From positions 64,001-110,027 of IMG/VR virus record IMGVR_UViG_3300044977_000070: DNA of 46,027 nt; one strand, given 5' to 3'. Below the pieces are notes generated by a model. The model made no database searches and was not told the DNA's origin. It saw only the letters and a program-made list of their open reading frames with translations. Below are positions 1 to 46,027 of this stretch, one piece after another. Source of the DNA: a virus. A program made the translations under genes and the position numbers. Each line of letters opens with the position of its first letter. Positions within the stretch are counted from its first letter, which is position 1.

Positions 1-375
1 AACACCGGAGGTAGCATTAGTACCAATGGCGGCGGACCAAACTTCTTCCCTGGAAATGCTCCTGGGCTTATGCAGCAAGGGGGGCATTATGATAGCCCCG
101 GGACGCCGTCGATCGCCAGCGGGTTTGGCGGCGGGTCCCCCAACGTTTCCGGAACGGACATGTCCGGATTCGTTCTTATGGGCACGGGCGCCCAGACAGG
201 CGGCACTATAAACTTTACCACGGCGAATGTGCCAAGTGCGTGCACCATCGCGTCTAGTGTTGCCTTGACTAGTGTCACCGTCAATGTTTCGGCCACGCAA
301 TTGGTGATTGGATATGGTTCGATTACGTCCCCCGGCTCGACCGTCTTTTATAGTTGCCCGCAGAGGGTAAACTAA
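1..375 (+). CDS. C-terminal part of a structural/tail-type protein (5' truncated)
   Basis: An open frame enters from the window edge and stops at 373-375; no start is needed before base 1. The visible 124 residues are rich in Gly, Ser, Thr and Asn, with short beta-type stretches and a final segment with two cysteines (VPSACTIAS and FYSCPQRVN). Such composition is common in phage tail, fibre or decoration proteins, and the neighbour is an endolysin, which fits the end of a late structural operon. The stop codon overlaps the endolysin start (TAATG). No family is recognised. Confidence 0.6.
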   Translation, partial: NTGGSISTNGGGPNFFPGNAPGLMQQGGHYDSPGTPSIASGFGGGSPNVSGTDMSGFVLMGTGAQTGGTINFTTANVPSACTIASSVALTSVTVNVSATQLVIGYGSITSPGSTVFYSCPQRVN

Positions 376-1022
376 TGCCAATCCTGACTTTAGAGATCAT
401 GAAAGAGCGCTGGCCACAGGGCGATCAGCATGTCCCCGGGCTTTTGGAGGGAATCGTAAATTCCTCCGACGCCGTATTTACGAAGTACAATGTAAATCAA
501 CCGCTGTTAATTGCGCATATGATGGCGCAGTTTTCAGAGGAGTGCGGACAGGGATTGGAAATGTTGGAGAACATGAACTACTCCGCGGAGCGTTTGCGGC
601 AGGTGTTCCCCGACCATTTCACCCCGACCCTAGCAGCAAAGGCCGCGCATAACGGACGCATGATAGCGGACATTGCCTACGGCGGGAGAATGGGCAATGC
701 CCCTCCGCCCTCCGACGACGGGTGGAACTATCGAGGGCATGGACTGTCGCAAGTAACGGGGCGCGAGGGAGTCGAGGACCTGGAGAAGTTTTTGACGGCG
801 CACGATGTTGGTTGGAATGTCGTGGACGACCCGTCGTTGATTATTGAGCCGCAGTACACGTTGGAGTGTGGGGTTGCGGACTGGCTTGTCTGTGGTTGTC
901 TCCCACATGCTGCAAAGGACGATATTGTCGGAGAAACTCGCGCATTGAATGGCGGGTTGAATGGACTCGCGGAGCGCGAACGTCAGCTTAAAATATGGAA
1001 ATCTGTTTTGAAAATATCCTGA
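375..1022 (+). CDS. Endolysin, glycoside hydrolase 19-type
   Basis: A 215-residue predicted peptidoglycan hydrolase. Visible family features are the helix carrying the acidic catalytic pair (AQFSEECGQG, residues 51-60, E56 the likely catalytic Glu), the ENMNYSAERLRQVFP segment, a YGGRMGN segment, and DDGWNYRGHGLSQVTGR, which matches the conserved YRGRGLIQLTGR of phage GH19/chitinase-like lysozymes. There is no signal peptide, so release would depend on a holin; holin candidates lie downstream at 2665-4038. The start at 375 overlaps the previous stop by one base and has an AGAGG ribosome binding site; an in-frame start at 354 is less likely. Confidence 0.9.
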   Translation: MPILTLEIMKERWPQGDQHVPGLLEGIVNSSDAVFTKYNVNQPLLIAHMMAQFSEECGQGLEMLENMNYSAERLRQVFPDHFTPTLAAKAAHNGRMIADIAYGGRMGNAPPPSDDGWNYRGHGLSQVTGREGVEDLEKFLTAHDVGWNVVDDPSLIIEPQYTLECGVADWLVCGCLPHAAKDDIVGETRALNGGLNGLAERERQLKIWKSVLKIS

Positions 1023-1089
1023 CACCGTGTCATTTTTGTCACACGCGAACGTGTTAGGATCGGCGGACACCAAAGAGGAGATATACAAA

Positions 1090-1800
1090 ATGAAAACGAA
1101 ACTCGCACTTGCCATCCTGCTTGCTTCCACGGCATTAGCGTCGGCAGCTGACCTTCCAGTAAAGGCGGCGCCATATACGCTAAGTTTGGATACTACAGGA
1201 TTGTATTTCGGCATCTGGTCCACCGGCGGTATGGGTTCGGTTCAGGGCTCTGCAGTCACAGTGACCGGCGTCAATCCGAACACGATCACCTCGACTGAGG
1301 CGGCGATTGGCGGGTTGGTAGGTTACTATTGGTCCATGCCGTCCACTCAGTTCTTCGCGATTGAGGGAATGTTGGGCTGGCAGAATGTCAACGGCAGTGC
1401 CCAAGGGTTCGCCTTCGATGGCCCCGTTACGGGAAAAATCCGGTTCATGACCGGTGCCCCGGTCTCGACTATCATGCAGCTTTTCCCAACGCTGTTTCCT
1501 TTCCCTGTACCGGGATTCCCGCCGAACGTTGGTAATATCACCAATATCAAACCGTATATCTATGGATCGCCTGACTTTGACGACGTTAGCTTGAATGTCG
1601 GTGCCAGCTCGGCTCGGACTTGGAGCGTATCGCCTGAAATTGGCGTCGGCATGCTAGGCCAGCTTAGCCCAACCACCGCGATTGACGTGTTCGCCGGCGC
1701 CAAGTTCCCCCAGAAGGGCGCATGCGTTGGATTTGAGGCCTCGGTGGCTTGCGCCGGTATGGGCACCACGGCCGTAGCCGGTGTTGCTATTAAGTGGTAG
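1090..1800 (+). CDS. Phage-encoded outer-membrane beta-barrel-like protein
   Basis: A 236-residue protein with a clear signal peptide (MKTKLALAILLASTALASAA, cleavage near residue 20) and mature N-terminus DLPVKAAP. That mature end is typical of porin-family proteins of Rhizobiales (Omp25/Omp31 type). The body is rich in Gly, Ser, Thr and aromatic residues and ends in a hydrophobic W (VAIKW), like many outer-membrane barrels. The start is chosen for its strong AAAGAGGAG ribosome binding site; an upstream ATG at 1027 would bury the signal peptide. It sits between endolysin and holin candidates, which suggests late expression or a lysogenic-conversion/exclusion role. Function is inferred only. 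Confidence 0.75.
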   Translation: MKTKLALAILLASTALASAADLPVKAAPYTLSLDTTGLYFGIWSTGGMGSVQGSAVTVTGVNPNTITSTEAAIGGLVGYYWSMPSTQFFAIEGMLGWQNVNGSAQGFAFDGPVTGKIRFMTGAPVSTIMQLFPTLFPFPVPGFPPNVGNITNIKPYIYGSPDFDDVSLNVGASSARTWSVSPEIGVGMLGQLSPTTAIDVFAGAKFPQKGACVGFEASVACAGMGTTAVAGVAIKW

Positions 1801-1810
1801 GGGGTGATCC

Positions 1811-2560
1811 ATGCTTCATTTTGGTAAAACCCCCGCGCGTCCCGGCGCAATGAAAATTGCGCTGGGGGACTATCTCAAAACCTCGCAGTTGCCGAAAGTT
1901 CCGCCACGGTTCGGCAACCTCGCCGCGTGGAATCATTGGCAATGGCAAATGCTCGCCAATGATCGGTACGGTTGCTGTGTGTGGTCCGGACAGGCGCATC
2001 AAATCATGATGTGGTGCGCGACGGAGGGCAACAAGACCGTACAATTTACGGACGATCAAATCCTCGGCCCGGAGGCGTACGGCTCAACTGGGTTCGTTGC
2101 GTCAGATCCTTCCACCGACAATGGCACCGATATGGTGACAGCATGTCAGTTTTGGAAGGACAACGGGCTCTTTGGGCATACCCTTATTGGGTTTGCTGAA
2201 GTAAAGCCCGCCAATATAGCGCTTACCGCGTTCCAGTTTGGATCGTGCGGGGTTGGGATTAGTCTCACGCAGGCAAACATGGATCAGTTCAACAATGCGG
2301 AGCCGTGGGACTATGTCGAGGGGTCGCCGACTCTTGGTGGGCACTACGTGCCAGCGATCACCAAGAATTCTCGTGGCAATCTTGTCGCCGTTACCTGGGG
2401 ACGTTTGCAACCTATGACTGACGCCTTCTTGGAGGCGCAATGCGACGAGGCTGTGTGTCAGTTGTCTCAGGATTGGCTCAACGTTCAGACTACGATTACG
2501 CCGCGCGGTCTCAAACTGACGGATTTGATCCACGACATGAAGACGTTGGCTAATTCCTAA
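1811..2560 (+). CDS. Hypothetical protein with papain-like cysteine peptidase features
   Basis: A 249-residue protein of a kind often seen as a hypothetical in phages and soil bacteria. It has a Cys-containing helix start (NDRYGCCVWSGQAH, C55/C56), a late GGHYVP segment (H178) and a following VTWGR strand. This order (Cys, then His, then an aromatic strand) resembles C39/papain-like folds, but activity is not shown. A DNGTDMVTACQFW segment lies between. The ribosome binding site is GGGGTG, and the gene follows the barrel protein by 10 bases. A short stem-loop (CCTCTAG/CTAGGGG, 2585-2603) follows without a T tract. Confidence 0.65.
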   Translation: MLHFGKTPARPGAMKIALGDYLKTSQLPKVPPRFGNLAAWNHWQWQMLANDRYGCCVWSGQAHQIMMWCATEGNKTVQFTDDQILGPEAYGSTGFVASDPSTDNGTDMVTACQFWKDNGLFGHTLIGFAEVKPANIALTAFQFGSCGVGISLTQANMDQFNNAEPWDYVEGSPTLGGHYVPAITKNSRGNLVAVTWGRLQPMTDAFLEAQCDEAVCQLSQDWLNVQTTITPRGLKLTDLIHDMKTLANS

Positions 2561-2664
2561 AGGGGCGCCCTGTGATCACCGAAGCCTCTAGTTTCGCTAG
2601 GGGTACTTAGTAGGCGGTCGTGGGGCGCTTCTTTCTCCTTTGGTAGTGTGAAAGAGAGGAAGTT

Positions 2665-3210
2665 ATGAAGCGGTTAGTTCCTATTTCTCTGACTTTGGCT
2701 TTGTTAAGCACGGCTGCTATGGCGCAGTTTTCAGAGGCGCCGGTGCTCGTTCCTGGGACTTCCCCTGTCGGTTCGCCGACGCTCGTCAATGTCGGATCGT
2801 TCAGCGCCGACGTCCTCAATTGGGTCATATCGGTAACCGTGCCGATCATGGGGGTGGTTATTACAGGGTGGCTAACCCGTCTGTTTCAGCAAGTCGGAAT
2901 CAATATGACGGATGCCCAACGCGCCCGCTTGCAGGAAATGGTTGTGAACGGAATCAATGCTGGTGCGGCGAAGGCGGAGGATTCTTTGAGAGGCGCCCCC
3001 CTTGTGGATGTCAAGAATGCGGCGGTGCAGCATGCGGTCGAATATGTCCAGGAGCATGGGGCGGACACGCTCAAGGCACTAGGATTTGACCCCCATGACC
3101 AGAAAACCGTTGAGGCAATCCAGGCCCGCGCCCTGTCGGCGATTGCCAATCCCGCCGTACCGACCGCCCCGTCCTTGAATGCCCCTATACCGTCCCTCAA
3201 AGCGGTATGA
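2665..3210 (+). CDS. Putative holin of the LLH type
   Basis: 181 residues: an N-terminal hydrophobic signal or membrane segment (residues 1-21), a second membrane segment (about 51-72, VLNWVISVTVPIMGVVITGW), then a soluble region with an alpha-helical domain (QRARLQEMVVNGINAGAAKA) and a Pro/Ala-rich tail. Membrane segment followed by an amphipathic helical domain with repeated Ala and acidic residues resembles the phage LLH holin family. Location after the endolysin supports a lysis role. The start has a GAGAGGAAG ribosome binding site. Confidence 0.6.
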   Translation: MKRLVPISLTLALLSTAAMAQFSEAPVLVPGTSPVGSPTLVNVGSFSADVLNWVISVTVPIMGVVITGWLTRLFQQVGINMTDAQRARLQEMVVNGINAGAAKAEDSLRGAPLVDVKNAAVQHAVEYVQEHGADTLKALGFDPHDQKTVEAIQARALSAIANPAVPTAPSLNAPIPSLKAV

Positions 3211-3370
3211 GGGGATATTTCCTGTCCTCCCTCCCCTTCCCCTAGGCCCCTACCCGTTACCGCATGGACGGCTTTGTTAGCAAGGGGCGTTGATAATTAG
3301 GATCGCTGTATAAAAGGGAACATCTATTTATATTTGGTGGATGTACGTCATAGGTAAAGGATCGGCGCAA

Positions 3371-3682
3371 ATGCCAGACCTCGGGTTGCTAGAACAGATT
3401 GGCGTCAGGATTCAACCTGCATTTGCGGGAATGATGGGAGGTATTGTTGGCGCATGGGCCGATGGCAACGCTGGTATTGGCGCATGGTTGGCATATGTAG
3501 GAGCAGGATGTCTGACGGCCAACTACCTTGCCGAGCCCGCTACGCGCGTGATCCCGGTAATGGTTAGTGAGGGCGTTGCTGGGTTTATTGTCGGGCTCGC
3601 AGCCCTCGCCATAGTGAGAACAATAATAGGATTAATAAATCGCTGGAAACCGGCATTGGGTAATGGAGGAAAGGCGCAATGA
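3371..3682 (+). CDS. Small membrane protein, holin or lysis accessory candidate
   Basis: About 103 residues with two or three hydrophobic segments (AFAGMMGGIVGAW, IGAWLAYVGAGCL and GVAGFIVGLAALAIVR), Gly/Ala-rich as in holins, and a short basic tail. The start at 3371 has AAAGGA about nine bases upstream; an in-frame ATG at 3341 would add ten residues and has its own GGTGG. The preceding 160 bases are AT-rich around 3290-3335 and may hold a promoter, but the spacing of candidate boxes is poor. The stop overlaps the next gene by four bases (ATGA). Confidence 0.6.
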   Translation: MPDLGLLEQIGVRIQPAFAGMMGGIVGAWADGNAGIGAWLAYVGAGCLTANYLAEPATRVIPVMVSEGVAGFIVGLAALAIVRTIIGLINRWKPALGNGGKAQ

Positions 3683-4038
3683 CGCTAGATACTCTTCTTC
3701 CACCGCATTACTGGAACTTTATTTTCCAGATGCTTTCGGTTATCGCTGCTGTCTTTGTCTTGTGGCAAATCAACACCTCCAAGCAGGTGGATGGCCTGCG
3801 TCACAGTCAACACCCTTCGCCTTGGTTCGCGGTGCGACGCATGGCGATGTTCCTCAAATTGTTGGCACTGATGTGGACGGTGATTTATGTGCATGACAGG
3901 GCTTGGCAGATATGGCCGCCAATCGTTGCCTTCATGGCGGCGTTTGATGTCTATATCCTGTCGGAGGTGCTGATCATGCGTGAAGACCTAAAGAAGCTTC
4001 GACGCATTAATGACAGCACCTCCCCCTTAGCCGCATAA
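3679..4038 (+). CDS. Small membrane protein of the lysis region
   Basis: 119 residues with hydrophobic segments near residues 11-29 (YWNFIFQMLSVIAAVFVLW), 56-72 and 82-98, ending in a charged helix (MREDLKKLRRIND). It starts inside the stop of the previous gene (ATGA), so the two are probably translationally coupled and may form a membrane complex. No family is recognised. It is the last + strand gene before the orientation switches. Confidence 0.6.
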   Translation: MTLDTLLPPHYWNFIFQMLSVIAAVFVLWQINTSKQVDGLRHSQHPSPWFAVRRMAMFLKLLALMWTVIYVHDRAWQIWPPIVAFMAAFDVYILSEVLIMREDLKKLRRINDSTSPLAA

Positions 4039-4446
4039 TCATAAGCGGAGTTGCTTCCACCTATGCAGCTTCGCCGCGAGGTCCTGGGCCTCCTTGTCTA
4101 CGTCCATGGCGTCTACCCCGGCGTCCAGGATCTTCCCGGTGACGACCTCTTGGCAGAATTGAATTTTGTCCCCGTAGGTGAGCTTGCCGATATCTTCGGC
4201 AAGCCTTGCTAATGGTTCTTTGACTGGTTCCTTATTCATCTCTTCCCCCAGACTGTCCAGGTCAACTCTATACCCATGTCCTCCGGGTATGCCTACGTGT
4301 AGGGCGTCTTCCCCGCCATTGCCCCCGTGCCTGAATTCCTCGGGGTCACGGTCTCGTGGGTACAGGGCACCTTCCACCGATCGCAAATCCATCCTCCCGT
4401 TATCTGCTTTTTCTTTTCCTTTTGCTGCTTTCCTCTTGTCGAACAT
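4039..4446 (-). CDS. Hypothetical protein, last gene of the leftward block
   Basis: 135 residues, highly charged, with a basic N-terminus (MFDKRKAAKGKEK) and a helical C-terminal half (EPLARLAEDIGKLTYGDK). Its stop abuts the stop of the convergent + strand gene at 4038. The start has AAAGGA nine bases upstream. The + strand terminator at 4513-4544 lies beyond its start, so late + strand transcripts would run antisense across the whole gene. No function can be assigned. Confidence 0.55.
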   Translation of the reverse strand: MFDKRKAAKGKEKADNGRMDLRSVEGALYPRDRDPEEFRHGGNGGEDALHVGIPGGHGYRVDLDSLGEEMNKEPVKEPLARLAEDIGKLTYGDKIQFCQEVVTGKILDAGVDAMDVDKEAQDLAAKLHRWKQLRL

Positions 4447-4512
4447 GCATTAATCCTTTATGCGTTAAAGTGTAGGTGATTCCTCCCTACAGGGATTCTT
4501 CCCTTGTGACTT

Positions 4513-4544
4513 AAGCCCGCGCCTAACCCGCGGGCTTTTTTCTT
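4513..4544 (+). terminator. Rho-independent terminator of the + strand late operon
   Basis: Perfect 9-bp stem AAGCCCGCG/CGCGGGCTT (4513-4521 with 4529-4537), a 7-base loop and a T-rich tail on the + strand. There is no T tract on the - strand side, so it should stop rightward transcription from the lysis genes. Confidence 0.85.
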
Positions 4545-4847
4545 TTATGGTCCTACCCAATACTTCCGTGGTTTTTGTTCCGTGATCTCCTTCTCCAGAC
4601 TGGCGAAGGCTTCGTCCAGCGTATCGCACATCCATTGGGCCAGCGGGGTCCATGCACCGGTGATTGAGCAACACCATTTGAGACTGGCGCCGGTTGTGGA
4701 GAACGCGTCATACTCTGGAACTCCTTCTACGCTGGCGGACCAGTAATTCTTCACATTGTAATGTCCGTCCTGGTACTCGCCGTGGTGGGCTCGGTAGAGC
4801 GGGGTAAAATCCCTCTCTATCTTTTTGAACTTATCTTTTATGTCCAT
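4545..4847 (-). CDS. Hypothetical protein downstream of SbcC-like gene
   Basis: 100 residues, soluble, with many aromatic residues (HYNVKNYWSAS, ITGAWTPLAQWMC) and a charged C-terminal helix. It overlaps the end of the SbcC-like gene by ten bases, so it is probably co-translated with the recombination nuclease. No family is recognised. Confidence 0.55.
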   Translation of the reverse strand: MDIKDKFKKIERDFTPLYRAHHGEYQDGHYNVKNYWSASVEGVPEYDAFSTTGASLKWCCSITGAWTPLAQWMCDTLDEAFASLEKEITEQKPRKYWVGP

Positions 4848-6697
4848 GTTATCCTCGAACCGCTCTCATCCTTGACGATTGTCACAACGTCCGTGAACTT
4901 GTCGCTTTCCACGGACATATGATCCACGTAGAAAATTGTCTTGTTTGTCTTTATCGCCCGGTCCGCGAGGTAGTCGCAGAGATCGCGGACGCCGGATTTT
5001 GACATGTGTCGGCTGGGTTCGTCCAACACCTCAAGATTGCAAACCACGCCTGCGTGGTTAAGCAGGATCTCAGATAGGGACAAGGCCCCGGCAATCCGCA
5101 GTCGCTGCCCAACCCCACCGCCCCAGCATTTCCATTTGACGGCCGCCTTATTGCGAGGGGACAGGACCGATACATGAAGTCCACGTTGCATTCCTCCGGA
5201 TTTCGTTTCCCTCTCGATATCATACTTGACCGTCCACCCATCCAGTCCTAAGTCAACCAGGATGGAGTTGGTGACGAACTCTAATTCTTTCAATACCTGA
5301 TCCACGACGAGCAGACGGATGTCCTTGAATCCTTTTATCCAGGGACGGGTTCTATCCAATGTACGCTGCGCCCTCGCTATGTCCGCCTCGATATCCTCAA
5401 CGACGCCTTTGAGTTCTTTTACGTCCGCCTTGAAACTCACATACTGCGCATGGTAAGTATTAGTTGCGCGTTCCGCCTCCTCAATCCGCTCCCGCATGTT
5501 CTTGACGTTTGCGTCCAATGTTGCGACGAGTCCGGAAAGACGTTGCAGCCCCGAGAAGGCGTCGTCCGCCTTCTCCTTAAACTTCGCCTCGCTCCCGCGA
5601 CTTTGTCCTATTGAGCGAATGAATGTCTCTATTTCCTTGGTGATTGCTTTGGGAACACCCTTCTCAATTTGCGCATTGAGGTTAGCGATCTCGCGTTTTA
5701 ATTCTTTTTTGTGCTTGTCCAGGCTGGTGCCGGTAATCTCCTGTCCGCAGGTTGGACACTCGTCCGCCTCGCCTAGGGATTTGAGTTCTTTCTCGCGGCG
5801 TTCCTTGTCGCGTTTTAGACTGCTGATCAACCCCTCGTGCCTCAACTTCTTTTCATGGGCCGCGTCATAGGACGCGCGAAGTTGACTAATCTCCTGTTGC
5901 AAGGCCTTTAGTTCAGTGCCGGCGCCGTCATAGGCAAGCGTCGCGTCGTCCTTGAATTTACCCTGTTCCTTTAACTCCTTTTGGGCCTCCGTAAGCTTTG
6001 CGGTGAGGGCGCGGATCGTTGCCTTGTTGCCCGCCTCCCACTCGTCGGATTGTTTCTTTACCCGCGTCATGTTGTGACGCGCGTCCTCCAGGGAGGCTTT
6101 GGTTGCTATCAGCTCGCCGTCGTATTTCGCCAGTTTCTTTTCGAGGCGATCGCACTCCTCCTTGGCGAATTGGGATCGGGTGTCCCAGCGGGCGAGATTC
6201 AACCCCTCCCCGAATAGGGCCATGGCCTCCCGGGGTTCGAGATCAAAAAATAGGGGTTGTCCCTGCCCCATAAGGATCGTGTGACAGAAGACGAATTTCG
6301 ACATTTGGAGCAGGCGGTCTATGTCGCCCTGCCCGCATGTCTTGCCGTCCAATTTCAGGGCATTAGGGACGGTACAACGTTCGACGTCCCTCTCCTTGCC
6401 GTCCATGAGAAACCCTACCCGTACCGCGGTAGAGGCGTCCTCACCCACATTCCAGGCGTCCCAGGGACGAACGTCGGGGGACCGCAGCCCGTCAATCGTC
6501 GATCCGTACAGGCACCAGCATAGGGCATTCCATAGGGTCGTCTTGCCGGCGTCATTCGCCTGAAGGGAAGGTTCGAGCCTATTCCTTCCTCTCATGAAGA
6601 CGAGTCCGGCGCCGCTGTCCGCGAGGGCGAACTTGTGCTTCCCTATGAAGGTCTGGAAGTTCTGGACTGTCAGATTTTCGAACTGAAGTGTTGTCAT
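4838..6697 (-). CDS. SbcC/Rad50-like recombination endonuclease subunit (T4 gp46-like)
   Basis: A 619-residue SMC-type ATPase. The N-terminal lobe has a Walker A variant ending NDAGKTT (residues 48-54). A long coiled coil follows, interrupted near the middle by a zinc hook (ECPTCGQE). The C-terminal lobe carries the ABC signature region (WGGGVGQRLRIAGALSL) and a Walker B (LEVLDEPSRHMS). In T4-type phages gp46 works with the gp47 nuclease to resect DNA ends for recombination-dependent replication; the partner here is at 7046-8035. The start has a weak ribosome binding site, so coupling to upstream translation is possible. Confidence 0.9.
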   Translation of the reverse strand: MTTLQFENLTVQNFQTFIGKHKFALADSGAGLVFMRGRNRLEPSLQANDAGKTTLWNALCWCLYGSTIDGLRSPDVRPWDAWNVGEDASTAVRVGFLMDGKERDVERCTVPNALKLDGKTCGQGDIDRLLQMSKFVFCHTILMGQGQPLFFDLEPREAMALFGEGLNLARWDTRSQFAKEECDRLEKKLAKYDGELIATKASLEDARHNMTRVKKQSDEWEAGNKATIRALTAKLTEAQKELKEQGKFKDDATLAYDGAGTELKALQQEISQLRASYDAAHEKKLRHEGLISSLKRDKERREKELKSLGEADECPTCGQEITGTSLDKHKKELKREIANLNAQIEKGVPKAITKEIETFIRSIGQSRGSEAKFKEKADDAFSGLQRLSGLVATLDANVKNMRERIEEAERATNTYHAQYVSFKADVKELKGVVEDIEADIARAQRTLDRTRPWIKGFKDIRLLVVDQVLKELEFVTNSILVDLGLDGWTVKYDIERETKSGGMQRGLHVSVLSPRNKAAVKWKCWGGGVGQRLRIAGALSLSEILLNHAGVVCNLEVLDEPSRHMSKSGVRDLCDYLADRAIKTNKTIFYVDHMSVESDKFTDVVTIVKDESGSRITWT

Positions 6698-6810
6698 CTT
6701 GCAATGCGGGGTGTTTCTCAGGATCGGAAATAAAGCGCTCCCTCCAGAGACGTAGAAAGTCTTTAAAGAAGAGCGTGGCCATTAACTACCTTAGACATGT
6801 CAAGAGTAAC

Positions 6811-6846
6811 GGAGGCGGCGATTTTTTGTTGGTCGCCGCCTTTTAG
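6811..6846. terminator. Strong stem-loop between small gene and SbcC-like gene
   Basis: Perfect 8-bp inverted repeat GGCGGCGA/TCGCCGCC (6814-6821 and 6833-6840) with an 11-base loop. On the + strand it is followed by TTTTAG, so it could terminate antisense transcripts. On the - strand it sits directly after the stop at 6847 without a T tract and may instead be an attenuator or processing site. Confidence 0.5.
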
Positions 6847-7032
6847 TTACACGGCAGGAATGCGTGCGAACGGTTGTTCCGTTTCAGGCGTCACCTTTGT
6901 TTGTCCGTATTCGCGCAATAGTTCGGCGGCCCTGCGAAGATCAGCTTTTTGATATCTCGCATGCTCTGCGAATACGCTATTGGCACGTGCCTCCAACCTA
7001 TCGGCAAGTGCCTGTATTTCCCTGTGATCCAT
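6847..7032 (-). CDS. Small helical protein between gp47-like and gp46-like genes
   Basis: 61 residues, mostly helical, rich in Ala, Arg and Glu (ADRLEARANSVFAEHARYQ). The start has GAAAGG about eleven bases upstream. It lies between the two subunits of the recombination nuclease and might be an accessory of that complex, but this is only positional inference. Confidence 0.55.
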   Translation of the reverse strand: MDHREIQALADRLEARANSVFAEHARYQKADLRRAAELLREYGQTKVTPETEQPFARIPAV

Positions 7033-7045
7033 ATCCGTTGCCTTT

Positions 7046-8035
7046 CTATTGTTGTGCCCGCGACGCTAAATTTATACCCCGTTCGAGGGTTTTTGGGGGC
7101 ACGCCAACGCTCTTTGCATACGCGGTAATTAGCTCGTCGTCCGTCCGGAGATCGACATGCTTATAGGCGGCTGTTTGAACGTCTATTATGGGGACAATGC
7201 TGTGCATGACGTACCCCCGCTTGTCGCCCCATTCCTTGATTTCCGCCTTTATATCATACCAACGGCCCTGCTCACGTTGCTTCAAGTTATATTCTACCTT
7301 GACAATATCGCCTTTCATTAGTGCGTGCTTCAAGAGTAGTTCCCTGATTGACGAGGTCACTAGCAGACGCTTTTGCGGTAGCTTCACGGGAATGCCTTCC
7401 CATTTCCCACTCTCAATCTCGATAACCCGTCCTTTGTAATCGTCCCCGAAGTTAATTGTGTAGGGAGCGCCGACGTATAGGAACTTGTCGAACTCCTGCG
7501 GGTAATGCACGTCCCCGCTAATCACCCATTTTTGGTTATCGAATAGGGACGCGGGAATTCCGCTCAGCTTATGCCCGAACCCGCCAGTCGCCCCCTGAAC
7601 CGTGCAATGCGTGAAGACGCAGTCGTATTTTTTCTTGAGGGCAGGTGGCCATTTCTTCGCCCAGTCATTGGTGTGCGGGAGGAACAGGCAGTTGCCAATA
7701 TCCGAAAATTCCTCTTCCGTCGGCATATCGAACCAGTGAATATTGCTGAGATATTGAACGAACTCAAAGAATGGGGATTGTTGGCTCACGTAATCATGGT
7801 TTCCCGTCTCGATATAAATGGAGCAATGAAAGCTCAGTTCGCGTAAATAACCGACGACGCGATTGACGAGCTCAGCCCCATGCTCGTCCTTGGCGTCCGT
7901 GAGGTCGCCCAAAATTATCAGGTCTGAAACGCCGCGCTTCTCAATCCGATCGCATAACCAATCGATGAATGCGTCCCGATAGGCGTTGAGAGGATTGGCG
8001 GAGAAGTGGAGGTCCCCTGTCACTAATGTAGTCAT
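7046..8035 (-). CDS. SbcD/Mre11-like nuclease subunit (T4 gp47-like)
   Basis: A 329-residue calcineurin-like metallophosphoesterase. Metal-binding motifs appear in the expected order: GDLHF (residues 7-11), ILGDLTDAKDE, ETGNHDY, FTHCTVQG and SGDVHYP. A C-terminal capping region follows. With the SbcC-like ATPase it would form an exo/endonuclease complex that processes double-strand ends for phage recombination. Its ATG overlaps the stop of nothing downstream but its own start overlaps the 8033 stop (ATGA), showing one operon. Confidence 0.9.
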   Translation of the reverse strand: MTTLVTGDLHFSANPLNAYRDAFIDWLCDRIEKRGVSDLIILGDLTDAKDEHGAELVNRVVGYLRELSFHCSIYIETGNHDYVSQQSPFFEFVQYLSNIHWFDMPTEEEFSDIGNCLFLPHTNDWAKKWPPALKKKYDCVFTHCTVQGATGGFGHKLSGIPASLFDNQKWVISGDVHYPQEFDKFLYVGAPYTINFGDDYKGRVIEIESGKWEGIPVKLPQKRLLVTSSIRELLLKHALMKGDIVKVEYNLKQREQGRWYDIKAEIKEWGDKRGYVMHSIVPIIDVQTAAYKHVDLRTDDELITAYAKSVGVPPKTLERGINLASRAQQ

Positions 8036-8517
8036 ATGAAAAACAATCCCTCTTCCCCGAAATAAGCTGCTTCCTTGGTTTTGACATCAACGAGACGCAC
8101 ACCATATCGGATTGCGTCATCTGTATTCCGCACTATAAACTCGTTATTGTTGTTCCAACCAAGCTCCACCTTGGCGATACGGTCCCCGAGCCCCTCGAAA
8201 AGGCAGCATATACCTGTGAGGTGGTGCTGTCTTCCATTGTGGAAGCAGGCGGCAGGTTCGAATGGTCCGAAATCTTTTCTATGAATCCCCCCATCATTTT
8301 TGATTAAAAATACATAGAATGACTTGAACTGGACCCCGTTGTATTGATCAATTATCGCCCTAGTAGCCGGTGTATGTTGTAGAACCCTTGTGGCCCCCTT
8401 CTGCCAATAATCCAGGTCCTCGAACTTCTTTATGTAGGCGTCCCGAAAGCAAAGCACGTCGCCATAGGACGCGTTGAACTTTCGGGAGATTGCAAGATAG
8501 GGATTCGATTCCGACAT
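8032..8517 (-). CDS. Hypothetical protein in the recombination operon
   Basis: 161 residues, globular, with alternating charged and aromatic segments (YLAISRKFNASYGDVLCFRD, DFGPFEPAACFHNG). The start at 8517 is chosen because AGGAGG lies seven bases upstream; an ATG at 8523 touches the same site too closely. Its stop overlaps the gp47-like start (ATGA). No recognised family. Confidence 0.55.
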   Translation of the reverse strand: MSESNPYLAISRKFNASYGDVLCFRDAYIKKFEDLDYWQKGATRVLQHTPATRAIIDQYNGVQFKSFYVFLIKNDGGIHRKDFGPFEPAACFHNGRQHHLTGICCLFEGLGDRIAKVELGWNNNNEFIVRNTDDAIRYGVRLVDVKTKEAAYFGEEGLFFI

Positions 8518-8519
8518 GG

Positions 8520-8762
8520 TCATTCCTCCTCTAAAACCCCGGCAAATTCCGCTGCTGCCTTAGCACAGATCAGGACGGCCTGCTTGTCGGTGAGGCCTTC
8601 CCCCTTGATCCATATACCGGTTGGGTGCGTGAAAAACCAAATTGTGTGAAGCGACGTTTGGGTATCGGTTCTATAATCAATATGATTGGCCACCCCCCAC
8701 CCCCTACTGCGTAGGAAGTCAAGTAGTTCTTCTAACGACAGGGTCTCTAACGGGGTCTCCAT
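8520..8762 (-). CDS. Small hypothetical protein
   Basis: 80 residues with an N-terminal helix (LSLEELLDFLRSRGWGV), a beta region (LHTIWFFTHPTGIWI) and a C-terminal acidic helix. It overlaps the 3' end of the nuclease gene upstream by 44 bases and has AAAGGA before its ATG. No recognised family. Confidence 0.55.
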   Translation of the reverse strand: METPLETLSLEELLDFLRSRGWGVANHIDYRTDTQTSLHTIWFFTHPTGIWIKGEGLTDKQAVLICAKAAAEFAGVLEEE

Positions 8763-9315
8763 TGACTATCCTTTCGATTTCTTTTTCCGACAGGCGGCGG
8801 ATTGGTATCTTCCGCGGCGGGCGGAACTTTGTCAGCATGACATTATCAAAAAGGTAAACCGCCGGAAGCCGGTCGGAGGTCAATGCTGTGGGGGAAGGAT
8901 CGCATATCGTCAGCAACGCGCCCTTGAGAGTGATCAGTAGCGTTGGTTTGCCATTCTGGCGCGCGACAAGGAAGGGTTCCCGATTGTGCGCCTTTGCCTC
9001 CTTGCACGCCTTCAACCAAAACTTCCAGAGCGTTCCCTTTTGCTTCAGAAGAAAGTTGTCGATCTGCAAGGTTTTGTTGTAATGCTTCGCCTCGATAAAG
9101 AAGCGTCGCGTTAGAGCATGTCCCAGGGGGTGAATGGCGCCTATGTCCCCCGCCTGGTGGGATAGATCGACGCCCTGCTTTTTAAAGACGGTTGCGCGTC
9201 CCCCGGACATTGAGGTTCGCCAGAATACGTCTCGCCTCTTTCCGTGCGAAACCCAAAGAGACAATTGAACGCTTAACCAACGTTCAAATGCCGGACCCTT
9301 GCCTCGTCCCTTCAT
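8719..9315 (-). CDS. PD-(D/E)XK nuclease, Holliday-junction-resolvase-like
   Basis: 198 residues. The pattern of a resolvase-like PD-(D/E)XK fold can be followed: an N-terminal helix with FERWLS (E11), a basic segment FWRTSMSGGRATV, SHQAGDIGAIHP carrying the Asp, and RRFFIEAKHYN giving the E-x-K pair, followed by a Lys-rich helix. These are the catalytic features of phage archaeal-type resolvases. Placement between RecA-like and gp46/47-like genes supports a role in resolving recombination or replication intermediates. Assignment to the exact family needs a profile search. Confidence 0.7.
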   Translation of the reverse strand: MKGRGKGPAFERWLSVQLSLWVSHGKRRDVFWRTSMSGGRATVFKKQGVDLSHQAGDIGAIHPLGHALTRRFFIEAKHYNKTLQIDNFLLKQKGTLWKFWLKACKEAKAHNREPFLVARQNGKPTLLITLKGALLTICDPSPTALTSDRLPAVYLFDNVMLTKFRPPRKIPIRRLSEKEIERIVNGDPVRDPVVRRTT

Positions 9316-9505
9316 GTTTGTTCTCTTTCACGCAGTCGGGGCAAAAATGCTGCCATCCGTTCATTTGGGTTTTAATAATCCTCCAGCCCCACTTAGTTAT
9401 TGTTTCCCGGGCCTGATTAAAATCCAACTTATCGAACTCGGTAGCTTGGGGACAACCGTCACATGAGATTATGCGACTGCCATCCCTTAGTGTCATATGA
9501 CTCAT
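9284..9505 (-). CDS. Small zinc-ribbon protein
   Basis: 73 residues with two Cys pairs, CDGC (about 15-18) and CPDC (about 55-58), forming a likely zinc ribbon. It overlaps the resolvase gene start by 32 bases and begins inside the stop of the preceding gene (ATGA). The role is unknown; small zinc ribbons in phage replication operons often bind nucleic acid or protein partners. Confidence 0.65.
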   Translation of the reverse strand: MSHMTLRDGSRIISCDGCPQATEFDKLDFNQARETITKWGWRIIKTQMNGWQHFCPDCVKENKHEGTRQGSGI

Positions 9506-9690
9506 TTCTTCGCTTTCTTTGACGCATTCAACTGCTCCAATTGATACAGTATTTTCTCCTGGGTTTCCAGGATGTCCATTAACAGCGATTCCGTTTGGGT
9601 TGGTGGGAAGGCGTCATCCAGCGTCACCTCTGATTTTGGCGGGCGATTGGACTTGTAGCGGGGCTTCTCGGGGGTTGTGGTGTCGGTCAT
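9502..9690 (-). CDS. Small hypothetical protein downstream of RecA
   Basis: 62 residues with a Pro/Lys-rich N-terminus (PEKPRYKSNRPPKSE) and a helix at the C-terminal half (LLMDILETQEKILYQLEQL) of coiled-coil character. Start and stop each overlap the neighbours by four bases, so it is tightly coupled to the RecA-like gene. No recognised family. Confidence 0.55.
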   Translation of the reverse strand: MTDTTTPEKPRYKSNRPPKSEVTLDDAFPPTQTESLLMDILETQEKILYQLEQLNASKKAKK

Positions 9691-10685
9691 GTGTATTTTC
9701 TCCTCTTTGGCAGGAAGTCACGCTCCAATAAATACCAGTGACGCTCTGTCGCCGCATGAATACGCGCCACCTCCTTTTTATAGGTTGCGTCGTCCATATC
9801 CTGCATTGACTTAATGTATTCCTTGATTTTCGTTTTCGCTATGTCAACGTCGTCCAGTCCTTTGACTGTTACTAGGAAGTCGAGACATTCGGGAATGTCG
9901 TCTATGCCGAACCCGAACTTTATAGCAAACTCGCAATCTCGGAATGCGAGTCCCACCTTGTTCTTGAAGCAATCGGCTTTGATTAGTATACCCTCGGTGC
10001 GCCTGACACCGCGGATCGTCCGCATGATTTCTTTTATTTGGTTTAGCTTGATCCGTTGCGAGGCGTAGAAGGTCAGGGCGTCGCCCCCTGCGACTGTCCA
10101 CTTTTTGCCAATCAGCGTGTTTATCTTCTGTCGCACTTGAGAAACGATTATCATGGTCATATTGGCTTTCGACATGGCATGTGGTATGCGCCGTCGAAAC
10201 ATGGCGGACAGTTGCTTGGCGCGTTCTGTTCCGTAGCTGGCCTCGTCTATCTCGCGCGCCATTTCCGCTTTGCTGGACGTCGCGTCCAGGGAATCGAGGA
10301 CATAGAACAATGGCTCCTTGCTGTGCGTCCTCGTAATGTCGTCTACGTCCTTGAAGAACTCTTCTACTGTGTCGAATGTACCGAACTCGATACGATCCAG
10401 CGGCATGCCGATTGCCTCGGCATAGGGCTTATCGAAAGCCGTTTCTGTTTCCCTAAAGAAGATTTTGCCCTTCTTGTACTTGTCAGCGAAGTTTCGGCAC
10501 GCCTCTATGCAAACGAGGGTTTTGCCTGTCGAGGCATTGCCAACTACATTGCCGATTGCACGTTCCGCCCAGCCGCCTCCTAGGACGAGGTCCAAGAGCT
10601 TCGAGCCGGACGAAATGAATTGTCTGTGGGTCTTCGGGGCGGAAAAATAGGAACCGCCGATTGTTAGTTTGCGCCGTTCAACCAT
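9687..10685 (-). CDS. RecA/UvsX-like recombinase
   Basis: A 332-residue RecA-fold ATPase. Walker A is GNASTGKT (residues 49-56), a Walker B-like strand is PLFYVLDSLDATSS, and a loop region MTMIIVSQVRQKI followed by GGDALTFYASQRI matches RecA-family layout. The length fits phage UvsX-type recombinases rather than full bacterial RecA. It would catalyse strand exchange on SSB-coated DNA, with a UvsY-like mediator at 12518-13063. Its ATG shares one base with the stop of the upstream gene (TAATG). Confidence 0.9.
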   Translation of the reverse strand: MVERRKLTIGGSYFSAPKTHRQFISSGSKLLDLVLGGGWAERAIGNVVGNASTGKTLVCIEACRNFADKYKKGKIFFRETETAFDKPYAEAIGMPLDRIEFGTFDTVEEFFKDVDDITRTHSKEPLFYVLDSLDATSSKAEMAREIDEASYGTERAKQLSAMFRRRIPHAMSKANMTMIIVSQVRQKINTLIGKKWTVAGGDALTFYASQRIKLNQIKEIMRTIRGVRRTEGILIKADCFKNKVGLAFRDCEFAIKFGFGIDDIPECLDFLVTVKGLDDVDIAKTKIKEYIKSMQDMDDATYKKEVARIHAATERHWYLLERDFLPKRRKYT

Positions 10686-11011
10686 TATTTTACTTGCTTT
10701 AAGAGTTGAAACGATACGATGCTAAGGTTTGCGTATCCCTTGTCTGGGTATCTGCTTTGGAAATCCTCCAGTAGGGATTTTTCGAACGCCCTGATTTGTT
10801 CAATGGTTTGCAGTGGGGTATCTGTTATTATGGTTCCGTTCCCGTATGCGCTTCCCTCTTTAGCTTGGCCTACATATGAGACAAAGTATTCTGATTTAGG
10901 CGGTGAGGTACGTAGATAACTTATCAATAAACGACCGAGTATCAGGCCAAGTCCTAGTCCCCATACTACACTGAGTATTATTATAGTTGTACGTGAAGTC
11001 CATTCGAACAT
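10685..11011 (-). CDS. Membrane-anchored hypothetical protein
   Basis: 108 residues with one N-terminal membrane segment (TTIIILSVVWGLGLGLILGR, residues 8-27) and a soluble domain (YFVSYVGQAKEGSAYGNG, then a helix). GAGGAATT-like sequence AGGAGG precedes the ATG. Location between SSB and RecA genes could indicate a membrane tether for replication, but this is speculation. Confidence 0.55.
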   Translation of the reverse strand: MFEWTSRTTIIILSVVWGLGLGLILGRLLISYLRTSPPKSEYFVSYVGQAKEGSAYGNGTIITDTPLQTIEQIRAFEKSLLEDFQSRYPDKGYANLSIVSFQLLKQVK

Positions 11012-11029
11012 CTAATTCCTCCTAATACG

Positions 11030-11115
11030 CGAGAGGGGTGGACCTAGCTTTCGAGAGGGTGGGGGCCGAGGCTCAAAAGCAGGGGCGGTGTGGACGCCCT
11101 CTTCGGTCCATAAAC
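11030..11115 (-). other. GC-rich hairpin region after the SSB gene
   Basis: The 108-base gap holds no gene. On the - strand a GGGCG/CGCCC stem is followed by CTGCTTTTG, a possible weak terminator for the SSB transcript; a longer GGACC/GGTCC pairing could enclose it. Confidence 0.3.
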
Positions 11116-11119
11116 CTTT

Positions 11120-12349
11120 TTAGCGACGACGCCCTGCGACGCGACGACGGGGTTTCTCCTCTTCCTCCTCCTCCTCTTCTTCTTCGGCGGGCTCGTCGTC
11201 CTCTTCCTCCTTGACGCGGCGTTTTGTGGCGGCGCTTAACTTCCTACGCGTTCCCCTAGTAGGTTTAGTCTCCTCGTCGTCCTCTTCTTCAGTTTCTTCG
11301 TCGTCTTCGGCCTTTGCCCTGCGGCGTGAGGACTTACGCGGCTTTTCTTCGTCTTCGTCCTCTTCTTCGGTTTCTTCGTCTTCAGCAGCGCGGTGCGCGC
11401 CTTTTCGAGCTCGGGGCTTCTCTTCGTCTTCGTCGGCGGCTTCTTCTGTATCATTGTCCTCGTCCGCTTCGTCATCATCCGTCATAGACGCTTTGCGGCG
11501 CCGCGTACGCGGTTTCTCATCCTCCTCCTCTCCCTCTTCTTCCTCTTCGTCGCGACTGCGTTTCTTGCGCGGCTTCTCGTCGAGGTCTTCGTCCTTTTCC
11601 TCGACTGTTCCGGCGACGACGCCTTCCAGGTATTCAGCGTCATAGAACTTTAGGGTCGAGGGCACCGGGTTCTCGTTGAGGTATTCTTCCAACTCCGCCA
11701 TTTCGTCGGCGTCATCGGTAATCGCGGATTCGTCACGATCAATGGACAGAACGTATTTGGTGTTGAGTCCGGTGCCCATGCGTTTAATAAGGACGTCGTA
11801 CCCTTCCTCCGCGTGGGCAATTGGCAGGGTTTTGCCCGTGCGCTCGTTGATACAGAGGGCGGCGAGATCACGATTCTGCGTCCAGGACATCCCCCATAGA
11901 GTAGGCGGAATCATTTTCTTGGCGTCGCGATCGCTGATCCAGGCGACATATTGCTGGGTAACCTGAATTTCCTTTGCTGCGTCTGCGTCGCCGTCTTCCT
12001 TGAGTCTCTTGACGGTGTTGCAAATGGGACAGGGCTTTCCCATGGGCTGCCCGGTCTTTGTATTCTTGTTTTTGTTGAGGCAGAGGTAGGTGCTATTGTC
12101 AGCGCCTACGTTCTTATGGACGAAAACCTCGTATGCATAATGCTCATAACCGTCCCAGGTCGGCGGCAGAACGCGGATTTGATTTGATCCCTCCTTTGGT
12201 CTCCAAGAATCAAAGTTGTTTTTGAAAATGCTATCGAAGCGACCGCCCTTCTGCGTTGCGATTTTCTTGACTTGGTCAAATGAGGGCGGCTTGTAGGCAC
12301 TAAATCCGGAACGTTTAGTCGGCTTCGCTCGATTGGGACGATTTACCAT
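11120..12349 (-). CDS. gp32-like single-stranded DNA-binding protein with a very long charged tail
   Basis: 409 residues. The N-terminal half resembles phage T4 gp32-type SSBs: a basic N-terminus, a core ending in NQIRVLPPTWDG, and a zinc-binding segment with YLCLNKN and KPCPICNTVKR. From about residue 250 the protein is a low-complexity tail of some 160 residues, alternating acidic runs with EEKPR-x-RR motifs and ending with RRRVAGRRR. Acidic tails on SSBs recruit partners; the alternation with basic clusters and the basic end are unusual. The start has AGGAAGGA upstream. It lies next to UvsY-like, clamp loader and RecA-like genes. Confidence 0.85.
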   Translation of the reverse strand: MVNRPNRAKPTKRSGFSAYKPPSFDQVKKIATQKGGRFDSIFKNNFDSWRPKEGSNQIRVLPPTWDGYEHYAYEVFVHKNVGADNSTYLCLNKNKNTKTGQPMGKPCPICNTVKRLKEDGDADAAKEIQVTQQYVAWISDRDAKKMIPPTLWGMSWTQNRDLAALCINERTGKTLPIAHAEEGYDVLIKRMGTGLNTKYVLSIDRDESAITDDADEMAELEEYLNENPVPSTLKFYDAEYLEGVVAGTVEEKDEDLDEKPRKKRSRDEEEEEGEEEDEKPRTRRRKASMTDDDEADEDNDTEEAADEDEEKPRARKGAHRAAEDEETEEEDEDEEKPRKSSRRRAKAEDDEETEEEDDEETKPTRGTRRKLSAATKRRVKEEEDDEPAEEEEEEEEEEKPRRRVAGRRR

Positions 12350-12503
12350 ATCTTCCTTCCTCTAACTTTCGGATAAATCTAAGCTTGGACGAATGCCAAA
12401 CCTCTGCCACGATATGCGTGAGCAGATACGCAGATATACATACCATGGCATTGCTCGCCGCCCAGTATTTTAATATTTCTACAAAATAAGCAGGTAGATC
12501 CAT
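12315..12503 (-). CDS. Small single-pass membrane protein
   Basis: 62 residues with a hydrophobic segment (YWAASNAMVCISAYLLTHIV) and a basic C-terminal half. The start has TTGGAG upstream. It overlaps the SSB start by 35 bases and sits in the gap after the UvsY-like gene. No recognised family. Confidence 0.5.
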   Translation of the reverse strand: MDLPAYFVEILKYWAASNAMVCISAYLLTHIVAEVWHSSKLRFIRKLEEGRYGKSSQSSEAD

Positions 12504-12517
12504 TTAAAACTCCAATA

Positions 12518-13063
12518 CTAGAACGGGGGTTCCTTGCGGCGGGTTTGCCGTTCCTCTCGGTATTGTTTCTTGAGAGTTTCTTGTACGCGTGTTGCGCGTG
12601 CATTCCTCAAGTCGTTCTCCGATCCACGCGCGCCGTCGCGATCGTAGTAACGTTCCAGCCAAAGGTCGACCAATCTGCCCAGGGCGTATCCCCGGTCTTT
12701 GAAAGAGTCGCGTAGGGCCTCCAAAAGATTTACTTCGAGTTCGGCTTTGACAAGATCCCGCTTTGCCTTATTAACTTGTTCGTCGAGGATCACGGCATTT
12801 TCTATTTCCTTTTCGGTGACCTTCTCCTGTTCCCTTCTCGCCGTGTCGCGATATTCCTTTGCGCACATAGCCTCTGCTTCCTTGAGACTATGCTTTGCCT
12901 GGTCGCGACGGGAAACGGCATAGGCGAGTTCCTTGCCAACGTCGTTCCGCAACTCGGGTTGTTTCTTCAGTTCGTCTTCAAGCAGGTTTTCGTCAATCTG
13001 CAACTCATCTTCCATGTCCGTGATAAAGTCGGACACCCCCTTGGGTTTCATTTGCTTAACCAT
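12518..13063 (-). CDS. UvsY-like recombination mediator candidate
   Basis: 181 residues, almost entirely helical, with a long coiled-coil core (AVSRRDQAKHSLKEAEAM, then DEQVNKAKRDLVKAELEV) and a C-terminal motif LEALRDSFKDRGYALGRL. In T4 UvsY a comparable arrangement ends with a SRGFAIKHI motif, and the gene neighbourhood (SSB, recombinase, clamp loader) matches. The proposed role is loading the RecA/UvsX-like recombinase onto SSB-coated DNA. Sequence resemblance is short, so this is inference; a structural comparison would settle it. Confidence 0.55.
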   Translation of the reverse strand: MVKQMKPKGVSDFITDMEDELQIDENLLEDELKKQPELRNDVGKELAYAVSRRDQAKHSLKEAEAMCAKEYRDTARREQEKVTEKEIENAVILDEQVNKAKRDLVKAELEVNLLEALRDSFKDRGYALGRLVDLWLERYYDRDGARGSENDLRNARATRVQETLKKQYREERQTRRKEPPF

Positions 13064-13066
13064 TGT

Positions 13067-14050
13067 CTACTCCGGAGCGAATAGGATCTGCCCTATTGAG
13101 CGCATGAGGGGTGCGAACCGCTCCCCCGCGTTATAGTAGGGCGTTGCGAAGCAATCGAGCATGCCAAGCAATCGGCATGCGGTATCATTGTTTTTCTCGT
13201 TCCGCACAGCGACGGCGATATAGTTGACAATGGCGAGACGTACGCTCTCGGGGTTTTCTTTTTCAAGTTGCGCGACGAGTGACATGGCCATTGTCCATGA
13301 GCCATTTGGCTTCATGAGGAAGCGACACAACTCTAGGACGGGCTGGCTTTCGGACAAATCCTCCAATGCTTTTGCTGCCTCTTGTCTGTTCGTCATATTG
13401 GCGACAGTGGACAGGCAGGATAATGCTTCCCGCGGCGATCCCTTTGCCTGCTTGACTACTAGATCAATTACAGAGTCGGGGGTTTCCAAATCCTCGGAGT
13501 CGCAAACGTCGCAAAGCAGATCTCGCAATGTATCGTTGGAAACGGACTTGAACTTCACCTTGACGCAACGGGTCTTGATTGTTTCCGGGACCTTCTGAAA
13601 CTCTGTGGTCAATAGAAACCAATAGACATTTTTGCTTGGCTCCTCCAATGCCTTTAGCAGACTGTCCCAGGCGGGACCGCTCAGACGGTGACATTCGTCA
13701 ACTATGACGGCGCGGGCCGTTGCTCCCGATATAGGGTTGTATTTCACGGCGTCCTGCACCTGACGCATGTTCTCGACACCGGTAAAGACGGCCGCGGCGA
13801 TCTCCATGGGGACGCTGCACCCCACCGCTCTTACGGCGATTCTTGCCGCTGTCGTCTTGCCTGTTCCCGATGGCCCTGACAGGAGGAATTGACGTCCACG
13901 GCGGGTTTCAATGTGGTCCCGCAGGATCTTGACGGCGGCGGGCTGCCCCACGATACCGTCCCATTTTCGGGGGCGATATTTATCATAAAGGCTCGTGCTG
14001 GAATCCTCGGTAGGCTTTTTCTTTGAGTTTGGTTTGATGCGCTCAATCAC
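13067..14050 (-). CDS. Clamp loader ATPase subunit (RFC/DnaX-type, T4 gp44-like)
   Basis: About 327 residues, AAA+ type. Features: KYRPRKWDGIVGQ (residues 24-36, typical of clamp loaders), Walker A SGPSGTGKTT (58-67), Walker B VIVDECHRLSG, a sensor region WFLLTTEF, and a TRC motif in place of the SRC arginine-finger motif. It loads the DnaN-like clamp encoded at 18472. The start is taken as GTG at 14050 because GGAG lies eight bases upstream and it overlaps the ThyX stop; the longer frame runs back into thyX. Confidence 0.88.
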   Translation of the reverse strand: MIERIKPNSKKKPTEDSSTSLYDKYRPRKWDGIVGQPAAVKILRDHIETRRGRQFLLSGPSGTGKTTAARIAVRAVGCSVPMEIAAAVFTGVENMRQVQDAVKYNPISGATARAVIVDECHRLSGPAWDSLLKALEEPSKNVYWFLLTTEFQKVPETIKTRCVKVKFKSVSNDTLRDLLCDVCDSEDLETPDSVIDLVVKQAKGSPREALSCLSTVANMTNRQEAAKALEDLSESQPVLELCRFLMKPNGSWTMAMSLVAQLEKENPESVRLAIVNYIAVAVRNEKNNDTACRLLGMLDCFATPYYNAGERFAPLMRSIGQILFAPE

Positions 14051-14960
14051 TGCGATTCTCCAGAGACTTACGATATTGACACCAGCCGTTAAAGTTTCCA
14101 TGTAATTCGGGCTTGTGCCACCCATTTCCCATTGCTTCTACCCAAGTCCTCTCAAAGTTATCTGGCGTCGCTTGGTGCTCGCATGGGGACATGTGAGGCG
14201 GAACAGCGGATACAAGACGTTCATATAGTGCCAAGTCTTCTTCTATGTTCGGTTTCTTGCCTTCCTGGGTGAGGTAGGACACGCGAGCGCAGCGGGCGAC
14301 GGATATTTTGATTGCTTGGTCCCATGCTTGTTTTAAATATCGATTATCGGGATCAAGGTGAGCGAAGTTTTTATCTTCTTTTAGTTCCCCGACATAGGGT
14401 AAATGCCATTCCCCGGGTTTGCGGGGCGTCGGCGTACTTTCTGCCATGGCCTTTTTCATGGCCTGTGCCAGCATGCGAATCTCGGGCATGGCGTCCTCAT
14501 GATCGCGCAGGGCAAAGAAGTTTGACCATTCGGTGGAGGTGCAGACGACGTTGATATGCGCCCAGGGTTCGAGCAATCTATTGACTATTTGTTTATGGTA
14601 GCCGGCGTCAGAAAAACCTACTGCGATATCTATGGCTTTTGCGTGCAGGTGTAGCCAAGCTTCTTCCCTGCTTTTGTATTCGTCGTCTTGCATGCTATAA
14701 ATAAACCTTGTGCATTCTTCCCGTGCCTGCATGCCCGGCTGGTTCTTACCCCAATGGACGGGAATGTAGGGGTCGTCTATGACGTCCTGGGTCAGGCGCT
14801 TGACGGGAATCGCGCGCGAGGACGAGGCATTTCTGCTAAAAACTCTGTGTGTCATGAACTCCGAATGAATGCAACGGGGATACCGCAGCTGCAATGTCGT
14901 CAGACGAATGTTTTGCGGCGATATGCTATCGGCTATGACTTTGGCTGTTATGGTTGTCAT
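14043..14960 (-). CDS. thyX: FAD-dependent thymidylate synthase
   Basis: 305 residues. The ThyX signature is clear as THRVFSRNASSSR (residues 37-49), equivalent to RHRxxSxNxxSxR. A further FAD/dUMP-binding segment is YLKQAWDQAIKISVARCARV. The enzyme makes dTMP from dUMP using methylenetetrahydrofolate and FAD, supplying thymidine for phage DNA synthesis. It starts inside the stop of the DUF3310-type gene (ATGA) and its stop overlaps the clamp loader start, so it is embedded in the replication operon. Confidence 0.93.
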   Translation of the reverse strand: MTTITAKVIADSISPQNIRLTTLQLRYPRCIHSEFMTHRVFSRNASSSRAIPVKRLTQDVIDDPYIPVHWGKNQPGMQAREECTRFIYSMQDDEYKSREEAWLHLHAKAIDIAVGFSDAGYHKQIVNRLLEPWAHINVVCTSTEWSNFFALRDHEDAMPEIRMLAQAMKKAMAESTPTPRKPGEWHLPYVGELKEDKNFAHLDPDNRYLKQAWDQAIKISVARCARVSYLTQEGKKPNIEEDLALYERLVSAVPPHMSPCEHQATPDNFERTWVEAMGNGWHKPELHGNFNGWCQYRKSLENRSD

Positions 14961-15298
14961 TCTTCAAACTCCCCATCCTCCATTCTCATTTGTTTAATCA
15001 ACTCGCTTCCCTTCTTCGTACATCGGTTATATCCGAGACGTGCCGCGCGGTCCTCTCCAATATTGCCCAGCTGGTAGCGCCTACAGAAATCAATCTCATA
15101 GTTTATATACCAGGAGGCCTTGGCGAGGTCCTCTTCGGCATTGACTTTCTTGCCAGCGCGCATAGCGTATTTGATTGCATTGCCGCGGAGGAAGCCGACG
15201 AACTGTTCCGAGGTCATTGTTGCCTCCAGAACCTTTATAGTTTCGTATATTACATCTCCGCCATAGTGGTCGGGGTGATTGACTGTTTCCTTTGTCAT
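14957..15298 (-). CDS. DUF3310-type phage protein
   Basis: 113 residues with the features of the DUF3310 phage family: NHPDHYGG near the N-terminus, FLRGNAIKYAMRAGKK, and EEDLAKASWYINYEID. The family is common in phage nucleotide-metabolism and replication regions; biochemical function is not established. The start at 15298 overlaps the DNA polymerase stop (ATGA), in preference to a longer frame beginning at 15316. Confidence 0.8.
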   Translation of the reverse strand: MTKETVNHPDHYGGDVIYETIKVLEATMTSEQFVGFLRGNAIKYAMRAGKKVNAEEDLAKASWYINYEIDFCRRYQLGNIGEDRAARLGYNRCTKKGSELIKQMRMEDGEFEE

Positions 15299-17865
15299 TT
15301 GCGCTTGTGTCCCCACAGTTCAATTGACGAAAACTTTGCTACTTCTTTCAGGTCTGCCCAGTTGGGACCAACCGACATCTCGACAACGATTGGGACCGTT
15401 GCCATCCATTTGAATGATAGTCGCGTCATTTCCTTGGCGACGATCTCAGACAGGCGATCGACGTCCTTTTTCTTCCAAATGAAAGTCAGGTCATCGTGGA
15501 TTTCCATATTGGCGTCTATGCCCTTTTCGGACAGGGACGCCATTGCAGAACATACTATCAGGGATTCATCTGACTGAATTGGCGTGTTGATTATCTCGGT
15601 AGAAGCAACAGGCGCATGCCGGCGAAATCCGGACAACCCGGTTATGTACCCATTCTTCTTGTAGAACCTATGCCTGTCCTCGTGCCATCTGTGAATGCCT
15701 GAAAACTCGCTAAAGAATTTGTCCCGTACCTTCTCGGCAATGCGAACGGGGATTCCTAAGGTAGACGCGAGCTTCGGAGGATAGGCCCCAAAGAACGACG
15801 CAAATACAAACTCGTTCTTTGCTCGCTGTCTATAAATTTTCTGCACCGCCTTGTCCGTGCGAAAGGCTTTGGTGCCTTCCTTTATCCACTCAGGATAAGC
15901 GGACGCGATTTCCTTTGCCCAATCCGTATGGATGTCATAGTCATGCCAGAATGCGTCTACCAATACCTTGTCTTTGCTTTCCATGGCGACATTGCGCGCC
16001 TGCATCCCCGCGTAATCAAAGGCAACTATTTGCTCGTCGTCTGCCGCCCGGACATAACTTCGTATTTTGCGGATCTCCCCGTGTTTAGGTTGGTTTTGAA
16101 TGTTTGGGCCGTTCGACGCTGTGCGCCATGTCCGCACTTTCGTCGTAGATAGAATAGGGTGGAACATATCGCCGGGGTAGAGGTCCTGCGAACCTGGGAG
16201 GGCGGGCTTTAGGTAGGTTGATATTTGTTTTGCAATGCCGCGGTATTCAAGTATTAGTTTTGCGAAAGGAATGTCGATTTTTTCGAGTTCTTCTTCCTCT
16301 GTGCTGTCAGGTGTATACCCCTTCCTCCGCAGGACAGTCATAATATGTGGATTGGACCCGGGATTGAACTTTCGGTTCTTATTGTCACGGAATTTCTCCA
16401 CCTCGGGCAACGCCCATAGTTTGTCCTCCGTCTTCTCAAGCCTCCCCTCGTATTCCTTTAGGAATTTCTCGACTGTCGGGACATGAACTGGAATGCCCTT
16501 TAATTGAGTTGCAACGAGTGCTGGAATGCGCCGTACCTGGTGTTCGTAGATTTTCATTAACCCTTTTTGTTTAAGTTCCTTTTCCTGGGCCTTGAAAAGC
16601 AGGCGGTGGTATTTGGCGTCAATCGCATTATAGGTGAGCACGTCGGCAACGTCGCTGTGCTGCAACTTAGTTCTATCCAGGCCGGATAAGGCCTTTAAAT
16701 GAATACCGAACTTTGTTAAACAGAGGGCGTCGAGACTGTGTGCACCTTGCCGCTCGTCCATAATGTAGGCCTGGGAAAGACTGTCGTCCCATCTGCCGGC
16801 ATGAATAACCTCTCTGCCAAACTTGTGTGCGGACCATTCGAGCTCGAACGGAAGGGAGTGCGATATCTTTCGTCCCTTGTAATTCATAAGGAAGCGCTTG
16901 AATGTAAGTTTGAGTATTGCCTTGTCCTCTTTGGTCCATTTCGCCTCCGGGTGATCGAGAGCGAAGGCAATCGTATGGAACTCGCCTGACAACGCGACGG
17001 TGAGGATTTTCGATCCCTCATGATAAGGGCGCGCATTCTTGTACTTGTCCGTCGTCTCGTAATCCATGCCGACCTCCGGGTTGTCGGCAAACCCATAATC
17101 CAAAGCGTTTACTACCTCTTCTAAATCTTCTTCATGTTCGCCGAAGTAAATGTCTATGTCCTGTCGGGCGAACTTCTCTGTATGAATGAGCGGTGGAGGC
17201 AATCCCTCTTCCACCTGTTTGAATGCCTGTTTAATATGCAGGGCGAACGTGAACTCCTCGTCCGAGCCGTACTCGTCCGCATTGCGCGGTGCGAACTCAA
17301 CTCCGTCCTTGTTCTTGCGTCGCCCGCGTAGGATTGCGGAGGGATGAACCATAGGGAAGAACCAGCACCGGTGCTTGCCGATCTGGACAGGAATTCGTCG
17401 TCCCGTCCATTTGGTTATTCCGGAGGTAATTCCTGTTGCCCATTTGAGCGGGACATTGCCGAACCCGAATATGGCGGCGGGCTTTGTCTCTTCAATATCC
17501 TTGATTATCGAGGGGCGACAGGCCTCGATCTCCTCGATTGTGGGGTCTCTGTTACCGGGCGGACGGGTACGGACGACGTTGTTCCAGCGGATGTCGGGCA
17601 ACCAATCGTCGGGTATGCGGAGACGCAGTACCTTGCCCGCCTTCCCAACGAATGGTCGCCCTAGCCTGTCCTCGTCAGCCCCGGGCGCCTCACCCAGTAT
17701 ATAAACGACGGGGCGCCTCGTCCCGTGCGGCTCCATGTGGGGATGCTTGAGATTGGGCGCATGGCAATTTAGGGGACATAGCGTACAGCCCATACGGTGC
17801 AAAAGATCGAGGGAGACCTTTGGGGCCTCCCTCTTGCTTTTTTCCATTGCATTGAAAAAACCCAT
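15295..17865 (-). CDS. DNA polymerase, PolA family, with N-terminal uracil-DNA-glycosylase domain
   Basis: 856 residues with three recognisable parts. Residues about 25-185 form a family 4-type uracil-DNA glycosylase: Cys residues C27, C30, C34 and C116 suited to an Fe-S cluster, GEAPGADED (58-66), PFVGKAGKVL (71-80), NVVRTRPPGNR (96-106) and HPSAILR (174-180). Residues about 260-420 form a 3'-5' exonuclease (MDYETT at 267-272 and a late YNAID). The PolA domain has motif A FDYAGMQAR (D617), motif B RQRAKNEFVFASFFGAY (679-695) and motif C IHDD (789-792). These differ from the usual DYSQIELR and VHDE forms but keep the acidic residues. Main replicative polymerase, with a possible uracil-scanning function. 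Confidence 0.92.
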   Translation of the reverse strand: MGFFNAMEKSKREAPKVSLDLLHRMGCTLCPLNCHAPNLKHPHMEPHGTRRPVVYILGEAPGADEDRLGRPFVGKAGKVLRLRIPDDWLPDIRWNNVVRTRPPGNRDPTIEEIEACRPSIIKDIEETKPAAIFGFGNVPLKWATGITSGITKWTGRRIPVQIGKHRCWFFPMVHPSAILRGRRKNKDGVEFAPRNADEYGSDEEFTFALHIKQAFKQVEEGLPPPLIHTEKFARQDIDIYFGEHEEDLEEVVNALDYGFADNPEVGMDYETTDKYKNARPYHEGSKILTVALSGEFHTIAFALDHPEAKWTKEDKAILKLTFKRFLMNYKGRKISHSLPFELEWSAHKFGREVIHAGRWDDSLSQAYIMDERQGAHSLDALCLTKFGIHLKALSGLDRTKLQHSDVADVLTYNAIDAKYHRLLFKAQEKELKQKGLMKIYEHQVRRIPALVATQLKGIPVHVPTVEKFLKEYEGRLEKTEDKLWALPEVEKFRDNKNRKFNPGSNPHIMTVLRRKGYTPDSTEEEELEKIDIPFAKLILEYRGIAKQISTYLKPALPGSQDLYPGDMFHPILSTTKVRTWRTASNGPNIQNQPKHGEIRKIRSYVRAADDEQIVAFDYAGMQARNVAMESKDKVLVDAFWHDYDIHTDWAKEIASAYPEWIKEGTKAFRTDKAVQKIYRQRAKNEFVFASFFGAYPPKLASTLGIPVRIAEKVRDKFFSEFSGIHRWHEDRHRFYKKNGYITGLSGFRRHAPVASTEIINTPIQSDESLIVCSAMASLSEKGIDANMEIHDDLTFIWKKKDVDRLSEIVAKEMTRLSFKWMATVPIVVEMSVGPNWADLKEVAKFSSIELWGHKRK

Positions 17866-17894
17866 GCGCCCTCGCTGGAAATCATGCCCAGCGA

Positions 17895-18467
17895 TTACAT
17901 ACCGCCGTATCTTGACACTAGTCCGGTTTTCCAGCTTGCGGCGAGGATCATATCTCTGTCATTCAGATATGATAATTCGAAAACTAGGAAGTCGTTAGAA
18001 CTGTTCATTCTGTGACACACTTTTTTTGTAACGCCCTCCTCATTATTGGCTTTATTATAGATCCCTACCCAGTTGCCTGTATTTTTGTACTCAGTTTTGA
18101 AATATTGTTGAAACTTTTTTAGGTCGACAATTGTCCAAGTATCGAGTTTTCCGGAATCCTCATCGCCAAATCCGTATATGAGTACGTCCCCAAGGCCGTC
18201 TATAACACCTTTCAACTCGGGGAGTCTTATTGTGACCTGATTTTTATAGTCATTGTAGTTTTTATCTATCCGGCGTACTCGGCATGCCACCCGGAAGGAT
18301 TCGGGACGCAATATCAAGTCTGCATTTTCGTGCATGTCCTCGCGTAGGGTCGATCGTTTAAATGATTCCCTACCTTTGAGATGTTGGTTTGCTATACGAG
18401 TAAACTCCTTTTCGAACTGGATCTGCCATTCAAAGTTTTCATTGAATGTTTTTTGCACTGAGTTCAT
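17895..18467 (-). CDS. Hypothetical protein between clamp and polymerase
   Basis: 190 residues, soluble, mixed alpha/beta. Segments such as HENADLILRPESFRVACRV and KLDTWTIVDLKKFQQYF loosely resemble a nuclease-type D...(E/V)xR core, but the catalytic set is not convincing. It lies five bases before the clamp gene end and 30 bases ahead of the polymerase, so it is co-expressed with the replisome. No function assigned. Confidence 0.5.
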   Translation of the reverse strand: MNSVQKTFNENFEWQIQFEKEFTRIANQHLKGRESFKRSTLREDMHENADLILRPESFRVACRVRRIDKNYNDYKNQVTIRLPELKGVIDGLGDVLIYGFGDEDSGKLDTWTIVDLKKFQQYFKTEYKNTGNWVGIYNKANNEEGVTKKVCHRMNSSNDFLVFELSYLNDRDMILAASWKTGLVSRYGGM

Positions 18468-18471
18468 TTGT

Positions 18472-19533
18472 TTACTCCATCAATGTTGACACCAGAAAAG
18501 TCGCGTCCTTGTCGTCCGTCATGACTAGACATCCGTCCATGACGAGCATGCGGTTATAGAACTCCAACCCCTTGAGTACATCTTTTGGGTTCAGGGTCGC
18601 CTTGACGTCCGGATGACGCAGGTTAATGCTATCGTGAATTGTGCCAATGACGTCTGTTCCGACGCGCGCGGACGTCGCGCACTTGAAATCCCCGCCCTTG
18701 CAGGAAATCACCATGCGCGCCTCGCCCTCTCCGGCTGCTGCCATAATCAATGAGCGTTCCAATGCCGCTGGCATGAACTTCGGGATAGGGACAAGCTTAT
18801 CCTGCATTTTGTCAGAGAACAGACTGCCAACGATCTTGACGAAGTCCACGGGCTTCTCGGACAAGATAAGGTTTCCGTAGACGGTCGCCTTCTTGGTGAC
18901 AAGAGTCGCCTGCGTGTCGGTGATTTCCAATCGAACCTTGTCCGTTGTCTCGGGAACAAGGGCGACAATCTGACGACAGAACTCGGCAGATAGGATAGCA
19001 CGCTTCTTCAACTTTCCGCCATCCATATCGACGGTGGTAATCGTGTTGTCGTTTGTCGCAAACAGCGACATGCCGCCGTTCTTGGGAATGAACGTCACGC
19101 CAAGTTGGTCGGGAATGCTCGTGTCGTCTGTGGTCGAGCGCAGGCATTTGACAAGCGCGGGGACGAGTTTGTCGCCGGCGACGCCGATCCATTTCTCGTC
19201 CGGCTCTTGCAGGTTCCAGGCCTGTTGCGTACCGTCGAGGGGGAGCATGGCGAGCTTGGCGTCCATAACCTTCGTATTAAGGACAATCCACCCATCCCGT
19301 TCGGTGAGCGTGACGTCTTTTGCCGTTGAGGAACGCAGCAGTCCGAGCAGGGTATTGCCCGGCACGCAACCCTTGAAACCACATTTGAATGGCGTTCGAA
19401 TGCCGATCCGATCGTTGAATGCCGTGACTGTTTCTCCGTCGAACCAGAAATGCGTCAACAGATTTTGGAGATTGTTTGACGCCAACGCGGGTTGCAGCAA
19501 TGAGAGTTTGTCGATTAGTTCTTGCCTGTCCAT
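18472..19533 (-). CDS. Sliding clamp, DnaN-like
   Basis: 353 residues, close to the usual length of bacterial beta clamps. Segments such as LLTHFWFDGETVTAFND, DKLVPALVKCLRS and LFATNDNTITTVDM match the repeated strand pattern of a three-domain clamp monomer, and the C-terminus ends in VSTLME rather than the usual MPMRL. It would form the ring that tethers the polymerase at 15295 and be loaded by the ATPase at 13067. The start overlaps the upstream coiled-coil gene by 19 bases. Confidence 0.75.
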   Translation of the reverse strand: MDRQELIDKLSLLQPALASNNLQNLLTHFWFDGETVTAFNDRIGIRTPFKCGFKGCVPGNTLLGLLRSSTAKDVTLTERDGWIVLNTKVMDAKLAMLPLDGTQQAWNLQEPDEKWIGVAGDKLVPALVKCLRSTTDDTSIPDQLGVTFIPKNGGMSLFATNDNTITTVDMDGGKLKKRAILSAEFCRQIVALVPETTDKVRLEITDTQATLVTKKATVYGNLILSEKPVDFVKIVGSLFSDKMQDKLVPIPKFMPAALERSLIMAAAGEGEARMVISCKGGDFKCATSARVGTDVIGTIHDSINLRHPDVKATLNPKDVLKGLEFYNRMLVMDGCLVMTDDKDATFLVSTLME

Positions 19534-19781
19534 TGTCCCATCCTTTGTAGCGCCTCGCGTTGCGTTTCCAATGTCGTGGTTAGTATTTCTATAGCTTGAC
19601 CCTGTTTGGCTATCGCCTCGCGTTGCATTTGCAGCGTGTCAACTAGTTTGTTTATCTGCTCGCGTTGTTCGCTTATTACTTTGCTTTGGGCGCTCGTTGT
19701 ATTGCGTGCCTTTTCTGTCACGACTATAAAGGTGACAGCAATAATAGAAGTAACAATAAGCGCCATTCCTAGTCTATCCAC
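19515..19781 (-). CDS. Membrane-anchored coiled-coil protein
   Basis: 88 residues: an N-terminal membrane segment (ALIVTSIIAVTFIVVTE, about residues 7-23) then a coiled coil with related short repeats (QREQINKLVDTLQMQREAI, then TLETQREALQRM). The matching DNA has the recurring GCGTTG-type blocks. It overlaps dpdA by eight bases at its start and the clamp gene at its end. Function unknown; it could anchor replication at the membrane. Confidence 0.55.
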   Translation of the reverse strand: MDRLGMALIVTSIIAVTFIVVTEKARNTTSAQSKVISEQREQINKLVDTLQMQREAIAKQGQAIEILTTTLETQREALQRMGQWTGKN

Positions 19782-20907
19782 GATATTCCTCCGGAACCTT
19801 GTAGCGAATAAGATTCGCTATATGACGGTTTTTAGCGATCTTGCCCTTCCAGGCGCGTTGCTGTCGTGACGCCTTCTCTATCTTGTTCGTACCGGTGCGG
19901 ACGAATTCTTTTAGCATGCCATCCTCCACGTTCTTTAGTTCGTAGTAGGATAGTAGGCGCGTCATGGCGCCGACCTCGTTCATGAGATCAGCGCTATCCG
20001 TCTCCCGAATGTTCGAGGCAAACATGATCCGCAGCCTATCAACCTTTGCCCTTTGGGAGAAGGTGCTTGAAACCGGGTTGATAATGCTGCGAATAGGTCT
20101 TTGCAGGCGTATCGGCGGCGCGTATTTCATGAAGTTCACATAATAAACCAACCAGGCCCGCCGACGCGCCATTGCGACGTTGCGCACCTCCGAGAGAGTC
20201 GTACCAACTTCCTTCTCGATCCACCAACGAATGTATTCCTCGCGTAACCCCTGACTGGCGAAGAAGGTGTGTGCCTCAAACTGACTTGGGTTATTTGGTT
20301 TGCAGGCAACCCCCGAGACGGCAATCCTGATCTCGGCGACCCCATAGTCCGGCTTTCCTGTTATCAGGTTTTGCGGGGGAATGGGAATTTTGCCAAACCC
20401 TGCCGCCAGCGCCCATGTCGTGCTGTCCGTTGTGTACCAGGGGAACTTCACCAGAATAGAGGACGCCGTCATGCCGAACCCGTGGGTGCGGATCAGCGCC
20501 TCCCCCTTGCTGTCGCATATCATGACGAACAGACGTTCCATGAGTTTCATTTTCGACGCGGGGTTTTGTCCCGCCGGCGATATCCCGATATAGGTCTCAC
20601 CGTCTTTCAAATAGCGTTCGAACCACTTGACATCCTCGTCCAGGTGAAAAACGGGAATGGGCTTGAGCCCGTGGGATTTCATGATTTGGAGGTTGTCGTA
20701 AGATTTCTTTGCGGACGTCTCTACCTCCCGCGACGTTCGTTTGGCCCCGAATACCCCGGGCATCTTGTCCAGGTTTACATAGCTGAACAGCAGGGATTTG
20801 TTGTCCTGTATGAACTTAATGTATGCCTTTAGATCGAGATCCGGCTCGCCCCGGTTCCACGTGCTGAAAGCTCCGCTATCGAGCATAAGTTCGACTTTGT
20901 TTTTCAT
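19774..20907 (-). CDS. dpdA: DpdA-like 7-deazaguanine DNA transglycosylase
   Basis: 377 residues related to tRNA-guanine transglycosylases. The N-terminus has LMLDSGAFSTWNRG (active-site Asp region, residue 10), followed by IPVFHLDEDVKWFERYL, YIGISPAGQN and RTHGFGMTA, the barrel features of phage DpdA proteins. It should exchange guanine in DNA for preQ0. The start at 20907 overlaps the FolE stop (ATGA); an ATG twelve bases upstream is possible, while a much longer frame runs back into folE. The presence of FolE, QueC, QueD and QueE in the same window supports DNA rather than tRNA modification. Confidence 0.85.
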   Translation of the reverse strand: MKNKVELMLDSGAFSTWNRGEPDLDLKAYIKFIQDNKSLLFSYVNLDKMPGVFGAKRTSREVETSAKKSYDNLQIMKSHGLKPIPVFHLDEDVKWFERYLKDGETYIGISPAGQNPASKMKLMERLFVMICDSKGEALIRTHGFGMTASSILVKFPWYTTDSTTWALAAGFGKIPIPPQNLITGKPDYGVAEIRIAVSGVACKPNNPSQFEAHTFFASQGLREEYIRWWIEKEVGTTLSEVRNVAMARRRAWLVYYVNFMKYAPPIRLQRPIRSIINPVSSTFSQRAKVDRLRIMFASNIRETDSADLMNEVGAMTRLLSYYELKNVEDGMLKEFVRTGTNKIEKASRQQRAWKGKIAKNRHIANLIRYKVPEEYRG

Positions 20908-21500
20908 ACCCCGTTCCATGAACGTTTGCTGGCGTAGGAGAGGAATTCCTGTCGTGCCTGCGGATCGTCTTTCAACGCCCCGCGGAGGGCGCATGTCGTC
21001 GTTATCGTACCAGGCTGACGAACGCCCCTGCTTTCCATACAAAAGTGCCGCCCTTCTACTACCACGCCGACCCCTATTGGGTCAAGGGTCAGCATGGCGT
21101 CGGCGATCTCGGTCGTCATTCGTTCCTGTACTTGCAACCTACGCGCGTAAATATCGACGACGCGCGCCAGTTTCGACAGGCCGACAATGTGCTTGCACTC
21201 ACGGGGGACGTAGCCAATATGAACCACCCCGAAGAATGGGGCCAGGTGGTGTTCGCAATGGGAATAAAATCTTATCCCCGACTGAAATATCATTTCGTCG
21301 AAAGGGCCTTCCCGATCGTCTCCGTTGCCCTCGTCAAATTCCTTTAGGACGAACTCAGGTTTTAGGGTGTACCCCCCTACCCAGCCCTCCCAGGCGTCGG
21401 CGACGCGTCGGGGGGTATCCCTCATGCCGGGGTTCGGTTCCCCCTGACGATTGCGGAGAAGGTGTCCGAGCAGCTTCATACAGGTGTGTTCAAACGACAT
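20904..21500 (-). CDS. folE: GTP cyclohydrolase I
   Basis: 198 residues. FolE hallmarks are present: YSHCEHHLAPFFGVVHIGY (residues 79-97, zinc ligands C82 and H85-type), VGLSKLARVVDIYARRLQ, QERMTTEIADA and VVVEGRHFCMESRG, plus a late TTTCALRG with the other zinc Cys. It converts GTP to dihydroneopterin triphosphate, the first step to preQ0. The start at 21500 is chosen over an earlier frame beginning at 21599, which would cross the terminator at 21527-21554. Confidence 0.93.
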   Translation of the reverse strand: MSFEHTCMKLLGHLLRNRQGEPNPGMRDTPRRVADAWEGWVGGYTLKPEFVLKEFDEGNGDDREGPFDEMIFQSGIRFYSHCEHHLAPFFGVVHIGYVPRECKHIVGLSKLARVVDIYARRLQVQERMTTEIADAMLTLDPIGVGVVVEGRHFCMESRGVRQPGTITTTCALRGALKDDPQARQEFLSYASKRSWNGV

Positions 21501-21526
21501 TAGGGCGCTCCCTGGGTGCGGTAAGG

Positions 21527-21554
21527 AAAAGGCGGGACCCGGGAAGGCCCCGCC
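21527..21554 (-). terminator. Rho-independent terminator upstream of folE
   Basis: On the - strand a GGCGGGGCC...GGxCCCGCC stem (21549-21554 pairing with 21531-21536, extended inward) is followed by TTTTCC. It lies between the histone-like gene at 21589 and folE, so folE-dpdA may need readthrough or its own promoter. Confidence 0.6.
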
Positions 21555-21588
21555 CCAAAAACCGTCTGTACGGCGTTCGCAGGGCGTA

Positions 21589-22338
21589 TTAGAGGGCAAC
21601 CCCGCGCAGCTTGCCGAGCGCCTTTGCGATCCGCAGCGTTTGCATGGTGCTGGAACGCGTCGTCGAGATTGTGAACCGGGTCATTGCTGACAGCCCCTTC
21701 TTGGCAACCGCCTTCTCGATCTCGTCGGTCGTCATGGCCGGGTTCTCAATGATCAGTTCCCGGACATAGGCCTGGGCACCCGCGGGGCGTCCCTTCGCCT
21801 TCTTCTCGGTAGGGGCCTTGCCGTTCTTCTTGGCAACGGCGACTTTCTTCGCCGGTGCCTTTTCGGGCTTCTTTGCTGCCACCTTCTTCTTTGCTGCCAC
21901 CTTCTTCTTCGATCGGGAGGTAGTCTCCTCGGCCTCGTCCTCTTCGTCGTCTACGGTTCTCATGTCTTCGTCCTCACTTTCAGAGTCGTCGTCTTCCTCG
22001 GTTTCTTCCTCGGTGTCACTATCTTCCGACTCCTCTTCCTCGGCGGGTTCTTCCTCGGACTCGTCCTCCGCTTCTGTGTCCTCGTCCTCCTCGGCCGATT
22101 CTTCGCTCTCGTCTTCGTCCTGCGGCTCGGCAATGTCGTCGTTCTCTTCGACTGCCTTCGTTGCGGTATTCACCCAGGTCTGGGTTTCCTCGGGCAACCC
22201 CTCCCACTCGTCTTCTTCGAGTCCTTGCGCGCCGAGTGCAAGGCGCTTCCAGAAGGCCTGTGAAGCCTCGCCCTTCTTTTGCTTCATCTTCAGAAGCTTC
22301 ATAAGGTCGACTTCTATCGCTGTCAGCCGTCTTGCCAT
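21589..22338 (-). CDS. Acidic/Lys-Ala-rich protein with DNA-binding C-terminus (histone-like)
   Basis: 249 residues in four parts: an N-terminal helical domain (about 1-65, with AFWKRLALGAQGLEEDEW), a purely acidic Glu/Asp/Ser stretch (about 66-140), a Lys/Ala/Pro stretch with KKVAAKK repeats like histone H1 tails (about 142-185), and a C-terminal helix-turn-helix-like region (TTDEIEKAVAKKGLSAMTRF). This could be a phage nucleoid or regulatory protein. The acidic run mirrors the SSB tail at 11120. Exact function unknown. Confidence 0.6.
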   Translation of the reverse strand: MARRLTAIEVDLMKLLKMKQKKGEASQAFWKRLALGAQGLEEDEWEGLPEETQTWVNTATKAVEENDDIAEPQDEDESEESAEEDEDTEAEDESEEEPAEEEESEDSDTEEETEEDDDSESEDEDMRTVDDEEDEAEETTSRSKKKVAAKKKVAAKKPEKAPAKKVAVAKKNGKAPTEKKAKGRPAGAQAYVRELIIENPAMTTDEIEKAVAKKGLSAMTRFTISTTRSSTMQTLRIAKALGKLRGVAL

Positions 22339-22366
22339 TTTCTTTGTCTCCTGTCTGATTTTAAAA

Positions 22367-23065
22367 CTAAGCGGCGTAACGCGTCGGATCTGTTACGTTC
22401 GCCTCAATGAATCCTTTCCGACGCGCGCGGCATGTCGGACATACGCCACAGTGGAGGTTTTCCCCACGATAACAACTCCACGTCAAAGACCAATCAACAT
22501 TCAACGCCTCTCCTCTTTTGATAATCTCCGCTTTTGTCAACCACTGTAGCGGGGTGTGGAGTCGGACCTTGTTATAAGTGCCGACATGGATTGCGTTTGC
22601 CATTGCCCCGATGAACTCGGGGGTGCAATCGGGGTAGGCCCAGTTGGCGGCATCCTCCGCATGGGCGCCGAAGTAGATCGCCCATTCGCCCTCGGTGTCT
22701 TTCCAGAACTGTTGGAAATCGCCCTGGACGACGGACGCGAGTGCCGACAATAACAGCCCGTTGCGGAAGGGGACGTACGTCGGCGAGACGCCGGTGATCT
22801 CGTCATAGGAAATATTCGGAACCTCGATCTCGCGGTTTGTGAGCATGGTCGAGGGAATCACGCCTTTCATATTGACGACACGGTGGCGAAACCCCAAGGC
22901 CTTACATGTTTGTTGGGCGTGTTCCATTTCCTTTTGGTGACGCTGTCCATAATCGACGCTGACCCCGACAATCTCGCCCTTGAATTCCTTGTCTGCAATG
23001 TGGAGGCAGGTGGTGGAATCAACCCCGCCGGATAGAAGAACGTAGGCGCGTCGTAGTTGTTTCAT
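22367..23065 (-). CDS. queC: 7-cyano-7-deazaguanine (preQ0) synthase
   Basis: 232 residues. PP-loop SGGVDST (12-18), VSVDYGQRHQKE, a FRNGLLLSALAS segment, FGAHAEDAANWAYPDC, and a C-terminal zinc site with SCYRGENLHCGVCPTCRAR. It converts 7-carboxy-7-deazaguanine to preQ0 with ATP and ammonia. It is a plain QueC, not the Gat-QueC fusion known from some phages. Start at 23065 has AGGGGAACC upstream; a longer frame begins at 23092. Confidence 0.94.
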   Translation of the reverse strand: MKQLRRAYVLLSGGVDSTTCLHIADKEFKGEIVGVSVDYGQRHQKEMEHAQQTCKALGFRHRVVNMKGVIPSTMLTNREIEVPNISYDEITGVSPTYVPFRNGLLLSALASVVQGDFQQFWKDTEGEWAIYFGAHAEDAANWAYPDCTPEFIGAMANAIHVGTYNKVRLHTPLQWLTKAEIIKRGEALNVDWSLTWSCYRGENLHCGVCPTCRARRKGFIEANVTDPTRYAA

Positions 23066-23105
23066 TAGGTTCCCCTGCTTAGGTAATGGCATTACGCTAT
23101 CATAC

Positions 23106-23477
23106 CTATAGGTAGGAGGCAGTCGCGCTGCAATCCTTTTCCTCCCATACTTGAACTTGTTTCACCGGCGGACTCTCATAAGGACCCATAATCTCGTCAA
23201 TCCTCACGAGCAACCACCCGGCGATATTCTCCGCTGTCGGATTTTCCAGGCCCTCTATGTCATTGAGGGTTCGGTGGTCTATTTGATCAATGATAGGTTG
23301 CACCGCCGCGTCCAGGTCCCAAAAGTCGATAAGCATGCCGTTATCGACAACCTCCGATTGTAAGGTCACTTCGAACTCGTAGTTATGGCCATGCATTCTC
23401 TTGCACTTATGCCCGTCGCGAACGAGTGGCAGGAAATGCGCGGCGGCAAAACGATAGCGACGGGTCACTGAGATCAT
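23106..23477 (-). CDS. queD: 6-carboxy-tetrahydropterin synthase
   Basis: 123 residues. The QueD zinc and catalytic set is seen: AAAHFLP (H14), KCKRMHGHNY (C25, H29, H31), DFWDLD, DHRTLND, NPTAENIAGW and WEEKDCSATASY. It makes 6-carboxy-tetrahydropterin from dihydroneopterin triphosphate, the step between FolE and QueE. AGGAG precedes the start at 23477. It lies just upstream of queC in the same direction. Confidence 0.93.
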   Translation of the reverse strand: MISVTRRYRFAAAHFLPLVRDGHKCKRMHGHNYEFEVTLQSEVVDNGMLIDFWDLDAAVQPIIDQIDHRTLNDIEGLENPTAENIAGWLLVRIDEIMGPYESPPVKQVQVWEEKDCSATASYL

Positions 23478-23503
23478 TATGAACTCCTGAGTTTGTCTAG
23501 GGA

Positions 23504-24466
23504 TCATACCACCGGGGCGGTGATGAAGCGACAAGCCTCGGCAAGACTTACAGAAAGCATGTCATTAAGTTTGAATGCATGCCGCGCAATCCACATGTAA
23601 TGTCGTGCCGTCCGTGCGGCAAATTTTAGATTGTCTTTGATCCATTGCGAGAGGCACAAGCCGAGTTTTTGACAAAGCCCCTTTGCTTCGGTGAGCAGCT
23701 GCCCGCAGGCGATCGCGGCCTTGACGGGTCTCTTGCATATCCGCAATCCCTTGCCCCATGCCTCCCCTATCTTGCCCGACAACTCGGCAAGTTTGCTGGC
23801 GTCTAGCGCCTGGGCTGGACCCTTCCCCTCGCGACGAAATGCGGTGTAAAGGTCGCCTGTTGCCTTCTCCGCAGTGCGGCGTTTGGTTAAACCCCCGAAA
23901 TAACTTTTGATTGCTGTAGCAATGTTGCCCGGCAACCCTGTCAAGCGGGAGAGACGTTCGTTAGTCGTCTCGCGCGTTCCGTCTTTGCGTCTCAGGCAAG
24001 GCTCCGCCATCCTCGCCCGACCCTCTTCCGTCTTCAATAGACTGAGGACTGCCTGCACTTCTATAGGCGCTCTGTCCAGTATGATTGGCTCTGCATCGTC
24101 CGCCGGCGCGTCCATATAATCTTCTATAGGAAGTTCGAATGCTGATCGGTTGGTACGCCCATTGGCGAGATCGGTAATATGGTTCATATAAAGTCTTTTG
24201 AAAAGGAACATGACTAATGGACGATCGGTAATGTATCGGTAGGATGTCATGACCGATACCGGCTCGCCTCGTTTGCGGGGACCTTTTGTCTGCTGCCCCT
24301 CGACTATGCGGTACCAGGTCAGGAACCCGTCCTCTATCAAATCGTTTATCGACATCCAATGAGCCACGCGCCAGTAGTTGGTGCGTGCGTAGTTGATCAT
24401 CCAGATTTTAGCAGGTTCGTCTATTTCCATGCGCGGCGGGAGTGGCAGGATGCGCCTTGCGACCAT
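23504..24466 (-). CDS. Sigma-factor-like protein fused to a DUF3102-like domain
   Basis: 320 residues. The N-terminal part (about 15-110) resembles sigma region 2: SINDLIEDGFLTWYRIVEG, then SYRYITDRPLVMFLFKRLYM. The C-terminal part (about 225-310) matches the layout of DUF3102: AIACGQLLTEAKGLCQKLG, LSQWIKDNLKF and ARTARHYMWIARHAF. A middle region holds TTNERLSRLTGLPGNIA, an HTH-like segment. It may redirect host RNA polymerase to phage promoters. Both halves are judged by pattern only; a profile search is needed. Confidence 0.6.
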   Translation of the reverse strand: MVARRILPLPPRMEIDEPAKIWMINYARTNYWRVAHWMSINDLIEDGFLTWYRIVEGQQTKGPRKRGEPVSVMTSYRYITDRPLVMFLFKRLYMNHITDLANGRTNRSAFELPIEDYMDAPADDAEPIILDRAPIEVQAVLSLLKTEEGRARMAEPCLRRKDGTRETTNERLSRLTGLPGNIATAIKSYFGGLTKRRTAEKATGDLYTAFRREGKGPAQALDASKLAELSGKIGEAWGKGLRICKRPVKAAIACGQLLTEAKGLCQKLGLCLSQWIKDNLKFAARTARHYMWIARHAFKLNDMLSVSLAEACRFITAPVV

Positions 24467-24573
24467 GTTGTTTCCTCATGAAGTTGGTAGTCTAAGCAAT
24501 GGGTGCGGGGGTTCCCGCGACGAGAAGCGGGCGGGTCACAGAAACGTTATAATTGATTACCTTTTATAAAAAA
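24467..24573 (-). promoter_or_regulatory. AT-rich gap after primase, possible promoter
   Basis: On the - strand TTGATT is followed after 18-20 bases by ATTATAAC, a weak sigma70-like pair, just before a GCCCGC/GCGGG stem. It would drive the sigma-like gene. Support is weak. Confidence 0.25.
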
Positions 24574-25596
24574 TCAAGCCCCTTTTCCTAAAACACGCAT
24601 TAGCGTGTCACGCGTCAATTCCCCCGGGTCCTTGATATGGGGTGGAAGGACTAAATGCCTAAGTCCCAGGGTTTTTAAATCCCGACTCATCCGCAACATG
24701 GCGTCCAATGTGCCTTGGTCCAGCATGAGGAATCGATTCCTGAAACGTGGCAGCAGTTGATAAAGCAAATCGACCTGTGCCTTGGATGCGCGGTTTGTGA
24801 ACAGGCAAGTAGCGACGACGCCGCTATTGCGTCCGAGCGTGCTGATCTTGAGTGCGTCGAAAGGCCCCTCTGTTATGATCAGCGTATCCACTGGTCCCCT
24901 CATAAGCTCGTCGTACCAAAGAAGGTAATCCGTAATCTTGCCGATCGCGGGTTTGTATCCCTCCTTTGCCGCCCTTTCTGGATCGGTGCTGAGTGTCCTA
25001 TAGCGAAGCGACTGATTCTCGGAAATTGTTCGTCCTATCCAGGTCACCAGCTTCCGTTCGAAGTTGACGGGGAATATAATGCGGTTGTTGTAGGCGCCGG
25101 TACGACAGAAGTAAACGTCGTAATAGTCTGTTAGGCATTCAATTGCATAATTGCTGAACCCGCGTTTCTGTAAGTATTTGGTAGCGAGCGCAAGGGATTG
25201 TCTAAAACCAATACGCTTGAACTCACTCGGAAATAGGAGAACGCGCTTTGGCGGCGTCTCGACAACGGGCGATAGTTTGCTCATGACAGCCCCCAGGAAA
25301 TCGGCAGGGATGTAGTTGTGTTGTCCGGTGATCGATAGCGCCTCGTCGATCGATATCCCAAGCAGGGCCGCGACGAGGCGCGTGGGATTGCGTCCCGAGT
25401 GATTAGGGCGACGCCAGCAATACCACCCCCCTCCTGTAAGACTAATGTGCATGTAGTCCATGCCCGTGGTGCTACTACACCACGGGCAATGGGTCATGAC
25501 ATTGTCCTTAGCCGGCGCCTTGCCGCGGCTGTCGTCACCCTCGGTGGAAAAGGGGATGTTGCGGGCCTGGAGAAAACTCAGCCAGTCGAATGGCAT
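24574..25596 (-). CDS. DNA primase, zinc-finger plus TOPRIM
   Basis: 340 residues. An N-terminal CHC2-type zinc finger is formed by HCPWCSS (about 36-42) and WYCWRRPNHSGRN; a catalytic core segment YNNRIIFPVNFERKLVTWIG follows; the TOPRIM acidic motif is LIITEGPFDALKI, with a second acidic strand FLMLDQGTLDAM. The layout is that of DnaG/T4 gp61-type primases but shorter than bacterial DnaG. It would prime lagging strands together with the DnaB-like helicase at 36424. Confidence 0.88.
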   Translation of the reverse strand: MPFDWLSFLQARNIPFSTEGDDSRGKAPAKDNVMTHCPWCSSTTGMDYMHISLTGGGWYCWRRPNHSGRNPTRLVAALLGISIDEALSITGQHNYIPADFLGAVMSKLSPVVETPPKRVLLFPSEFKRIGFRQSLALATKYLQKRGFSNYAIECLTDYYDVYFCRTGAYNNRIIFPVNFERKLVTWIGRTISENQSLRYRTLSTDPERAAKEGYKPAIGKITDYLLWYDELMRGPVDTLIITEGPFDALKISTLGRNSGVVATCLFTNRASKAQVDLLYQLLPRFRNRFLMLDQGTLDAMLRMSRDLKTLGLRHLVLPPHIKDPGELTRDTLMRVLGKGA

Positions 25597-25598
25597 TT

Positions 25599-25868
25599 TT
25601 ATCCCGCCTGGAATGAGGCGCAGATAACTCCTTTGATTTCCTTTTTGGCCGTTCCAATATGCTTGACGGTTATTTTATCAAGTGGCGCCCATGTATCGTC
25701 ATTATAAGTGCCGCCACCACCATGGCCGACCCAATGTTTGCCATCCCACTTGAGATCGCCATAAGGATGAGTGAGGCGCGCCATTTCCTCGTTTTTTGCC
25801 GCACAAACAAAATTATTAAAAGTATCATAACCGCCGTCGTCGGTTCGGGTCACAAGAAAAAGTTTCAT
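25599..25868 (-). CDS. Small hypothetical protein upstream of primase
   Basis: 89 residues, beta-rich, with LFLVTRTDDGGYDTFNNFV, an ARLTHPYGDLKW segment and a WAPLDKITVKHIG strand. Similar small proteins recur in phages of alphaproteobacteria, without function. It ends three bases before the primase start. Confidence 0.6.
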   Translation of the reverse strand: MKLFLVTRTDDGGYDTFNNFVCAAKNEEMARLTHPYGDLKWDGKHWVGHGGGGTYNDDTWAPLDKITVKHIGTAKKEIKGVICASFQAG

Positions 25869-26086
25869 TTCGCGAATTCCTTTGCAATCTTGGCTAGGCG
25901 CTTATTGTAGTCAGGACTGCCTGGAATAGTTAACCAAGTTGGGTCCGTCTTTGCCTTATTGATCCGAAAGGCCATGTCCGCAGCCTCACTGGCAACTACT
26001 TCGTACTCGCTGAAAGGATTGTTAGGGTCGGGGGTTATTTTCAGCAATAGAAGGACGATCTGTTCTACTATTTCCTCATTTGTCAT
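25865..26086 (-). CDS. Small helical hypothetical protein
   Basis: 73 residues, mostly helical (EEIVEQIVLLLLKITPDPNN, SEAADMAFRINKAK). Its stop overlaps the next gene by four bases (ATGA). No recognised family. Confidence 0.5.
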   Translation of the reverse strand: MTNEEIVEQIVLLLLKITPDPNNPFSEYEVVASEAADMAFRINKAKTDPTWLTIPGSPDYNKRLAKIAKEFAK

Positions 26087-26233
26087 TTACACCCCTCCCA
26101 GCGAGGCGTGATAGAGCAGGCACAACGCGATTACTAGCGAGGTTACGAAGACCGGAGCAAAGATGTTGTCGACTATTTGACTCCATTCCTCGTGGAAGTT
26201 TGTCTCGCGGTATTTCCTATCAGGTATTTGCAT
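26087..26233 (-). CDS. Very small single-pass membrane protein
   Basis: 48 residues from the ATG at 26233, which has AAAGGCG upstream. The first half is charged (RKYRETNFHEEWSQ) and the second half is a membrane segment (VFVTSLVIALCLLYHA). It overlaps the zinc-ribbon gene at 26173 in another frame by 61 bases. Confidence 0.5.
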   Translation of the reverse strand: MQIPDRKYRETNFHEEWSQIVDNIFAPVFVTSLVIALCLLYHASLGGV

Positions 26234-26355
26234 GGCACGCCTTTCGGCAGAGGACAAACAACCCATTTGCCCCCCGCGTTTCGAATGTTGATTGTCTTGC
26301 CGCATTGGCAGCGAAGGGGGACAGAAGCCCCCTTCAACTTGGCATCGCGCTTCAC
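26173..26355 (-). CDS. Small zinc-ribbon protein with GTG start
   Basis: 60 residues. A Cys pattern CQCGKTINI, then VVCPLPKGVPC suggests a zinc ribbon. The start is GTG, overlapping the TGA of the upstream gene (GTGA), which supports coupled translation. Function unknown. Confidence 0.6.
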   Translation of the reverse strand: MKRDAKLKGASVPLRCQCGKTINIRNAGGKWVVCPLPKGVPCKYLIGNTARQTSTRNGVK

Positions 26356-26801
26356 TTGGCGACTTTCAGGTTCGGTTTCTGTTCCTGATCCGCAGCGAGG
26401 TATCGGACGTCCGTCACCTTGTCAAGTGAGAGCTTCATGCAGAGCTTTTCGAACCGACATTGCAAACTTGATATCGCGTTCAATGCGGTCGCTAGATTTG
26501 ATTGAAGCGTCTTTACCTGACTTTCCAACGCTTCAATTTGTCTGGCATTCCCTAACGCCGCCATCCCACGAAGGACATTCACCCGTCTTGGGGGGTCGAG
26601 ATCGAGGCGGAGTCCGGAGATCGTCACGGCGGGCAGCTTTCCCTCGACACCGACCTCCTGTGCTACGCGTGCGTCGGACCATTCGGGATCATATGCCCAT
26701 ACCCCGTCGCTGTCTGGAACGGACCGCATATGTTGTTCTATCAGGGCCGCGGCCTTGATAACCTGTTGGCGGGTCATTTTCGTAAATGCCTTGGTAGTCA
26801 T
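26352..26801 (-). CDS. HTH plus coiled-coil protein
   Basis: 149 residues. An N-terminal region (RQQVIKAAALIEQH, then WSDARVAQEVGV) looks like a helix-turn-helix, followed by a coiled coil (ARQIEALESQVKTLQSNLA). GAGGAGG precedes the ATG at 26801. Could be a small transcription regulator; no family is recognised. Confidence 0.55.
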   Translation of the reverse strand: MTTKAFTKMTRQQVIKAAALIEQHMRSVPDSDGVWAYDPEWSDARVAQEVGVEGKLPAVTISGLRLDLDPPRRVNVLRGMAALGNARQIEALESQVKTLQSNLATALNAISSLQCRFEKLCMKLSLDKVTDVRYLAADQEQKPNLKVAK

Positions 26802-26823
26802 TTTTTGCCTCCTCTTTTGTTGG

Positions 26824-27018
26824 TCATTTGTAAAGAACACTACGGTGACACGCCGTTTCGATTGCCTTCCACAGGACGCGAAACGGCGTGCTTTGTTCGA
26901 ATGAGCTCGCCACAAGGTCTGGATTGTTCTTCTTCATGGCGTCCATTTCCGCCTGGAGGTCTGCCGCCTCGCGCCAATCAAGCGCGAGGTTGGCAATCTT
27001 TTCATATACGGAGTTCAT
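26824..27018 (-). CDS. Small helical hypothetical protein
   Basis: 64 residues with a helical N-terminus (KIANLALDWREAADLQAEM). GAGGAGGG precedes the ATG, which overlaps the stop of the next upstream gene (ATGA). No recognised family. Confidence 0.55.
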   Translation of the reverse strand: MNSVYEKIANLALDWREAADLQAEMDAMKKNNPDLVASSFEQSTPFRVLWKAIETACHRSVLYK

Positions 27019-27182
27019 CCCTCCTCCTCGATAACGCGAATTATATCGCCGATAGCTAAGGTCCAATCGGCGAGTGCGTCGTGGATTGCTGTTGATAGTT
27101 CGGGTGAGTTCGCGTCCGTTGCCCAAACTCGTTCACGTCCAATCTCACCGCCCGAGTTTGATAAGGTTACAAATATTTTCAT
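27015..27182 (-). CDS. Small MKI-family hypothetical protein
   Basis: 55 residues beginning MKIFVTLSNSGGEIG and ending ADWTLAIGDIIRVIEEEG. A related but disrupted copy lies at 28325-28697 (MKIAVILENS... and DDWILSVGDTIRIVELT), so this is a small phage paralogue family. It overlaps both neighbours by four bases. Confidence 0.6.
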   Translation of the reverse strand: MKIFVTLSNSGGEIGRERVWATDANSPELSTAIHDALADWTLAIGDIIRVIEEEG

Positions 27183-27844
27183 TGTGCTGTCTCCAGTTGT
27201 CGATATTGGTCCCAATGCGGACGCATGAGCAGGGCGACCATGCCGCCCTTAGATACGGCGAACACCCATAGGTTAGGGTCTGCCGCCGCGGCTGCCGCCT
27301 CGGAGAATGTTTTGTGTTCGCTGACGATCGCGTCCTCCCTGTAGGCGCCTTTTGGCCCTTTCTTGACTGTGCCGTTGGGGCGCACCACGCGAAATACCGT
27401 CGCCCGCTTAAGGGCGTCTCGCGGCGACGGACCTTCTACATCCCGCAGGTTCTCATTGCTGGTATGACTTTCCTTACCCCAAGGTTTCGCTACGTCCCAT
27501 TTGACTGTAGATACCTGTTCGCCCTCTGCCACGACGCTGCCATGCACGTTGGGCTCGGACACGTCATAGACGCGTCGCTTGGCAGCGGCAGGGAGATTCT
27601 TTCCCCTCAACTTCGCGACGCCCTTCTCTTTCTTGCCGTCCGGGACAACGACTTTCTCTTCTGGGACGGCGTCGGGGGGCGATGCCTTCTTTTCGAACCC
27701 CCGGAACCAGGCAAGGACATTGCTTTCCCTGAGCCACGGGAACTTGTCCGTTTGCGACAGCGCCCATTTCTTCGCTGCCTCCGGTCCTTCCGTATTGTAT
27801 ATCTCGCGCGTACGTCCGCGCAGGCTGTCAGGTTTCTTTCCCAT
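27179..27844 (-). CDS. Basic hypothetical protein downstream of hairpin H1
   Basis: 221 residues. The N-terminal part (REIYNTEGPEAAKKWALSQ) is a small helical domain, the middle is Lys/Pro-rich and probably disordered, and the C-terminus (ATVFRVVRPNGTVKKGPKG, then WVFAVSKGG) is beta-rich. GGAGG precedes the ATG at 27844, six bases after hairpin H1. Function unknown. Confidence 0.55.
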   Translation of the reverse strand: MGKKPDSLRGRTREIYNTEGPEAAKKWALSQTDKFPWLRESNVLAWFRGFEKKASPPDAVPEEKVVVPDGKKEKGVAKLRGKNLPAAAKRRVYDVSEPNVHGSVVAEGEQVSTVKWDVAKPWGKESHTSNENLRDVEGPSPRDALKRATVFRVVRPNGTVKKGPKGAYREDAIVSEHKTFSEAAAAAADPNLWVFAVSKGGMVALLMRPHWDQYRQLETAQ

Positions 27845-27856
27845 TGATTCCTCCAA

Positions 27857-27908
27857 TGATTGCCGTGATTGCCCTCCCCCGGTGAGGGAAGGGCAATGGC
27901 TGCAATCA
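27857..27908 (-). repeat. Intergenic hairpin H1
   Basis: Conserved outer arms TGATTGC (27857-27863) and GCAATCA (27902-27908) enclose an inner ATTGCCC/GGGCAAT stem. The TGA stop of the 27906 gene lies inside the arm. Confidence 0.75.
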
Positions 27909-28058
27909 CAAATGCGACAAAGTCAACAAACGAAAGGCAATGAGGGCGAACGCGACGACGCACGCCGCGATCCCCGTTCCCATGCCAACCCAATAACTTC
28001 TCACCTCGTCCCTGTATGCCTCGGCCAACATCCGATCGTCTTCGTCAAACACGGTCAT
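27906..28058 (-). CDS. Small single-pass membrane protein
   Basis: 50 residues: an acidic N-terminus (DEDDRMLAEAYRDEVRS) and a membrane segment (GTGIAACVVAFALIAFRLL). AAGGGGGA precedes the ATG at 28058. Its TGA is part of hairpin H1. Confidence 0.6.
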   Translation of the reverse strand: MTVFDEDDRMLAEAYRDEVRSYWVGMGTGIAACVVAFALIAFRLLTLSHL

Positions 28059-28249
28059 TGTGGACTTCCCCCTTTGAACAATGGCGGCAAGTCCGATTGG
28101 ACCTCTCGCCGGCATTGTTTGCGTATCTTTTTGACTTGCGACATGGTCGTAGCGCGAACGGTTGTGCAATTGTTGTCGTCGCGGATAGTGACGATATAAA
28201 ACTTCTGATGTTTGCCGAACCCTACATGGGTTTTGTAACGGACTTGCAT
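28055..28249 (-). CDS. Small basic hypothetical protein
   Basis: 64 residues, basic, with FYIVTIRDDNNCTTVRATT and a Lys/Arg-rich end (QVKKIRKQCRREV). GGAGGAGG precedes the start at 28249, just after hairpin H2. ATGA overlap with the next gene. No recognised family. Confidence 0.6.
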   Translation of the reverse strand: MQVRYKTHVGFGKHQKFYIVTIRDDNNCTTVRATTMSQVKKIRKQCRREVQSDLPPLFKGGSPQ

Positions 28250-28275
28250 TGTTCTTCCTCCTCCTCCTAGGGGCA

Positions 28276-28327
28276 TGATTGCCGCAATTGCCCTCCTCCA
28301 GGAAGGGAAGGGCAATGACTCCAATCA
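28276..28327 (-). repeat. Intergenic hairpin H2
   Basis: Outer arms TGATTG (28276-28281) and CAATCA (28322-28327) with inner ATTGCCCT/AGGGCAAT stem. One outer position differs from the consensus. The TGA in the arm is the stop of the MKI-family 3' frame. Confidence 0.7.
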
Positions 28328-28697
28328 CGTTAATTCAACTATCCGGATTGTGTCGCCAACCGAGAGTATCCAATCGTCGAGGGCCTCCTTGATTGTCTCC
28401 GATTCCGTCGGACTTAAAGGAGAGGCGGCCGATGCTGCCGTGATATGAATTGCTGCATTCGAGCGAGCAAAAAAATCGATGGGGAGCGATATGCGGCTCT
28501 GTACTGTATTTGGCCAGCGGCCGATCAGCCTGCTCGCACCAATCGCATTTCTTGTTGGTCATTGAATAAATCCCTCCGCGTACCATGGTCGCGTCATTTA
28601 TCCCTCCGTGCGCCGTTTGTTCCGCTGGAACCTCTATTATCCTGCGGTCAAGTTCACTGCCTGGGGAATTTTCTAATATTACAGCGATTTTCATCAT
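28325..28697 (-). pseudogene. MKI-family gene apparently split by an inserted zinc-finger mini-gene
   Basis: The 5' end encodes MKIAVILENSPGSELDRR, like the intact paralogue at 27015. The matching 3' end (EALDDWILSVGDTIRIVELT) is in a different frame and ends at the TGA within hairpin H2. Between them lies the MTNKKC mini-gene at 28335-28562. Two near-identical CGGAGGGAT blocks with ATGs (about 28565-28605) flank the junction. I read this as an old insertion that broke the gene; a frameshifted but functional product cannot be excluded. Confidence 0.5.
28335..28562 (-). CDS. Small zinc-finger protein (MTNKKC)
   Basis: 75 residues with a CDWC pair (6-9) and a later FCSLECSNSYHGS segment, the layout of small FCS/MYM-like or C4 zinc fingers. 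CGGAGGGA lies upstream of the ATG at 28562. The last third overlaps the conserved 3' frame of the split MKI-family gene and may be extra sequence. Confidence 0.5.
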   Translation of the reverse strand: MTNKKCDWCEQADRPLAKYSTEPHIAPHRFFCSLECSNSYHGSIGRLSFKSDGIGDNQGGPRRLDTLGWRHNPDS

Positions 28698-28714
28698 TTC
28701 ATCTTCCTTCTGCT

Positions 28715-28764
28715 TGATTGCCGTTTGTGTCCTTCCGCCTTTGGAAGGACACAGGCTGCAATCA
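28715..28764 (-). repeat. Intergenic hairpin H3
   Basis: Outer arms TGATTGC (28715-28721) and GCAATCA (28758-28764); perfect 11-bp inner stem TGTGTCCTTCC/GGAAGGACACA. Follows directly after the TAA of the 28765 gene. Confidence 0.8.
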
Positions 28765-29637
28765 TTACGCGAGTCTTGCGACCTTGGTGCCCGCTGCCGC
28801 CACCGCGGCCTCGCGCTTTCTGCGTCGTCTCGTCTCGACGCCTTTGCGAGCGGCGAGTTGTCGGGGCGTCAACTTCGGCTTGCGAACCGGGGCAGGTTGC
28901 GCGACCGGCTGCGTCGTGGCGGGTTTGTGACCAGCCGCGAGCAGCAGCAGCAACGCCAACATGTCTGGCGCTGTCGCCAATACCAGAATCGCAACGTGCG
29001 TCACCGTCTCGGGGCTCGTCCCGGTTGCCGCTGCAATGAACGCCACCGCGGCGAACTCGGTTCCGGCCTGAACCTTGGTGCCCTCCACCTTCGCGGCGGC
29101 GACCTTGGCCTCTCCCAACTTGGCAATCAGGGCGTCCCGCTCCACAGTTGCCTTGACGACGATCTTCTGCGCTGCCTCTGCGCGGCCCTTGTTCGCCCGC
29201 GCCTTGAGTTGCATCTCTTGCGCAGCCGACAACTCCTTCTCCGCCGCCTTCAATTGACGTTCGATCAGGGCGACTTGGGAGTCGACAACGGCCGTGGTGA
29301 CCGTCGCCGTCGCCTGTTGCCCGATCACCTGGTGTTCGTATGCGCCGCTCAGGAATCCGCTCACGCCCGCGACGTTCGCCAGCATGAGAACGCCGCCTGC
29401 CGCCCCGAGCGCCCAACGCAATGGTCGGGGAATGGGACGGTGCAGGTTTGAAAAGGCAGTCAATTTGCCCGCCTCGAATAATGCGCCCATGGCGCCCACC
29501 ACCAATTCTCCCCCCGGGACCAACTTCGTGAGTCCCCAAGTTGCTACCGCGCCGCTGAACGTCGCCAGCGATATTGCGGTGCCGCGCGTCCACAAACGCA
29601 GGGCGCGGCCCGTGTCTGTCGTCTCCGTCTTTTTCAT
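28765..29637 (-). CDS. Membrane protein with central coiled coil
   Basis: 290 residues: N-terminal membrane segments (TAISLATFSGAVATWGLTKL, WALGAAGGVLMLANVAGVSG), a long coiled coil (ALIERQLKAAEKELSAAQEM), another hydrophobic segment (APDMLALLLLLAAG) and a Lys/Arg-rich tail with TPRQLAARKG. It may be a membrane-associated structural or injection-related protein. No family recognised. Confidence 0.55.
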   Translation of the reverse strand: MKKTETTDTGRALRLWTRGTAISLATFSGAVATWGLTKLVPGGELVVGAMGALFEAGKLTAFSNLHRPIPRPLRWALGAAGGVLMLANVAGVSGFLSGAYEHQVIGQQATATVTTAVVDSQVALIERQLKAAEKELSAAQEMQLKARANKGRAEAAQKIVVKATVERDALIAKLGEAKVAAAKVEGTKVQAGTEFAAVAFIAAATGTSPETVTHVAILVLATAPDMLALLLLLAAGHKPATTQPVAQPAPVRKPKLTPRQLAARKGVETRRRRKREAAVAAAGTKVARLA

Positions 29638-29660
29638 ACCCTTTCTCCCCAGATTGGCAT

Positions 29661-29706
29661 AATTGCCGGCAGGACGTCCCGTTGCCGAGGCGTCCTAACT
29701 GCAATT
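29661..29706 (-). repeat. Intergenic hairpin H4
   Basis: Outer arms AATTGC (29661-29666) and GCAATT (29701-29706), a compensated variant of the consensus; inner AGGACG/CGTCCT stem. Confidence 0.7.
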
Positions 29707-29710
29707 CACT

Positions 29711-31222
29711 TTATGCAGCAACGGGAACGTGGATGAGTTCCTGTTGTGCGCGGGTATAGGCAACATAGATCAGGTTTGCTTCCTGCGCTTGCTGCCATTC
29801 CTTGCGTGCCCACGGGCTCGGCATGTACTTATTGCCGCCGAGAATGAACACGCGTGGCCATTCCCGCCCCTTCGACTTGTGGACAGTGGAAAGGGTCAGG
29901 GTCTTTTTCGCTGTGCCGTTATCGTCCGCGTCCTGGAACATCGTCAGGATCTTGTTTTTTAGCTCGTCGACCGTTTTGCATTGGTCGGCAATAGCCAGTG
30001 CAGTGTCGACCCTGTCAATCAGCGCCTCGGCCTGGGTTTCCTTGCCCTTTGCGATCAACTTTTGGCTTTCGTTGTCCTTGTAGGCCTCAAGTTTGTCGCG
30101 CAGAACAGGGAGGGTCTTTGCCTTGTAGCGATTAACGAGCTTGAGCAGCCCCGCGCCGATTTCCCGCCCCTCGACATGACAGGCGATGCCGGCGCGGATC
30201 AGTGAGAACGCTTTCTTGACGAGAGGCGCTGTCAACCGACACAGGATTGCATCGGACGGGGTTAGTGATTGTTTCGTCAGGTCGTTTTCGGCGATGGTGC
30301 GCACAACCCCGTCCGGCGCCGTTTCGTGCGCCTGGATATGGGCAACGTATTTTTGCGCCTCAACAACTACCGTCTTGGGACAACGATAGGTGGCGGTCAA
30401 GGGCAATGTCGTGCAGTTGAAGTCTTTAATGATTTGGTCGATAGCGTCGCTATCCGCCCCCGTGAATCCGTAAATTGCCTGGTGGCGATCGCCGACAAAC
30501 ACGGCGCGTCCATTGCTCTTAAGCATTTTGCGGGCAAGTGCGCGACGCGCAGGATTGGTGTCCTGCGCCTCGTCCACCAATACCCATTCGTTTTCCCACA
30601 TCTTGCAGCCCGAATAGACGGGCATATAGATCATATCGTCGAAGTCGATCAGCGTGGGGGCGAGGTTGATATGATAACGCAGGGCGCGCTTTGCGGCGGC
30701 GACGCCCTTCTCCAAGTACTCCTGATTTTCGATCTCATAAGCGAGATCGAAGTGATCGATAATGTTCCACCATTGGCTGTCGTCGTCGATCGATCCGTGA
30801 ACCCCCAATGCGCGTTGCTTGGCGAGAGATACGAGCTTCAACACGAAGTCGTGCAATGCCTCAGAGACGCCGGCCTTGGTCATCTCTTCGCAGGTTTTGA
30901 CTGCCTTTTCGTTTTTACTGGCGACTACTACTTTTGGGTGAACGCGACGCCATGCATTGAGGCCGAATGAGTGAAACGTCCCGACGCGGATACGATTATT
31001 GGAGATCCCCGCCTCGGCAACCTTCGCTTCGATCTCGCGGGCGATTTTCTTGTTATATGCGGTAAAGGCGACGCTGCCTTCCGTATTGGCGAGCAATGCA
31101 ACGAGTGTCGTCGTCTTGCCTGCGCCGGCCACCGCCTCGATAAAGGCGCTGCCCTTGCCGTTTTTCGTCCATTCGATGACCGCCGCTTGTTGCGGCGAGG
31201 GGGTGAATGTCTTTTTACTCAT
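29711..31222 (-). CDS. UvrD/Rep-type superfamily 1 DNA helicase
   Basis: 503 residues. Q-motif region FTPSPQQAAVIEW, Walker A AVAGAGKTTT (about 29-38), VGTFHSFGLNAW, Walker B LVDEAQDTNP, motif III GDRHQAIYGFTGAD, motif IV TATYRCPKTV, motif V LSTVHKSKGREW and motif VI YVAYTRAQQEL are all visible. It is compact, like phage Dda-type helicases. AAAGGAGACG precedes the start at 31222, just after hairpin H5; the track upstream of this ATG is shadow sequence. Confidence 0.93.
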   Translation of the reverse strand: MSKKTFTPSPQQAAVIEWTKNGKGSAFIEAVAGAGKTTTLVALLANTEGSVAFTAYNKKIAREIEAKVAEAGISNNRIRVGTFHSFGLNAWRRVHPKVVVASKNEKAVKTCEEMTKAGVSEALHDFVLKLVSLAKQRALGVHGSIDDDSQWWNIIDHFDLAYEIENQEYLEKGVAAAKRALRYHINLAPTLIDFDDMIYMPVYSGCKMWENEWVLVDEAQDTNPARRALARKMLKSNGRAVFVGDRHQAIYGFTGADSDAIDQIIKDFNCTTLPLTATYRCPKTVVVEAQKYVAHIQAHETAPDGVVRTIAENDLTKQSLTPSDAILCRLTAPLVKKAFSLIRAGIACHVEGREIGAGLLKLVNRYKAKTLPVLRDKLEAYKDNESQKLIAKGKETQAEALIDRVDTALAIADQCKTVDELKNKILTMFQDADDNGTAKKTLTLSTVHKSKGREWPRVFILGGNKYMPSPWARKEWQQAQEANLIYVAYTRAQQELIHVPVAA

Positions 31223-31237
31223 GTTCGTCTCCTTTTT

Positions 31238-31283
31238 TGATTGCCGTTCATGCCCTCCCGTAGAAGGACATGGGCTGCAATCA
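31238..31283 (-). repeat. Intergenic hairpin H5
   Basis: Outer arms TGATTGC (31238-31244) and GCAATCA (31277-31283); inner CATGCCCT/AGGACATG with one mismatch. Contains the TGA of the 31281 gene. Confidence 0.75.
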
Positions 31284-31469
31284 ACCGTGGCGATATTGTT
31301 GATACTCGTTGACGCGGATCGTCTTGACGGCGCCGCGTCGATAGTGGTGAAGGACGGAGGCGGTTGCCGATCCTGCCCAATAGGCCTCAAGAGCGGATTT
31401 GGCATTCCGCATCTCGTCCAACTGGTCGGCCTTGGCGTCCTGGGCATTGATTTGGATTTGAGTGCGCAT
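31281..31469 (-). CDS. Small hypothetical protein
   Basis: 62 residues (NAQDAKADQLDEMRNAKSAL, then HHYRRGAVKTIRV). AAGAGGAAAC precedes the ATG at 31469. Bounded by hairpins H6 upstream and H5 downstream. No recognised family. Confidence 0.55.
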   Translation of the reverse strand: MRTQIQINAQDAKADQLDEMRNAKSALEAYWAGSATASVLHHYRRGAVKTIRVNEYQQYRHG

Positions 31470-31491
31470 CTGTCGTTTCCTCTTGTCGGCT

Positions 31492-31539
31492 TGATTGCCG
31501 TTCAGCCGTCCCGTTGTCGAGGCGGCTAGGCTGCAATCA
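31492..31539 (-). repeat. Intergenic hairpin H6
   Basis: Outer arms TGATTGC (31492-31498) and GCAATCA (31533-31539); inner AGCCG/CGGCT stem. Contains the TGA of the 31537 gene. Confidence 0.75.
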
Positions 31540-31719
31540 TTTCTTAACAAGTTCATGTAATTGTAATCGGACGGCTTGTGCTGCCATATAGGAAAGGGTT
31601 CCACGACCGGGTTCTTTTCCTTCCGGCTCGCCTGCTTTTAGAAACTCAAGGTATTCCTTGGCATAGGCACGCTTTGCCGCGCTGCGAAGCGATTTGATAT
31701 AAGATTGATTGTTCTCCAT
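31537..31719 (-). CDS. Small basic helical protein
   Basis: 60 residues, helical and basic (SLRSAAKRAYAKEYLEFLK, then AAQAVRLQLHELVKK). GGGAGCG precedes the ATG at 31719. It lies between hairpins H7 and H6. No recognised family. Confidence 0.55.
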   Translation of the reverse strand: MENNQSYIKSLRSAAKRAYAKEYLEFLKAGEPEGKEPGRGTLSYMAAQAVRLQLHELVKK

Positions 31720-31742
31720 GGCGTTTCGCTCCCTTGTCGGCT

Positions 31743-31790
31743 TGATTGCCGTTTGTGTCCTCCGTTTAGAAAGGACACAGGCTGCAATCA
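31743..31790 (-). repeat. Intergenic hairpin H7
   Basis: Outer arms TGATTGC (31743-31749) and GCAATCA (31784-31790); perfect 8-bp inner stem TGTGTCCT/AGGACACA. Contains the TGA of the 31788 gene. Confidence 0.8.
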
Positions 31791-31973
31791 TTTGGATTGG
31801 CAGTTTGCTTTATCCCAACCTTCGCATATGACATGCGATTGATTGACAAGCGACCCGTTCTGCGCCCCCGAGCAACTACATGCGGCAACTATCGAGCCGT
31901 CCGGTCTGCGCAGTGCGCGGTGCGCCTTGCCGCCCTTCCAGCGTCGTATCGTTATTTTTGTATATTCATCCAC
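31788..31973 (-). CDS. Small Cys-containing hypothetical protein with GTG start
   Basis: 61 residues (TKITIRRWKGGKAHRALRR, then ACSCSGAQNG and a late Cys pair). The start is GTG at 31973, eight bases after AGGAGCG; upstream extension would cross the structured leader at 31992-32091. First gene of the hairpin-separated series. Confidence 0.5.
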   Translation of the reverse strand: MDEYTKITIRRWKGGKAHRALRRPDGSIVAACSCSGAQNGSLVNQSHVICEGWDKANCQSK

Positions 31974-31991
31974 GGTGTTTCGCTCCTGCTC

Positions 31992-32091
31992 GTTCAGCGT
32001 CGGACTTGTACCGACGGACACCTTCTCCCCTTCGCTGTCGCTCCCTCGCCAACCGATTCTACGGTCCGGGCATTGAGGGGAGGATCTGAAC
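31992..32091. ncRNA. Candidate structured leader RNA (three-way junction)
   Basis: Nested pairings: closing GTTCAG/CTGAAC (31992-31997 with 32086-32091), a GTCGG/CCGAC hairpin with 7-base loop (31999-32015), CTCCCCT/AGGGGAG (32025-32031 with 32076-32082) enclosing GCC/GGC and ACCG/CGGT. The pairings are symmetrical, so the strand is uncertain; the - strand would make it the leader of the 31788 gene. Confidence 0.4.
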
Positions 32092-32393
32092 CCAGGGACG
32101 GTCTCGGTTTCGTCTATGACGTTCCCTGGGGTAGGCCCTTCGGTCTGTTTTGTGTGGGGCACCTCGTGTTCGTTTGCGTTATGCATAAGATACACGACCC
32201 AGCGGGGGATGCAATAGGAAAGTTAAAAATCGAAGTCACGAAAGATTTCAGGGGATAACTTACGGGGGTTGCGGGACCCGGGGTATGGGGATATCGTAGA
32301 CGACAAGAAGGCCTTAACGAGAAGCGACGCAGCCACGAAAGGCCGGCGACAGGAGGCCGTCATGTAACCCCGTTCATGCCCTCAGATAGCCCG

Positions 32394-32427
32394 ACGCCCT
32401 CGCCCTTGTGCGGGGGCGTCTTTTTAT
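32394..32427 (+). terminator. Rho-independent terminator
   Basis: GACGCCC/GGGCGTC stem (32394-32400 with 32415-32421), inner CGC/GCG, then TTTTTA on the + strand. No + strand gene is seen upstream, so it may end a small RNA or antisense transcript. Confidence 0.7.
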
Positions 32428-32478
32428 GGGACAATGGCCCCTGTCGGCATGTCCGACAGCACTAGCCAACCTTACTTA

Positions 32479-32514
32479 AGCCCCCGCCTATACCCCAGGG
32501 CGGGGGCTTTTTAA
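32479..32514 (+). terminator. Rho-independent terminator
   Basis: Perfect 11-bp stem AAGCCCCCGCC/GGCGGGGGCTT (32479-32489 with 32500-32510) and a T run on the + strand. On the - strand it lies after the SNF2 helicase stop, with only a weak T tail (CTTAAGT), and may also end that transcript. Confidence 0.75.
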
Positions 32515-32578
32515 TGCGGTGAGGGGAAAGGGGGCGGGGGAAGTAGGGAGGGGACGTTTTACCGCACGTACGGCGTTC

Positions 32579-35023
32579 TTAGGGGGCCTTAATGTCGAAT
32601 TCCCCGCGGACGATCGCCTTGAAAAGATCGCCCCCCTCCTTGTGCCATTTCAGTATCGCCTGGTCGAATGTCCCCCGCATGACGAAATCCGTTAGGAACT
32701 TATGCCTAATGGTGCTGCCCTGTCGAATGTAGCGACGTTCGCATTGCTTGCGCATGATCACGGGGACGGGGGATTCGAAAAATAACCCATATCGTGCCGC
32801 CTGAAGATTTAACCCGTATCCAAATGCATTACTCAATATCAATCCCTGAACTTCGTCCTTGTCGTATTTCGCCCGTTCGGTGTCGGGGTCCTTCGTGCCG
32901 CCCCACAGGTGCGCGCACCTAATCCCCATGTCGTGCAGTCGATTGAAGACGATCTTCCCCGAAAGGTTAAAATCATGGAATACAATGAACTTGTGCTTGG
33001 CGGGGATGCGCTCAACAAAACTTGCCAATAAATCCAGTTTTGGATTTGTCGGGAATACGACCTGCGATTTGCCATTATCATCCTTGAACCCCAGCCAGCC
33101 GGAGGAGAGTTGCCGCAGACGAATGAAGCTGTTTTTCATTCCCGCGTTGTCGTGTCCCTTTTGCGCGCGTTTGAGCTCAGCAAGCTGTGCCTCGAAATAT
33201 TCATAGGTTTTCTCAGGCATGCGAATCGATTTGACGTCCCGCAGCACGGAGGGTAGATCCGCCTCGTCCGCCTCATAGTTTATCGTGCAATGTCCAATGA
33301 ACTTGTGCAGGGTCTCCGTCATGGATTCCTTGAACTTGTATTCCCGCCCGCCCCAGTAGTTCATTTTCTCCGTAAAGAAGGCAGCACGGAACAGGCCCAG
33401 GGTCTCGCCGAGGCTATGTCCGTCGTCCAACAGATTGATTTGTCCCCATAGGTCGGTAGGGTCGCGCCCGAACGGCGTCCCTGTCAATTCGATAAGCATG
33501 CACGCGTCCTTGCCGACCTTCTTACAGATTCGATTGGCCAGCGTGCCACGAGTTTTAATCAAAGTCGACTCATCTAGGACGAGGCCGTTTACCTTCTTCA
33601 TGAGTTGCTTGACGAGCGGCAGATTCGGCTTGAGTTTATTCTTGCCCTTCTTGTTCTTGACGATCGTACTGCATAGTCGTGCGAATCCGCCATATGTCTC
33701 GACTATTACGGGCGCTGTCGTATTGTCCAACGCCTCCCATTTGTCCTTGGTCGAGCCCCGCAATACGAGGTAGTCAAGGGAGGTGTGTTTCTCGATTTCC
33801 TGCGCCCATTCCGTCTTATTGGTTCTATTGGGGACGAGGACGAGACAGGATTTGAGTTCCTTGAGCTTGCGGCGATAGCAAATGAGGGCAAGAGCGAGCA
33901 GCGTTTTTCCCATCCCACAGTTATGATTGCAGATGCCATGTGCAATGTAGTTTTCATGAATTGGCACATGAAGATCATAATAGACGTCTGTTCGAATGTA
34001 CGATATTCTTATAACGGTGTCAAATTGAAAGGAATTATTAGATGCCGAAAGGTTATGATGCTGATGGAAAGCCCCTTGGTCGCAAACGCTTGATGGGGAA
34101 TGTATCAGATCGGGACTTGGAGAAGCTGATTGCAGAGGGTTGGCGTATAGGCGAGTTGGGGAAGAAATATGGAGTGAGTCGTCAAACTGTGTTGACGGAG
34201 ATTCGTCGCCGTGGAGTTCCTTATTCCAGCTATAAGGGTTTACTGAAGGAGCGCAATGGCTCATGGAAGGGGGGTCGAATGAAAGGCAGCGACGGTTATT
34301 GGTTGCGTCTTCAACCAGATCACCCGTATGCGAGAAAGAGTGGGTATGTTTTGGAGAGTCGGCTTGTGATGGAAAAGAAGTTGGGACGGCATCTTTTACC
34401 AACAGAGGTTGTAGATCATATTGATGGGGATATTGACAACAACTCCCTTGGGAATCTTCGTCTATTTCGATCGAATAGTCGGCATTTGGGGAAAACTTTG
34501 AAAGGGAAGGTCCCTCATTGGACGAAGGATGGGAAACGTCGAATTTTGGAAGCCGTTCGAAAGCCGCGAAGTCGGCGCAAGAAACCCAACCACGCGAGGT
34601 CAAGAAAATATGACGTTTCGTAACTGTTATTTTCTTCCCTGAAGCAAATTCTACAGTATAAAGTTCGGCTGGTTCCTTTTGGAATGGACAAGATGCGGGG
34701 ACAAGACGCAAGCCTTGTCCCGTCAAAGACCAGACCTTTATGCTACGCCCTTCCCTATAAAGTTGATCGATTCGGATAGCCCCTCTGTCTGTCTCGATTT
34801 CCGTTTCCCCAGCGACACAGTCAAGGTAATAGCCGAACTTCTTTACTTTGGCCCCGAGAATGAAGCTGGCGCGTTGGTGCAGAAATAACCTGTGCCAGAT
34901 AGGCGGCTTGACAGGCAGTTTTTGCATTTGCTCGTCAAGCGCGTCCTTGGGATATCTTTTGAACCCGCGCCAATCTCCGCGTTGTCGTTGTAGGAACGCC
35001 TTAACCGCATTATTGCTTATCAT
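32579..35023 (-). CDS. SNF2-type (UvsW-like) helicase interrupted by an intein
   Basis: 814 residues, of which about 514 remain after splicing. Extein features: LHQRASFILGAK before the P-loop, Walker A CGMGKT (after the intein), LVLVPNRTNKTEWAQEI, VIVETYGGFARL, Walker B VLDESTLIKTRG, ELTGTPFGRDPTDLWGQ, and C-terminal helicase motifs FIVFHDFNLSGK, LILSNAFGYGLNLQAA and CERRYIRQGS. Such helicases process replication and recombination intermediates in phages. The ATG at 35023 overlaps the upstream small gene by 14 bases; codons before it are shadow. The intein occupies residues 69-368. Confidence 0.9.
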   Translation of the reverse strand: MISNNAVKAFLQRQRGDWRGFKRYPKDALDEQMQKLPVKPPIWHRLFLHQRASFILGAKVKKFGYYLDCVAGETEIETDRGAIRIDQLYREGRSIKVWSLTGQGLRLVPASCPFQKEPAELYTVEFASGKKITVTKRHIFLTSRGWVSCADFAAFERLPKFDVSHPSSNEGPSLSKFSPNADYSIEIDEDSQGSCCQYPHQYDLQPLLVKDAVPTSFPSQADSPKHTHSFSHTGDLVEDATNNRRCLSFDPPSMSHCAPSVNPYSWNKELHGDESPSTQFDDSLHISSPTRLYANPLQSASPSPDLIHSPSSVCDQGAFHQHHNLSASNNSFQFDTVIRISYIRTDVYYDLHVPIHENYIAHGICNHNCGMGKTLLALALICYRRKLKELKSCLVLVPNRTNKTEWAQEIEKHTSLDYLVLRGSTKDKWEALDNTTAPVIVETYGGFARLCSTIVKNKKGKNKLKPNLPLVKQLMKKVNGLVLDESTLIKTRGTLANRICKKVGKDACMLIELTGTPFGRDPTDLWGQINLLDDGHSLGETLGLFRAAFFTEKMNYWGGREYKFKESMTETLHKFIGHCTINYEADEADLPSVLRDVKSIRMPEKTYEYFEAQLAELKRAQKGHDNAGMKNSFIRLRQLSSGWLGFKDDNGKSQVVFPTNPKLDLLASFVERIPAKHKFIVFHDFNLSGKIVFNRLHDMGIRCAHLWGGTKDPDTERAKYDKDEVQGLILSNAFGYGLNLQAARYGLFFESPVPVIMRKQCERRYIRQGSTIRHKFLTDFVMRGTFDQAILKWHKEGGDLFKAIVRGEFDIKAP
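33920..34819 (-). mobile_element. Intein in the helicase P-loop
   Basis: 300 codons. The N-terminus is Cys in CVAGETEIETDRGAI (block A), block B is TVTKRHIFLTSRGW, block F is YYDLHVPIHENYIAHG, and the C-terminus is ICNHN followed by Cys of the extein (CGMGKT). Insertion between D68 and the P-loop Cys is a classic intein site. Between blocks B and F lie about 190 residues rich in Ser, Pro and His with no endonuclease motifs; this stretch is the antisense of an HNH gene on the + strand. Confidence 0.92.
34042..34623 (+). CDS. HNH homing endonuclease encoded antisense inside the intein
   Basis: 193 residues. An N-terminal helix-turn-helix (SDRDLEKLIAEGWRIGELGK, KYGVSRQTVLTEIRRRG) is followed by the HNH core: RNGSWKGGRMKGSDGYW, SRLVMEKKLGRHLLP, VVDHIDGDIDNNSLGNLRL (H126, N133/N137 region) and SNSRHLGK. 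The tail is Lys/Arg-rich. AAAGGA lies eight bases before the ATG, so it has its own translation start. It is fully contained within the intein on the opposite strand. It would cut intein-free helicase genes and drive homing of the intein. Confidence 0.9.
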   Translation: MPKGYDADGKPLGRKRLMGNVSDRDLEKLIAEGWRIGELGKKYGVSRQTVLTEIRRRGVPYSSYKGLLKERNGSWKGGRMKGSDGYWLRLQPDHPYARKSGYVLESRLVMEKKLGRHLLPTEVVDHIDGDIDNNSLGNLRLFRSNSRHLGKTLKGKVPHWTKDGKRRILEAVRKPRSRRKKPNHARSRKYDVS

Positions 35024-35225
35024 GGAACTCGCACTTATAGGAGGTAGCGCGCACGGGTGGGGAAACGTCCTTGAATACAAATCCTACAATCACGTCAGCA
35101 CCGGCAAGGCATTCCGCCTCCGTCTTGTATCCTGTCTTTGATGTCCAAGTATCTTCATGAACCGTACAGCGGCCAAATAGGCAGAAGGCAGTTGTGAATG
35201 CGTAGGTCACGACGAGATAGTACAT
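35010..35225 (-). CDS. Small secreted or membrane Cys-containing protein
   Basis: 71 residues with an N-terminal hydrophobic signal (MYYLVVTYAFTTAFCLFG) and further cysteines (RCTVHED, EAECLAG, YKCEFH), so it is probably exported and disulphide-bonded. It has GTAGGAGGAACG upstream. The downstream helicase start overlaps its last codons. Related in layout to the 35324 gene. Confidence 0.6.
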   Translation of the reverse strand: MYYLVVTYAFTTAFCLFGRCTVHEDTWTSKTGYKTEAECLAGADVIVGFVFKDVSPPVRATSYKCEFHDKQ

Positions 35226-35234
35226 TCGTTCCTC

Positions 35235-35321
35235 CTACTTCAAAGCAATTACCAGCATGGTACCGAGAACGGCTATGCAGCCCAACATTAACCAGAGCGC
35301 CGGTTCGGCTGTGAGTTCCAT
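35235..35321 (-). CDS. Micro-gene: 28-residue membrane peptide
   Basis: A 28-codon frame from ATG at 35321 to TAG, with a hydrophobic core (LWLMLGCIAVLGTMLVIAL). It fills the gap between two small secreted-protein genes exactly: its ATG follows the upstream TGA by two bases and its stop leads into the next ribosome binding site. Its own ribosome binding site is weak (AACGAG). Confidence 0.5.
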   Translation of the reverse strand: MELTAEPALWLMLGCIAVLGTMLVIALK

Positions 35322-35323
35322 AT

Positions 35324-35539
35324 TCAAATCTCGTTCTTTGGACGCCACTCGCAGTGATATTTCAGCAACTTCCCCGCATGTCCCTCCCGCTCAAGTAGAT
35401 CGAGCGTCAGTTCCCCGTGAAGAAGACACATCTCCTTGGTCTGTGGCAGCCGCGGGTCAATTGGAATAGCGAGTTTATTGCCTTCCCCCACGTTGCAGTT
35501 GGATACGGCCAGCAAACAACTGAAGATTATGTACCACAT
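35324..35539 (-). CDS. Small exported protein with Cys pairs
   Basis: 71 residues: hydrophobic N-terminus (MWYIIFSCLLAVSNCNVG), then PRLPQTKEMCLLHGELTLDL and a late YHCEWRP. Possible lipoprotein or spanin-like small exported protein. GGGGGGTGA precedes the ATG at 35539. Confidence 0.6.
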   Translation of the reverse strand: MWYIIFSCLLAVSNCNVGEGNKLAIPIDPRLPQTKEMCLLHGELTLDLLEREGHAGKLLKYHCEWRPKNEI

Positions 35540-35563
35540 CAATCACCCCCCTGAAATGAGAGT

Positions 35564-35597
35564 GGGCGTCAGACGCGATCGGATTCGCCTGACGCCC
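35564..35597. other. Perfect 9-bp intergenic stem-loop
   Basis: GGGCGTCAG (35564-35572) pairs with CTGACGCCC (35589-35597). It lies between the 35629 stop and the 35539 start. No T tract on the - strand; possibly a processing or attenuation site. Confidence 0.55.
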
Positions 35598-35628
35598 TTG
35601 CTCTAACCGCGCATCCCGAATAACGCGG

Positions 35629-36204
35629 CTAGCGGTGTGACAAATCCCCTGCCGGTTCTACATACCGGCGCGTCGTGGTCGTGGTGGTTCGGGTAATGAC
35701 TTCATGTCGTTCTACGTGACGCTCGCGGGGCGTCGCCTCGGCATACACTGGCACATGCTTCCAGTCGAGGAAGAGGGAGGAGGGGAACCCGCCCGGAGGT
35801 GACCACAATTTCGTCCTGGGTGGACTGTTGGCAACGTCGTCGCCCGTCTGCATAATGATCACAGGATCGGTGCGGGGAACGTCGGTGGTATTCGCCTGGA
35901 GATCGCGTTTGATTGTAACGGTGTCGGCGCCGAGTTGGAATCGTTCCTGTCCGACTGCGCCATATTCCTTGGTGAACATAGGTTGCGCAGCCTTGGGGTG
36001 GGCGACATGGAACGCCGCCTGACACCATCGGGAATATTCGCTATAGTATGCAGGATCGTTGCAGCGTTCGGCGAAGCGTTGGATAGGGTGTCGGATCGCG
36101 TGTCTATGCCGGTGTGCCGCATCCGCGCCCAGCCCCGCAACGATTACGGCAGCGGCCGCGGCGACAGCCACCGTAACCCGTCTGAAAAGCAAGATATCAT
36201 TCAT
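35629..36204 (-). CDS. Exported hypothetical protein
   Basis: 191 residues with a signal or anchor segment (VTVAVAAAAAVIVAGLGADA, about residues 10-29), a His-rich stretch (AHRHRHAIRHPIQ), two cysteines (RCNDPAYYSEYSRWC) and a Thr/Arg-rich tail (TRTTTTTTRR). It resembles bacterial envelope hypotheticals of Rhizobiales in style. Function unknown. Confidence 0.55.
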   Translation of the reverse strand: MNDILLFRRVTVAVAAAAAVIVAGLGADAAHRHRHAIRHPIQRFAERCNDPAYYSEYSRWCQAAFHVAHPKAAQPMFTKEYGAVGQERFQLGADTVTIKRDLQANTTDVPRTDPVIIMQTGDDVANSPPRTKLWSPPGGFPSSLFLDWKHVPVYAEATPRERHVERHEVITRTTTTTTRRYVEPAGDLSHR

Positions 36205-36266
36205 AGCCCCGTTTCCCTTTCAAATAAGATTGAGGACGGAATGTCCTCACGACAAATACACCATAC

Positions 36267-36458
36267 CTAGTGTGTTTCTTCCTCGATTATAAGTTTAGCA
36301 ATTCGCAACCCAAGAGAGACCCCGACGGCAACCAAATAGGCATCGGTTGCGGATTCGTTAACATGTCTTCGCCAGCTCAATATCTCGTTGTCAATTTTCT
36401 CGATTGCTGTCGGCGGGCGATCTTCATTCGTCGTCTGCGTCGGAATCTCCTCCGTCAT
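36267..36458 (-). CDS. Small helical protein downstream of DnaB-like helicase
   Basis: 63 residues: Pro/Thr-rich N-terminus, then helices (AIEKIDNEILSWRRHV, YLVAVGVSLGLRIAKLII). AGGAGG precedes the start, inside the 3' end of the helicase gene (35-base overlap). Possibly a helicase accessory, by position only. Confidence 0.55.
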   Translation of the reverse strand: MTEEIPTQTTNEDRPPTAIEKIDNEILSWRRHVNESATDAYLVAVGVSLGLRIAKLIIEEETH

Positions 36459-37881
36459 CCTCGTCCTCCTGCTTTGTGAGTTCTTTTAGCTTGTCACGCG
36501 TCTTAAAGTCCATATAGACGCTGTCTATGCAGAATTGTCCTATATCGAATGCCTGAGTTATTAGCACCTCGAACTTGTCCCGTACCGTGCGTGCCTTGCC
36601 GACGTTGATACGGGCGAGGCCGAATTCCTCCTCCGCGCGCGTCTTCGATAGGGTCATGGCCTGATCCAAAGTAGCGTTTATTGCCCAGGCCTCGGAGGTA
36701 TGGGTGAGCTCGCGTGTCTCGGCCTTTGCGCCCTCTCGATTGATCCAATGCGCCATGACGCCCGCGCAGTTGCGTTCAATGCAGGTCGCCCGTGTATCGA
36801 TCACATGCCCCTCTATGGACATGCGGGGGTTGCGCATGTCGAGTTGATAAAGGTAGGGGGCGTCGAACAGTAGTAAATCCGGAATGAACTTTTCCGTTGC
36901 CTCCAGGGCGTCCAGGTAGGCGTTGATTTGCCGATCGGTGACGCGTCTTGGGGGGAAGCGTTTGACGACGAGATTCGTCGCCATTGCGCCCATGTGTTCG
37001 AGCCGCGCCTCCAGCTCCGTCTTTATCATTTCACTTCCGAACGAGAACTCGGGGTGGATATTGCGTTCTGTAAACTCCTTTAGGCGTCCGTTCTCCGTCC
37101 GCAGTCCTGTCAACGTGATTTTCTCCACCTCCCGCGAGGGGATTGCCCATATCGATTGGACGTAGCGTTGGATCACGTCCTCCTCGCTCATTTCCAGGCT
37201 GAAATGGACGATCTTCTTTTGCTGGCGGAGGTTGTGTTTGCCGACACCGACTAGGAACCACGTCTTCCCCTCGCCGAGTACGCCATGCATTCCGGTAAGG
37301 GTTGCGCGTGCGGGAACGACGCCCATCTTATCGAGGACGCCGATTCCCATCATGAACTCAACAGGACGCTTCTCCAGGTATTCTAGGAGGCGGTCAATCT
37401 CGGTCAGGCGCATTCCCGCGTCAAAACCTATTTCCTGAGTCTTCAAGAGGTCAGACCAAATCTGCTCTATGTTCTCGATCGCCGCTTCCGAGTCCTGATT
37501 TATCTTCTCTGCGGACTCGATTATCGCCGACTTGAGTTTCTGCATTCTCACGAACTTCGTGAGCTGAGACATTACAAACGCGGCGTTTATCGATTGCGCG
37601 AGGTCGTTCATTGCCGACATGACGCGCCGTAGAAGGTCGGCGCGTCTTGAGTTCGTATTGCCCTTTAGAATGTCGTGCAAAAAGTCGGGCGTATGATCCT
37701 TTGGCGCCGAGTTGTGTCGGCGCCAGAAGTTCAGGCCGTGCTCTGCTATGAGTCGATAATCGCCCTCGAAAAGGTCCGGCGACACGAGGTTGGATATTAT
37801 CTTGCCGTGCGTGTCATCGTAACACAGGAGCACGAGTACGTTTTCTTGTAGGGAGGTTGTTAGTTTTGGGGTGTCTGGCAT
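36424..37881 (-). CDS. DnaB-like replicative helicase (T4 gp41-like)
   Basis: 485 residues. The N-terminal helical domain (LQENVLVLLCYDDTHGKI) is followed by a RecA-fold C-terminal domain with a Walker A variant GVLGEGKTWFL, HFSLEMSEEDVIQRY, a Walker B-like PDLLLFDAPYLY, and GVMAHWINREGAKA with SEAWAI before the final strands. The C-terminus is acidic (EDEDDGGDSDADDE). With the primase at 24574 it would form the primosome. Repeat array 1 lies directly upstream of its start, which suggests an origin or control role for the array. Confidence 0.88.
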   Translation of the reverse strand: MPDTPKLTTSLQENVLVLLCYDDTHGKIISNLVSPDLFEGDYRLIAEHGLNFWRRHNSAPKDHTPDFLHDILKGNTNSRRADLLRRVMSAMNDLAQSINAAFVMSQLTKFVRMQKLKSAIIESAEKINQDSEAAIENIEQIWSDLLKTQEIGFDAGMRLTEIDRLLEYLEKRPVEFMMGIGVLDKMGVVPARATLTGMHGVLGEGKTWFLVGVGKHNLRQQKKIVHFSLEMSEEDVIQRYVQSIWAIPSREVEKITLTGLRTENGRLKEFTERNIHPEFSFGSEMIKTELEARLEHMGAMATNLVVKRFPPRRVTDRQINAYLDALEATEKFIPDLLLFDAPYLYQLDMRNPRMSIEGHVIDTRATCIERNCAGVMAHWINREGAKAETRELTHTSEAWAINATLDQAMTLSKTRAEEEFGLARINVGKARTVRDKFEVLITQAFDIGQFCIDSVYMDFKTRDKLKELTKQEDEDDGGDSDADDE

Positions 37882-37883
37882 TT

Positions 37884-38143
37884 AAAGGCGCTCATTGGTG
37901 ACGATACAATTCGGCGATACGGCTCACTCTCTCCATCCGATACAATCCTACAATGCGGGTCACTCGTGACGTTCGATACGATCGTTCTGGGCGGTTCACT
38001 CTTATGTTCCGATACTATCTTCTGTGGCGGTTCACTCCTCCTTTTCGATACAATCTGTATCAGCGGTTCACTCAGGAACGACGATACAATCCCTCGTTTC
38101 GGTTCACTCATTGATCTCGATACAATCTGACAGCGCGGTTCAA
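37884..38143. repeat. Repeat array 1: 36-bp units of two alternating 10-bp boxes
   Basis: Seven units plus a terminal half box. Box A is CGGTTCACTC and box B is CGATACAATC, each followed by 8 variable bases. The first unit (37884-37919) is degenerate in box A. The terminal half box CGGTTCAA (38136-38143) contains the TGA stop of the 38140 gene. Boxes A and B agree at 7 of 10 positions, so the basic period is 18 bp. Confidence 0.9.
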
Positions 38144-38703
38144 GCCCCGGGCTGTATATCGCCCTCGCTGAAACCGGCGCGTTTATTTTCCGCCTGTCTT
38201 AGCAAGTCGGTACGCAGCAACATAGCAGCCTTTTCCTTCCAGTGATGGGCGACACGTTCGCCGTCATGCATTGGTTGCGCCAAGTGTTCATACCACATAG
38301 CGTTGATGATATGTCCATTTGCTGACTTACGTTCAGCATATGCGGCGGATACAAGTTCTTCTTTTGTTGCGTCACCGAGCTGCGTTGATCCAATCTTCCA
38401 TTCCAGGAAGATCCCCGATAACAATCGTTGCTTTGTTCGTTCCGATGCTTCAACCTTTATTTTCAACTTCGGCTTTGGCTTGTCTTCTCCATGTTGAATG
38501 AACTCCGGGTCAATCAAATCCTTTTTGATTTGATTACGTGTTGATTTGCGCATTTTGGTTGCGATCCGCACTAGTCCATTGTGGATCAGGTATACAACCA
38601 AGTTTGAATATGCCTTTGTCTTGTGAATCTTTGCTGCGAGAGCGGGCAGGTCGTTCCCCCACTCTTTAATCAGCTGCTCGACCTGGTGCTTTAGTTCACT
38701 CAT
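38140..38703 (-). CDS. Hypothetical protein between repeat arrays, possible DNA-binding
   Basis: 187 residues: helical N-terminus (LKHQVEQLIKEWGNDLPALA), a basic stretch (ATKMRKSTRNQIKKDLI), a Lys-rich linker, then IGSTQLGDATKEELVSAAYA and NAMWYEHLAQPM. Phages of alphaproteobacteria carry similar LGDAT...DL proteins without known role. The gene begins ATGAGTGAAC, itself a close match to inverted box A. Flanked on both sides by the repeat arrays and upstream of the replicative helicase, it is a candidate initiator or array-binding protein (inference). Confidence 0.55.
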   Translation of the reverse strand: MSELKHQVEQLIKEWGNDLPALAAKIHKTKAYSNLVVYLIHNGLVRIATKMRKSTRNQIKKDLIDPEFIQHGEDKPKPKLKIKVEASERTKQRLLSGIFLEWKIGSTQLGDATKEELVSAAYAERKSANGHIINAMWYEHLAQPMHDGERVAHHWKEKAAMLLRTDLLRQAENKRAGFSEGDIQPGA

Positions 38704-38728
38704 GGAGATCAGATCCTGTTCTTGGTTT

Positions 38729-39060
38729 CGGTTCACTCGTCCTTTTCGATACAATCATGGCGGGCGGTTCACTCACGTTTCACGATACTATCTTCCTGTC
38801 CGGTTCACTCATAGACAACGATACAATCCGGTTGATCGGTTCACTCATCCATTGCGATACAATCCGATTGATCGGTTCACTCATCCATGTCGATACAATC
38901 TTTCAGGTCGGTTCACTCAGCTGCTTCGATACTATCTGTCTGTCCGGTTCACTCCAGCAGCTCGATACAATCACCCAGGCCGGTTCACTCCAGCAGCTCG
39001 ATACAATCACCCAGTTCGGTTCACTCAGGGGATGCGATACAGTCACGATTGCCGGTTCAA
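38729..39060. repeat. Repeat array 2: nine 36-bp units
   Basis: Nine uninterrupted 36-bp units (38729-39052) with the same A and B boxes, plus terminal half box CGGTTCAA (39053-39060) carrying the TGA stop of the 39057 gene. Units 7 and 8, and 4 and 5, share spacer bases, which shows recent tandem duplication. Confidence 0.92.
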
Positions 39061-39905
39061 GCTGCGTGTCTTTGTTGTCCGTAGTACGCCTTCTCCAAGC
39101 CGGGGAACATGTCGATATGAGGGATTTTGATGATATGCCCGTGCTTGAGGATGTCCTGAGCAAAGGGAAGCGGGGGCGCGCGGTGATAGCGATTCCAATA
39201 CATGACGACATGCAAATGACTTAAGAAAATCTTGACTGCGTAGTTACGCGCCTGAGCGTCGAGATTAGAGGCGGGGAGTTTTCCTTTCTTCAAAAGCGCC
39301 TTGACTTCAGCGGACTTTGTAAAGAAGATTTTCGCCCGTTCCTTATTATACCCGGCCTCATTTCGTGCGACGACTTTGTCCTTCTGCGACTTATAGAGCT
39401 TGCCGTAGAAGGAGTCGGGGCTGTTGTATGTCTTCATGAAACATTGCCCGGCATGCCAGCAAATCTGCTTGAGGTGTGGGTTATAGGGACGCTTCTGTCC
39501 CTTTTCCCACTTGCGATGTGTTGGATCGAGGCCGGCAAAGCGCCAGAAACCGGATACGACCTCCATACCTTCGATATTGAGGTGTGCGAGCAGCCCCGCT
39601 GCGATGATGTTCTTGATTCCATGCTGTGCAACCAACCATTGGCCGACAGGATCCATCTTGACATACTGGCCCAGGAACTTTTCCAAATCCTTTTCGAGGT
39701 TGGCCTGAGCGTCTGTCCAATAGGATAGAAGATTTGATGGGTCGGTCTTATCCCCAAGGTGACGAAGTTGCATGTCCCCACGCTTGCGCATTTCCTGAGC
39801 GTCGTAGTAGTTGGATACTATAAAACGCACCTCCGGGGCTGTCAACTTTTGTGCGGATAGAACTTGTTCCTTTGTCGCTCTGCGGTCTTTGCTCGTTCGC
39901 TTCAT
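39057..39905 (-). CDS. IS110-like (Transposase_20 domain) protein, domesticated
   Basis: 282 residues. The central and C-terminal part matches the IS110/IS116/IS902 C-terminal domain: HGIKNIIAAGLLAHLNIEG, FWRFAGLDPTHRKWEKG, RPYNPHLKQICWHAGQCF, then LDAQARNYAVKIFLSHLHVV. The N-terminal DEDD RuvC-like nuclease domain is not visible, and the SG motif that carries the catalytic serine after GLxP is replaced by HRKWEKG. It is therefore probably not an active transposase. AGGAGG precedes the ATG. It lies between arrays 2 and 3. Confidence 0.7.
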   Translation of the reverse strand: MKRTSKDRRATKEQVLSAQKLTAPEVRFIVSNYYDAQEMRKRGDMQLRHLGDKTDPSNLLSYWTDAQANLEKDLEKFLGQYVKMDPVGQWLVAQHGIKNIIAAGLLAHLNIEGMEVVSGFWRFAGLDPTHRKWEKGQKRPYNPHLKQICWHAGQCFMKTYNSPDSFYGKLYKSQKDKVVARNEAGYNKERAKIFFTKSAEVKALLKKGKLPASNLDAQARNYAVKIFLSHLHVVMYWNRYHRAPPLPFAQDILKHGHIIKIPHIDMFPGLEKAYYGQQRHAA

Positions 39906-39937
39906 GTTTGGTTCCTCCTATATGATAGACATACCTT

Positions 39938-40271
39938 GTCGTCACTCCGGGGTCTCGATACAATCGGCATTCCCGGTTCACTCATGGACGACGATACGAT
40001 CGGCTCACCCGGTTCACTCTGCTTTTTCTATACAATCCGCATACCCGGTTCACTCACGCTTTAGCGATACAATCCGATGGCTCGGTTCACTCAGTCCCTC
40101 CGATACAATCCAAGTACCCGGTTCACTCTTAGGGTAACGATACAATCTCGATGTCCGGTTCACTCTGTTTGTCCGATACAATCCGAATATCCGGTTCACT
40201 CTCAGTCTGCGATACAATCTCCACGACCGGTTCACTCAGTAAGATCGATACAATCCTCCTTTACGGTTTAA
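39938..40271. repeat. Repeat array 3: nine units, two of 37 bp
   Basis: Nine units of the A/B repeat. Units at 40046-40082 and 40119-40155 have a 9-base first spacer and are 37 bp, which breaks any reading frame. The first unit has a weak box A (GTCGTCACTC). The terminal half box CGGTTTAA (40264-40271) includes the TAA stop of queE. Confidence 0.92.
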
Positions 40272-41002
40272 ACCCTCCTCTTGTTCCCCCACAACAACAC
40301 CTGCTGGCGGGGCGTATAGTTCCACTCGTGTTTCTCCGCCATGAACGCCGCCCGGGGTTCGTTTTCCGCGTGCTCAAGTTGCGTCGTCGCCTTTGGCATT
40401 AACCATACCTTCTCAGGCGCTATCCCTGCCGCTTTTACCAACTTCTCAATCTCCTCTGCATCCTCATACCCGCCGACAACGAACTTAAACAATACCTTGT
40501 CCGCGGTAGCGAGGTTCTTTAGAACGTCGAGTTTTATTCGCCTATGCAACGGCTCGTCGCTGTTCGCGAGTTTGGGGGATACGTTGAATTGGTCGACGCA
40601 TTCCGCCATTATGCGACTAGGCGCTATGGTGCCGTTCGTCTCCACCTCGATCCACCACTTGTCGTCCTTCAGGGGTTTAAGGACGGCGGGCAGACGTGCT
40701 TGTTGCAACAGAGGCTCGCCGCCCGTGACGACCAACGCGTGCGTCTTGTTCCCGACCTCGCCGAGCCGGCGTATCTCGCCGAGAAGGTCGTCCGAGGTGA
40801 CTTTGTGGGATTCTGTCTTCTTGTCGTACTTCTGCGGGTGCTTAAATGACGTCCCTGTCCAGTTCCAGGTAAACGGAGTATCGCACCACGCGCAACTTAG
40901 GTTACATCCTGCCATTCGTAAAAAGTTACAAGGAAGGCCGCGTGTCTTACCTTCCCCCTGGATTGTCGGGCCATAAAGTTCATTAACGAGGAGGATTGGC
41001 AT
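40268..41002 (-). CDS. queE: 7-carboxy-7-deazaguanine synthase (radical SAM)
   Basis: 244 residues. N-terminal NELYGPTIQGEGKTRG, then the radical-SAM cysteine motif AGCNLSCAWCDTPFTW (C33, C37, C40), VVTGGEPLLQQ and IEVETNGTIAPS are QueE hallmarks. It converts 6-carboxytetrahydropterin to 7-carboxy-7-deazaguanine. It is 17 kb from queD/queC, beyond the three repeat arrays, unlike the usual clustered order. Confidence 0.95.
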   Translation of the reverse strand: MPILLVNELYGPTIQGEGKTRGLPCNFLRMAGCNLSCAWCDTPFTWNWTGTSFKHPQKYDKKTESHKVTSDDLLGEIRRLGEVGNKTHALVVTGGEPLLQQARLPAVLKPLKDDKWWIEVETNGTIAPSRIMAECVDQFNVSPKLANSDEPLHRRIKLDVLKNLATADKVLFKFVVGGYEDAEEIEKLVKAAGIAPEKVWLMPKATTQLEHAENEPRAAFMAEKHEWNYTPRQQVLLWGNKRRV

Positions 41003-41016
41003 TTTCTAGATTCTCC

Positions 41017-41214
41017 TTATAGGCTTATTGACTTTAGCGCCTCATATTCCTCCCACCATATAGCAACTCGGCGGGCCATCTCGCTGAGAACGATTGCTCC
41101 GTCTTCGCTGGTCCATCTGACCCACTTCTCGCCGTTCCATAGCCAGCGCCGTAGGGATTCGCTGCCACGGGAATCATGGATGATCTCGTCCCGCACCTCG
41201 CCATAGTGTGTCAT
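41017..41214 (-). CDS. Small Trp-rich hypothetical protein
   Basis: 65 residues, rich in Trp and charged residues (RRWLWNGEKWVRWTSEDG, IWWEEYEALKS). The upstream gene stops within its start (ATGA). No recognised family. Confidence 0.55.
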   Translation of the reverse strand: MTHYGEVRDEIIHDSRGSESLRRWLWNGEKWVRWTSEDGAIVLSEMARRVAIWWEEYEALKSISL

Positions 41215-41435
41215 TGATGCTTGTTTCCCTCTATCATTCGAAGCAGTGCGTCGTCACATGTCACCCTGACAGCGGATTGAGGTACGGATTGGTCGGGCTC
41301 TATTTGGAAGAATATGTAGCAGTGGTCTATACCTTGTATTGTAAGGGAGGGGCGCGGCTGGGCAGGAAGCGCCCCATGAAATTTCTTTGTGGTCACGACA
41401 GCTTGGCACCAGATTCCGAACAAAGTGCAAAGCAT
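41211..41435 (-). CDS. Small hypothetical protein
   Basis: 74 residues (MLCTLFGIWCQAVVTTKKFH, then a beta segment with IDHCYIFFQIEP). GGGAGTGAG precedes the ATG at 41435. No recognised family. Confidence 0.5.
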   Translation of the reverse strand: MLCTLFGIWCQAVVTTKKFHGALPAQPRPSLTIQGIDHCYIFFQIEPDQSVPQSAVRVTCDDALLRMIEGNKHQ

Positions 41436-41439
41436 GTTC

Positions 41440-41691
41440 TCACTCCCTGAACTTGTTGAGCGAACATTCCGGACAGATAACCCAAAGCGGTCTGTCATGC
41501 GGGCAGAAGTTTTTGTATTTGCCGAGCGAATAGTCGGGAAGGCGTTGGTTTTCTTTCAGACGTTGGATCTCGGTGAGGATGTCGTCTATATCAGTCGACT
41601 TTATTCCTAGGGCCTCCGCTATTAGGCGTAGTAATGGAAGTCTGTCTAGGGTGTTGAGGTACGCCCGCTTGTAAGGTTCGAGGTCGGTCAT
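41440..41691 (-). CDS. Small zinc-binding candidate
   Basis: 83 residues: helical first half (LLRLIAEALGIKSTDIDDI) and a C-terminal NFCPHDRPLWVICPECSL with two Cys pairs, likely zinc-binding. Shares its first base with the stop region of the 41691 gene. Confidence 0.6.
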   Translation of the reverse strand: MTDLEPYKRAYLNTLDRLPLLRLIAEALGIKSTDIDDILTEIQRLKENQRLPDYSLGKYKNFCPHDRPLWVICPECSLNKFRE

Positions 41692-41912
41692 TAGGATAGC
41701 CTATACCCATCCCAAGAGTCCTGCGCCGTCGGTCTTGGACGATCCAGTGTGCGATATTGGGAATGGACCAAAGGATCATGTCCACAGACGGGGATGTGCT
41801 TCCACCGCCGCCAGACTTTCTCCAACCAAATGGTTCTGCCATCGTCAGTGGTTATCGGATACCATGCGAACCACACTTTCCAGTCGCTTCCCATTTTCAT
41901 TGTCCATCTCAT
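41691..41912 (-). CDS. Small Trp-rich hypothetical protein
   Basis: 73 residues (WKVWFAWYPITTDDGRTIWL, then KVWRRWKHIPVCGHDPLV). GGGAGCGAG precedes the start at 41912. Similar in character to the 41017 product. No recognised family. Confidence 0.5.
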   Translation of the reverse strand: MRWTMKMGSDWKVWFAWYPITTDDGRTIWLEKVWRRWKHIPVCGHDPLVHSQYRTLDRPRPTAQDSWDGYRLS

Positions 41913-42337
41913 TTTCGCTCGCTCCCGCGTCCGTGTTTGCATATCATACCCAAATAGCCCGCCTCTGCGTAGCGGGGAAACGAGCGGTTGACGAATGCCG
42001 GCAGCTTATGAACATTCGCCATAAGGAAGTTATGGTCAATCAGGTGTCTCCGCATTCCGTTTATCATGGCCTTTAACCCATAGGTTATGAGCCATTGCAA
42101 TCGGAGGGTGTCAAGTCGGGAGTGAACGAAGAACTTCTCCAAATCCTCTACCTTGTCCCGGAACGACGGATATTGAGAAGAGTTGCGACAAATAGACACC
42201 GACACGAACATGGAGGGACGCAACGCATCCACAATGCAGGATAGAACCATTGTTTCGAATGAACTGCCAATGTCCCTGTCCTCTCGAATCCTCAACTCGC
42301 ATATCGCCCGTATCTGTCGCAGTTGGGTCAATGACAA
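41909..42337 (-). CDS. Hypothetical protein, start unclear
   Basis: About 142 residues if a TTG at 42337 is used. Helical throughout (LTQLRQIRAICELRIREDRD, VLSCIVDALRPSMFVSVSIC, LRLQWLITYGLKAMINGMRR). No ATG or GTG lies between the stop of the upstream gene (42349) and the conserved body, so the start is a rare codon or the product is made by frameshifting from the 42349 frame. The stop overlaps the 41912 gene by four bases. Confidence 0.5.
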   Translation of the reverse strand: MSLTQLRQIRAICELRIREDRDIGSSFETMVLSCIVDALRPSMFVSVSICRNSSQYPSFRDKVEDLEKFFVHSRLDTLRLQWLITYGLKAMINGMRRHLIDHNFLMANVHKLPAFVNRSFPRYAEAGYLGMICKHGRGSERK

Positions 42338-42348
42338 TCTGGGCAGGC

Positions 42349-42660
42349 TTAATATGATTTTATCGAACTCTTCAGCCCGTCCAGTATCCTCTGATTCCGT
42401 TCCTCCTGTTCGTACGACTTTATCAAGTCTTGAAATAGACGCCGAACGAAGTCCGCCTCCGTCTCGTTTGGATCGTAGATCGCTCGTGATGCTGTTGCCA
42501 AGTCCCGAATTGCGTTGATGACTACGCATTGCATTAATCCATAGCGGTTGTGTGGATTGTCGGAGGTCTGTAGGCAGGCCTCTATTACGAATAACACTTT
42601 GGACTTGATATCACTATTGTAGAGATTTGCTACCTCCTGATAGGTAAGTCGTCTTTCCAT
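42349..42660 (-). CDS. Small helical hypothetical protein
   Basis: 103 residues (LTYQEVANLYNSDIKSKVLF, then ADFVRRLFQDLIKSYEQEE). GGAGGA precedes the ATG. It overlaps or abuts the next gene, whose start is not obvious. Confidence 0.6.
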   Translation of the reverse strand: MERRLTYQEVANLYNSDIKSKVLFVIEACLQTSDNPHNRYGLMQCVVINAIRDLATASRAIYDPNETEADFVRRLFQDLIKSYEQEERNQRILDGLKSSIKSY

Positions 42661-42679
42661 GACTCTATCCTCCTTTCAA

Positions 42680-42781
42680 TCACCTAATGAATAATACAGC
42701 GATTGACAGCAGTAACATTGATAACCCTCCACAAACTAAAAATACTACAAAAGCATAATCGACAAGTTTGTCTATATTCAT
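42680..42781 (-). CDS. Micro-gene: 33-residue membrane peptide
   Basis: Begins MNIDKLVDYAFVVFLVCGGL and continues hydrophobic to FIR. CAGGAGGAG lies about eight bases before the ATG, a very strong site, which supports a real gene although it is very short. First gene of the leftward block. Confidence 0.65.
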   Translation of the reverse strand: MNIDKLVDYAFVVFLVCGGLSMLLLSIAVLFIR

Positions 42782-43163
42782 TGTTAAACTCCTCCTGTTG
42801 CTGTAAGCATACCTGTAGCTAAACTTTACTGCTGTTGCTTTTGCTTATTCTTTTGCTTTTTACAACCTTCTTAAGTTATCAGGACGTCGGTTCCGGGCAT
42901 GGTAAGCCGCCCCGCTTAAGTTCAAGTAAAACCTGAATAAGTCAGGTTCCTTGAACGTTCACGAGGACGGCTTACCGTCATCAGTCCGTTCGGACACGGT
43001 ACACGGCGGACCCTGCTTATTTGCTCCCCTGGAGTCGGGTCCTTTGAAAGCCACTCCCGCCCATGCTGGATGGACTCAACGATGCACGTCGGGTGGCGGT
43101 GACGTCCACGTGCATGTAAGGCTGAATGCTGATGCCGCGATGGCGAATGCTGATGCCTCACGT
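42782..43163. other. Structured divergent intergenic region
   Basis: No gene. It contains a run of TTTTGCTT repeats (42838-42868), the stem-loop at 42901-42976, an ATGCACGT/ACGTGCAT stem (43082-43089 with 43108-43115) and a direct repeat AATGCTGATGCC (near 43124 and 43146). The leftward promoter must lie here, but no convincing box pair was found. It could also hold a replication origin. Confidence 0.5.
42901..42976. other. Large nested stem-loop element
   Basis: Outer stem GGTAAGCCG/CGGCTTACC (42901-42909 with 42968-42976), middle stem GTTCAAG/CTTGAAC (42920-42926 with 42950-42956), inner stem AACCTGA/TCAGGTT (42930-42936 with 42942-42948), loop ATAAG. All three stems pair perfectly. Confidence 0.75.
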
Positions 43164-43253
43164 CCTTGTCATACCCGGGGGATATTTCCTATATAAATGC
43201 CACAATCGCTCAGTAACGAATTGTGACGATAATGTGTGGGGGGTATGACAAGG
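43164..43253 (+). promoter_or_regulatory. Sigma70-like promoter within a 13-bp inverted repeat operator
   Basis: CCTTGTCATACCC (43164-43176) and GGGTATGACAAGG (43241-43253) form a perfect 13-bp inverted repeat around the start region. A TTGTCA -35 (43166-43171) and TATATA -10 (43190-43195) with 18-base spacing lie within it, and a second CACAAT/ATTGTG repeat (43201-43225) follows. The product of the 43270 gene could bind here. Confidence 0.55.
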
Positions 43254-43269
43254 AATGAGAGGTGGAAAA

Positions 43270-43530
43270 ATGCGTACAGCAAGTCAGCTAAACAAGCAGT
43301 TCCGGGATTTGTGGACCGTCAATGACCTTTGCGTTGTGCTGTCCGTCACCCCTATGACGGTTCATGCATGGCGCAAGAACAAGGATCTGCCGACGGTGAT
43401 CCTGCCCGGCAATATGCGCGACACCATTCGCTTCGTGCCGGAGGAAATCGAGACCTGGGCACAGAAGAATGGCGTGTCCTTTAAGCGCAAAGTCAAGCGA
43501 CTGCGTCTCGTGGAGGGCGCAGCGGCGTAA
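43270..43530 (+). CDS. Small HTH regulator or excisionase-like protein
   Basis: 86 residues with a MerR/AlpA-like helix-turn-helix: LWTVNDLCVVLSVTPMTVHA, then WRKNKDLPTVILPGN and RFVPEEIETWAQKNG. This pattern fits phage excisionase or early regulators. GAGAGGTGG precedes the ATG at 43270; an in-frame ATG at 43255 lies inside the inverted repeat. First gene of the rightward block. Confidence 0.75.
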   Translation: MRTASQLNKQFRDLWTVNDLCVVLSVTPMTVHAWRKNKDLPTVILPGNMRDTIRFVPEEIETWAQKNGVSFKRKVKRLRLVEGAAA

Positions 43531-43543
43531 TGGAGCAGCCCAC

Positions 43544-44521
43544 ATGACCCAACCCAGCCACCAGGATGACCTGCCGCTAATACCGTGGACTGTGCGACAG
43601 TTTGAGCACGCTTGGGAGATACGCGCAGCCGATGGCGGCTTCATCTGCTTTGTGCAGGGCAAGGGGCTTGCCCGCGCCATTGCCGCGATACCGGAGATGC
43701 GGGAGACCATAAAGACGCAGCACGAGGCAATCTTTGCTCTGAACAAAGAGCTAGACCGCCTGCGCAGGCTGGTTGAGTGCAAAGATTGCATGGAGTACGC
43801 CCAGGGTGTTGTCACGGCAGAGAGAACCGAGAACGATCGCCTCCGCGCGGAGAATGCGACCCAAGATAAGCGAATTCTAGAATGGGGCGACAGGTACGCA
43901 GACTTGGCAAATGACACGGACCGCCTCCGCGCGGAGAAAGCCGAGCTAATTGAGATGCTGGCCACCCGCACGACGCATCCGGAATATCTGGAAGTGCTAA
44001 GACGGTACAAGCACGCGAACGAGACGGAGGCGGAAATGAGCTGCACGCATGATATTACCGATCAAGACAATTGGGCGGAGGGGCATTGCCCCTTATGTAT
44101 GCAGGCCGAACTAGACCGACCCCACGAGGAATTGGCCAAAGCGGAGAGAGACAAGGTCTATCTTTTTGATGAGAGCATTCGCCGTGGAGAAGAACTAGAC
44201 CGCCTCCGCGCGGAATTGGAGCAGTGGCGACGACTAAAGCCGGAAAACGAACGCCTGCGAGAGGTTAATGAAGAACATAAAGAGGAGATAGAACGCCTCC
44301 GTGCAGAGAATGCCGCCATCGAAACTGTCACGATAGAGAGGTGCGCTAAATTGGCGGATGCTCATGACCCATTCGAAGGGGGCACAGAGATGCCTGTTGG
44401 CGACGCCATCCGCACTCTCGCCAAGACGAACGATACGGGAAAGCTGGGCGATCGTGCGGGATTTGCTGCCGCGGTCAATCACGCAGGGCACAGAGGCGCC
44501 AGGATCAGACGGAGGACATGA
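43544..44521 (+). CDS. Coiled-coil protein with repeated DRLRAE motifs
   Basis: About 325 residues. N-terminus MTQPSHQDDLPLIPW is nearly repeated at the gene at 45950. The body is a coiled coil with recurring NDRLRAENA, TDRLRAEKA and LDRLRAELE, each encoded by the same palindromic DNA element. A segment TTHPEYLEVLRRYKHANETE ends like neighbouring genes (ANETEG, ANETKP), so the gene looks like fused modules. The last 165 bases overlap the recombinase frame at 44358 and may not be part of the true product. Confidence 0.6.
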   Translation: MTQPSHQDDLPLIPWTVRQFEHAWEIRAADGGFICFVQGKGLARAIAAIPEMRETIKTQHEAIFALNKELDRLRRLVECKDCMEYAQGVVTAERTENDRLRAENATQDKRILEWGDRYADLANDTDRLRAEKAELIEMLATRTTHPEYLEVLRRYKHANETEAEMSCTHDITDQDNWAEGHCPLCMQAELDRPHEELAKAERDKVYLFDESIRRGEELDRLRAELEQWRRLKPENERLREVNEEHKEEIERLRAENAAIETVTIERCAKLADAHDPFEGGTEMPVGDAIRTLAKTNDTGKLGDRAGFAAAVNHAGHRGARIRRRT

Positions 44522-45080
44522 GCCATGGACGGACATCCAGGTTGGTTTTGCCGAAGATGCTACAGGCTTGAGCCTATCACGTGCGATTACGATGGCTGCC
44601 AACACAGGCCAAAGAGGTTCCGATCTGATGCAGATGCGCTGGACGGACATCGAGACGATCCAAGGAAGGCCGGGGATCAATGTGACCCAGCAGAAGACCG
44701 GGTTGCGCCTATGGGTACCGTTCACGCAGGCGCTGATAAGCAAGATTGAGACATGGGAGCGCCGGCCAGGTTACATTCTGGTGCGCCCAGACGGAACACC
44801 GTATGTGCGGGATATGCTCACCAAGGCGTGGTACTGGGAGAGGGTCCGCAACCCTGCACTGGAGCCGCTGCGTCATCTGCACTTGCACGGCTTGCGCGCC
44901 ACAGCCGTAGTCAGGCTGCGCCGGGCCGGCGTCAGCATAGCCCAGATTTGCGATGTGGTGGGGATGTCGCAGCAGATGGTTGCGCGTTATTGCAGGCTGT
45001 CGGATCAGAGAACGAATGCGCTAGCTGCTATGGAGCAATTGGAGGGGCGCGTTATCAAGATGGAGAGGGATAGGAAATGA
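44358..45080 (+). CDS. Tyrosine recombinase (integrase) catalytic domain, N-terminally truncated
   Basis: The C-terminal catalytic domain is clear: ANTGQRGSDLMQMRWTDIE (first Arg), TQQKTGLRLWVPF (Lys), LHGLRATAVVRLRRAGV (H-x-x-R), and RYCRLSDQRTNALAAM with the Tyr nucleophile (VARYC). The usual G-H before the Tyr is G-M here. The N-terminal arm- and core-binding domains are missing and the 5' part overlaps the coiled-coil frame; no good start is seen after 44500. It may be a remnant or be expressed from a non-ATG start. The stop overlaps the next gene (ATGA). Confidence 0.65.
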   Translation: MLMTHSKGAQRCLLATPSALSPRRTIRESWAIVRDLLPRSITQGTEAPGSDGGHEPWTDIQVGFAEDATGLSLSRAITMAANTGQRGSDLMQMRWTDIETIQGRPGINVTQQKTGLRLWVPFTQALISKIETWERRPGYILVRPDGTPYVRDMLTKAWYWERVRNPALEPLRHLHLHGLRATAVVRLRRAGVSIAQICDVVGMSQQMVARYCRLSDQRTNALAAMEQLEGRVIKMERDRK

Positions 45081-45442
45081 AGGTCGAAAAACCAGCGGTA
45101 CTGGCAGATAGCGAAAGGGGACTCATGATTGCAGAGATAGGGCGCCTCCGCATGGAGTTGCGGGAAGCAAAAATGAAATACGAAAGCGAAGTTCGTCTTG
45201 TTGACGAAGTTGAAAAAGATTGCGGCCGCCTCCGCGCCAGCCTCGTTAGTTGTGGCAATCGACTGTCCAGTACCGGCAAGTCACTTATGGAAGCTGGGGA
45301 AGAGCTATACCGCCTCCGCGCGGAGGTGGCGGAGCTGCGACACCGGCTTATTCATACCCTAACATGCGAATTAGAAGAGCATGAAATAGCAGAATATCGC
45401 AATTATCTAGATAAAACCGCGAACGAGACGGAGGGGAAATGA
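45077..45442 (+). CDS. Coiled-coil hypothetical protein
   Basis: 121 residues with AEIGRLRMELREAKMKYESE and ELYRLRAEVAELRHRLIH; ends ANETEGK. Contains copies of the palindromic element. Four-base overlaps on both sides. No known function. Confidence 0.6.
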   Translation: MKVEKPAVLADSERGLMIAEIGRLRMELREAKMKYESEVRLVDEVEKDCGRLRASLVSCGNRLSSTGKSLMEAGEELYRLRAEVAELRHRLIHTLTCELEEHEIAEYRNYLDKTANETEGK

Positions 45443-45780
45443 ACGATTTGATCGAACGGCTGCTAAACCCGCGCAGCTTTGACCATGAGGCGTTGCGAAA
45501 GGAAGCCGCCGCCCGCATCCGGGAGCTGGAGGAAGAGCTAGCCCGCCTCCGGGCGGAGAATGAGCGGCTTGAAAAGCTTAACAAAGCAAACAGCGATGGT
45601 TGGGCAGAAGCCGTTAAACTAAATATGATGGCCCTTACACCTGCAGAGGCAGACCGCCTCCGCGCGGAGAAGGATGAGCTGCTTCAAGTTCTGCGGGAAA
45701 TGTATTTCGACGATACACCAGAAGCGGCGGAAAAAGCATGGGCTATCATCACCCGCGCGAACGAGACGAAGCCCACATGA
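45439..45780 (+). CDS. Coiled-coil hypothetical protein (MNDLIERL type)
   Basis: 113 residues: MNDLIERLLNPRSFDHEALR, ARIRELEEELARLRAENERL, then EADRLRAEKDELLQVLREM; ends ANETKPT. Proteins with this MNDLIERLR start are frequent in rhizobial prophages. ATGA overlap with neighbours. Confidence 0.65.
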   Translation: MNDLIERLLNPRSFDHEALRKEAAARIRELEEELARLRAENERLEKLNKANSDGWAEAVKLNMMALTPAEADRLRAEKDELLQVLREMYFDDTPEAAEKAWAIITRANETKPT

Positions 45781-45953
45781 CCAAACCCCCGTCCGATTCC
45801 ATTGATTGTCTGGAGCGCTTAGCCTCATGTGCGGATTGCCATTGGGTTGGCCGATCAGGCAAATTGATTGCTGGGGATAAGCTTAGGTGCCCGAAGTGCC
45901 GTAGCGACAGCGTCGCCTATCACATTGCCGACCGTTCGGAGACAATCCAATGA
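45777..45953 (+). CDS. Small zinc-ribbon protein
   Basis: 58 residues with SCADCHWVGRSG and RCPKCRSDSVAYH, a typical two-knuckle zinc ribbon. Overlaps both neighbours by four bases. Confidence 0.65.
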   Translation: MTKPPSDSIDCLERLASCADCHWVGRSGKLIAGDKLRCPKCRSDSVAYHIADRSETIQ

Positions 45954-46027
45954 CCCAACCCAGCCCAGATGACCTGCCGCAAGGACCGTACGAGGTCTTT
46001 AAGTGTGACGACGAGAGATGGGGATGG
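45950..46027 (+). CDS. Partial gene, MTQP family (truncated by window end)
   Basis: Begins MTQPSPDDLPQGPYEVF, closely related to the start of the 43544 product (MTQPSHQDDLPLIPW). Its end lies beyond the window. Confidence 0.6.
   Translation, partial: MTQPSPDDLPQGPYEVFKCDDERWGW

Follow-up and report, generated by a model that had tools for sequence, protein, structure and literature searches.

A contiguous intein of phage P-loop genes with an HNH endonuclease gene on the opposite strand

The window, by which we mean the whole stretch of DNA analysed here (46,027 nucleotides), comes from a virus record in IMG/VR that is 110,027 bases long in total. On its minus strand lies a helicase gene that carries an intein, and the plus strand of the same DNA encodes an HNH endonuclease. 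The features are as follows, with positions counted from the first letter of the window.

32579..35080, minus strand: helicase host gene of the SNF2/ResIII type (phrog_62), 833 aa, with the intein inside Walker A
34820..35080, minus strand: coding part of the N-extein, 87 residues, ending in ...GYYLD
33920..34819, minus strand: intein of 300 residues, CVAGETEIE ... ICNHN and then Cys+1, delimited by profiles and motifs
34529..34819, minus strand: N-terminal Hint part, residues 1-97, pLDDT about 95 or more at residues 1-90
34610..34621, minus strand: block B, TKRH, residues 67-70, under the 3' end of the HNH gene
34028..34528, minus strand: filler, residues 98-264, rich in Ser, Pro and His, predicted to be disordered, the back-strand translation of the HNH gene
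33920..34027, minus strand: C-terminal Hint part, residues 265-300, terminating in His299-Asn300
33902..33919, minus strand: Cys+1 and the remainder of Walker A (CGMGKT), directly past the intein
34029..34033, plus strand: Shine-Dalgarno-like AAGGA, 8 nt upstream of the HNH ATG
34042..34623, plus strand: HNH endonuclease gene, 193 aa, with an N-terminal helix-turn-helix, an HNH core and a basic C-terminal tail
34414..34485, plus strand: HNH motif, Asp125-His126, Asn134, Asn138, Asn145 and His148, conserved in the family

The helicase ORF is recognized by the SNF2-rel_dom profile (E=2.4e-17), by ResIII/DEAD helicase profiles and by the phrog_62 DNA helicase profile (E=1.3e-57). Helicase residues 88-387 constitute the intein, for which the matching profiles are Intein_splicing (E=2.1e-9), intein_Nterm (E=8.9e-10) and intein_Cterm (E=4e-4). 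The first-pass annotation, made from the bare sequence, had proposed splicing blocks at both ends of this segment, and its boundaries turned out to be exact. The spliced helicase (533 aa) aligns in one piece with uninterrupted phage helicases (96-98% coverage, 31-32% identity), from which it follows that the insertion splits Walker A (LD/CGMGKT, the slash marking the junction); as the alignment runs through the splice junction, the insertion is precise and in frame and leaves an intact host protein. A query with the whole helicase for close relatives in viral contigs returned no match.

The intein displays the marks of class 1 elements, namely Cys1, T67KRH70, His299-Asn300 and Cys+1, and His70 of block B is invariant across the family of inteins with an antisense HNH gene described below. 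An AlphaFold2 model built with 29 related inteins as input has pLDDT values of about 95 or more at residues 1-90 and 271-300, and of about 50 or less over most of residues 101-260. The predicted Hint fold matches the SspDnaB and NpuDnaB mini-inteins in Foldseek searches, with a TM-score to the target of up to 0.85 (NpuDnaB), and the family profile retrieves the same DnaB mini-inteins by sequence. The filler, the Ser/Pro/His-rich centre noted at first pass, amounts to about 165 residues and lies between the N- and C-terminal Hint parts, in the loop that is the conserved insertion site of endonucleases in inteins (PMC6801210).

The intein's own frame holds no endonuclease, as had been claimed from the outset; profile searches of the two strands recovered both domains, Hint on the minus strand and HNH on the plus strand only. 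The plus-strand ORF matches HNH_3 (E=1.5e-7, above the profile cut-off) and phrog_10730 (E=1.7e-25), in keeping with the original description of a complete gene with helix-turn-helix, HNH core and ribosome-binding site. It spans intein residues 66-260 and so covers nearly the whole filler, where the first-pass annotation had placed it, but also block B, which sits within its 3' end; the overlap therefore exceeds the filler and enters the N-terminal splicing domain. A phmmer search of the window HNH protein against PDB sequences produced no match, and the best hit of a fold search, I-HmuI, was weak (E=0.22). At residue 106 (codon 34357-34359) the window protein has Ser in place of the His found in all of the 146 other aligned members (the EHRLV motif). 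Judging from sequence alone, this substitution may weaken the window enzyme, whose cleavage activity is itself an inference, and because Ser106 replaces the family His the activity of this particular member is less sure. A promoter scan detected no sigma-70-like promoter on the plus strand upstream of the window HNH gene and gave matches on the minus strand only, near the background level.

Several known kinds of element were considered as the identity of the insertion and rejected. A group I or group II intron with an antisense endonuclease gene is ruled out by the open host frame and by a search of positions 33700-35100 against Rfam, in which no RNA family, group I introns included, matched up to E=1. 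A split intein or fractured gene is incompatible with the single 833-aa ORF, and with both Hint halves being in one ORF at 148 loci. A homing intein with an in-frame endonuclease domain is likewise eliminated, as the intein frame lacks an endonuclease and the HNH lies on the opposite strand.

Relatives were gathered from phage records and from viral and genome contigs, and then with Hint and HNH profiles of our own. Among the HNH relatives in this census at least 148 distinct genes, forming 115 clusters at 90% identity, lie antisense inside a single intein ORF with both Hint halves, and none lies in sense orientation inside such an intein. The remainder comprises two cases with the Hint halves in different ORFs (L022 and L251), two with one half only (L221 and L252) and 61 HNH genes with no Hint nearby. 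The phase of the HNH gene relative to the intein is identical in all 148, the apparent deviation of one locus (L191) being an orientation artefact of the formula. Cys1 is present in 146 of the 148 inteins, Ser, Thr or Cys occupies the +1 position in every one, and the insertion is beside GK[S/T] in 139; the catalytic HNH residues are retained in all 147 rows checked. At loci scoring at least 90 bits the antisense frame is open across the HNH match in 117 of 117, the stop of L022 falling at its very edge. Relatives with a broken frame had been named as potential refutation, and the intein frame is broken in only two of about 150: L022 has one stop, and in L251 (up to position 4979), where intein ends and an HNH gene in antisense lie in an AAA ATPase gene, a frameshift in the filler represents decay or a sequencing error. 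At L252, on a contig shared with L089, the antisense HNH gene and the C-terminal half are present and the N-terminal half appears to be partly deleted. No HNH gene antisense in an intein emerged from a plasmid search, none of the actinobacteriophage HNH matches examined was in such an arrangement, and seven further phage HNH matches that were checked (L292-L298) have no Hint near them.

Most hosts of the family are terminase large subunits, and the remainder are other P-loop ATPases. The layout of the window recurs in the terminase large subunit genes of the Pectobacterium phages Ymer, Abuela, Sabo, Koroua, Amona, Taid and Pappous and of Dickeya phage Setonix, in Pseudoalteromonas phage PHS3, where the annotation shows a truncated terminase and an HNH gene, and in prophages of E. 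coli and Enterobacter. Its presence in isolated phages and bacterial chromosomes excludes the assembly error that had been held out as a way in which the first description might fail. Clustering of the exteins by similarity places 123 members in one group, whose tested members match Terminase_3 or Terminase_6, some having no Pfam match in the extein, and 13 in another, which Pfam did not recognize in the only member tested (L032). Other hosts include a clamp loader resembling DNA polymerase III delta' (L090, with L194 and L195 in the same extein cluster), an SMC-like ATPase (L213), an AAA_24 ATPase (L271), a TraG/TraD-like protein (L204), and helicases in the window, L266 and L200. The nearest parallel of the window is L266, in which a similar intein, again with its HNH gene in antisense, interrupts a helicase at the same point (FAD/CGLGKT). 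One terminase ORF that carries an intein of this family (L038:452-3976, minus strand) has in addition a LAGLIDADG_3 match around residues 1023-1061, suggesting that the gene contains a further intein of the conventional kind.

That both strands are open over the HNH gene, as originally reported, was evaluated by holding the HNH protein fixed and shuffling its synonymous codons. In the window the antisense frame has 0 stops against 4.4 expected on average (p=0.0025), and over 88 distinct loci the intein frame has 0 against 601.5 expected, while the remaining two antisense phases contain 736 and 965 stops at the same loci; the 88-locus set requires both Hint halves in one ORF, and the single-stop locus L022 is therefore left out. 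In this phase Phe followed by a codon starting with A unavoidably creates an antisense stop, and this succession occurs in 0 of 323 instances in the family versus 124 of 390 in free-standing relatives; Ile before A is coded by ATA in 75 of 75 cases in the family. Substitutions in ten independent pairs (NG86) divide the element in a corresponding manner. In the filler dN/dS is 0.12 in the HNH frame and 2.50 in the intein frame, in the DNA coding only for Hint it is 0.08-0.11 in the intein frame, and in the doubly used stretch of the N-terminal Hint part it is 0.26 in the intein frame and 1.22 in the HNH frame, indicating that the HNH tail there follows the intein. The codon-position pattern differs between filler and Hint-only DNA (p=4e-73), the filler following HNH codons and the splicing domain following intein codons, a test of both frames that the first-pass annotation had proposed. 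Thus the HNH gene is under purifying selection and, beyond the absence of stops, no message at the protein level is detectable in the filler; a small extra role for it is not excluded, despite its lack of conserved sequence. The architecture and the dual coding are hence demonstrated computationally, and the first-pass reading of the element passed each of the computational tests.

The HNH genes start mostly 107-143 nt inside the C-terminal end of the intein, with ATG in 87 of 88, and a Shine-Dalgarno-like motif precedes 56 of these 88 starts (64%), as against 20% of random positions. These sequence features support separate translation of the HNH protein from a putative plus-strand message. 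With regard to mobility, the TerL gene of a prophage in E. coli MEI003 is occupied (VAGFG/C...HN/SGKTW), the closely related TerL of E. coli ET729 has an uninterrupted site, and most of the element is found in only one of 782 E. coli genomes with a related TerL. This occupied and empty pair fits a mobile element; homing is an inference here, and no homing was observed. The MEI003 locus (L191, NZ_CP071263.1 151257-153544) is annotated at NCBI as an incomplete terminase pseudogene missing its N-terminus next to a normal HNH gene; the terminase ORF is actually continuous, with 802 codons from stop to stop, and has near its C-terminus a 29-residue in-frame tandem duplication that is absent in ET729. 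In PHS3 (L002, KX912252.1) the terminase is annotated at 1655-2830, the true ORF being 1655-3781, and the annotated protein lacks the N-terminal part because the intein went unrecognised.

We consider it very probable that these elements are mobile inteins with a homing endonuclease that is produced separately, from the opposite strand; splicing, cutting and homing are all inferences, which rest on the motifs, the signs of selection and the occupied and empty site. In the proposed scheme the HNH gene is nested in the loop where other inteins hold their in-frame endonuclease domain. The minus-strand helicase mRNA would be translated through the entire intein, and the Hint halves would fold around a disordered linker without meaning of its own, self-splice and restore Walker A. 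A separate plus-strand transcript, equipped with a ribosome-binding site of its own, would yield the HNH protein; alleles without the intein would be cleaved by it at the P-loop codons, and repair would copy the intein and the HNH gene as a unit.

It is conceivable that the HNH enzyme is functional but does not serve homing, and merely shelters in the intein while cutting elsewhere, for instance in the exclusion of competing phages, a role in which phage HNH genes can act (PMC6669764). The existence of closely related free-standing HNH genes outside inteins (L222 and L239) is consistent with such a role, but in many different host genes every antisense member has its HNH gene inside the element, the insertion is nearly always at the conserved P-loop codons and the site is polymorphic between occupied and empty, so that we regard this possibility as improbable. 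We give no more than slight credence to the proposal that the intein is real and the HNH gene has become a passenger or a decayed remnant, with selection acting on splicing only. Decay of endonucleases is common in mini-inteins, and the window HNH protein does lack one widely conserved His; against this, the low dN/dS of the HNH frame in the filler, the catalytic residues kept throughout the aligned rows, and the maintained start position and Shine-Dalgarno motif all speak for a gene still under selection. Finally, long antisense ORFs do arise by chance in GC-rich coding DNA and the window is itself an IMG/VR contig, but a fortuitously open second frame or a misassembly can be set aside in the face of 148 distinct loci in a single phase, the complete lack of stops where about six hundred are expected, matched Hint blocks at both ends and isolate genomes with the same layout.

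As to the origin of the homing inteins that we favor, a single event is probable by inference, namely the insertion of an HNH gene into a mini-intein in reverse orientation, since all members share one phase and one position. Thereafter the filler has been kept free of stops and nothing more, with the HNH gene and the Hint ends each selected in its own frame; this the stop and substitution data do show. A possible benefit, which is speculation, is that expression of the endonuclease would become independent of the timing and level of an essential host gene. With somewhat less assurance than for mobility itself, we think it likely that these elements form a distinct, undescribed class of homing inteins, which stems from one founding event, has spread over the P-loop genes of numerous phages and, by using the opposite strand, uncouples expression of the endonuclease from translation of the host gene. 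Pairwise distances of Hint and HNH are significantly but only moderately correlated (Mantel, r=0.38), which leaves room for some exchange of parts. The correlation of HNH with TerL distances is higher (r=0.64); HNH sequences thus track TerL, the trees do not show recent mobility, and the claim of co-descent is limited to phase and position. In the HNH tree the antisense members are mostly together, with three label changes and weak deep support (bootstrap 3-5), and L105 and L115, both checked as free-standing, fall near or inside antisense groups. At L105 (1625-3806) the free-standing HNH gene directly overlaps an SNF2-type helicase gene at its end; that helicase gene, of the same type as the host gene in the window, is uninterrupted. 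The close relatives L222 (214 bits) and L239 (197 bits) have no Hint and their antisense frame is not open; their closeness makes escape from, or donation to, inteins possible.

Conventional homing inteins such as PI-SceI share with the present elements the Hint domain, insertion in a conserved ATPase motif and an endonuclease at the loop between N- and C-terminal Hint parts, but here the endonuclease is a gene of its own on the other strand and the in-frame residues are disordered filler. Fractured genes, in which the halves of a split intein are separated by a free-standing endonuclease gene, likewise encode the enzyme on its own between intein halves, whereas the window intein and its host protein form one continuous reading frame. 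The ShiLan domain of mycobacteriophage methylases contains a same-strand, out-of-frame HNH gene and no splicing domain (Arsenault, Gosselin and Gogarten 2025, PMC11855218). It resembles the window element in concealing a related HNH (E about 1e-7) within an insertion that is open in the host frame, and a ShiLan locus (L291) was confirmed to have the HNH on the same strand in another frame and gave no Hint match; the window HNH, in contrast, is antisense and within a true intein, and the opposite strand together with the presence of Hint rules out a ShiLan-type insertion as its identity. In Didymium squamulosum the gene for I-DsqI lies antisense in a nuclear group I intron, is expressed, and its product cuts the empty site (PMC9548176). 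This system too places an antisense endonuclease gene inside a splicing element, but that element is an RNA intron in rDNA, where no protein frame has to be maintained on the host strand, and the enzyme is of the His-Cys type. Both the hidden HNH genes of the ShiLan type and the endonuclease genes that lie antisense in group I introns are near precedents. Inteins have been described in the ATPase domain of mycobacteriophage terminases (PMC5050341), and a word search of that paper found no opposite, reverse or overlapping arrangement. We found no description of an antisense endonuclease inside a contiguous intein in the open literature searched, in which papers on non-canonical inteins were only partly covered. 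The suggestion made at first pass that the arrangement may be new stands to that extent, novelty being likely but not proven, but the window is not unique and belongs to a widespread family.

If true, these elements would represent a new architecture of mobile inteins, with the splicing element and the endonuclease on opposite strands of the same DNA. As each frame is free to drift where the other is selected, they would allow overlapping genes to be studied in a clean experiment of nature, which has a simple signature specific to the phase, the avoidance of Phe before codons starting with A. Annotation pipelines misread such genes, as with the MEI003 terminase labelled an incomplete pseudogene and the shortened PHS3 terminase. 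The occurrence of the elements in cultivable phages and prophages makes the hypothesis directly testable. More generally, they would bear on the invasion of inteins by endonucleases at a single conserved loop, and on the ways in which selfish genes of phages can escape dependence on late host genes.
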